NCBI GenBank assembly: GCA_001780775.1 | Contig: MFIO01000028.1 | Span: 1 to 34,803 of the forward strand | Reading direction: 5' to 3' | Length of the DNA: 34,803 bases | DNA from: Candidatus Giovannonibacteria bacterium RIFCSPLOWO2_12_FULL_43_11c | Lineage (GTDB): Bacteria > Patescibacteriota > Minisyncoccia > JACPKW01 > UBA11713 | Shown: positions 1 through 34,803 of the stretch, one piece after another | Layout: every line of letters begins with the position of its first letter | Numbering within the stretch: the first letter of the stretch is position 1 | Notes under the pieces: model-generated | Databases searched by the model: none | Told to the model about the DNA's origin: nothing | What the model saw: the letters and a program-made list of their open reading frames with translations, nothing else | Made by a program: the position numbers and the translations under genes

Positions 1-1
1 C

Positions 2-85
2 GGCCTCGGCATTTTGATGGGTATGCAGAAATACGGCCTTGTTTCATCCAAGCTCGCAGTGAATAAAGATTTGACTTTGGTATAA
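2..85 (+). CDS. C-terminal end of an unidentified protein (cut by window edge)
   Basis: Frame 2 stays open from the window edge to a TAA at 83-85 and encodes 27 residues: a Gly/Met-rich start (GLGILMGMQKYG) followed by a short polar tail. A good terminator hairpin begins six bases after the stop, which supports a real gene end here. The fragment is too short to name; nothing in it is diagnostic of a family. Confidence 0.45.
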   Translation, partial: GLGILMGMQKYGLVSSKLAVNKDLTLV

Positions 86-90
86 AAATA

Positions 91-127
91 AGAAAGCCCC
101 GACCTTTTCAAGTCTGAGCTTTCTTTT
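91..127. terminator. Bidirectional intrinsic terminator
   Basis: AGAAAGC (91-97) pairs perfectly with GCTTTCT (118-124), with an inner GAC/GTC pairing at 101-103 and 112-114. A T-run follows on the plus strand (124-127), and on the minus strand the arm is followed by TTATTTTTA. It sits between a plus-strand gene ending at 85 and a minus-strand gene ending at 160, so it can end transcription from both sides. Confidence 0.7.
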
Positions 128-159
128 CGCGTCACTCCGGATCACTTCGGATACATGGA

Positions 160-375
160 TTATAGATATCGCCCTACATATCCGGAGCATTTAACCGCCT
201 GTGCTTTGGCGCATTTTTTGTGAAATGAATGTTCACAGCAAGGCACGGCGGCTTTTCCAAGAACAGCTTCGTTGGGCGCTTTTTTCTCGCAACGAATACA
301 TCTAACATCCGGTTGCCAAGAAGATAGAGGCCGAAATAAAACAAAGCCTGCTAATGGAGTCAGCTTTGCATCCAT
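160..375 (-). CDS. Small Cys/His-rich putative zinc-binding protein
   Basis: A 71-residue protein I do not recognise. Its C-terminal half carries a CxxC (RCIRCEKK) followed about 20 residues later by CCEHSFHKKC and a further KC, a ligand pattern that resembles a small treble-clef or RING-like zinc site. The N-terminus is hydrophobic but too short for a clear membrane segment. I chose the ATG at 373-375 over the one at 385-387 because GGAGG lies five bases upstream of it; the earlier ATG overlaps this ribosome binding site. The gene stands alone, with a near-consensus promoter (466-494) and a terminator (91-127). It could bind zinc structurally or a nucleic acid; function unknown. Confidence 0.65.
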   Translation of the reverse strand: MDAKLTPLAGFVLFRPLSSWQPDVRCIRCEKKAPNEAVLGKAAVPCCEHSFHKKCAKAQAVKCSGYVGRYL

Positions 376-465
376 ACTCACCTCCAAAAAATTAAAGATC
401 GATTTTAGCTCGCTTGCGCGAACCGGAAGAAAACAATATGAGTTGAAAAATTTGCTATTTGCTCT

Positions 466-494
466 ATTATACGCCTAATAGTTAAAATGGTCAA
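466..494 (-). promoter_or_regulatory. Strong sigma70-type promoter for the small zinc protein
   Basis: On the minus strand TTGACC (489-494) is followed after exactly 17 bases by a perfect TATAAT (466-471). The transcript would start near 459 and carry a leader of about 85 bases. That leader contains a small TCGC-GCAA-GCGA hairpin (GNRA-type loop) at 410-421 and the GGAGG ribosome binding site just before the ATG. Confidence 0.75.
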
Positions 495-498
495 TAGT

Positions 499-527
499 TT
501 GACTTAAATATGGGGATATGTTATCTT
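499..527 (+). promoter_or_regulatory. Putative extended -10 promoter for the sigma4/HARE gene
   Basis: TTGACT (499-504), 17-base spacer, TATCTT (522-527), with a TG one base upstream of the -10 (519-520). The predicted start lies only about seven bases before the ATG at 541, leaving no room for a Shine-Dalgarno sequence. It is divergent from and close to the minus-strand promoter at 466-494. Confidence 0.5.
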
Positions 528-540
528 TAATTAATTATAT

Positions 541-1563
541 ATGCAGCTTTTTAATGCAATTAAGGTTAGTGAGGAATTTTTAGGAGTGCTTCCCAAAAGA
601 GTTAGAGATGTCATTGAGCGCCGCTTTGGCATTGGAAAATCAAAGGATAGGAAGACTTTGGAAGCGATCGGGACATCATACGGGATAACTCGCGAGCGCG
701 TCAGGCAGATCGAAGCGCATGGTCTCAAAAAGCTAAATTCCAACAACTCTATTAAGGATAAAAAGGACGTTTTTGATGCGTTGAAATCCGAGCTTTTGCG
801 TCGCGGAGGCATTGTCGAGGAAGAAAAATTTCTGTCTTCGCTAGCAAAAACTCAGGAAGAAAAAAATAATATAAGGTTTCTTTTGACTTTAGACAATTAT
901 TTTAAGAGGAATAAGGAGGACGAAGAATTTTATGGGCGCTGGAGCGCGGACGAAAAATTGGCTTCCGCGTGCCATGAAACTTTGCGATTATTGCATAAGA
1001 ATCTCGAAGGGAAAGATCCCATGGAAGACGCGGAGATTAAGGCAAAGCTTGCGGAGATAGCCCAAACTAATTTTAGCCAAAATCTTGGACCAGATGCCCT
1101 TGAATCGTGGCTTTCTGTTTCAAAACTAGTTGCAAGAAACAAGCTAGGGGGCTGGGGCTTGGTTGATTCTCCTCATATCTCGCCAAGAGGGGTTCGGGAC
1201 CTCGCTTTTTTGGTGATGAAACAGCACGGATCGCCAATGCACTTTTCCGAAGTGACGCAGGCGATCAAGAAAAATCTTTCGGAGCCTGCGCACCTGCAAA
1301 CAGTGCACAACGAACTGATTAAAGATGATCGGTTTGTTTTGGTTGGGCGCGGTCTTTACGCGCTTCGCGAATGGGGCTACGAGCCAGGGACTGTCAAAGA
1401 CATAATAAAAAATATTCTTACTTCTTCCGGTCCATTGCCAAAAGAGAAGGTCATAGAAAAAGTTCTCAAAGAGCGCCACGTTAAAACAGCAACCATACTT
1501 ATAAATCTCCAGGATAAGCGCAATTTCAAATCTTTGGACGATGGGTCCATTACCCTCGTTTAA
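541..1563 (+). CDS. Sigma-70 region 4-like / HARE-HTH transcription regulator
   Basis: A 340-residue protein. Residues about 12-65 read as sigma-70 region 4: a helix ending in RRFG, then TLEAIGTSYGITRERVRQIEA, the classical helix-turn-helix that contacts the -35 element. Residues about 214-280 match the HARE-HTH winged helix (as in the RNA polymerase delta subunit), with the typical VHNELIKDDRFVLVGRGLYAL strand. A second winged-helix-like segment may follow to the C-terminus. Region 2, which melts the -10 element, is absent, so this is not a complete sigma factor; it more probably modulates RNA polymerase. There is no Shine-Dalgarno sequence, and the promoter at 499-527 would give an almost leaderless mRNA. 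Domain calls are firm; the exact role is inferred. Confidence 0.85.
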   Translation: MQLFNAIKVSEEFLGVLPKRVRDVIERRFGIGKSKDRKTLEAIGTSYGITRERVRQIEAHGLKKLNSNNSIKDKKDVFDALKSELLRRGGIVEEEKFLSSLAKTQEEKNNIRFLLTLDNYFKRNKEDEEFYGRWSADEKLASACHETLRLLHKNLEGKDPMEDAEIKAKLAEIAQTNFSQNLGPDALESWLSVSKLVARNKLGGWGLVDSPHISPRGVRDLAFLVMKQHGSPMHFSEVTQAIKKNLSEPAHLQTVHNELIKDDRFVLVGRGLYALREWGYEPGTVKDIIKNILTSSGPLPKEKVIEKVLKERHVKTATILINLQDKRNFKSLDDGSITLV

Positions 1564-1586
1564 GTTATTTCACATTTTAATTTTTT

Positions 1587-2894
1587 ATGAATATCCTTGC
1601 GGAAATACAGGATGTATTATTAGGCCTTTGGTGGGTCTGGCTGACTTTTCTTGCCGGTATGCTTTTTGCCTCATCGTGGATTGCGTGGCGCCAAGCTCTC
1701 TACAAGAGAAATATTGTTTGGGCACTCTTGGATATAAAATTGCCGAGGGAAGCGAAAAGAGGCCCGAAAGTCATGGAACAGATAATGATGAATATCTGGG
1801 CACTTCGAAATACGCCGGGAAATCTCCGCGAATGGTATTGGGATGGGGAGTCAACGCAATGGTACTCTTTTGAGATTGTCAGTTTCGGCGGGGATATTCA
1901 TTTTTTTCTTCGCGCGCCTGCGCGCTACGTCAACATCATTAAAGCCAATTTTTATGGACATTATCCGGATTGCGAAGTTGAAGAAGTTCAAGATTATATG
2001 GATCGTTTTCCGAAAACCGTGCCCGAACTTTATCAGAGTGGCTACTACTTATTTGGGCTAGAAATGTTTCTTGCTAAAAATAATGCCTATCCCGTCCGGA
2101 CATATTTGGAATTCGAATCTGACGACGAAATTCAAAACATAGACCCTATCGCGGGATTGCTCGAAGTGCTTTCTAAAATTCAATCGGATGAAGTTGTAAT
2201 GATGCAGGTTGTCGCTCGTCCGGCATCAATAAATCCACCCAACAAATTAGTCAAACTCTCAGAAGAAGAGATTAAGCGGCTGAAGGAAGAAGCTATCAAA
2301 AAAGCTCCAAAGAAAGGAGCGATCTTGGATTTTGAGGATACGATCGGGGCAATATCGTCGCGAACGCCGGGAGAAACGGAGATTATGAAAGCGATTGAAA
2401 AAAAAGCTACAAAAAATTATTTCGAAACAATGATTCGTTATATTTACTTGGCGCCCAAAGAAACTTTTAATATAGTTTTGCCGTATCGGGGGCTCCGTAT
2501 CTCGTTTCAGCAGTTCAGCATACCTAACTCGAACCATTTTGATGTAAATTATCAAACATGGACGAGGACTTGGCTTTGGGAATGGCCGTATATTTTTGCG
2601 AAAAGAAGGGGCGAAGGGCACAAAGCGAGAATGTGGGATAATGTGAGAAACCGCAAACTCCCGCAAGGCACCTTTATGGGCAAACTTGCCCAATTCCATA
2701 TTTTTACCTCGTCTTTTTCCCAGAGAATTTCACTTTTGAATACGGAGGAACTTGCGACTCTCTGGCATCTTCCGACCGAGGCCGTTGTAACCCAGCCTAT
2801 CATGGAAAGGATCGAAGCTAAGAAAATGGGCCCTCCTCCAAATTTGCCAATCTTCAGGGAGGGGAACAGGGACTTGCCAGAAATTATGAAATAA
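1587..2894 (+). CDS. Conserved membrane-anchored protein, DUF8128-like
   Basis: A 435-residue protein with one N-terminal membrane segment (about residues 11-33, LLGLWWVWLTFLAGMLFASSW) and a large soluble part. Recurrent features are the FEIVSFGGDIHFFLRAP strand, a charged helix (SEEEIKRLKEEAIKKAPKK, about 224-242) and a Trp-rich WTRTWLWEWPYIFAKRR stretch. I know this type as a Patescibacteria protein regularly encoded beside VirD4-like ATPases; the Pfam name I would test is DUF8128. It begins 23 bases after the regulator gene and is followed after one base by the next gene, so all are probably co-transcribed. A membrane partner or anchor for the ATPase is an inference from context. Confidence 0.75.
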   Translation: MNILAEIQDVLLGLWWVWLTFLAGMLFASSWIAWRQALYKRNIVWALLDIKLPREAKRGPKVMEQIMMNIWALRNTPGNLREWYWDGESTQWYSFEIVSFGGDIHFFLRAPARYVNIIKANFYGHYPDCEVEEVQDYMDRFPKTVPELYQSGYYLFGLEMFLAKNNAYPVRTYLEFESDDEIQNIDPIAGLLEVLSKIQSDEVVMMQVVARPASINPPNKLVKLSEEEIKRLKEEAIKKAPKKGAILDFEDTIGAISSRTPGETEIMKAIEKKATKNYFETMIRYIYLAPKETFNIVLPYRGLRISFQQFSIPNSNHFDVNYQTWTRTWLWEWPYIFAKRRGEGHKARMWDNVRNRKLPQGTFMGKLAQFHIFTSSFSQRISLLNTEELATLWHLPTEAVVTQPIMERIEAKKMGPPPNLPIFREGNRDLPEIMK

Positions 2895-2895
2895 C

Positions 2896-3459
2896 ATGGA
2901 AAATTTTGATCCAATCGGCGGCGGCTTTTTAGTCCAAGGAATTGTAGATTTTTTCTCCGGAAAGTCTGGCGGCGGCGCGTGGGATTTTTCAACAATTTAT
3001 TCCATTTTGGCTTTTTTAAAGGTCATATTCATATTTTTCTTGGTGCTTTTTGTCTGCGGAATAATTTATGTCATCTATGAGTTTAGAAAATTACGCCCGA
3101 ACTATAAGCTTGTTTATAATGAGAATGCGGTACCTCAAAAGAAAGTCACAAAGAGTCATTGGGGAAAAATTATGGCGAGGTTTGGCGCGGGTACGGAATC
3201 GGACTGGAGACTTGCGATAGTTGAAGCGGACAGCTTAGTCGACGAAGTTTTTAAAAAAATCGGTTTTACTGGGGAAACGTTGGGAGAGAGGATTTCTTCG
3301 ATTACCCCCAATGAGGTCCATTCTATCGCGGAATTAAGAGATGCTCATAAAATACGTAATAATCTAGTCCATACGCCTGGATATAAAATATCAAGAGAAG
3401 AAGCGGAGCGGGCATTGCGCCATTATCAAAAAGTACTTGAAGAGCTGGAGATGATATAA
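2896..3459 (+). CDS. Membrane-anchored HEPN-like domain protein
   Basis: A 187-residue protein with a Gly-rich N-terminus, one strong membrane helix (about 37-61, FLKVIFIFFLVLFVCGIIYVI) and a cytoplasmic helical domain. That domain ends with HKIRNNLVHTPGYKISREEAERALRHY; R154 and H159 form an R-x4-H motif of the kind that marks HEPN-fold proteins, where it can be an RNase active site. The start lies one base after the stop of the DUF8128-like gene and the stop touches the VirD4-like gene, so the three are translationally linked. It could equally be a non-catalytic HEPN-type scaffold; no nucleotidyltransferase partner is adjacent. The fold assignment is moderate and activity is not shown. Confidence 0.65.
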   Translation: MENFDPIGGGFLVQGIVDFFSGKSGGGAWDFSTIYSILAFLKVIFIFFLVLFVCGIIYVIYEFRKLRPNYKLVYNENAVPQKKVTKSHWGKIMARFGAGTESDWRLAIVEADSLVDEVFKKIGFTGETLGERISSITPNEVHSIAELRDAHKIRNNLVHTPGYKISREEAERALRHYQKVLEELEMI

Positions 3460-4962
3460 TTGAGTAGAATGTCAAACGAATCAAAAGTTCAAATAATAAC
3501 TCATGCGCCTCCTCCTCCAGATTTACCAGTATATCAGCGAGTGGATCCGAAGGGCGTAAATTTTTTCGGACGCACGAATTATGTAGCGGCTCTTGAAGAG
3601 AAACGATTCATTTTTGGCATAAAAAGGGGGGACCGCAGGCGGCATATGTATATAGTAGGAAAGTCCGGAGTCGGAAAGTCAAAACTTTTGGAACTTTTAA
3701 TCAGGCAGGATATTGCTTACGGTCACGGCGTTTGCTTAATTGATCCCCACGGCGACGTTATTCAGGAGATTTTAAATTTTGTCCCAGAAAATAGAATTAA
3801 TGATGTCGTTCTGATCGATCCTTCGGACACGAAATTTCCTGTTTCGTTCAATCCACTAGATAACGTGCATCCCGATATGAAACACCAATTCACTCAAGGA
3901 CTGATTGAGGTTATGGAAAAACAATTCGGGGCGAACTGGACTCCTCGGCTTGAGCATGTATTCCGATTTACAACTCTTGCACTTTTGGATTACCCTGCGG
4001 CAACAATGCGCGGAATGATCTCTATGCTCACAGACCGCGAATACCGACAGCGCGTCGTTGATTATATAACAGATGACATGGTAAAGCGTTTCTGGGCTGT
4101 AGAATTCGCGGATTGGTCCGAGAAATTCGATACGGAAGCGATAATCCCGCTTGTTAACAAGTTGGGTCAGTTTTTATCCGACCCGCTTCTGCGGAATATC
4201 TTTGCTCAAAGAGAAAATAAAATTGACCTCGAGAAAATAATGAACGAAGGCAAGATTTTACTCATAAATCTTTCTAAGGGAAGGCTCGGCGAGGAAAACT
4301 CTAGTTTTTTTGGCTCTATGTTCATTACGAAAATCAAGCAGGCCGGCATGGCTCGCGCCTCGCTTCCTGAAAAAGAGCGCACCGATTTTTATTTATATGT
4401 TGATGAGTTTCATAATTTAGTCACAAATACTTTCGAGAATATATTTTCGGAGGCGAGAAAATACGGCTTATGTCTAATTGTCGCGCACCAATATATGTCC
4501 CAGTTGCTTCCGGCAGTTCAAGCGACCGTATTGGGAAATTCTGGCACTCTTGTGGTTTTCAGGATCGGAGGGGACGACGCGAAGAAACTGGAATCGGAAA
4601 TGACCCCGATTTTCAAGGCTAAAGACATGATCAATCTCGGCATGCAGGAGTTCTACATCAAAATGACGATCGACGGCAATACTTATGATCCTTTTTCTGC
4701 GGAGACGCTTAAAATAATGCCCGCGACGCACGGAAGTTTTAAAGAAAAAATATTAAAATTTTCCCGCGATACCTACGCGATTCCGGTTGATGAAGTGAAA
4801 AGAAAACTCGAAGAAGAAGAAAAAGAGCTTTTATTTGGAAAAAAGGGCAAGCCAGCCGAAGGGGAAGAAAAGCCCGACGCAAGTCTGCCTGCGGCGGACA
4901 AGCAGACGGGCCTGCCTAGCTCCAAAAGTGCTGGCGGGGAGGGCCCATCCCCGATGGTTTAA
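3460..4962 (+). CDS. VirD4/TraD-like P-loop ATPase (copy 1)
   Basis: A 500-residue protein of the VirD4/TraG coupling-protein type: Walker A VGKSGVGKS near residues 66-74, an IDPHGD motif shortly after, Walker B FYLYVDEFHNL near 309-319, and a TraM-recognition-type C-terminal ATPase half. No membrane segment is present, so anchoring may come from the two preceding membrane proteins. It closely resembles the second copy at 8597-10468 but lacks its zinc ribbon. The start is uncertain: TTG at 3460 has GGAG nine bases upstream, whereas ATG at 3469 has only a weak GAG. The last 40 residues are low-complexity (Pro/Ala/Gly/Lys) and contain an imperfect palindrome at 4883-4907. No relaxase or VirB genes are nearby, so a DNA-pumping or translocation role is inferred only from the family. 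Confidence 0.85.
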   Translation: MSRMSNESKVQIITHAPPPPDLPVYQRVDPKGVNFFGRTNYVAALEEKRFIFGIKRGDRRRHMYIVGKSGVGKSKLLELLIRQDIAYGHGVCLIDPHGDVIQEILNFVPENRINDVVLIDPSDTKFPVSFNPLDNVHPDMKHQFTQGLIEVMEKQFGANWTPRLEHVFRFTTLALLDYPAATMRGMISMLTDREYRQRVVDYITDDMVKRFWAVEFADWSEKFDTEAIIPLVNKLGQFLSDPLLRNIFAQRENKIDLEKIMNEGKILLINLSKGRLGEENSSFFGSMFITKIKQAGMARASLPEKERTDFYLYVDEFHNLVTNTFENIFSEARKYGLCLIVAHQYMSQLLPAVQATVLGNSGTLVVFRIGGDDAKKLESEMTPIFKAKDMINLGMQEFYIKMTIDGNTYDPFSAETLKIMPATHGSFKEKILKFSRDTYAIPVDEVKRKLEEEEKELLFGKKGKPAEGEEKPDASLPAADKQTGLPSSKSAGGEGPSPMV

Positions 4963-4966
4963 AAGC

Positions 4967-4993
4967 CCACTTGGAAGCCGAGCTTCCAAGTGG
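4967..4993. repeat. Left REP-like hairpin of the RAYT element
   Basis: A perfect 12-bp stem: CCACTTGGAAGC (4967-4978) pairs with 4982-4993 around a three-base CGA loop. The core (4969-4991) is identical to 5646-5668 on the other side of the transposase gene. No T-run follows, so it does not look like a terminator. Confidence 0.9.
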
Positions 4994-5005
4994 TATCATT
5001 TGCTC

Positions 5006-5641
5006 ATGCGAAAGACAGTTTTTGTTGATAGAGAATTTTATCATCTATACAATCGTGGCGTAGATAAACGCGATATATTTTTAGATAAGTGGGACTTTGA
5101 GCGGTTTTTTACGAGTATTGAAGAATTTAATGCCATAGATCCCATTGGCAGTATTTATGAAAACTCTTTTAGTAAAGAAAAACATCGTGCTAAGAAGTTA
5201 GTTGATTTTATTGCGTATTGTGTAAATCCGAATCACTATCATTTTATTCTTAGACAGTTGGTTGAAAAAGGAATCGAGAAGTTTATGCATAGGTTTGGAA
5301 CTGGATATACTAAATATTTTAATAACAAATACAAACGAGATGGAGTTTTATTTCAAGGAAAATTTAAAGCAGTCCGTATTGATACAAATGAATATTTGCT
5401 ACACCTGAGTTCTTATGTGAATTTAAATGATAGAGTTCATAAACTCGGAAGCCGGTTTTCCAAATCGAGCTGGAGAGAATATCTAAATGGGGGAGAGGGA
5501 TTATGTAAGAAAAATTTAATTTTGAAACAATTCAAAGAAACTTTAGAATACAAAGAATTTGCGGAGAGTTCGCTCAAAGATATTCTTGAACGGAAGAAGC
5601 TACACAAGGAAATGGAGAACTTGTTACTCGAAGCTAATTAA
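5006..5641 (+). CDS. REP-associated tyrosine transposase (Y1_Tnp, HUH family)
   Basis: A 211-residue single-strand transposase. The N-terminus (FVDREFYHLYNRGVDKRDIF) and the HUH metal-binding motif in CVNPNHYHFIL (HYH, about residues 76-78) are diagnostic of Y1 transposases; the catalytic tyrosine is probably in FGTGYTKYFNNKY, followed by DGVLFQGKFKAVRI, which is typical of RAYTs. The reading frame extends upstream through the hairpin, but the ATG at 5006 gives the standard N-terminus and lies 12 bases after the left hairpin. There is no Shine-Dalgarno sequence, so expression may be low. The protein appears intact. Members of this family cut and join single-stranded DNA at REP hairpins. Confidence 0.92.
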   Translation: MRKTVFVDREFYHLYNRGVDKRDIFLDKWDFERFFTSIEEFNAIDPIGSIYENSFSKEKHRAKKLVDFIAYCVNPNHYHFILRQLVEKGIEKFMHRFGTGYTKYFNNKYKRDGVLFQGKFKAVRIDTNEYLLHLSSYVNLNDRVHKLGSRFSKSSWREYLNGGEGLCKKNLILKQFKETLEYKEFAESSLKDILERKKLHKEMENLLLEAN

Positions 5642-5644
5642 ACT

Positions 5645-5669
5645 AACTTGGAAGCCGAGCTTCCAAGTT
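5645..5669. repeat. Right REP-like hairpin of the RAYT element
   Basis: An 11-bp perfect stem (5645-5655 with 5659-5669) around a CGA loop, three bases after the transposase stop codon. It shares 23 consecutive bases with the left copy and differs only in the outermost base pairs. Confidence 0.9.
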
Positions 5670-5718
5670 GCTGCTAAAAATGACGGAGCGGCTCCGATGA
5701 TCTGATTTTTTGAATTAA

Positions 5719-5747
5719 AAAAGGCCGAATGTGAAGTTCGTCCTTTT
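5719..5747 (-). terminator. Intrinsic terminator, mainly for the minus-strand membrane protein gene
   Basis: AAAAGG (5719-5724) pairs with CCTTTT (5742-5747) and CGAA (5726-5729) with TTCG (5737-5740), with one mismatch and a seven-base loop. Read on the minus strand, the hairpin is followed by a strong TTTTTTAATTC tract. The stem begins at the last base of the minus-strand stop codon (TGA, 5747-5749). It may also stop plus-strand read-through from the transposase gene. Confidence 0.7.
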
Positions 5748-6355
5748 CATTGTGCACCGATTTTACTTAGCATGAGTATCAAGATAATTGAAACCATCAC
5801 CAATGCTCTTAAAGCATATATCGTGGCCAACAAATCTTTTTTTCTCATCGCGACGGCAACCGAAAGAATGCCAGCTAGCCATATGCCTCCCCACATTATG
5901 AATGACTCCTCGTTGGTATTGGCGTACCAAAGTTTGGAGAAAGTTGGGAAATATGCGATGAATAGAATAAACTGGGAAATTAAATTTGTCGTGAAATGGT
6001 TTCTCTTGATCAGCCAGATAACGATCATAACTAGAGAGAGGGAAACACAAATCTTGTCCGTTGTGCTGATTGGGAATATGCTCCAACCGCGCGTAGCTAC
6101 AATCGCTATAACTATAGAGGTTACAATGAACGCGTCGCAAAGGTTCATAATATTATCAGACAGGTTCCGGCCATTTATCTGTGCCTTGTTTTCTCTCTCG
6201 AATTTATAGCTGGCCAGGCTTACGACTACGGCAACAAAAAAAAGAAACCATGTTGCGAATGACCCAACAGGTTCACCGCGATAGATAAGACATATGTAAT
6301 ATATGCCACATCCAATCATCAGCGATGCTGCGAGTAATTTCAGGATTTTATCCAC
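5747..6355 (-). CDS. Seven-helix membrane protein of unknown function
   Basis: A 202-residue protein made almost wholly of hydrophobic helices; I count about seven (roughly residues 5-24, 33-51, 72-89, 99-116, 121-138, 149-168, 176-195) with short charged loops such as YKFERENKAQ. A TWxLF-type segment in helix 2 (SFATWFLFF) recalls small seven-helix PQ-loop-like proteins, but I cannot assign a family. I chose GTG at 6353-6355 because AGGAGG lies seven bases upstream; longer reading through 6448 has no ribosome site. It is monocistronic, with its own promoter (6393-6421) and terminator. Confidence 0.75.
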   Translation of the reverse strand: MDKILKLLAASLMIGCGIYYICLIYRGEPVGSFATWFLFFVAVVVSLASYKFERENKAQINGRNLSDNIMNLCDAFIVTSIVIAIVATRGWSIFPISTTDKICVSLSLVMIVIWLIKRNHFTTNLISQFILFIAYFPTFSKLWYANTNEESFIMWGGIWLAGILSVAVAMRKKDLLATIYALRALVMVSIILILMLSKIGAQ

Positions 6356-6392
6356 AAACTCACCTCCTAAATTAATTAAGGAAATTTGACTC

Positions 6393-6421
6393 AATCTAGC
6401 ATATTTTCTGGAAATAATCAA
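6393..6421 (-). promoter_or_regulatory. Promoter of the seven-helix membrane protein gene
   Basis: On the minus strand TTGATT (6416-6421), a 17-base spacer and TAGATT (6393-6398), with TGC immediately upstream of the -10 as in extended -10 promoters. The leader would be about 30 bases and ends in AGGAGGTGAG before the GTG start. Confidence 0.6.
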
Positions 6422-6432
6422 TAATAGTGTAT

Positions 6433-8226
6433 ATGAATTCTGAAACAAAGAAGTGCCAAAATTGTAAACAAAACTTTACCATTGAACCTGACGATTTTAA
6501 GTTTTATGAAAAAATCTCCGTCCCGCCGCCAACCTGGTGCCCGGAATGCCAGTTGATGCGCCGCCTTTCTTTCAGAAACGAACGGATGCTGTATCGAAGG
6601 AACGAATCTTTAGAAGGACATGAGATAATCTCTATTTTTTCCGCGGATAAGCCCCTTACGGTCTACGCTCAGGAATATTGGCAAGGAGATAGATGGGATC
6701 CCATGCGATCCGCCCGGGATTATGACTTCTCGCGGCCCTTTTTTGAGCAACTCGGAACACTACTAAAAGAAGTTCCATGGCAGTCGCTTATGAATTGGAA
6801 TAATGTCAACAGCGATTATTGCAATATGACTACCGACAACAAAAATTGTTATTTGGTTTTTGGCGGAGATTTTAATGAAGACTGCGCGTACTCGACATTC
6901 AATTTTTATAGTAGAAATGTATATGACACGTACTGGGTTAACAAATGCGAACTATGCTATGAAGATATCGACGCTACAAACTCGTATAAGGTATTTTTCA
7001 GTCAATATTTTCGAGACAGTACCGACTCGATTTTTATTTATGACGGCGCGAATCTGAATAATTGCATCGGATGCGTGAATTTACGCAACAAATCGTATGC
7101 AATTTTTAATGAACAGTTTTCAAAAGAAGATTATTTAAAAAAGTTCGCGGAATTTGATTTCGGCAGCTACAAAAAATTAATTGAATTTCAGGAGAAATTT
7201 GCGCAATTCAAGTTGGAATTTCCTCGGCGATATGCCGAGATCGTCAAAGCGCCCGGATCGACCGGCAATAACATTTACAACGCAAAGAAAGCAATCAATT
7301 GCTTTGATATCGATAATGCCGAAGATTTGAAAAATGTTTTTCTTGCCGGATGGGGGCTCAAGGACGCAAGAAATTGCAATCATCTGGGGCATAAATCCGA
7401 GCTGGTCTACGATTCGGTTGCCATTTTTTCAAATACAAGCAGAATTAAGCATTCGTGGATTACCTCAGCATCCCATGATATGACCTACTGTTTCAATTGC
7501 CGGGGATCTAATAATTTATTCGGTTGCGTTGGAATAAAAAACAAAAGCTATTGTATTTTTAATAAGCAGTACTCAAAAGAAGAATACGAGGATTTGGTTC
7601 CCAAAATCATCCAGCAGATGAACGCAATACCTTATGTAGATAAAACGGGGAAAGTTTATAAGTATGGAGAATTCATTCCGTCAGAGTTAAGCCTTTTCGC
7701 GTATAACGAAACGGTTGCTCAAGAGTACTTCCCATTGACCAAGGAACAAGCAATCAATCAAGGCTACTCATGGAAAGACCCTGAACCCAGAAACTACCAA
7801 ATCACTCTCAAGACAGAAGACATGCCAGACCATATAAAGGACGTTAAAAATAACATTCTAGATCAGATCATCCAATGCGCTCACAATATTGGGACATCCG
7901 ATGTCCAGAATTGTAACGAGCAATGCACCGAAGCATACCGCATTATTCCTCAAGAGTTAGATTTCTTGAGAAAGATGAATTTACCTCTCCCTCGTTTATG
8001 CCCCAACTGCAGACATTACTCTAGAATCAAACAGAGAAACCCACTTAAGCTATGGCATAGGAAATGCCAATGTGCTGGATCTAAATCAGAGAATCAAGTC
8101 TATGCTAATACTATCGCTCATGAACACGGCGAGAATCATTGTGAAAATAGTTTTGAGACTACATATGCTCCTGAAAGGTCGGAAATTATTTATTGCGAAA
8201 AATGCTATCTTAGGGAGGTGGTATAA
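6433..8226 (+). CDS. Cys-rich multi-zinc/solenoid protein, copy 1 (most complete)
   Basis: A 597-residue member of a large uncharacterised Patescibacteria family (sometimes labelled 'CaiB/BaiF family' in databases, a name its sequence does not support). Module A: C8, C11, C36, C39 (CX2C-X24-CX2C with FYEKISVPPP), like the zf-trcl zinc ribbon. Then a relic ribbon (SIFSADKPLTVYAQEYW) without cysteines. Residues about 120-390 are two halves of short repeating Asn/Cys/Tyr units suggestive of a beta-solenoid, each closed by a signature (IGCVNLRNKSYAIFNEQ near 211; FGCVGIKNKSYCIFNKQ near 362). A second module A' follows (AYRIIPQELDFL...LCPNCR) with its cysteines kept, then a ribbon with a CQC and a His-rich loop (HEHGENHC) ending YCEKCYLREVV. 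GTG at 6427 is an alternative start; neither has a Shine-Dalgarno sequence. No signal peptide; probably cytoplasmic. Confidence 0.8.
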   Translation: MNSETKKCQNCKQNFTIEPDDFKFYEKISVPPPTWCPECQLMRRLSFRNERMLYRRNESLEGHEIISIFSADKPLTVYAQEYWQGDRWDPMRSARDYDFSRPFFEQLGTLLKEVPWQSLMNWNNVNSDYCNMTTDNKNCYLVFGGDFNEDCAYSTFNFYSRNVYDTYWVNKCELCYEDIDATNSYKVFFSQYFRDSTDSIFIYDGANLNNCIGCVNLRNKSYAIFNEQFSKEDYLKKFAEFDFGSYKKLIEFQEKFAQFKLEFPRRYAEIVKAPGSTGNNIYNAKKAINCFDIDNAEDLKNVFLAGWGLKDARNCNHLGHKSELVYDSVAIFSNTSRIKHSWITSASHDMTYCFNCRGSNNLFGCVGIKNKSYCIFNKQYSKEEYEDLVPKIIQQMNAIPYVDKTGKVYKYGEFIPSELSLFAYNETVAQEYFPLTKEQAINQGYSWKDPEPRNYQITLKTEDMPDHIKDVKNNILDQIIQCAHNIGTSDVQNCNEQCTEAYRIIPQELDFLRKMNLPLPRLCPNCRHYSRIKQRNPLKLWHRKCQCAGSKSENQVYANTIAHEHGENHCENSFETTYAPERSEIIYCEKCYLREVV

Positions 8227-8256
8227 ACAAAGGTCGATTATCTCTAAAAATATTTT

Positions 8257-8562
8257 ATGGTCTTTGTATATATAACTTGCGCCTCCCAGGAGGAGGCAAA
8301 AAAACTTGGGAAAATTCTTCTCGAGAAGAAGGGCGCTGGATGCGTGAATATTTTTCCGGTTCTATCAATGTATCCCGAGAATGGATCGATTAAAGAAGCG
8401 GGGGAATACGTTTTGATCGTGAAAACCATTGATTCTAAGGTGCAGGACGTCGAAGATATAGTCAGGAAAAATCATTCGTATAAAGTGCCGTTTATCGGGA
8501 CTATTTCGCTTACTCGATTGAACCGCGAATATAAAGAATGGCTTACTGGGGCGATTGCGTAG
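8257..8562 (+). CDS. cutA: CutA-family divalent-ion tolerance protein
   Basis: A 101-residue protein with the length and layout of CutA1: an N-terminal FVYITCASQEEAKKLGK strand-helix, then GAGCVNIFPVLSMY, the VLIVKT strand, and the HSYKVPFIG segment corresponding to the conserved H-x-Y-x-V-P motif, ending in EYKEWL. CutA forms a very stable ferredoxin-like trimer in the cytoplasm; its link to copper or other metal tolerance is established mainly in E. coli and its molecular job remains unclear. The gene starts 30 bases after the Cys-rich protein and has no Shine-Dalgarno sequence. Confidence 0.93.
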   Translation: MVFVYITCASQEEAKKLGKILLEKKGAGCVNIFPVLSMYPENGSIKEAGEYVLIVKTIDSKVQDVEDIVRKNHSYKVPFIGTISLTRLNREYKEWLTGAIA

Positions 8563-8582
8563 CCCGCTCTGCTGGACGATAT

Positions 8583-8590
8583 GCTAGAAT
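8583..8590 (+). promoter_or_regulatory. Extended -10 promoter giving a probably leaderless mRNA
   Basis: TGC-TAGAAT, with the hexamer at 8585-8590, forms an extended -10 element. The ATG of the VirD4-like gene begins at 8597, where the transcript itself is expected to start. No -35 match lies at normal spacing, as expected for extended -10 promoters. Confidence 0.55.
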
Positions 8591-8596
8591 ATAGTT

Positions 8597-10468
8597 ATGG
8601 CGGAAACGCAAACAACAGAGCAGGAGAAAGTCGTATATTTCGCAAAAACTAACTTCCGGGGCTCGGATAGAGTTTTTGGCATAAAAAAACGCGACCGGCG
8701 CCAGCATTATTACGTTGTCGGAAAAACAGGGACGGGAAAGTCCGAGCTTTTAAAAAATTTGATTTTGCAGGATATAAACAATGGTGAGGGCGTAGGCGTG
8801 GTTGATCCGCACGGCGAGCTTGTCGAAGATGTTTTGAGAAAAATACCTGCGGCAAGAATAAACGACGTGATTTATTTCAATCCTTCGGACATGGATTTCC
8901 CGATTGGTTTTAACGTGCTTGAAGTCCCAAATCCTTTATATAAACATTTAGTCGTGTCGGACTTAATGGCGATTTTTACGAAGATTTGGGCGAATGTCTG
9001 GTCCGCGCGAATGGAATATATTCTGCAGAACTGCATTTTGGCCTTGCTTGATACTCCCGGGACAACTCTCTTGGGCATCCCGAGAATTCTAGTGGACAAA
9101 AATTATCGCGAACGCATTGTCAGGAATATCAAAGATCCAGTTGTGCGGTCATTTTGGACGCACGAATACGAAACTTGGCGCGATCAATTCAGGAACGAAG
9201 CTATTGTTCCTATTCAAAACAAAGTCGGGCAGTTTTTGAACACGCCATTTGTGCGCAATATCGTCGGTCAGCCCAAGAGCACTCTTAACATCCAGGATGT
9301 AATGAATTCCAGCAAGATTCTTTTGGTGAATGTTTCAAAAGGAAGGATGGGTGAGGACAACGCCGCATTATTGGGCGCCATGATTATAACGAAGCTGCAA
9401 TTGGCTGCGATGGAAAGAGTGAGGATTGCTGAAGAAGAGCGGAAGGATTTTTATCTTTACATAGACGAATTTCAAAACTTCGCGACGGATTCGTTTGCTT
9501 CAATTCTCTCGGAGGCGAGAAAGTATCGCCTGAATTTGATTATAGCGCATCAATATATCGGCCAACTTATCTCGGACACGTCAACCAAGGTGCGGGACGC
9601 GATTTTCGGAAACGTCGGGACAATGTTGGTATTTAGAGTCGGTGCGGCGGACGCGGAGGCTCTAGAGGCGGAGTTCGAGCCGGAATTTGTCATTCAAGAT
9701 ATTTGTAATCTTCCAAACTACAACGTTTATTTGAAACTGATGGTCAACGGTATTACCTCGCGGCCTTTTTCCGCGACTACTCTCCCGCCGATGCGCTGGG
9801 GAGATACGGAGGACCATGGCGAGAAAATTATCAAAGTTTCGAGGGAGAGGTACGGAATGGACCGAAAAGAAGTCGAGTCGCGAATAGAAAAATGGGCGTC
9901 TTCTTTATTTGAAAACGAACCCGAGGATGACGGTCCCAAAGAGAAGTTCAAAACTCGATGCTGGATTTGCGGCAAGGAAGTTAACGTTCGGTTTAAACCT
10001 GATGACGTCAGGCCGATCTATTGCTCGGACGATCTAAAAAAAGTTGAAGGGGGGGAGATTGCTCCGGCACAGAAGCGAAAACCCATCGGCGGAGGAGGAA
10101 GAGGAGGAGATAAATATTCAGATTCCCTTTCTAATTTGGGAATAGAATTTGAAGCAGAGAATAAAAGCGAAAAAAGACAGGCCGAGCGACCGCCAGAAAG
10201 AACATTTAGACCTTCTCCGGAGAAAATGGTGGACTCTCAAGCTGATAGGCGCCAACCCGTGAGCGCTTCGGCGCCTTCGCTCAAAGAAGGGCAATTTGTC
10301 TTGCGACAGGATAAGACGCCGTTTAAATCAATTTCGCTTTCGGAACTTAAATCAAGAGGGTCAACTAATAGGGAAAATGTTAAAAGAGGTCCGGATCTTG
10401 AGGGATTGAGGAATCTTTTGAAGGAAACTGTGAATTCGAAAGATAATGAGCCAGAGAAACATTCTTAA
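8597..10468 (+). CDS. VirD4/TraD-like P-loop ATPase with zinc-ribbon tail (copy 2)
   Basis: A 623-residue coupling-protein-type ATPase: Walker A VGKTGTGKS (about 41-49), VDPHGE, Walker B FYLYIDEFQNF (about 284-294) and an IIAHQYIGQL sensor-like strand. After the ATPase core comes a zinc-ribbon-like module, CWIC (455-458) and YCSDD (C476), in which the fourth ligand position is Asp instead of Cys. The last 120 residues are disordered and rich in Gly, Arg, Ser and Pro. The core is colinear with the ATPase at 3460-4962, so the two are paralogues. No membrane segment is present. It overlaps the next gene by 23 bases. DNA or protein translocation at the envelope is inferred from the family only; no other secretion components are in the window. 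Confidence 0.87.
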   Translation: MAETQTTEQEKVVYFAKTNFRGSDRVFGIKKRDRRQHYYVVGKTGTGKSELLKNLILQDINNGEGVGVVDPHGELVEDVLRKIPAARINDVIYFNPSDMDFPIGFNVLEVPNPLYKHLVVSDLMAIFTKIWANVWSARMEYILQNCILALLDTPGTTLLGIPRILVDKNYRERIVRNIKDPVVRSFWTHEYETWRDQFRNEAIVPIQNKVGQFLNTPFVRNIVGQPKSTLNIQDVMNSSKILLVNVSKGRMGEDNAALLGAMIITKLQLAAMERVRIAEEERKDFYLYIDEFQNFATDSFASILSEARKYRLNLIIAHQYIGQLISDTSTKVRDAIFGNVGTMLVFRVGAADAEALEAEFEPEFVIQDICNLPNYNVYLKLMVNGITSRPFSATTLPPMRWGDTEDHGEKIIKVSRERYGMDRKEVESRIEKWASSLFENEPEDDGPKEKFKTRCWICGKEVNVRFKPDDVRPIYCSDDLKKVEGGEIAPAQKRKPIGGGGRGGDKYSDSLSNLGIEFEAENKSEKRQAERPPERTFRPSPEKMVDSQADRRQPVSASAPSLKEGQFVLRQDKTPFKSISLSELKSRGSTNRENVKRGPDLEGLRNLLKETVNSKDNEPEKHS

Positions 10469-10877
10469 ATTTTTAATTGCGATAGTTTTTTTACTCCCAT
10501 TTTTTGTGCTTGCGCATCCCGGGGGAGTTGATACGAACAGCTGCCACGTTTGTCGCACTAACTGCGAGAAATACAGCGTGCCATATGAGGTGTTGCACTG
10601 CCATCTCAAATTCGCGTCTTCAACGCCTTCTTCGGTTTCTTCCGCGCCGTCTCCAATTCCGACACCAACTCCAATTTCGCCTTCGGTTAAAAAATCAGAA
10701 CCAAAAGCGACTCCGATTTTAATCAAGACCCTGACGACAGAAAAAAGTTCAACAGACCAAAACACCGAAACAGTTCAGCCTTTTTTCACAAAAAAATCAA
10801 TTCTTTGGCTTGCTTCCGTCGCGGGATTGGGCCTCCTCGCCGGCCTCGGTTTTTTAGCCATCCGAAAAATCGGCTAA
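10446..10877 (+). CDS. Secreted/membrane-tethered HPGG-CHxC Cys/His protein
   Basis: A 143-residue exported protein. Residues 1-23 are a signal peptide ending VLA, followed by HPGGVDTNSCHVCRTNC and then HCH; C33, H34, C36, C40, H51, C52 and H53 form a compact metal-site-like cluster known from small secreted proteins with an HPG..GCH.C...HCH pattern. A Ser/Pro/Thr linker (about 55-85) and a C-terminal membrane helix (about 119-140, WLASVAGLGLLAGLGFLAI) ending in RKIG suggest it is displayed outside and held at the membrane. It overlaps the ATPase gene by 23 bases, implying co-expression. Function unknown; metal binding is inferred. Confidence 0.75.
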   Translation: MSQRNILKFLIAIVFLLPFFVLAHPGGVDTNSCHVCRTNCEKYSVPYEVLHCHLKFASSTPSSVSSAPSPIPTPTPISPSVKKSEPKATPILIKTLTTEKSSTDQNTETVQPFFTKKSILWLASVAGLGLLAGLGFLAIRKIG

Positions 10878-10906
10878 AAAGGCCTTATTTATTAAGCGTT
10901 TTTAGC
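10873..10906. terminator. Bidirectional terminator containing both stop codons
   Basis: GCTAAAAA (10873-10880) pairs perfectly with TTTTTAGC (10899-10906), with a partial inner CTT/AAG pairing. The plus-strand stop TAA (10875-10877) lies in one arm and the minus-strand stop TAA (10902-10904) in the other. The A/T arms supply a U-run to either transcript. Confidence 0.65.
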
Positions 10907-12014
10907 TTTCATAAAGTTTGTAAGTCTTTTCGCGCATGTGAGAGATTGAGAAATTATTCTTGACTTTTTCTCGTGCGTTTTTCCCGAGTTTTTTGGCGCG
11001 TTTGTGATTTTCTATGAATTTATCGAGTGTTAGCTGAAGCATTTTATGATTTTCTGGTTGCACAAGGACCCCAGTTTTATCAGATTCTATTATGTCAAAA
11101 TTTCCACCGACAGCCGATGCGATAATTGGAAGCTCGGCCAGCGCGGCTTCTAGGAGAGCGTAAGCGAGCCCTTCTTTTCTGGAGGGAAAGACGAAAATAT
11201 CAAACGCCTTTAGATACCGGTAAGCCTCGGGAAGATTTTCCACTATTATAATTTTTTCGTGGGAAATTTCCTCTCTGTGCGGACTTTCGCCGCCTGCGAT
11301 TAACGCCAATGTTATATGAGAATGTTTATTGAATAATGGGAGGACAGCTTTTAAGAGAATATCCCAGCCTTTGTTGCGGACCCATTCGCCAACCGTCCCA
11401 ATAACAAACTCTTTTTTTCCACCGAAGATTTTTTGCTGTGCTTCGCCCCTTTTTAAAAATTTAATTTCTTCGGCAGCTATACCGTTTGGTATCAAAACAA
11501 GTTTTCTCTGCGGAGCTATTTTATATCGCAGGGCCGAATTATAATCAAAAGTCGTGATGCAGATCACCTTGTCGTAAAACATGGCCGATATCTTCGATGC
11601 AAATCTGATTAAAGATAAATGGAATTTCGGGCGTGATTCGTGGAACGCCCAGCCGTGCGCGGTGAACATCATCTGGAGTTTTTGCCAGGAGAGCTTATAC
11701 AAAAATCCGGCAGCTCCGCAAACCACAGCGGCTTTAGTTGAGTTTACATGAATAGTGTCTGGTCGGACTTTCCAGAGGATGGCGAGAACTTCAAAAAAAC
11801 TTAAAATATCGCTGATCACATTTATTTTCCGCTCGAAATGCGATACCTCGATATATTTAAGCCCAAGAGATTCAACTTTTTCTTTCAATGCGCCCTGCCC
11901 CCCGCTCGCGATAAAAATATCGTATTTATTTTTGTCGAGACCGGAGGCCAGATCAAGAACATATTTTGCCGCACCCCCCCAATGTGACTTCGTGATAAAA
12001 TAGACAATTTTCAT
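10902..12014 (-). CDS. GT4-family glycosyltransferase
   Basis: A 370-residue GT-B fold enzyme that should transfer a sugar from a nucleotide donor to a surface glycan intermediate at the inner face of the membrane. The N-terminus has the acceptor-side glycine loop (ITKSHWGGAAKYVLDLA); VLIPNGI precedes the C-terminal Rossmann domain (IGTVGEWVRNKGWD); the donor-binding E-x7-E is in SRKEGLAYALLEAALAELPIIAS. It is the only glycosyltransferase on the minus strand and is divergent from the main cluster with only 27 bases between start codons. Sugar specificity cannot be read from the sequence. Confidence 0.9.
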   Translation of the reverse strand: MKIVYFITKSHWGGAAKYVLDLASGLDKNKYDIFIASGGQGALKEKVESLGLKYIEVSHFERKINVISDILSFFEVLAILWKVRPDTIHVNSTKAAVVCGAAGFLYKLSWQKLQMMFTAHGWAFHESRPKFHLSLIRFASKISAMFYDKVICITTFDYNSALRYKIAPQRKLVLIPNGIAAEEIKFLKRGEAQQKIFGGKKEFVIGTVGEWVRNKGWDILLKAVLPLFNKHSHITLALIAGGESPHREEISHEKIIIVENLPEAYRYLKAFDIFVFPSRKEGLAYALLEAALAELPIIASAVGGNFDIIESDKTGVLVQPENHKMLQLTLDKFIENHKRAKKLGKNAREKVKNNFSISHMREKTYKLYES

Positions 12015-12029
12015 TTTTTATTTCATAAT
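12001..12029 (+). promoter_or_regulatory. Promoter of the plus-strand glycan cluster
   Basis: TAGACA (12001-12006), 17-base spacer, CATAAT (12024-12029). The predicted start near 12036 leaves only about six bases before the ATG at 12042. The -35 lies inside the first codons of the divergent minus-strand gene, so the two genes compete for or share regulation. Confidence 0.55.
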
Positions 12030-12036
12030 TCTAACA
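12028..12036 (-). promoter_or_regulatory. Extended -10 promoter of the minus-strand GT4 gene
   Basis: On the minus strand TGT-TAGAAT (hexamer 12028-12033) is an extended -10 element. Transcription should start near 12021, seven bases before the ATG at 12014. It overlaps the -10 of the divergent plus-strand promoter. Confidence 0.5.
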
Positions 12037-12041
12037 TATTT

Positions 12042-13100
12042 ATGCAGAATAAACGAGGAACCATAGTAATTTTTTCCACGGCCTATTTGCCACTCCTTGG
12101 CGGGGCCGAGACTGCGATCAGGGGTATTTCTGACAATATAGAAGATTTCCGCCTCATAGTTTTAACTTCTAGATTCAAAAAAAGTCTTCCAGTAAAAGAA
12201 AAAATTGGCAACGTTATGATATATCGCCTTGGGCTCGGAAACCGGTTTGATAAATTTTTTCTGCCGCTTACTTCGTTTGTTAAATTTATTTTCATCAAAA
12301 AAAATCTGGATAAGCCGATTTTATTTTGGGGAATGATGGCGTCCTACGGATCTATCGGCGCGTGGCTTTTAAAATTTTTCTATAATAAAATTCCGTTTTT
12401 GCTGACGATTCAAGAAGGGGATTCTGAAAGCCATATTAAACGTTCTCGATTCGGTCTTGTGAATTTATTTTTTCGCTTGCTCGTCAAAAAAGCTGATCGT
12501 ATCCAAGCGATCAGTAATTATTTGAAAGATTTTTGCATCAAAATGGGAGCCAAGGTCCCAATTGATGTGGTCCCAAACGGGGTGGATTTAAAAAAGTTTA
12601 TTCCTCCTTCCAGAATGGAAACCCGCAGGCCTGAAAGTAAAGTCATAATTTCAGTTTCTCGCAAAGCTTATAAAAATGCTCTAGATACACTAGAAAAGGC
12701 CTTTTTGATAGTAAAAATAAAGCATCCGGAAGCTGAACTACGCATGATTAGCGATGCGCTGCATCAGAGCGTTCCGATACTTTTATGGGAGGCTGATGTA
12801 TTCGTGAGACCATCTCGATCCGAAGGGCTTGGCACGGCTTTTTTGGAAGCGATGGCGGCAGGGCTTCCAATCATCGGAACTCCAGTCGGAGGTATTCCTG
12901 ACTTTCTTATAGATGGAGAGACGGGTTTGTTCGCGAAAGTTGATGACCCTAGCGATCTGGCCCAAAAGATAGAATTATTATTTACTGATAGAGCCCTGCG
13001 GGAAAAATTAATAAAAAACGGCTTAAAATTGGTCGAAGAGAAATATCAATGGTCGAAACTTGCGCGTGATATGGAAAAAATATTTACATCATTGCTATGA
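12042..13100 (+). CDS. GT4-family glycosyltransferase
   Basis: A 352-residue GT-B enzyme. It shows the N-terminal YLPLLGGAETAIRGI loop, AISNYLKDFC, VPNGVDLKKF at the domain border and the donor-site E-x7-E in SRSEGLGTAFLEAMAAGLPIIGTPVGG. The stretch between the border and this motif is shorter than usual for GT4 proteins, with no typical GRL.KG strand (SVSRKAYKNALDTLEKAF instead), so a small internal deletion is possible though the frame is open. It is the first gene of the long plus-strand unit and overlaps the next gene by ATGA (13097-13100). Confidence 0.9.
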   Translation: MQNKRGTIVIFSTAYLPLLGGAETAIRGISDNIEDFRLIVLTSRFKKSLPVKEKIGNVMIYRLGLGNRFDKFFLPLTSFVKFIFIKKNLDKPILFWGMMASYGSIGAWLLKFFYNKIPFLLTIQEGDSESHIKRSRFGLVNLFFRLLVKKADRIQAISNYLKDFCIKMGAKVPIDVVPNGVDLKKFIPPSRMETRRPESKVIISVSRKAYKNALDTLEKAFLIVKIKHPEAELRMISDALHQSVPILLWEADVFVRPSRSEGLGTAFLEAMAAGLPIIGTPVGGIPDFLIDGETGLFAKVDDPSDLAQKIELLFTDRALREKLIKNGLKLVEEKYQWSKLARDMEKIFTSLL

Positions 13101-14095
13101 AAATATTGATTGCGACTGGAATTTATCCTCCCGACGTCGGCGGCCCAGCGACGTATAGCGCTTTATTGATTAAAGAATTTCCCAAGCGAGGGGTTCAGGC
13201 GAAAATCTTGAGTTTCGGCTGGGTCCGCGGATATCCGAAAATACTACGGCATTTTATATATTTTCTTAGAGTTATAAAGTTAGGGCGTGATTGCGATATT
13301 ATCTATGCCCAGGATCCAGTCAGTGTCGGGCTACCCGCAATTTTGGCTTCGAAACTTTTAGGGAAAAAATTTGTAATTAAAATCGTCGGCGATTACGCCT
13401 GGGAACAAGGAATTCAAAGATTTGGAGTCAAGGAACTGCTTGATGAATTTTTGGATAAAAAATACGGATTTGCCGTCGAGTTTCTAAAAAAAATTGAGAG
13501 ATATGTCGCGAGAAATTCGAATGCCGTAATTGTCCCCAGCAATTATTTGGCGCAAGTTTTAGGGAAATGGGGGGTTGGCTTGGGCAAGATTAGTGTAATT
13601 TATAATACTGTTTTTGTGCCTGCCTCGCCGCGAAATAGAGCGAAAGAAAATATTCTCTTTTCCGCCGGACGCAATGTTCCGTGGAAAGGATTTGCGATAC
13701 TCTTGGAGCTTAACATTCCCAACGCCAAAATAATAACAGGGAATTTCCCAAAAGAAGAATATGAGAAATTTCTTTCTTCATGCGCGATATTTCTTTTGAA
13801 CACGGGATACGAGGGGTTTTCGCACCAGATTTTGGAAGCAATGTCTCTCGGATTGCCGATTATCACAACCAATGCCGGCGGGAACAAGGAAATAGTCGAA
13901 AATGAAAAAAACGCGCTCGTGGTAGAATATAATAATAAAGAAGCGTGGACTCACGCGATAACGCGGCTGTTGGGCGATGAAAACCTGCAGAAAAAATTAT
14001 CCGAAGGTGCTAGAGCTACAGCCCAAAAATTTTTACAAAAAGACATGGTCGGAGAAACAATTAAAGTTTTAGAGAATATTTTGCATGCCAAGTAA
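13097..14095 (+). CDS. GT4-family glycosyltransferase
   Basis: A 332-residue GT-B enzyme with GIYPPDVGGPATYSALL at the N-terminus, AVIVPSNYLAQVL in the middle, FSAGRNVPWKGF opening the donor domain and E-x7-E in TGYEGFSHQILEAMSLGLPIITTNAGG. Start and stop overlap both neighbours: ATGA with the upstream glycosyltransferase and 11 bases with the first tandem Cys-rich gene at 14085. The coupling ties the Cys-rich array to glycan synthesis, at least in expression. Confidence 0.9.
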   Translation: MKILIATGIYPPDVGGPATYSALLIKEFPKRGVQAKILSFGWVRGYPKILRHFIYFLRVIKLGRDCDIIYAQDPVSVGLPAILASKLLGKKFVIKIVGDYAWEQGIQRFGVKELLDEFLDKKYGFAVEFLKKIERYVARNSNAVIVPSNYLAQVLGKWGVGLGKISVIYNTVFVPASPRNRAKENILFSAGRNVPWKGFAILLELNIPNAKIITGNFPKEEYEKFLSSCAIFLLNTGYEGFSHQILEAMSLGLPIITTNAGGNKEIVENEKNALVVEYNNKEAWTHAITRLLGDENLQKKLSEGARATAQKFLQKDMVGETIKVLENILHAK

Positions 14096-15842
14096 AACCC
14101 CAAAGTTTGATGCCGCACTGGATGAAATCTTGAAAGATTTAAAACCGCACACGAGAAAATGCAAGCAGTGTGCAGGCGATTTTGAAATTTTCAAGGAGGA
14201 TATCGAGTTTTACCATAAGCTCCGAGTTCCACCGCCGAGTGAATGTCCGACTTGCCGTATGCAAAAAAGAATGGCCATGATGGCGAATATTCTGCGATTT
14301 TATAAAAAGAAATGCGAGGCGCATCCGGATGAATTTCCATTTGCCCAAATTGATGAAATATCACCGCATAAAATTTTTGATACCAATTACTGGTGGAATC
14401 CTGATGCATGGGACGCAAAAGAATTTGGCAGGATGTACAATCCCGATCAAAGTTTTATGGAGCAGCTTGATTCTCTGTTAAAAGATGCCCCGCATATGGC
14501 TATTGCTAGATATAACAAGCAGATGGTGAACAGCGACTACACAGCGGACAGTATGTATTGTAAAAATGTTTATATTTCTTCAACGATTGGATTATGTGAG
14601 GACGTACACTATGGCGTATGGGCGGTATATGCGAAAGATTCGATGGATCTTTTGCGAGTGAATCAAATAGAGAATTGCTACGATGCAGTAGATTCAGCGC
14701 ATTGTTACAATTCTCAGTACATTCAAAACTGCGAGAATTGTATTGATTCATATTTTCTTTTTGACTGTCATAATTGCCAGGAGTGTTTTGGATGCGTGAA
14801 CCTAAGAAATAAAAAATATTGCTTTTTTAATGAACAATTAAGCAGGGAAGAATATAAAAAACGATTGTCTGAGATCAATATTGGGAGCAGAAAGACTAGG
14901 GATGAATATAGGAAAAAGTTTCAGGAATTTATCAAACAGAGGGCTATTTACAAAGCAATAACAATGAAACGTGCCCCAAATTCAATCGGAGACCAATTGA
15001 ACGGATGTAAAAATTGTTTTCAGGTTTTTAATGCCGAAAGCGTGAAATTTATCCTGACATTTTATAAAAATGCGAATGTGCGCTGGAGCCAGGATATAGT
15101 CGGTGCCAACGATTGTATGGATTTGACTATCTTTGGACCGGGAGAACTCTGCTACAACGTTATTGAGGGAGCTCAGGCGAACAAGGCCATTGCTTCATAT
15201 TTTGTTTCACAGAGCATTGAGCTCGAATATTGTTTTGAATGTTCTGATTGCAAATATTGCTTTGGTTGTTCTGGGTTGAAGAAAAAACAATACTATATTT
15301 TGAATCAGCCATATTCTGAAAGTGAATACTGGAAAAAGGTAGACGAGATTAAAACAAAAATGCTTCGCGAGGGAACATACGGGGAATTTCTGCGGCTCGA
15401 GAATTCATTTTTTTATTATAACGATACCTATGCACAGATGTCCGTACCGCTTGATGAAAATTCTGCCAGGACCCTTGGCGCTAAGTGGCGCGTGGGCGAG
15501 CCAATAATGCATTCTGATTTGGAGAAAATAAACGGAGATCAATTGCCCGATGATATCGCTGATGTCAAAGACGATATACTTAAGAAAGCAATAGTTTGCA
15601 GTGAGACAGGAAGGTTATTTCAAATTACTCAATGGGAATTGAATTTCTATCGGAAGCACGGAATACCCGCGCCTGATAAGCATTATCAAGTGCGGCTTTT
15701 CGAGAGATTTCAAAGAAAAAATCCTTATCGCCTTTGGAAATATCCCTGCTCGAATTGCGGCCAAGAAATGCACACTTCATACGACCCGGCAAAAAAATTA
15801 AAGGTCTATTGCGAGGCATGCTACCTTAAAGAAGTGGTTTAA
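14085..15842 (+). CDS. Cys-rich multi-zinc/solenoid protein, copy 2 (tandem array, first)
   Basis: A 585-residue paralogue of the 6433-8226 protein. It adds an N-terminal lead (MPSKTPKFDAALDEI) shared with copies 3 and 4. Module A is intact (C26, C29, C54, C57; FYHKLRVPPP). The relic ribbon B keeps only one Cys (KKKCEAHPDEF). Solenoid-like repeats with DS.NCY units carry the two closing signatures (FGCVNLRNKKYCFFNEQ near 234; FGCSGLKKKQYYILNQP near 392). Module A' (IVCSETGRLFQITQWELNFY) has lost its CPxC, while the terminal ribbon B' is intact (C555, C558, C576, C579). No signal peptide or membrane segment. It begins inside the 3' end of a glycosyltransferase gene. Function unknown. Confidence 0.8.
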   Translation: MPSKTPKFDAALDEILKDLKPHTRKCKQCAGDFEIFKEDIEFYHKLRVPPPSECPTCRMQKRMAMMANILRFYKKKCEAHPDEFPFAQIDEISPHKIFDTNYWWNPDAWDAKEFGRMYNPDQSFMEQLDSLLKDAPHMAIARYNKQMVNSDYTADSMYCKNVYISSTIGLCEDVHYGVWAVYAKDSMDLLRVNQIENCYDAVDSAHCYNSQYIQNCENCIDSYFLFDCHNCQECFGCVNLRNKKYCFFNEQLSREEYKKRLSEINIGSRKTRDEYRKKFQEFIKQRAIYKAITMKRAPNSIGDQLNGCKNCFQVFNAESVKFILTFYKNANVRWSQDIVGANDCMDLTIFGPGELCYNVIEGAQANKAIASYFVSQSIELEYCFECSDCKYCFGCSGLKKKQYYILNQPYSESEYWKKVDEIKTKMLREGTYGEFLRLENSFFYYNDTYAQMSVPLDENSARTLGAKWRVGEPIMHSDLEKINGDQLPDDIADVKDDILKKAIVCSETGRLFQITQWELNFYRKHGIPAPDKHYQVRLFERFQRKNPYRLWKYPCSNCGQEMHTSYDPAKKLKVYCEACYLKEVV

Positions 15843-15843
15843 T

Positions 15844-17580
15844 ATGCCAAGCAAAACTCCAAAATTTGATGCCGCACTGGATGCGATTTTAGAAAATCTA
15901 AAACCGCACACGCGGAAATGCAAACAGTGCGCGGGCGATTTTGAAATTTTCAAAGAGGATATCGAGTTTTATCACAAACTTCACGTCCCCCCTCCGCAAA
16001 ATTGTCCCGATTGCCGGAAACAGCAACGCTTGGCCTTTTCGAATAATACTATTTTTTACGTTAGGAGTTGCGATGTTTCAGGCCATAAAGAAAGGCTTAT
16101 ATCTCTCTTCCCCACGGGAATCAATTGGAAAGTATATGATAATCATTACTGGTGGTCGGAAGATTGGGACCCTATGTCATTCGGAAGTAATTATGATTTA
16201 GGCAAATCGTTCTTTAATCAATTCCATGTCTTTAATAGAAAGCTTCCATTGACACAGTCTAATCGCGATCCCAAAAGCATTGGGTCTGAATATACTGCCT
16301 ATGGAGTGGAATTGAAAGACTGTTATTACGTTTTTGGCGGCACGCGTAGCGAAAATATTCTTTACGGAAATTGGCCAATTTTTGCTCGAGATTCTATCGA
16401 CGTTCTTATTGCATTCCAATCGGAACTTTGTTATGAGATTGTCTCATCTTTTGGAAATTATAACTGCAACTTTATTTATTTTTCAGATAACTGTTTAGAT
16501 TCTTTATTTCTTTACGATTGTAAGAATTGCACCCATTGTTTCGGAGGGGTAAATCTTCGCAATAAACAATACTACTTTTTTAATGAGCCATATACAAAAG
16601 AGGAATATGAGAAGAAGATGTCGGAAATAAATTTGGGGTCGCGGAAAGAGTTTCTCTGCTGGTATAAAAAATATTTCGATTTTTTAAATGACAAGATAAA
16701 GCGCGCGACCAGGAATGAAAAAACCGTAAATTCTATCGGAACCTTTTTACGTAACAGTAAAAATTGTTTTATGTGTTTTTGGGCTGAAGGGGAGAATCTT
16801 CGATACGTCGATTATGCCACTGCTTTAAAAGATTCTATGGATACAAGCATTGCAGGCGGAAATATGCAAACCCAAAACGAACTTTTATATCAATCAAGTT
16901 ACAGCGGGACGTATAATATTAAATGTTCGAGCTTGGTGCGATCAAGTCATGATGTTGAATATTCAATGAATTGCATAAATCTTGAAAATTGTTTCGGGTG
17001 TGTGGGATTGCGCAATAAAAAATATTGCATATTTAACAAACAATATATGGAAGAAGAATATTGGAAGACGCTGGATGAGATAAAATCAAAAATGCTTGCC
17101 GATGGAGAATATGGCGAGTTTTTTCCAATTTCAATGAGTCCGTATCCTTATAATGCTTCATTGGCTCAATTTGAATTTCCCTTAACCAAAGAAGGAGTTG
17201 AGAAAATAGGCGGATATTGGGCTGAAAGCGTGGTTTCGCTTGAGGGTATTGACCCAAAAAATATCTTGAAAGGAGATCAAATTCCAGATGATATTAAAAA
17301 TGTTGGGGACGATATTTTAGATAAGGTCTTTATTTGTGAAGTTACAGGAAAGCCGTTTCGAATAATAAAACAGGAATTGGAATTTTATCGCCGCAAGAAT
17401 CTTCCCTTGCCGACAAAGCATCCTTATCAGAGAATTATGGAACGCTGGGCCATGAAAGAGCCATTTAAATTATGGAAATACCCATGCTCGAATTGCGGGC
17501 AGGAAATGCATACTTCCTACAATCCCGCCAAGAAATTAAAGGTCTATTGCGAGAGTTGTTATTTAAAGGAAGTGATATGA
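15844..17580 (+). CDS. Cys-rich multi-zinc/solenoid protein, copy 3 (tandem array, second)
   Basis: A 578-residue paralogue, one base downstream of copy 2. Its first 51 residues match copy 2 at 47 positions, and DNA identity there is about 84% by hand count, mostly third-base changes; the terminal ribbon (C548, C551, C569, C572) is nearly identical too. Module A is intact; relic ribbon B keeps one Cys (VRSCDVSGHKERL). The solenoid core is much more diverged, with signatures FGGVNLRNKQYYFFNEP (near 232) and FGCVGLRNKKYCIFNKQ (near 384). A' (FICEVTGKPFRIIKQELEFYRRKNLPLP) lost its second Cys pair. Its TGA overlaps the ATG of copy 4. Confidence 0.8.
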   Translation: MPSKTPKFDAALDAILENLKPHTRKCKQCAGDFEIFKEDIEFYHKLHVPPPQNCPDCRKQQRLAFSNNTIFYVRSCDVSGHKERLISLFPTGINWKVYDNHYWWSEDWDPMSFGSNYDLGKSFFNQFHVFNRKLPLTQSNRDPKSIGSEYTAYGVELKDCYYVFGGTRSENILYGNWPIFARDSIDVLIAFQSELCYEIVSSFGNYNCNFIYFSDNCLDSLFLYDCKNCTHCFGGVNLRNKQYYFFNEPYTKEEYEKKMSEINLGSRKEFLCWYKKYFDFLNDKIKRATRNEKTVNSIGTFLRNSKNCFMCFWAEGENLRYVDYATALKDSMDTSIAGGNMQTQNELLYQSSYSGTYNIKCSSLVRSSHDVEYSMNCINLENCFGCVGLRNKKYCIFNKQYMEEEYWKTLDEIKSKMLADGEYGEFFPISMSPYPYNASLAQFEFPLTKEGVEKIGGYWAESVVSLEGIDPKNILKGDQIPDDIKNVGDDILDKVFICEVTGKPFRIIKQELEFYRRKNLPLPTKHPYQRIMERWAMKEPFKLWKYPCSNCGQEMHTSYNPAKKLKVYCESCYLKEVI

Positions 17581-19316
17581 CCTCCAAAACCCCAAAATTT
17601 GATGCGGCGCTGGATGAATATTTTTCCAAGCTCGAACTTGATGAGAAAGGCGGACAGTGGAGAGTGTGCCGTTTTTCCGGCGAGAAATTTTATGTCCGCC
17701 CGGAGGATGTGGAATTTTATAAAAAAATGCGAGTGCCTTTGCCGACCTTGAGTCCAGGCGAACGATTTCGCTTGATGTTGGCTTCTTGGAATTCTTATTT
17801 TCTGTTTAATACCACTTCAGCATTTTCAGGGAAAAAGATAGTGACGCAATTTCCACCAAATACGCAATATAAGGTTTACGAACATCAGCACTGGTTTAGC
17901 GGAAATTGGGATGCGATTGAATATGGAACGGAATATAATTCAGGAAAGAATTTTTTTGACCAATTTAAAGAATTAAAATTGAGGGTTCCTCGTCCAAGCC
18001 TCTTTGTTGATAATACTAATGTGAATAGTGATTATACCAACGATTCAGTGTATTTGAAGGATTGCTACTTGGTATTTAACTCCAACGACAGTGAGAATTG
18101 TCACTACAGCATAGGTCTAGCCAGATCTAAGGATTGCTTTGACGTCTTCGATGTTTTTAGCTCAACTATATGCTATGAATGTTTCGAATCGTTCGAGCTA
18201 TATAATTGTTTTTTTGTTGAGTATTCAAAAAATTGTCTAGACAGCTATTTTCTCTATAATTGCCGTAATTGCATCAATTGTTTTGGTGGTATAAATCTGC
18301 GAAATAAAAAATATATTTTTTTTGGGGAACAACTAACGAAAGACGAATACGATAAAAAATTTTCAGAAATTAATTTAGGAGAAAGAGGTGTCTTAAAGCA
18401 ATTCATAAAAAAATTTGAGGAATTAAAAAGGGGCGCGATTCACAGGCCAAACCATAATGAAAAGTCTGTAAATGTGCATGGCGATTATATTACTAATTCA
18501 AAAAACTGCCACCATTCTTATTTTGCTGAAAAAAGCGAAAATTCTGCATATCTTATCGGCACACACGGAGCTAAAGAATGTTATGATGTCACTGCAATTG
18601 ATGCGGAATTTTGCAATTTTTGCGGGGGAGTAATAAGAGGGTATAGAATTTTATTTTCTGAGATGGTGGAAGACAGTCATGATTTGGAATATTCTAATCT
18701 CTGTTTTAATTGTCATGATATATTCGGATGCATAGGGCTTCGCAATAAATCATTTTGCATATTCAATAAACAATATGAAGAAGATGAATATTGGAAAATT
18801 GTCGATGGAATCAAGACAAAAATGCTGAAAGACGGGGAATATGGAGAATATTTTACCCCAAAACTTTCTCCTTTTCCATACAATATTTCCTTGATGGCGT
18901 CATACAAAGGGTATGATAATATTGATGTTGCGCAAAAATTGGGTTATTGGGTTGAAGACGTTAAAGAAGAAGCTGCCGAAATTGTCGGAGACATAATAGA
19001 TTCCGATCAAGTGCCAGAAAATATAAATGACACAAATTACGATATTTTAAATAAAATTATTTTTGACAGAAAAAACAATAAAAAATTTAGATACACTAAA
19101 GCCGAGCTGGATTTTCATAAAAAATACAATATAGCTTTGCCAATAGATCATTTTACGGCACGTTTAAAAGAGAAGCGCGATAAATTTGGTTCAATAGTTT
19201 TAGAATTTTTTGAAAGAGTTTGCCCCAAGTGCGGAAAAAACTTTGAAGCTGTTTATCGGCAGGAGGATCCGAGAATAGTTTATTGTGAATCGTGCTATCT
19301 TAAAGAAATTGTCTAG
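17577..19316 (+). CDS. Cys-rich solenoid protein, copy 4 (tandem array, third; N-terminal zinc site lost)
   Basis: A 579-residue paralogue. I chose the ATG at 17577, which forms ATGA with the stop of copy 3 and has AAAGGA six bases upstream; it also restores the TSKTPKFDAALDE lead of the other copies. In module A only VCRFSGEKF remains of the first pair, and the CPxC is replaced by SPGE, so no zinc can be held there, though FYKKMRVPLP persists. Relic B has no cysteines. The solenoid signatures are FGGINLRNKKYIFFGEQ (near 235) and FGCIGLRNKSFCIFNKQ (near 382). A' has lost its cysteines (FDRKNNKKFRYTKAELDFHKK); ribbon B' is intact (C549, C552, C570, C573). Confidence 0.8.
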   Translation: MTSKTPKFDAALDEYFSKLELDEKGGQWRVCRFSGEKFYVRPEDVEFYKKMRVPLPTLSPGERFRLMLASWNSYFLFNTTSAFSGKKIVTQFPPNTQYKVYEHQHWFSGNWDAIEYGTEYNSGKNFFDQFKELKLRVPRPSLFVDNTNVNSDYTNDSVYLKDCYLVFNSNDSENCHYSIGLARSKDCFDVFDVFSSTICYECFESFELYNCFFVEYSKNCLDSYFLYNCRNCINCFGGINLRNKKYIFFGEQLTKDEYDKKFSEINLGERGVLKQFIKKFEELKRGAIHRPNHNEKSVNVHGDYITNSKNCHHSYFAEKSENSAYLIGTHGAKECYDVTAIDAEFCNFCGGVIRGYRILFSEMVEDSHDLEYSNLCFNCHDIFGCIGLRNKSFCIFNKQYEEDEYWKIVDGIKTKMLKDGEYGEYFTPKLSPFPYNISLMASYKGYDNIDVAQKLGYWVEDVKEEAAEIVGDIIDSDQVPENINDTNYDILNKIIFDRKNNKKFRYTKAELDFHKKYNIALPIDHFTARLKEKRDKFGSIVLEFFERVCPKCGKNFEAVYRQEDPRIVYCESCYLKEIV

Positions 19317-19317
19317 C

Positions 19318-20337
19318 ATGAAAGTCTTAATGCTCTCATCTGATCCTAGGAATTCTCGGCTCAAAAGATACGCTGAGGTTTTGGAAAAACTCGAGATAAT
19401 CGGGTTCGAGCGCAAAGACGGGCGATTCGCGCGGTTTTGGAAGGGGTATAAAAAAGCCCGCGAAATTTTATCGCGCGAGAGATTCGATTTAATTACTGCG
19501 CAAGAGATTGAGCACTCGTTTTTGGCGTGGCTGCTTTCGAATAAATTCAAAATCCCGTGGCAGATGCAGATCCACACGGATATTTTTAGCCCCTATTATG
19601 TTCGACACTCGGTGTCGAACAGGGCGAGGGTTTTTCTCGCGAAATTTTTGATTCCGAGAACTAATTGTATTAGAGTCGTTTCCGAGCGGATAAGGAAGTC
19701 GAACTTCCTTAAGGAAGTTCGACTTCCAATATCAGTTCTACCGATTTACTCGAAAGTCAAAAAAGAAGGCGGAATAAATTTGCGAGAAAAATATCCAGGC
19801 TATGATTTATATATTCTGATGGTCGCGAGACTTGCGCACGAGAAGAATATCAACCTTGCCTTAAAAACTATGACTGGCGTTATTAAAGAAATTAAAGCGC
19901 TTTTGGTCGTAGTTGGCGAAGGACCCGACAGAAAAAATATCGAATTGGAAATTGGAAATTTAAAATTGGAGAATTCGATCCGGCTCGAGGGCTGGCAGGA
20001 TAATCTTTCCGGGTATTATTCAAGTGCTGATCTTTTGCTTATAACCTCGAATTACGAGGGATATGGACTTTCGGCGGTTGAGGCCATATCGTGCGGTCTA
20101 CCCGTAATAATGACAGACGTTGGGGTTGCGGGCGAGATTATTAAAAACGGGATAAACGGATTGATCGTGTCTGTTGGCAGTGGCTACATCCTTTCAGTGG
20201 AGATTCTTAAATTTTTCAAGGATGCGGATTTAAGATTAAAATTGAAAGAAGGGGCAAAAAATACTAAACTTCCATATACATCTTTCGAAGATTATCGCGA
20301 TAAATTAGTTAATTCTTGGTTAATATGCAAAAAGTAG
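19318..20337 (+). CDS. GT4-family glycosyltransferase carrying two in-frame palindromes
   Basis: A 339-residue GT-B enzyme. QIHTDIFSPYY and IRVVSERIRK belong to the acceptor domain, PISVLPIYSKV is the domain border, YILMVARLAHEKNI opens the donor domain, and E-x7-E is in SNYEGYGLSAVEAISCGLPVIMT. Two perfect palindromes (19600-19620 and 19694-19727) sit in frame in the acceptor half, encoding VRHSVSN and KSNFLKEVRLP; they look like accommodated repeat insertions in surface loops. I chose the ATG at 19318, one base after the Cys-rich array, since MKVLMLSSDPR is a normal GT4 start. Confidence 0.88.
   Translation: MKVLMLSSDPRNSRLKRYAEVLEKLEIIGFERKDGRFARFWKGYKKAREILSRERFDLITAQEIEHSFLAWLLSNKFKIPWQMQIHTDIFSPYYVRHSVSNRARVFLAKFLIPRTNCIRVVSERIRKSNFLKEVRLPISVLPIYSKVKKEGGINLREKYPGYDLYILMVARLAHEKNINLALKTMTGVIKEIKALLVVVGEGPDRKNIELEIGNLKLENSIRLEGWQDNLSGYYSSADLLLITSNYEGYGLSAVEAISCGLPVIMTDVGVAGEIIKNGINGLIVSVGSGYILSVEILKFFKDADLRLKLKEGAKNTKLPYTSFEDYRDKLVNSWLICKK
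19600..19620. repeat. In-frame hairpin, 9-bp stem, TCG loop
   Basis: GTTCGACAC (19600-19608) pairs perfectly with 19612-19620 around TCG. The loop is the complement of the CGA loop of the RAYT hairpins. It lies within a glycosyltransferase reading frame. Confidence 0.7.
19694..19727. repeat. 34-bp perfect palindrome inside a glycosyltransferase gene
   Basis: The 17 bases 19694-19710 (GGAAGTCGAACTTCCTT) are the exact reverse complement of 19711-19727. Each arm is itself nearly self-complementary (GGAAGT..ACTTCC). It shares the GTCGAAC word with the hairpin 74 bases upstream and adds no frameshift. Confidence 0.9.
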
Positions 20338-21377
20338 CGTATATTCTTCCTCTATACGACGAGGATACCGACACCCATCTTTATTACAATTACGAGCTTA
20401 TCCGCTATGCCTCGGTCAAGCTTGATATTTTTGTTGTGATTGAAAAGGCAATCGGAAAGGTGAATCTCAACGCGCCATTTTTTGTCCAAAAAAAAGAAAA
20501 AGGGCTATCACGATTTTTGGAACTGTATTCAATGCTAAAAAAACTCAAGAAGCAAGGTTACGATAATTTCTATGTTCATTATTCTTATTACGGCGCCTTG
20601 GCGGCTCTTCTTACCGGCGGGAAAGTTTTTTACTGGTCCCGAGGAATGTCATGGTTATTTAAGCGCGGATTTTTCGAAGAAAGAGCCTTGAGATATATAA
20701 TGAAGCGCGTAACTTTAGTGACTGGTCCGGAAACGCTCGCAAGAGAGTACGTTAAATATTACGGCGTTAAAAAATATCTTGTCTTATCAAATTGGGTAGA
20801 TACGGAACGGTTCCGGCCGCGGGAGGATAAAACTTCCACGAAGCGTTGGTTTGCCATTGAACCTGATACGAAAATAGTTCTTTTCGCGCATCATCTTTCT
20901 GAAAGAAAGGGCGCCGATCTTATCGCGAAAATTGCCGCGGGAATAAACTATCCGAAGCTCGTTTTTTTTGTGATTGGAAACGGGCCGTATAGCGCGAAGC
21001 TCGAAGAGGAAGCAAAAAATTTGCCGCTCCGTATTTTCGGCGGAGTGCCAAATAAAGATATGGCTCCTTATTATCAGGCGGCGGATGTATTTTTAATGCC
21101 GTCCCGCGAGGAGGGCTCCCCGCACGTTATATTGGATGCTCTTTCTGCGGGAACGCCGTTTGTTGCTTCGGATGTTGGTGGAGTTCGCGAAATAGTTCCT
21201 GCAGAGTTTGGCGAGTTTTTATGTAAGTCTGAAGATGTTGAATGTTTTGGGCGCGGAATTGTGAAATTACTATCCGAAAAAGATCTCTACGAAAGATTGC
21301 GGCAGGAAGGCTTGGAATTTGTCAAAAAATTTGACAGGAATCTTGGCGTCGCGGAATTCATAAATGTTTTCCAATGA
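20325..21377 (+). CDS. GT4-family glycosyltransferase (E-x7-D variant)
   Basis: A 350-residue GT-B enzyme with LSNWVDTERFRP at the domain border, VLFAHHLSERKGADLI in the donor domain and SREEGSPHVILDALSAGTPFVASDVGG near the C-terminus. In this donor motif the second glutamate of E-x7-E is Asp. The N-terminal half (ILPLYDEDTDTHLYYNYEL) lacks the glycine loop of the other GT4 proteins here. I chose the ATG at 20325, which overlaps the previous gene by 13 bases, over TTG at 20316. It ends in an ATGA overlap with the GT-C gene. Confidence 0.88.
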   Translation: MQKVAYILPLYDEDTDTHLYYNYELIRYASVKLDIFVVIEKAIGKVNLNAPFFVQKKEKGLSRFLELYSMLKKLKKQGYDNFYVHYSYYGALAALLTGGKVFYWSRGMSWLFKRGFFEERALRYIMKRVTLVTGPETLAREYVKYYGVKKYLVLSNWVDTERFRPREDKTSTKRWFAIEPDTKIVLFAHHLSERKGADLIAKIAAGINYPKLVFFVIGNGPYSAKLEEEAKNLPLRIFGGVPNKDMAPYYQAADVFLMPSREEGSPHVILDALSAGTPFVASDVGGVREIVPAEFGEFLCKSEDVECFGRGIVKLLSEKDLYERLRQEGLEFVKKFDRNLGVAEFINVFQ

Positions 21378-22975
21378 CGGTGAATTCTCGGAAAATCCTT
21401 TTTGTGATTTTGGTTTTTGCGTTTTTTGTGCGCGTCGCTGGGATCGGCTACGGGCTTCCGTTGTGGCTTATATCCGATGAGTCTCCGTTTACTCTCGGCG
21501 CGCTTAAAATGATTGAGCTCAAAACAGTCACCCCGCGTTTTCATTCCGAAGAATTCCGCTCGGTTTTATATTATCCGCCGTATATTTCCTATCTCCTGCT
21601 TCCAGTTTTTTCGGGAATCCTCGCTTTTAAATATTTAACTTTTGATGGGGATAAAATTTCCTTCGCGAATTATATCGGGTCAGATATTTCAAGTTTCTTT
21701 ATCGCCGCCAGATTTATCAATATTATTTTCGCTCTCGCGTCAATTTATCTTGTATATAAAATAGCCAAAAATATTTTCAAAGACGAATGGATCGGACTTG
21801 CGGCGTCATTTCTTGTTTCAACAAGCCTTCTGCATGTAATGCTTTCAATTGCGGCAAGGCAGTGGATGCCTGTGTCGTTTGTTTTTCTCCTTGTTTTATA
21901 TTTTCTAACGGACCAAACCTTGTCTTTTAAAAAACGATATTTTTTCTCTGTTTTAACTTTTGGCATCGGCATGGGCGCGAGCGCGATTTCGTGCGTGGCC
22001 TTGTTTCTCGTCAGCTTTTATTTTCTGCTTTTTGAAGAGAAAAAACTTTCAGAGTTGTTGCGCGAAAAATTTGTATATTTTTTGGGAATTGTTTTCGGTG
22101 TTTTAGCTTTATTGCCCTTCGCTATTTATCCGGCAAGTATTGGTTTTGGAGGGAAAATATCTTTATTCGGAGAAAAAACACTCTTTGGATTATTTTCGAG
22201 CCCGTTCAAATTTCTCTCGCCACTTTTATATGCGGAACCAATCTTGATGGCACTTTTTGCCGCCGGCATTATCTTCGCTATCTATAAAAAGAATAAATTA
22301 TTTTGGCTTTTTTCTCTCTTTATCGCCACTTATTCTTTGATATTTTATTTTTTCTTCAGGTTTGAAGACAGATTTATACTGCCTCTCGTTCCTTTGGTCG
22401 CGATCATCGCAGGATTTGGAGTGAGAGAGTTTTTTAATTTTTTGCGAAATAAGAATAAATATTCCGCATTAGCATGCTTGATAATATTGGCATTTGTTCC
22501 GACTGTTTTTGCATCAAGACTCGGTTATCTCGCGTATAAAGGCGACTCTAGGGAGAATATGCGAGTTTGGGTTGAGAAGAACTTAAAAGAAGATTCGAAA
22601 ATAATTGTGCACGCCCGGCTTATGCGCCTTGCCGCGAACGCGGAGGCGATTGAAGAAAAGAAAATTATCGCGCCCGAATCTTTAAGGCAAGTTGACCGCT
22701 CTGAATTATTTTTCGGGAAAAGTCCGATATATCCCTCGTTTCACGCTCTAAATATTTCAGATTTAGATAAGCCAATTTTGAATAACGGATATGAGTTCGC
22801 TGTTTTATCCGTGGACAACAAATTGGACGGAGTTTTAGAGGACAAAGAGCTGATTATTTCATTCGGCGAGGATTCCAGGTTTTCGATTGCGGATTCTAGA
22901 CTGGGGGGAAATCCGATTGAGCTTTTCGAAACAAAAGAGTTAGGGCCGAGCGTTTCATTATATAATCTTAAATAA
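21374..22975 (+). CDS. GT-C membrane glycosyltransferase (PMT/ArnT-like)
   Basis: A 533-residue polytopic protein with about ten membrane helices over residues 1-380 and a soluble C-terminal part. The first external loop carries WLISDESPF, whose Asp-Glu is the position of the catalytic acid in GT-C enzymes, and LYYPPYISYLLLP follows as in the PMT_2 family. These enzymes use polyprenyl-phosphate sugars on the outer face of the membrane. The next gene encodes a polyprenyl-phosphate sugar synthase, which would supply that donor: a functional pair, overlapping by one base. The exact sugar and acceptor are unknown. Confidence 0.82.
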   Translation: MTVNSRKILFVILVFAFFVRVAGIGYGLPLWLISDESPFTLGALKMIELKTVTPRFHSEEFRSVLYYPPYISYLLLPVFSGILAFKYLTFDGDKISFANYIGSDISSFFIAARFINIIFALASIYLVYKIAKNIFKDEWIGLAASFLVSTSLLHVMLSIAARQWMPVSFVFLLVLYFLTDQTLSFKKRYFFSVLTFGIGMGASAISCVALFLVSFYFLLFEEKKLSELLREKFVYFLGIVFGVLALLPFAIYPASIGFGGKISLFGEKTLFGLFSSPFKFLSPLLYAEPILMALFAAGIIFAIYKKNKLFWLFSLFIATYSLIFYFFFRFEDRFILPLVPLVAIIAGFGVREFFNFLRNKNKYSALACLIILAFVPTVFASRLGYLAYKGDSRENMRVWVEKNLKEDSKIIVHARLMRLAANAEAIEEKKIIAPESLRQVDRSELFFGKSPIYPSFHALNISDLDKPILNNGYEFAVLSVDNKLDGVLEDKELIISFGEDSRFSIADSRLGGNPIELFETKELGPSVSLYNLK

Positions 22976-23718
22976 TGAGAATTACTGTAATTATCCCAAC
23001 GTATAACGAAGCCCAAACCATCGAAAGGCTTCTTCGTGACGTGAGGGGCGAATTTTCCGGGATCCCAAATCACGAATTTAAGATTTTGGTAGTCGATGCC
23101 AACTCGCCGGATGGTACCGGAGGTATAGTAAAAACGGCCAAGAAAAAGTATCCGGAGATAGAGTTGTTGGCGGAGAAGGGACAGCGCGGGCTGGGGTTGG
23201 CATATATCGCCGGGATGAATTATGCCCGAGAGAAGCTGGAAGCCGAAGCGATTATGGAATTCGACGGAGATTACCAGCACGACCCAAAAGATATAAAAAA
23301 ACTTGTTGGAGAGCTTGACCGAGGGCACGATTACGTAATTGGTTCCCGATATATTCCCGGAGGAAGCGTCCCGGAGAAATGGTCGGCGAGACAGAAATTC
23401 TTATCAAAATACGGAAGTTGGTTTATAAAAAAAACGCTCGCTCTCCCGACCTATGACAATACTTCCGGGTTTAAGCTTTCAAGAGTTCGCGGATTTTATG
23501 ATAAATTACCGCTCGACGAAGATAAAATTTTATCCCACTATCACGCTTATAAAATACATCTTTTGTGTGAAATGCTTAAGATGGGGGCAAAAACAAAAGA
23601 AGTTCCAATAAAATTTCTCGAGAGAAAAAACGGAAGTTCAAAAAGTACCGCCCGCGATATCCTGGAGTCACTAAAGGTTGTCTCCATTTTGAAGTTACGG
23701 AGTTTTCTTGAGAGATGA
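22975..23718 (+). CDS. Polyprenyl-phosphate sugar synthase (DPM1-like GT2)
   Basis: A 247-residue GT-A enzyme resembling dolichol-phosphate mannosyltransferase: VIIPTYNEAQTIERLL, VVDANSPDGTGGI, the metal-binding DGD in MEFDGDYQHDP, VIGSRYIPGG, and TSGFKLSR followed by FLERKNGSSKS. It lacks the C-terminal membrane helices of DpmA or GtrB types, like the soluble DPM1 form. It should move a sugar from a nucleotide to polyprenyl phosphate at the inner face of the membrane. It overlaps the GT-C gene by one base and the next gene by ATGA. Confidence 0.9.
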   Translation: MRITVIIPTYNEAQTIERLLRDVRGEFSGIPNHEFKILVVDANSPDGTGGIVKTAKKKYPEIELLAEKGQRGLGLAYIAGMNYAREKLEAEAIMEFDGDYQHDPKDIKKLVGELDRGHDYVIGSRYIPGGSVPEKWSARQKFLSKYGSWFIKKTLALPTYDNTSGFKLSRVRGFYDKLPLDEDKILSHYHAYKIHLLCEMLKMGAKTKEVPIKFLERKNGSSKSTARDILESLKVVSILKLRSFLER

Positions 23719-24764
23719 AAATTTATTACGTGGCGAATGCCAGAATGCCCTCCGAGAAGGCACACGGCATACAGCTCGCCAAAATGTGCGAGGCTTTTTT
23801 GCTCTCAGGCGCGGATTTGGAGTTGGTTTTGCCAAAACGCCTGCCTGCGCAGGCAGGTAGCGCAAAAAGTCTCAAGGAATTCTATGGACTCAAAGTCGAA
23901 ATTCCTGTTAAAAAACTTCCGGTTTTGAATTTAGGCTTTGCCATAAGTTCGCTTTCGTTTATGTTTTCTTATTTTTTCTACCTTCTCAGCAAGAAAAATT
24001 CTCTAATCTACACGATTGATATGGATAACTTCTCTTTTGTTCCTCTTCGTTTCTTGGGTTTCTCGTATTTCTCGGAGATTCACGACGCGAAAAGAAAAAC
24101 TTTTTTCTGGAAGGTTTTTCTAAAAAAAATTTCAGGAGCGATTGTAATAAATAACAACATTAAAAAAAGCCTAATAGAGCGATTTGGGCTTTCTTCAGAA
24201 AAAATATTAGTCGAGCCGAACGGCATTGATCTCGAGATGTTTTCTGATAAGATTTCAAAAAGGGAAGCTAGAGCGAAACTGAATTTGCCACCCGATAAAA
24301 AAATTGCGCTCTATGTCGGACGTAGAACTTGGTGGAAAGGGATGGAAATTTTATCCGAGGCGGAGAAATTACTTCCGTCGGAAACGATTTATGTTGTCGA
24401 AAATAGGCCCTATTCAGAAATTCCGCTTTGGAACGCGGTAGCGGACGTGTGTATAGTCCTCGGCACTAAAAAACACGAATACTCATATTTTCATACCTCT
24501 CCCATGAAACTTTTCGAGTATATGGCATCTGGGCGGCCCATTCTCGCAGCGGATACGCCGGCCAACCGCGAGATCGTTTCCGAAAGCGAAGCCTATTTCT
24601 ACGAACCGGATAATCCAAAGGACCTTGCGGATAAAATTAAGCAAATAATGACAAATCCGCCAGATTCGAAGTTAAAAGTAGATAATGCCCGCGCTAAGGT
24701 CGAAAATTATACATGGTCCAAAAGAGCGGAGAAAATTTTGGAGTTTATAGAAAAATATGACTGA
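23715..24764 (+). CDS. GT4-family glycosyltransferase carrying an in-frame palindrome
   Basis: A 349-residue GT-B enzyme: ANARMPSEKAHGIQLAKMCEAF at the N-terminus, EIHDAKRKTF, VEPNGIDLEMF at the border, IALYVGRRTWWKGM in the donor domain, and FHTSPMKLFEYMASGRPILAAD in place of the usual E-x7-E, a known GT4 variant. An 18-bp palindrome at 23840-23857 encodes RLPAQAGS between residues about 42 and 49, in a loop where related proteins are shorter, suggesting an inserted repeat that kept the frame. It overlaps the methyltransferase gene by eight bases. Confidence 0.88.
   Translation: MKIYYVANARMPSEKAHGIQLAKMCEAFLLSGADLELVLPKRLPAQAGSAKSLKEFYGLKVEIPVKKLPVLNLGFAISSLSFMFSYFFYLLSKKNSLIYTIDMDNFSFVPLRFLGFSYFSEIHDAKRKTFFWKVFLKKISGAIVINNNIKKSLIERFGLSSEKILVEPNGIDLEMFSDKISKREARAKLNLPPDKKIALYVGRRTWWKGMEILSEAEKLLPSETIYVVENRPYSEIPLWNAVADVCIVLGTKKHEYSYFHTSPMKLFEYMASGRPILAADTPANREIVSESEAYFYEPDNPKDLADKIKQIMTNPPDSKLKVDNARAKVENYTWSKRAEKILEFIEKYD
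23840..23857. repeat. 18-bp perfect palindrome inside a glycosyltransferase gene
   Basis: CCTGCCTGC followed directly by its reverse complement GCAGGCAGG. It is G+C rich against the local background and in frame. A degraded sequence with the same CTGCCTGCGG words occurs at 4886-4894 in the tail of the first VirD4-like gene. Confidence 0.8.
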
Positions 24765-25329
24765 TTTTTGTGCGCCTAAAATTTGGACAATGAAAGGATT
24801 TGTGAAAGATGATATTCTTGGCGGCAAGAAGGCGCTTGATGTCGGGTGCGGGCCGAGGAAACTTCCCGGGGCAGTTGGGATGGATATGAGTAAATTTCCC
24901 GGAGTTGATGTTGTTCACGATGCCAATGAAACACCTTGGCCATTTGAAGATAATTCCTTTGATCTCGTTCTGTTTAACCAGTCACTTGAGCATTTAGATG
25001 ACGTTTCTAAGGCCCTGGAAGATGCCATGCGCGTTCTAAAATCGAAGGGGAGACTTATCATCCAAGTTCCATATTTTCGTTCTGTGGACGCGTTTGCCGA
25101 TACAACACACCGGCATTTTTTCACTTCTGGGTCTCTTGAACTTATAGGCATTCTTAAGCTAGAATTTAGAACTCTAGGATTTTGGTACGGATGGCCGCAT
25201 ATATCAAAGAATCCGCTGCGACAACTTTTCAAAAATTTTATTCACCAGCATCCTAATTTTTATGATAAATATTTATCCATATTAATCCCAATCGAATGTC
25301 TCACATGGGAATTAGAAAAAAGAAATTAA
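24757..25329 (+). CDS. Class I SAM-dependent methyltransferase
   Basis: A 190-residue Methyltransf_11-type protein. ALDVGCGPRKLPGAVGMD is motif I (SAM binding) with the acidic end of strand 2; LVLFNQSLEHLDD is motif II with the SLEHL signature; GRLIIQVPYFRSVD follows. HRHFFTSGSLELIGI suggests a small-molecule or glycan substrate cluster member. It overlaps genes on both sides and resembles the minus-strand methyltransferase at 32988-33539 (shared PGVDVVHD and HxxFxxxxxE segments). A glycan or sugar-nucleotide substrate is inferred from position. Confidence 0.85.
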   Translation: MTDFCAPKIWTMKGFVKDDILGGKKALDVGCGPRKLPGAVGMDMSKFPGVDVVHDANETPWPFEDNSFDLVLFNQSLEHLDDVSKALEDAMRVLKSKGRLIIQVPYFRSVDAFADTTHRHFFTSGSLELIGILKLEFRTLGFWYGWPHISKNPLRQLFKNFIHQHPNFYDKYLSILIPIECLTWELEKRN

Positions 25330-25757
25330 TAACCGTAGCGGTATCTGGAGGTTTTGACCCGATTCATATTGGTCACGTTCGTCTTTTCCAACACGCAAAA
25401 AAACTAGGAGATAAACTCATCGTAATTCTCAACAATGACAATTGGCTTTTGAAAAAGAAGGGGCACGTTTTTATGCCAGAGAAAGAACGAAAAGAAATCA
25501 TCGAATCTATCAGAGGGGTTGACGGTGTGTTTTTGACTAAACACACCAAAAATACGAAGGATAGGAGTATATGCCGCGAACTTAAAATTTTGCGCCCAGA
25601 TATTTTTGCGAACGGAGGGGATAGGACCAGCCGCAATATTCCTGAATATAAACTTTGCCATAAATTGGACATTAAAATGAAATTTGGGCTGGGGCATGGC
25701 GGAAAAGTCCAATCCTCCTCATGGCTTATAGGAAAAATCGCAAATAAAAGGAAATGA
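25296..25757 (+). CDS. Cytidylyltransferase/adenylyltransferase (TagD/RfaE2-like)
   Basis: A 153-residue nucleotidyltransferase of the HIGH superfamily: SGGFDPIHIGHVRLFQHAK contains the H-x-G-H nucleotide-binding motif; GDKLIVILNNDNWLLKKKG is the following helix-strand; RPDIFANGGDRT and SSSWLIGKI correspond to the second nucleotide-binding region. It should activate a sugar- or polyol-phosphate with CTP or ATP. The PfkB-type kinase at 29222 is RfaE1-like, so the two could act as separate halves of a heptose activation system, but this protein has SSS where RfaE2 usually has STT. Starts at 25296 or 25305 are both possible; the overlap with the methyltransferase gene is 25-34 bases. Confidence 0.85.
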   Translation: MSHMGIRKKKLITVAVSGGFDPIHIGHVRLFQHAKKLGDKLIVILNNDNWLLKKKGHVFMPEKERKEIIESIRGVDGVFLTKHTKNTKDRSICRELKILRPDIFANGGDRTSRNIPEYKLCHKLDIKMKFGLGHGGKVQSSSWLIGKIANKRK

Positions 25758-26806
25758 GGGTTGGGATCATTTTAAATCCCTATGGCGAAGATAAACCAGC
25801 CGGTCTCGGGCGCTCGGTGTACGAAATGGCACGCGCGATGCTTGAACTCGATAGAGAAAACGAGTATTTGATTATTCTAAGAAAAAAGCCAAGAACCCTG
25901 CCTAAATTTACAGGCAATAATTGGAAAATAAAAATAGCGGACCATAAATATTTTTGGATTGATAGAGCTATCCGTGGAGAAGAGCTCGACGTCTGTATTT
26001 TTAATACGCCAGTTATCTCTTTTCTTTTTAGGCCTAAAAAAACCATCGTGGTTACTTACGATTATGCTTATGATGACTTTGGATCGAGCCGGTTTTTAAA
26101 ATGGCTAAATGGATATGCATTAAGAAAGGCGGATCTTATATTTGCAATTTCCGAGGCGACTAAACGAGAGACAGTAAGGCTATTTGGAATACAGGAAGGA
26201 AAAATTAGGATTGCGAATTTGGGATATAACGATATTTCATCTATATCAGAGACTGGAGTCAGAAATCTGCCGCAAAAATTCTTCTTTTTCGTTGGTGCGA
26301 TTAAAGAGCGTAAAAATGTCTTGGGAATTATTCAAGCCTTTGCTCATGTAAGGGCTAAACTTGACGAAAAGATGGTAATCTCTGGGAACGGCAGCGGTCC
26401 CTATTTTCAGAAGATTTTGGATTTTGTGCGTCTAAATAATCTTTCGGGTGATATAATTTTTTTGGGGCAAACTTCAGATCCCGAACTCGTATATTTGTAT
26501 AAGCATGCTACAGCGCTGATTTTTCCAAGTTTTATTGAGGGATTTGGACTTCCAATTCTTGAGGCAATGGGCTGTGGTTTGCCAGTCGTTACCTCAAATG
26601 TCTCTTCTCTCCCGGAAGTTGCTGGAGACGCCGCGTTACTGGCCGACCCGTATGATCCGGTTGCCATCGCTGATGCAATGTTTAAAATCTCAAGCGATGA
26701 AAGACTGCGCAATGACTTAATTAGAAAAGGATATATGCAGATCAAGAAATTTACTTGGAAGAAATCAGCGCGCGATATACTGGCGTCGTTAAACGAGCTA
26801 GACTAA
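25754..26806 (+). CDS. GT4-family glycosyltransferase
   Basis: A 350-residue GT-B enzyme: ILNPYGEDKPAGLGRSVYEMARAM, FAISEATKRETVRLFG, RIANLGYNDI at the border, FFFVGAIKERKNVLGIIQAF in the donor domain, and E-x7-E in SFIEGFGLPILEAMGCGLPVVTSN with the SLPEVAGDAALL tail typical of mannosyltransferase-like GT4 proteins. Its C-terminus (QIKKFTWKKSARDILASL) is echoed by the gene remnant at 29162-29218. AAGGAA lies next to the start, and it overlaps the nucleotidyltransferase gene by ATGA. Confidence 0.9.
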   Translation: MRVGIILNPYGEDKPAGLGRSVYEMARAMLELDRENEYLIILRKKPRTLPKFTGNNWKIKIADHKYFWIDRAIRGEELDVCIFNTPVISFLFRPKKTIVVTYDYAYDDFGSSRFLKWLNGYALRKADLIFAISEATKRETVRLFGIQEGKIRIANLGYNDISSISETGVRNLPQKFFFFVGAIKERKNVLGIIQAFAHVRAKLDEKMVISGNGSGPYFQKILDFVRLNNLSGDIIFLGQTSDPELVYLYKHATALIFPSFIEGFGLPILEAMGCGLPVVTSNVSSLPEVAGDAALLADPYDPVAIADAMFKISSDERLRNDLIRKGYMQIKKFTWKKSARDILASLNELD

Positions 26807-26810
26807 CCAT

Positions 26811-27812
26811 ATGAAAAGTAAGAATATTCTTATAACTGGAGGTGCTGGGTTTATCGGCTATCATTTGGCCAAACATCTTTTGAGAGACAAGGAAGTCAAC
26901 TTAGTATTGGTAGATAATTTACAAAGATATAAAGGAAAAATGGATGAGGCTTTCAAAACATTAATTACTGAGCCAAGGGTTAAGTTTTTACAGATGGATC
27001 TTACAGACCCTTCCGTTTACAAAAATTTTGGAGGTGGTTATGAACAAGTTTATCATCTCGCCGCTATAAATGGAACTAAGTTTTTTTATGAAATGCCGCA
27101 TGATATTTTGCGGAAAGACACTCTTATGAACCTAAATATACTTGAATGGTTCCGCAAAGAAAATGGCGACGGCAAATTTGCTTTTACTTCCTCGTGCGAG
27201 GCATATGCCGGAGGTCTTAAAGCTTTTGGTAAATTATCCCTACCAACTCCGGAAAATATCCCATTGGTAGTAGAAGATCCATACAACGCCCGTTGGTCTT
27301 ATGCCGCGGTAAAAATAATTGGAGAGATGTCGGTGATTCATTATGCGCAAGCATATAATTTTAAGGGGCTTATATTACGACCACATAATTTTTATGGACC
27401 GCGAGACATAGATGCGCACGTAATTCCGGATTTTTTTTCCAGAATCCTAAGGAAAACAGACCCTTTTGTAATTAACGGCGCAGATAATACAAGAGATTTC
27501 TGCTATATTGATGATGCGGTAAAGGCGATGAAACTTTCCATGGATTCTGGCTGGAAAGAAGATGAACTGGTAAGCACAATTAACATTGGAACTGGAATTG
27601 AAACTCCGATTAGAAAACTTGCGGAAGTATTATTTGATGTCGTAAATTGGCATCCGAAGGAGTTAGAAATTCGCTCGGCGCCCGTTGGAAGCGTTGATAG
27701 GCGAGTTGCCGATATATCGAAAATTCAGAAGTTAACTGGTTGGAAACCTTTGGTGTCGCTCGCGGATGGGCTTCGCGAGACGTATAACTGGCATAAATCA
27801 TATATATCTTGA
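26811..27812 (+). CDS. NAD-dependent nucleotide-sugar epimerase/dehydratase (extended SDR)
   Basis: A 333-residue extended short-chain dehydrogenase. TGGAGFIGYHLAKHL is the NAD-binding glycine motif, YHLAAINGTKFFYEMP follows strand 4, FTSSCEAYAGG holds the catalytic Ser, and WSYAAVKIIGEM is the Y-x3-K active site; LRPHNFYGPRD and DNTRDFCYIDDAVKAM are standard for sugar-nucleotide enzymes. It may be a UDP-hexose epimerase, dehydratase or UDP-xylose-synthase-like decarboxylase; the adjacent UDP-sugar dehydrogenase would fit the last, but the substrate is not readable. It starts four bases after a GT4 gene. Confidence 0.88.
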   Translation: MKSKNILITGGAGFIGYHLAKHLLRDKEVNLVLVDNLQRYKGKMDEAFKTLITEPRVKFLQMDLTDPSVYKNFGGGYEQVYHLAAINGTKFFYEMPHDILRKDTLMNLNILEWFRKENGDGKFAFTSSCEAYAGGLKAFGKLSLPTPENIPLVVEDPYNARWSYAAVKIIGEMSVIHYAQAYNFKGLILRPHNFYGPRDIDAHVIPDFFSRILRKTDPFVINGADNTRDFCYIDDAVKAMKLSMDSGWKEDELVSTINIGTGIETPIRKLAEVLFDVVNWHPKELEIRSAPVGSVDRRVADISKIQKLTGWKPLVSLADGLRETYNWHKSYIS

Positions 27813-27818
27813 AACATT

Positions 27819-29141
27819 ATGGAAAATAAAACGGAGCAGCGAATCGGTGTGATTGGATTAGGGTACGTAGGACTCACGTTAGCACTCTGCCTTGCAGAGT
27901 GCGGTTTTCGGGTAAGCGGTTTTGACAAGAGTAAGAAGGTTATAAAGATTATTAAAAAAGGAGAAATGCCATTTTATGAAGCCGGCCTTAAACATCTTCT
28001 CAAAAAATATTTAGGACAAAGATTTATCGTCACAGACAATTTTACAGGCAAGAATGTTTGCGATACATATATTATAGCAGTAGGGTCGCCCTTAAATAAA
28101 AAAAATAAGCCAGATTTGCATGATTTAAAAGATGTAGCAGAAGACTTGGGGATTATTTTAAAGAGGGGCGATTCTGTTATTTTGCGTTCCACGGTCCCGA
28201 TAGGCGCGACAAGAAATTTTATTATCCCTATTTTGGAAGAAAAATCAGGTCTTAAAGCCGGCGATGATTTTTTTGTGTCGTTTGCGCCTGAGCGTACGGT
28301 ATCTGGCTGCGCTCTCGAGGAATTAAGAACGTTGCCGCAAGTAATTGGAGAAATAGATAAAAAAAATGCTGGATCTGCAGCTAGAATTTTTTCTAGCATG
28401 ACAGATACGATTGTTATGGTGGATTCTTTAGAAGAAGCCGAAATAGTTAAACTTATTAATAATACATATCGCGATGTTACATTTGGATTTGCAAATGAAG
28501 TCGCACTGATTGCCCAGCGCTGGGGGATGGATGGTAAAAAGGTTATTGAGGCAGCGAATCATGGTTACCGAAGGGGGGGTATTCCGCTTCCGAGTCCAGG
28601 GGTTGGGGGTTATTGCTTAACTAAAGATCCATTTATTTTTATCGAGTCTGCTAAGAGCAAGGGGTATGACCCCCTGCTCTTTAAGCATGCCAGGAACACG
28701 AGCGATAAAATGATAGATTTTATTTCAGAGCACACCTTATCGTTTTTAAAAAATTATAAAAATCATAAAAGAGATCCAAAAATTTTGATACTTGGTGTAG
28801 CTTTCAAGGGTAATCCGGCGACCTCTGATGTTCGATGGTCTACGTCAATATCATTGATTAAAAATTTGCAAAACGCGAGTTACAATAATATTTTTGCATT
28901 TGATCCGGTTGTTAGACGAGATGATATTTTAATCCATAACATTAAGCATGTTGTTGATATCAAAAAGGGGTTTGTCGATACCGATGTCATACTTGTTGGC
29001 AATAATCATTCCTATTTTAAAGAAATGGAAATTAAAAAAATGCTTTCATTGACTTCAAAACCAGTTCTGCTTTTTGATAGTTGGGGCCTTTTTGATAAAG
29101 AATTGTCAGAACTAAAAGATGTTTATTATAAACGATTATAA
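27819..29141 (+). CDS. UDP-sugar 6-dehydrogenase (UDP-ManNAc/UDP-glucose dehydrogenase type)
   Basis: A 440-residue enzyme that oxidises C6 of a UDP-sugar to a uronic acid in two NAD-dependent steps. IGVIGLGYVGLTLAL is the Rossmann glycine motif, SPERTVSGCALEELRTLPQVIG and KLINNTYRDVTFGFANE are the central helix regions, and the catalytic Cys lies in PSPGVGGYCLTKDP. LILGVAFKGNPATSDVRWS belongs to the C-terminal UDP-binding domain. The E-R-T..G.ALEELRT string resembles WecC more than Ugd, so UDP-ManNAc is a reasonable guess. Two three-base-loop hairpins lie in its coding sequence (27882-27902, 28653-28681). Confidence 0.9.
   Translation: MENKTEQRIGVIGLGYVGLTLALCLAECGFRVSGFDKSKKVIKIIKKGEMPFYEAGLKHLLKKYLGQRFIVTDNFTGKNVCDTYIIAVGSPLNKKNKPDLHDLKDVAEDLGIILKRGDSVILRSTVPIGATRNFIIPILEEKSGLKAGDDFFVSFAPERTVSGCALEELRTLPQVIGEIDKKNAGSAARIFSSMTDTIVMVDSLEEAEIVKLINNTYRDVTFGFANEVALIAQRWGMDGKKVIEAANHGYRRGGIPLPSPGVGGYCLTKDPFIFIESAKSKGYDPLLFKHARNTSDKMIDFISEHTLSFLKNYKNHKRDPKILILGVAFKGNPATSDVRWSTSISLIKNLQNASYNNIFAFDPVVRRDDILIHNIKHVVDIKKGFVDTDVILVGNNHSYFKEMEIKKMLSLTSKPVLLFDSWGLFDKELSELKDVYYKRL
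27882..27902. repeat. Hairpin with 9-bp perfect stem and 3-base loop in the dehydrogenase gene
   Basis: GCACTCTGC (27882-27890) pairs perfectly with 27894-27902 around CTT. The position encodes LALCLAECGF in the conserved Rossmann helix, so it did not arise as a net insertion. Confidence 0.5.
28653..28681. repeat. Hairpin with 13-position stem (one mismatch) and 3-base loop
   Basis: AAGAGCA-A-GGGGT (28653-28665) pairs with ACCCC-C-TGCTCTT (28669-28681) around ATG, 12 of 13 positions paired. It lies in frame in the dehydrogenase gene. Confidence 0.5.
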
Positions 29142-29149
29142 GTAAAACC

Positions 29150-29218
29150 AGTGCTACTTCACAGATTAGAAAATTCACTTGGGAGAAATCCGCGAGAGAG
29201 ATGCTGGCGCTGCTGTAA
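29150..29218 (+). pseudogene. Remnant of a GT4 glycosyltransferase 3' end
   Basis: One frame reads QIRKFTWEKSAREMLALL and then TAA (29162-29218), matching the C-terminus of the intact GT4 at 25754-26806 (QIKKFTWKKSARDILASL). Over 48 bases the DNA is about 79% identical by hand count. No start codon or further glycosyltransferase sequence precedes it; the dehydrogenase gene ends at 29141. It is therefore a leftover from deletion, duplication or block insertion. Confidence 0.75.
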
Positions 29219-29221
29219 TTT

Positions 29222-30205
29222 ATGGATCAATTATCAAAAATAATTGAGAACTTTCCAGGAAAACGAGTAGGGATTGTTGGCGATTTAATGCTTGATAGGT
29301 ATTTGTCTTGCGAAATAAAAAGGATTTCCCAGGAAGCGCCGATACCGATCGCTAAAGTATTAAACGAGAAGTTCGTACTAGGCGGAGCGGCTAATGTTGC
29401 GGCTAACGTTCGGAGCTTGGGCGGAGAGGCAGAAGTGCTGGGACTTTTCGGCACTGATTCAAAAGGAGAAATGATGTTAAAAATGTTAAGGGAACAGGGG
29501 ATAGAGCGTTCCCTTTCTCTGAAGTCTTCAGACCGCCCGACGACGGTTAAGACGAGGATTGTTTCTGGAAATCATCAGATTGTCCGGATAGATATGGAGA
29601 GCGATGAAAATATTTCCAAAAATGAAGAAGAGGAAATACTAAGTAGGTTGCCAGAATTTCTCGATAGAAGCGAAATTATAATTATATCCGATTATGCTAA
29701 GGGCTTTGTTACGGAGAATCTAGCGAAGAAGATAATTCTCCTTGCCAAAGAGCGCGGAATCAAAGTTCTTGTTGATCCAAAAAAGTTCGAATATTTTACA
29801 GGCGCCTATCTCATAAAGCCAAATAAAGAAGAGGCGGAACATACTGCCGGGGTTAGGTTTATGGCTGATTATTCTAATGCCAGCGAAATATTGAAAATAT
29901 TGCATGAAAAATTTAATTCGAATCTCGCGGTCACTTTGGGCAAGGACGGTATGATGATATCCGAGGGGAAAGGTATTTCGAGAACCAAGTCATTGGCAAA
30001 AGAAGTTTATGACGTATCTGGCGCAGGAGATACGGTTATGGCGGCATTGGCTTTGGGCCTGGCTTCCGGATCGGATTTAAAAACATCAGCTTTAATAAGC
30101 AATTATGCAGCCGGTGTTGCCGTTAGCAAGGTTGGCACAGCTACGGTCTCAGTTCTGGAAGTTTTGGAATTGATTAAGAAAAATGGCGTCTCAAGCTTTG
30201 TATGA
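29222..30205 (+). CDS. rfaE1: PfkB-family kinase, heptose-7-phosphate kinase (RfaE1/HldE-N) type
   Basis: A 327-residue ribokinase-fold enzyme matching the N-terminal domain of HldE: VGDLMLDRYLSCEIKRISQEAPIPI is characteristic, then GGAANVAANVRSLGG, VKTRIVSGNHQIVRID, ISDYAKGF, and the ATP/anion-hole motif DVSGAGDTVMAALALGLASG with the catalytic Asp. It should phosphorylate D-glycero-D-manno-heptose 7-phosphate at C1. The adenylyltransferase half of HldE is missing; a separate nucleotidyltransferase is at 25296. Two GT9 heptosyltransferase-like proteins are nearby. GmhA and GmhB were not seen. The gene starts three bases after the GT4 remnant and overlaps the GT9 gene by ATGA. Confidence 0.85.
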   Translation: MDQLSKIIENFPGKRVGIVGDLMLDRYLSCEIKRISQEAPIPIAKVLNEKFVLGGAANVAANVRSLGGEAEVLGLFGTDSKGEMMLKMLREQGIERSLSLKSSDRPTTVKTRIVSGNHQIVRIDMESDENISKNEEEEILSRLPEFLDRSEIIIISDYAKGFVTENLAKKIILLAKERGIKVLVDPKKFEYFTGAYLIKPNKEEAEHTAGVRFMADYSNASEILKILHEKFNSNLAVTLGKDGMMISEGKGISRTKSLAKEVYDVSGAGDTVMAALALGLASGSDLKTSALISNYAAGVAVSKVGTATVSVLEVLELIKKNGVSSFV

Positions 30206-31305
30206 AGCGAGCGTATTATGAATTGAGACGAGTAGTTTTTGTCATGGGGGCGGTAATATTATCACCGTTTATTTACTTTTTTATTTCTTATAGAAAGCCA
30301 CGCGCTAGTGATGATAAGCCAATTCGTATACTTATAATTCCTCATCTGACCAGAATAGGAGATTTAATGTGTGCGACTCCCGTGTTCAGAGCAATTAAAG
30401 AGGAATATCCCGATGCGCAAGTGGCTGTTTTGGTGGCAGGAAGATTGGAGGGGCTTTTGAGAAATAATCGCAGCGTGGATGAGATAATTATATACCGCCA
30501 TTTTGATCTTTGGGGAACAATAAAAAAAATCAGGTCAGGCAATTTTGACTGGAGTTTCTCTCTTTCCGGGACCTCAATCAGTTCCGTAATTTCTTTTCTG
30601 AGTCTAATTCCCAGTCGCACAAAAATAACCAGGAGACCGCGTCCGTTTTCCGAATTTCTAACGGATTGGACTGCTAATTATCATACACGCTACGAATATC
30701 ATACGTATTTGCCACGGCGATATCTCGATATGTTGAAATTTATCGGAATTGAAAGTCCGCGGGAGGAAAAAGAGCTGGGAATAAGTCCGGAAGGTGAAAG
30801 AAAAGCTAAGATACATTCTTTTGACGTTGGCATATCAGTTTCTGCGGGAAATAAAATCAAAGAATGGGGAGATTTTAAGTTTTTAGAGCTCGCTCGCAAA
30901 ATAAAGGAAAAATATAGCGCAAGAGTTGTTTTTATCGGAAGCAAAAATGAGGAAGAAAGATTGCGAAAACTGGTTGGCGGAGAATTTGCTGTTGTTTGCG
31001 ATTTTAATCTTGAAGAGATATCCTCAATGCTCAAGAGGCTCAAACTTTTTATAGCCGTTGATACGGGATTAATTCACATGGCGCACGCCTTGAAAGTTCC
31101 CTTGATTGATATCATCGGTCCGGTTGATTCACGAGAGCAATCCCCAAGCGATGAATACAGCATTCGCGTCCTGCCTTCTCTGGGAATAAAGCCATCGTGT
31201 TTCGCTTTCGAAAAGCCTGGCGGAAAAGCAGAAAGCAAAAAAGCAATTGAGAGCATTAAAGTTGAAGATGTGGAGAGGGCAGTTGATAAATTATTGAAAG
31301 AGTAA
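30202..31305 (+). CDS. GT9-family (heptosyltransferase-like) protein with N-terminal membrane helix
   Basis: A 367-residue protein. After a membrane helix (about residues 9-29, VVFVMGAVILSPFIYFFI) comes the GT9 start IRILIIPHLTRIGDLMCATPVFRAIKEEYP, a middle region with LPRRYLDML, then VGISVSAGNKIKEWG, VVFIGSKNEEERL and FIAVDTGLIHMAHALKVPLIDIIGP, the donor-binding segment of ADP-heptose:LPS heptosyltransferases. CPR bacteria generally lack lipid A, so the acceptor is probably another glycan. It is a paralogue of the GT9 at 33566. Coupled to the RfaE1-like kinase by ATGA. Confidence 0.85.
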   Translation: MKRAYYELRRVVFVMGAVILSPFIYFFISYRKPRASDDKPIRILIIPHLTRIGDLMCATPVFRAIKEEYPDAQVAVLVAGRLEGLLRNNRSVDEIIIYRHFDLWGTIKKIRSGNFDWSFSLSGTSISSVISFLSLIPSRTKITRRPRPFSEFLTDWTANYHTRYEYHTYLPRRYLDMLKFIGIESPREEKELGISPEGERKAKIHSFDVGISVSAGNKIKEWGDFKFLELARKIKEKYSARVVFIGSKNEEERLRKLVGGEFAVVCDFNLEEISSMLKRLKLFIAVDTGLIHMAHALKVPLIDIIGPVDSREQSPSDEYSIRVLPSLGIKPSCFAFEKPGGKAESKKAIESIKVEDVERAVDKLLKE

Positions 31306-31317
31306 TAATTTATATTT

Positions 31318-32319
31318 ATGAGGGATTTACATCATACAAAGCACAGGAGAATCTTAAAGGAAAAAACAAATTACATTCTGCGCCCCCTTTTTGCGCTTCT
31401 AGATTTTTTTGAGCTTGTTTTCAAAAGGTTTATTACTTTCCATATACGTCCAATGCGGAGTTCAGATATCAGATTGGCATCAGAATGTCAGCCGGAAAGA
31501 CTAAATAGCTACGGAGATTTCGCAGTAATTATTCAAGGTGCCATTCTTCACGATCTGGACTTTACCCTTGAAACTGTTAATTTGTACGCGCGCTCGTTTA
31601 AAGGGGCTAAAATCATAATTTCAACCTGGGATTGGGAAGAAAAAGACAAACAGGCCATTAAAAAACTTGAAGAGAAAGGCGGGAATGTCAAAATAATTCT
31701 CAATGAAAAAATTGATTCTATCAGCGAAAAAGGAGAAATAAATAATTTTAATTTACAGGTTATATCTTCTCGCGCGGGGGTTGCATTAGCGAAAAAGTCG
31801 GGGGCGAAATATATTTTAAAAACGAGAGCCGATCAACGCATTTATAACGCTGACGTTCTGGATTTTTTTCTGAATCTGTTGAAATGTTTTCCCATGGATA
31901 ATCCTGAGTTTAAGCAAAGGGCCAGGATTATAGCGGTAAATCGAGGAAAATCGCGTCCACGATTGTACCATTTTGTCGACTGGCTAATTTTTGGAACGGC
32001 CGAGGATATGGAAACATTTTGGTCAGACGATCTATTGACCAGTGAAATGAATGTATCATGTGAAAGCCATCTATTCTCTAAATTTCTCGAAAAAGTTGGC
32101 CACAAGCCATTATGGACAAAAGAGGACTCCTTAAGCAGTTTTGTCAGACATTGCATAATAGTTGACCTTCCAATGATTGATTTATATTGGCGCAAATATG
32201 ATTACCACCGAGAATATAGATTTCTAAATTATTTCGTACGCGATTCTAGAAATTTCGGATTTGTGGAATGGCTGAATATGTATTATAAATTATATCCGGT
32301 TTCTGATAAACTTTCTTAA
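31318..32319 (+). CDS. WavE-like glycan synthesis protein
   Basis: A 333-residue protein resembling the WavE family of lipopolysaccharide core synthesis: FAVIIQGAILHDLDFTLETVNLYARSF, KIIISTWDWEE, NNFNLQVISSRAGVALAKKSGAKYILKTRADQRIY with the acidic D-Q-R string, and FLNLLKCFP. This is a GT-A-like layout in which TRADQR replaces a DXD motif. Its last 30 bases overlap convergently with the methyltransferase on the minus strand (32290). It starts 12 bases after the GT9 gene and closes the plus-strand unit. Confidence 0.78.
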   Translation: MRDLHHTKHRRILKEKTNYILRPLFALLDFFELVFKRFITFHIRPMRSSDIRLASECQPERLNSYGDFAVIIQGAILHDLDFTLETVNLYARSFKGAKIIISTWDWEEKDKQAIKKLEEKGGNVKIILNEKIDSISEKGEINNFNLQVISSRAGVALAKKSGAKYILKTRADQRIYNADVLDFFLNLLKCFPMDNPEFKQRARIIAVNRGKSRPRLYHFVDWLIFGTAEDMETFWSDDLLTSEMNVSCESHLFSKFLEKVGHKPLWTKEDSLSSFVRHCIIVDLPMIDLYWRKYDYHREYRFLNYFVRDSRNFGFVEWLNMYYKLYPVSDKLS

Positions 32320-32985
32320 TTTTTTTCTATTTTTGTAAATAAATATTTTCAAAGCGAACATTGTTCGATGGAGTAAGAATTTGATATTTCGAAAACGGTC
32401 CAACATAGAATTTTTTTCCGTTTTTTCAAAATAGGTTATTCGATTTATTAGCCCAGGATTTTTAACTTTTGGAGAAAATAATAATAAGCACGCCGTAAGG
32501 ATATTGGGACCGATGAAATTCCACGAATCATGGAAGGCTATTGTTCCACCATCAATAACTTTCGGAAACCAGGATTCAAAGTCTTTTGCAACGGCTCTTA
32601 AATCGTGGTCCCCATCGATAAAGATGAACTCCACCGGCAATTCGAATTTCTTCGACGCGTTTTCAGAGGTATCTCTGATAGCCATGACGAAAGAATTCAC
32701 TTCTTTGTTGCTGATATTTTCTTCGAATTCTTTGAAAGTATCAACTTTACCGAATATGTTACGATGTTCTGGTGATCCAGTGTGAGGGTCAATGGCGTAG
32801 ACTTTTCCTTTCCGTCCATCATTAAGACCCTTAGCTATGCAAATTGTTGACTTGCCTTTCCATGATCCTATCTCTACCGCCGCATTTTCTTCCTTAACAT
32901 TCTTTGTTATTTCATATAAAAATAGCCCCTCGTCTTCCGTAAGCCATCCCTCAACACCATTTGTATAATTTGCGAAATCAAACAT
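32290..32985 (-). CDS. Class I SAM-dependent methyltransferase (Methyltransf_24 type)
   Basis: A 231-residue methyltransferase: AVEIGSWKGKSTICIAKGL is SAM-binding motif I, VYAIDPHTGSPEH follows with the acidic strand 2, and FIFIDGDHDLRAVAKDFESWFPKVIDGGTIAFHDSW is the metal- and substrate-side IDGDH..Y-type motif known from glycan and macrolide O-methyltransferases. The C-terminal tail is basic (KNRKKLRKFIRNR). It is the second gene of a two-gene minus-strand unit, two bases after the other methyltransferase. Confidence 0.85.
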   Translation of the reverse strand: MFDFANYTNGVEGWLTEDEGLFLYEITKNVKEENAAVEIGSWKGKSTICIAKGLNDGRKGKVYAIDPHTGSPEHRNIFGKVDTFKEFEENISNKEVNSFVMAIRDTSENASKKFELPVEFIFIDGDHDLRAVAKDFESWFPKVIDGGTIAFHDSWNFIGPNILTACLLLFSPKVKNPGLINRITYFEKTEKNSMLDRFRNIKFLLHRTMFALKIFIYKNRKKLRKFIRNRI

Positions 32986-32987
32986 GC

Positions 32988-33539
32988 CTATTTTATCAAT
33001 TCAATCTCAATATTCTGCGCAGGGAAGCTATAGCACCAGCCCGTAGATTCGTATAGAAATCTTGTAGTTCTATTTAAATTTACGAGCCATTCCATCAGGC
33101 GATTATAAATTAACCAGCGCGAGGAGCGGTCAAATGTGATTTTCACGGAAGCGACGCGGTCGAAATGAAAACCGAAATAATAATCGCGTTCTTTCGATTT
33201 TGATACGGGAGAATTTCTGCAAAACATCTCGAATGTGTAAATAGAAAATCTTTTTTTGTGCGTTGGGTCGATGAAGTTTCCCTTCGAAGTAAAATGGGGA
33301 ACGCGGATTTTAAGTTTGCCCTCAACCTTTAAAATACGATGGATATCTTTTAAGACAGGAATATATTCGATATGCTCAAGAATATCCTGGCACAAAATCT
33401 CGTCAACCTCCTCGTTTGCAAATGGGAGCAGCAATTTTTCTATATCATGAACGACATCCACGCCTGGAAGTTTGACGGAATCCAGATTTATCCAACCGTC
33501 CTTTATATCCTTACCTGAGCCTAAATTTAACTTTTTCAT
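32988..33539 (-). CDS. Class I SAM-dependent methyltransferase (Methyltransf_11 type)
   Basis: A 183-residue methyltransferase with KLNLGSGKDIKDGWINLDSVKLPGVDVVHDIEKLLLPF (motif I and strand 2), ILCQDILEHIEYI (motif II), GKLKIRVPHFTSKGNFIDPTH and FSIYTFEMF. It resembles the methyltransferase at 24757-25329 in order and motifs and may act on the same glycan. It is first in the minus-strand pair and divergent from the second GT9 gene, with a perfect TATAAT (33561-33566) upstream and no Shine-Dalgarno sequence. Confidence 0.85.
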   Translation of the reverse strand: MKKLNLGSGKDIKDGWINLDSVKLPGVDVVHDIEKLLLPFANEEVDEILCQDILEHIEYIPVLKDIHRILKVEGKLKIRVPHFTSKGNFIDPTHKKRFSIYTFEMFCRNSPVSKSKERDYYFGFHFDRVASVKITFDRSSRWLIYNRLMEWLVNLNRTTRFLYESTGWCYSFPAQNIEIELIK

Positions 33540-33551
33540 CGGAATATAAGT

Positions 33552-33566
33552 TATATTTGTATTATA
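33552..33566. promoter_or_regulatory. Overlapping divergent -10 elements
   Basis: Minus strand: perfect TATAAT (33561-33566) about 15 bases upstream of the transcribed ATG of the methyltransferase gene, with a weak TTGTGC 16 bases further up. Plus strand: TATATT (33552-33557), whose expected start coincides with the ATG of the GT9 gene at 33566. The intergenic space is only 26 bases. Confidence 0.45.
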
Positions 33567-34693
33567 TGTTAACTGGCCGAATGCACAATTTATCGCTCAT
33601 GATTCGTTGCTATTTTCGATTCCGTAAAAAGGGAAGGGCAAATAGGAGATCGAATTACCCCAAGAAAGTGCTATTTGTGCAGCTTGCTAAATTGGGCGAT
33701 ATGGTTTGCACGACGCCGGTTTTCCGAACATTTAAAGAAAAATATCCGGAAGCGAAATTATTCGTTTTGGGGGACGCAGTTAATAAAGAGCTTCTGGCCA
33801 ATAATACCGATGTGTCGAGTTATATAATATGGGCCAAGAATTTCAAGGAAACGTTGAGAACTATCAAGCACGAGAAATTCGATTTCGCGTTGTTGGCCGG
33901 CCCTTCGCCGGAGACGTTAGCTCTTTTATACCTATCTGGTATTCCGCATATTGTCGCGCCAACTCTCGAGGGTGGCTATTCACCACTCTCAACGCGCGCG
34001 TATCGCTTTTTAACAAACTTTGTGGACACGAGGCTGCATAAAGTCGGAAATTATGCCCCGCGCGAATATTTAAGGCTTCTCGAGGCTATCGATATACATT
34101 CCGAAAACACAAGAAAGAATTTAAGCTATTCGCAATATGGGCGAGAAAAAGCGATAGAATTTTATAAGAAAAATAATATCAATATTGGATCGGATTTTAT
34201 TGTTGGTATTTTCCCGTCTACAGGATATAAAATAAAGCTTTGGGGGCGAGACAAGTTTGCGCGCGTCGCTGAATGGCTGTGGGTAAATTATAAAGCTAAA
34301 ATTGTCTTAATCGGTTCCGATGCTGATAGAAAAGAAGTTGAAGAATTTTTGTTGAATATTCCAAGAGATATGGATTTGGCAAACGCGTTCAACGCTTTCA
34401 ATATTGATGAGCTCAAAGCGGCGATTTCCATGATGTCTTTGTTTATCAGCGTAGATTCAGGCCCGATTTATATTGCGGAAGCCTTCGGCATTCCGACAGT
34501 TGACATAGTTGGCCCGATGAATGATGAAGACCAACCGCCTCGAGGACCTAAGAACCGAATCGTTAAAGCAGATCGAAAGAACCCGGCGATTACAGTTCTA
34601 AATACTCGTGATATAGATCTAAAAGAGGCTAAGAGGCAATCGGACGATATTACGACTGATATGGTTATAAAAGAAATAGAAAAAATTTTATGA
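33566..34693 (+). CDS. GT9-family (heptosyltransferase-like) protein
   Basis: A 375-residue GT9 protein: KVLFVQLAKLGDMVCTTPVFRTFKEKYPEAKLFVLG at the N-terminus, YAPREYLRLLEAI, VGIFPSTGYKIKLWGRDKFARVAEWL, KIVLIGSDADRKEV and FISVDSGPIYIAEAFGIPTVDIVGP in the donor domain. Unlike its paralogue at 30202 it has no membrane helix, only a short basic lead (FRFRKKGRANRRS). I chose the ATG at 33566 over TTG at 33557. It ends in an ATGA overlap with the last, cut gene. Confidence 0.87.
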   Translation: MLTGRMHNLSLMIRCYFRFRKKGRANRRSNYPKKVLFVQLAKLGDMVCTTPVFRTFKEKYPEAKLFVLGDAVNKELLANNTDVSSYIIWAKNFKETLRTIKHEKFDFALLAGPSPETLALLYLSGIPHIVAPTLEGGYSPLSTRAYRFLTNFVDTRLHKVGNYAPREYLRLLEAIDIHSENTRKNLSYSQYGREKAIEFYKKNNINIGSDFIVGIFPSTGYKIKLWGRDKFARVAEWLWVNYKAKIVLIGSDADRKEVEEFLLNIPRDMDLANAFNAFNIDELKAAISMMSLFISVDSGPIYIAEAFGIPTVDIVGPMNDEDQPPRGPKNRIVKADRKNPAITVLNTRDIDLKEAKRQSDDITTDMVIKEIEKIL

Positions 34694-34803
34694 ATGAATT
34701 AACTATATGTACTGTATCGTATGGACACAAAAATCTCATTGAAGCAAATATTGAGCTTTTTAAAAATTATAATCGTGGCATTAACGTTTTTTGGATAATT
34801 ACT
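34690..34803 (+). CDS. N-terminus of a GT2-like glycosyltransferase (cut by window edge)
   Basis: The first 38 residues start with MNELTICTVSYGHKNLIEANIE, the opening strand and helix of GT-A family 2 enzymes (S-Y-x-x-x replacing the common TYN), followed by VFWIIT, the second strand. The ATG overlaps the GT9 stop as ATGA, so it continues the glycan unit beyond the window. Confidence 0.65.
   Translation, partial: MNELTICTVSYGHKNLIEANIELFKNYNRGINVFWIIT

Follow-up and report, generated by a model that had tools for sequence, protein, structure and literature searches.

The window, a stretch of 34,803 nucleotides of contig MFIO01000028.1 from Candidatus Giovannonibacteria bacterium RIFCSPLOWO2_12_FULL_43_11c, carries four genes of one protein family, all of them intact ORFs on the plus strand (Table 1). 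Copy 1 runs where the sequence-only reading had placed it, from an ATG at 6433 to a stop codon ending at 8226, with an in-frame GTG at 6427 just upstream. Copies 2-4 are tightly packed: A single base separates copies 2 and 3, and copies 3 and 4 share an ATGA overlap; copy 4 also has an in-frame start upstream at 17472. These three genes, unlike copy 1, lie within an extended block of glycosyltransferase-like and related genes (window 10902-34693, assigned mostly by eye; 10902-12014 by domain match). A 233-aa hydrophobic ORF on the minus strand (5747-6448) is divergent from copy 1, and the starts of the two overlap. Two genes for TrwB/VirD4-like coupling ATPases lie to either side of copy 1, with an ORF bearing an IS200-type Y1 transposase domain (4835-5641) between ATPase 1 and copy 1, a CutA1 divalent-ion tolerance protein (8257-8562) between copy 1 and ATPase 2, and a Sigma70 region 4 and HARE-HTH protein (541-1563) upstream of the ATPase genes.

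Table 1. Features of the window, with the residues at the four ligand columns of each zinc module
Feature	Position	Strand	Ligands A/B/A'/B'	Remarks
TrwB/VirD4-like coupling ATPase 1	3460..4962	+		frequent neighbour of the family
Copy 1	6433..8226	+	CCCC/EEAY/CCCC/CCCC	597 aa from ATG, 599 from GTG 6427; A, A', B' zinc sites intact, B lost
Copy 1 module A	6448..6570	+		zf_Tbcl-like treble clef; C10, C13, C38, C41, numbered from 6427
Copy 1 module B	6574..6711	+		zf_Tbcl_2-like; ligands lost (E, E, A, Y)
Copy 1 solenoid half S1	6781..7164	+		includes closing IGC..LRNK..IFN motif
Copy 1 solenoid half S2	7261..7629	+		includes closing FGC..IKNK..IFN motif
Copy 1 linker L2	7630..7866	+		conserved, single-copy; model confidence among the highest in the protein
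Copy 1 module A'	7870..8034	+		C484, C500, C525, C528; extra Cys at 496
Copy 1 module B'	8044..8223	+		C547, C572, C590, C593 (from 6427); insert with C549, H565, H567
TrwB/VirD4-like coupling ATPase 2	8597..10468	+		carries its own zf_Tbcl_2 (B-type) domain
Copy 2	14085..15842	+	CCCC/CHDY/CTHV/CCCC	585 aa; A and B' intact; solenoid model pLDDT 83.8, pTM 0.76
Copy 3	15844..17580	+	CCCC/CSDY/CTHQ/CCCC	578 aa; A and B' intact; 75% identity to best match in another species of the genus
Copy 4	17577..19316	+	CSSE/SSEH/DNHA/CCCC	579 aa from ATG overlapping copy 3 stop; B' alone intact

All four proteins have the order A-B-S-S-A'-B' that the sequence-only reading had described, and so do 261 complete ORFs in the fetched loci (the loci overlap, and some ORFs are repeats). 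The closure of each solenoid half by an FGC..LRNK..IFN motif likewise holds, with the variants IGC, FGG, IKNK, LKKK, FFN, and FFG. Missing from that earlier scheme is a linker of ~85 residues from S2 to A' (about 400-480 in copy 1), which is conserved, single-copy, and mostly well modelled.

We quantified the homology between modules with profiles built from 235 distinct full-length homologues, four of them from the window. These were drawn from 331 matches by dropping incomplete, partial-coverage, and identical ORFs, the seeds having been found by patterns in A and B'. The family alignment was split into eight segments, and all 28 pairs were compared by profile-profile alignment. Only the cognate pairs match, which makes A homologous to A', B to B', and S1 to S2: A/A' with a probability of 99.3% (E = 6.8e-21), B/B' with 98.4% (E = 1e-14), and S1/S2 with 100% (E = 2.3e-38). 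None of the other 25 pairs is significant (probability ≤30.5%), and hhalign self-comparison of S1 and of S2 reported no internal repeat. The AlphaFold2 model of copy 1, computed from 125 of 191 proteins kept at <80% identity, has a mean pLDDT of 87.8 and a pTM of 0.91; A and A' are predicted with similar runs of strands and helices, and S2 is less well modelled than S1. Taking the alignments together with the predicted fold, we regard the A-B-S-S-A'-B' architecture as real.

The end modules match two known families to differing degrees. Against zf_Tbcl (PF13451; curated cut-off 24 bits), the A module of copy 3 scores 16.6 bits, and those of the other copies are unlisted in hmmscan; only two A modules of family members in the genus pass the cut-off, at 25.2 and 24.1 bits. 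For zf_Tbcl_2 (PF23477; cut-off 27 bits), B' of copies 3 and 2 reaches 30.4 and 29.8 bits in a genome search and 24.9 and 24.3 bits in hmmscan, where copy 4 has 14.7 bits and copy 1 is unlisted. Among the genes that encode a free AB pair, described below, four exceed the zf_Tbcl cut-off (L054, 33.6 bits; L173, 36.6; L181, 30.6; L056, 84.8).

The solenoid halves show a strong periodicity. In S1 (columns 126-233 of the family alignment), 2612 of the 2647 cysteines (98.7%) fall at one residue in three, the inward phase. Autocorrelation of cysteine peaks at a spacing of 3 and its multiples, that of hydropathy is strongest at 12, and short strands repeat every 12 residues in the copy 1 model. The model and the periodicity together predict coils of 12 residues with every third residue pointing inward. 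The solenoid region contains a median of 19 cysteines (range 9-33), and the core cysteines exchange with Ser, Leu, Val, and Ala across the family; judged by these exchanges, they look like small core residues. Two features of beetle antifreeze proteins were sought in the sequences. Cysteine covariation at offset 6, the spacing of the beetle disulfides (coil positions 2 and 8), is negative (mean phi -0.10), which in this sequence-based test speaks against beetle-type disulfides, and threonine makes up at most 6% of any S1 coil position, leaving no TxT ladder.

Searches with known models and structures place the solenoid loosely. Pfam-A and NCBIfam scans of the four copies found no model over it. 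The solenoid of copy 2, modelled alone from 105 sequences, was compared with solved structures by VIA-align: 1ezg aligns over 82 of 82 residues (Z 7.5, rmsd 2.3 Å) and is the only solved match covered end to end by the model, which also matches parts of Ag43-type helices with Z up to 7.9. Matches at Z < 8 may reflect only a common arrangement. Foldseek gave no match to a solved structure at E ≤ 0.001, the whole copy 1 model yielding poor left-handed-helix matches, and hmmsearch of solved structures returned three weak LIM-type matches to the zinc end (E of 0.27 or worse). In a viral structure library, the matches included mimivirus and poxvirus proteins.

For the zinc sites we scored four ligand columns per module in the 235 proteins. 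In the window, A has its two CxxC ligand pairs in copies 1-3 and not in copy 4 (CSSE), and B' has four cysteines in every copy. The site list of the sequence-only reading stands for copies 2-4 (the same set, A and B', in copies 2 and 3; B' alone in copy 4) and for the degenerate state of B in all four. It needs correction for copy 1, which keeps B' besides A and A'; this B' was probably overlooked owing to a 22-residue insertion that separates its first two conserved cysteines. Across the family, A is intact in 230 proteins, B in 89, A' in 189, and B' in 232. Loss of B affects the whole site: Four cysteines are present in 89 proteins, three in none, two in four, and one or none in 142.

The intact sites form a nested series that fits 228 of the 235 proteins: all four sites in 83, all except B in 104, A and B' in 36, and B' alone in five. 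The seven exceptions comprise four proteins with A+B+B', two with A+B+A', and one with A only. Within the series B is lost most often, then A', rarely A, and almost never B'; a tree from which the ligand columns were left out requires at least 19 changes for B, 12 for A', and three each for A and B'. Among members that lack both seed-search patterns, 99 of 101 fit the series. The proposal that the copies had lost their sites in a complementary manner is thus not borne out, and nested sets, recurrent losses, and copies that are not mutual nearest relatives give no support to subfunctional loss. None of the four copies has another of them as its nearest relative, and their site differences are therefore old lineage states. 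The B' insert brings a CxC + HxH pattern that 134 of the 235 proteins share, so gains of sites may have occurred as well.

The source genome (796,446 bases in 35 contigs) has 11 family members, which occupy ~2% of its DNA; two relatives in the genus have one and nine matches. Over 77 loci, some of which overlap, 127 adjacent family pairs are on the same strand and none on opposite strands. Recent tandem duplication of the copies is rejected by the tree: The nearest neighbour comes from the same genome for just nine of 205 proteins from multi-member genomes (shuffled mean 3.8, maximum 12). By this phylogenetic measure the paralogues are old. Copy 3 and its 75% identical counterpart in G002 have a dN/dS of about 0.056, near saturation, and copy 3 is, as far as its codons tell, under purifying selection. 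Family members with internal stops are listed in five loci (L006, L007, L019, L044, and L202), and some copies may therefore be dispensable.

The closest public relatives of copy 1 are in Candidatus Giovannonibacteria and other Parcubacteria-type lineages. A phylum search with copy 3, in which four matches per genome were scored, found a match in 25 of 286 genomes. Two loci with family arrays (L108 and L116) are on a record titled Burkholderiales, which is probably a mis-binned Patescibacteria contig. A tblastn search of plasmids and phages with copy 1 gave no match. A scan of viral contigs found one end-of-contig fragment with the S closing motif (L194:5772-5966); the other genes of that contig are T4-like by eye, and the fragment could be an assembly join. 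Our literature search, whose coverage misses most subscription papers, found nothing on this protein family. The four genes are old paralogues of one multicopy Patescibacteria family that is apparently undescribed.

Alongside the fused proteins, we find the same modules in separate genes. In L054 a gene for AB lies beside one for S-S (AB|S-S), and in L173 and L174 an S-S gene is followed by a separate AB gene (S-S|AB). A third arrangement, S-S-AB|AB, is an operon conserved in five genomes of one family (G228, G286, G306, G308, and G292), in which a protein of 415-422 aa is followed by AB, the two genes being some ten bases apart or slightly overlapping. S-S-AB also occurs without an adjacent AB (L201; G066). 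S-S lacks an AB gene directly next to it in L203 and L204, and in L192 and L193 a single S follows an N-terminal region of unrelated sequence. The proteins with a single S, 230-240 aa long and with upstream genes alike by eye, are a possible one-lobe relative without AB modules. A gene resembling that at window 541-1563 (by eye) adjoins the AB|S-S genes of L054, and a search at order level around G196 recovered the AB|S-S arrangement in only one genome of 13. For both genes of the S-S-AB|AB operon, dN/dS is ~0.06, near saturation, between G286 and G228, so these split genes are not decaying fragments. Some splits within arrays (L069, L083, and L110) do look like recent breakage. The free AB proteins pass the Pfam cut-offs for zf_Tbcl, zf_Tbcl_2, or both.

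Trees of the modules (88 columns for AB and 133 for S) have few supported forks and no secure root. In the AB tree of 88 modules, a branch with SH-aLRT 98 sets off all 40 N-terminal modules, and another with the same support sets off all 40 C-terminal ones. Neither fused clade includes any of the remaining eight, of which six are free AB modules and two form the ends of S-S-AB proteins; the general zf protein L056 sits on a long branch. S1 and S2 are mostly separate in the S tree, with six and two label changes, although that tree is poorly resolved. The most similar solenoid halves of all 332 S-S ORFs are those of L054 (score 292, against a median of 127.5).

The sequence-only reading took the pseudo-symmetry as the product of an ancient internal duplication, and part of that view survives: The paired modules are homologous, and each split is older than the radiation of the family. 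A single-duplication origin does not, because tandem duplication of A-B-S would give A-B-S-A-B-S and not A-B-S-S-A-B. The order seen in 261 complete ORFs, together with the free AB, S-S, and single-S genes, speaks against one internal tandem duplication, and at least two events are needed, a duplication of S and the addition of AB at two ends. The free AB modules outside both fused clades, the split genes, and the halves of L054 therefore favour S duplication followed by AB fusion. On this scenario, S would first have duplicated to S-S, and free AB modules, which are still separate genes beside S-S in some genomes, would then have fused to both ends. The pseudo-symmetry would thus reflect two AB modules serving one S-S rod and not the duplication of one long unit. 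We consider the anatomy of a two-lobed, zinc-capped solenoid and its stepwise origin by fusion, taken jointly, to be a likely account.

Two other histories were weighed against stepwise fusion. That one ancient duplication was followed by copies sharing out their zinc sites accords with the homologous partner that every module has in the other half, and with the single divergence of N- and C-terminal modules before the radiation; the module order, the existence of free AB, S-S, and single-S genes, and the nesting (not complementarity) of site sets in 228 of 235 proteins make it a quite improbable one. Fission, in which the fused form would have come first and the split genes would be later breakages that kept their function, gains from the prevalence of fused forms, by far the commonest, from the three array splits that resemble broken fused genes (L069, L083, and L110), and from the lack of a root in the AB tree. 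We nevertheless think it unlikely, since the free AB modules belong to neither of the fused clades (support 98 for each) and match the general zf_Tbcl and zf_Tbcl_2 families better than fused ones do, and since the most similar solenoid halves belong to a split form.

Among the neighbours of family genes, coupling ATPases stand out. We scanned 124 of 195 candidate neighbouring proteins (taken in order of proximity, to a maximum of 900 aa, with one 20-aa piece excluded), and TrwB_AAD_bind was the commonest family, in 21 of the 124. Homologues of the two ATPases of the window occur in the fetched flanks of 28 out of 77 loci, or about 26 of 59 genomes (the grouping is approximate); the fetched flanks of the other 49 loci contain none. 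There are just two PF10412 matches in the source genome, so by our arithmetic only a few percent of loci would be expected to have one by chance. Every PF23477 match in the source genome and two relatives is either ATPase 2 or a member of the family. A coupling ATPase is present in 282 of 286 phylum genomes and a match to copy 3 in only 25, from which it follows that the ATPase can do without the family. No domain of a type IV secretion system (T4SS) family turned up when the four copies were run through hmmscan. The accessible text of a 2025 study of the phylum (PMC12102498) counts 5,713 VirD4 homologues across 2,918 Patescibacteria genomes, with only 148 located near virB4, and does not settle what they do; it also describes the T4SS of Patescibacteria as apparently specialised for something other than conjugation.

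From the predicted fold, each protein is probably a cytosolic binding scaffold. The scaffold would be a two-lobed β-solenoid of 12-residue coils around a small, cysteine-rich core, with a treble-clef pair (A = zf_Tbcl, B = zf_Tbcl_2) that would cap the rod at each end and carry a conserved arginine/lysine-rich stretch. Variable solenoid faces might recognise different partners, and the AB ends might bind nucleic acid or protein, both of which we infer only weakly. The frequent ATPase neighbourhood and the B-type zinc module in ATPase 2 suggest work as an adaptor or substrate receptor for the ATPase. Because no Pfam or NCBIfam model covers the solenoid, homology lends this function no support, and binding scaffolds that act partly beside coupling ATPases are a tentative proposal, which we hold with low confidence. 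A more specific version is more doubtful still: that the kit of ten or more zinc-capped paralogues serves as exchangeable substrate receptors (or substrates) of orphan VirD4-like ATPases, the operons of S-S-AB and AB preserving a two-part ancestor in which separate AB proteins capped the rod from outside.

The same neighbourhood could be read otherwise, with the proteins as effectors that a Patescibacteria type IV system translocates and that have diversified against partner cells. Old, divergent paralogues in same-strand tandem arrays (127 pairs against none), often beside VirD4-like ATPase genes, would fit this reading, as would a T4SS specialised beyond conjugation (PMC12102498, accessible text). 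Purifying selection, orthologues kept across genera without lineage-specific bursts, and the absence of the family from most ATPase-bearing genomes speak against it, and from these gene patterns we rate it as doubtful as the receptor kit. A store of metal or redox equivalents, in which the cysteine-lined core and the zinc sites would hold metal ions or exchange disulfides, is suggested by the number of solenoid cysteines and by the CutA1 gene adjoining copy 1; it appears improbable given that those cysteines exchange with Ser, Leu, Val, and Ala, that cysteine pairs at offset 6 are not positively correlated, and that CutA1 is outside the 25 commonest neighbour families. Ice binding in the manner of the beetle protein would account for the shared coil length, inward pattern, and structural match to 1ezg. 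We give it hardly any credence: The missing TxT face speaks against an antifreeze function, there is no disulfide pattern, and the end modules have no counterpart in the beetle protein. A binding scaffold remains our preferred, if tentative, reading.

The split and partly fused forms found today show how a pseudo-symmetric multidomain protein can assemble without one internal duplication. Should the link to coupling ATPases be real, it could point to the reason for which almost all Patescibacteria genomes retain VirD4-like ATPases, mostly far from virB4 (PMC12102498, accessible text). The family is also an example of a multicopy group, with a solenoid outside the Pfam-A and NCBIfam models, that takes up about 2% of the DNA of this genome.

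Several known proteins resemble parts of the family. One of them is the CxxC-repeat protein CP21_192 of Campylobacter phage CP21 (L195:3935-4360, 141 aa), which has cysteine at every third residue and matches the S1 profile (E = 8.2e-9 at Z 10000), a match that is lost when the sequence is reversed. It consists of nearly pure CxxC repeats and has neither AB modules nor the closing motif; because of this low complexity, its homology to S1 is unsure. The viral structure library also yields a weak structural match from Campylobacter virus IBB35, a protein of 141 residues labelled 'Caib/baif family protein'. The name is apparently spurious there, and the same label is, we presume, associated with this family in Patescibacteria. 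The C-terminal β-helix domains of TBCC, RP2, and CAP are among the solved matches (5cya, Z 5.1; 2bx6, Z 4.5; 1kq5, Z 4.8), at low Z scores that tie with those of many other β-helices, and were not found by sequence search.

The Tenebrio molitor antifreeze protein (1EZG), a right-handed β-helix, shares its coil length and inward spacing with the family solenoid; proteins of this type have coils of 12 residues in which every third position points inward (PMC8038014, accessible text). The likeness is one of predicted structure only. The bacterial proteins differ in lacking the TxT ice face and any paired-cysteine signal, and in having two lobes with zinc modules at the ends. The VirD4/TrwB-like coupling ATPases of Patescibacteria, frequent gene neighbours, share with the family the B-type zinc module of ATPase 2, whereas neither an ATPase nor a T4SS domain is present in the family. 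The nearest relatives of the ends are the tandem zf_Tbcl (PF13451)/zf_Tbcl_2 (PF23477; TIGR04272) proteins, which have the same two modules in the same order as A-B; the free AB genes L054 and L056 score above the cut-offs of both models. Compared with these tandem proteins, the family carries the pair at both ends of a solenoid, with zinc sites lost in a nested series.
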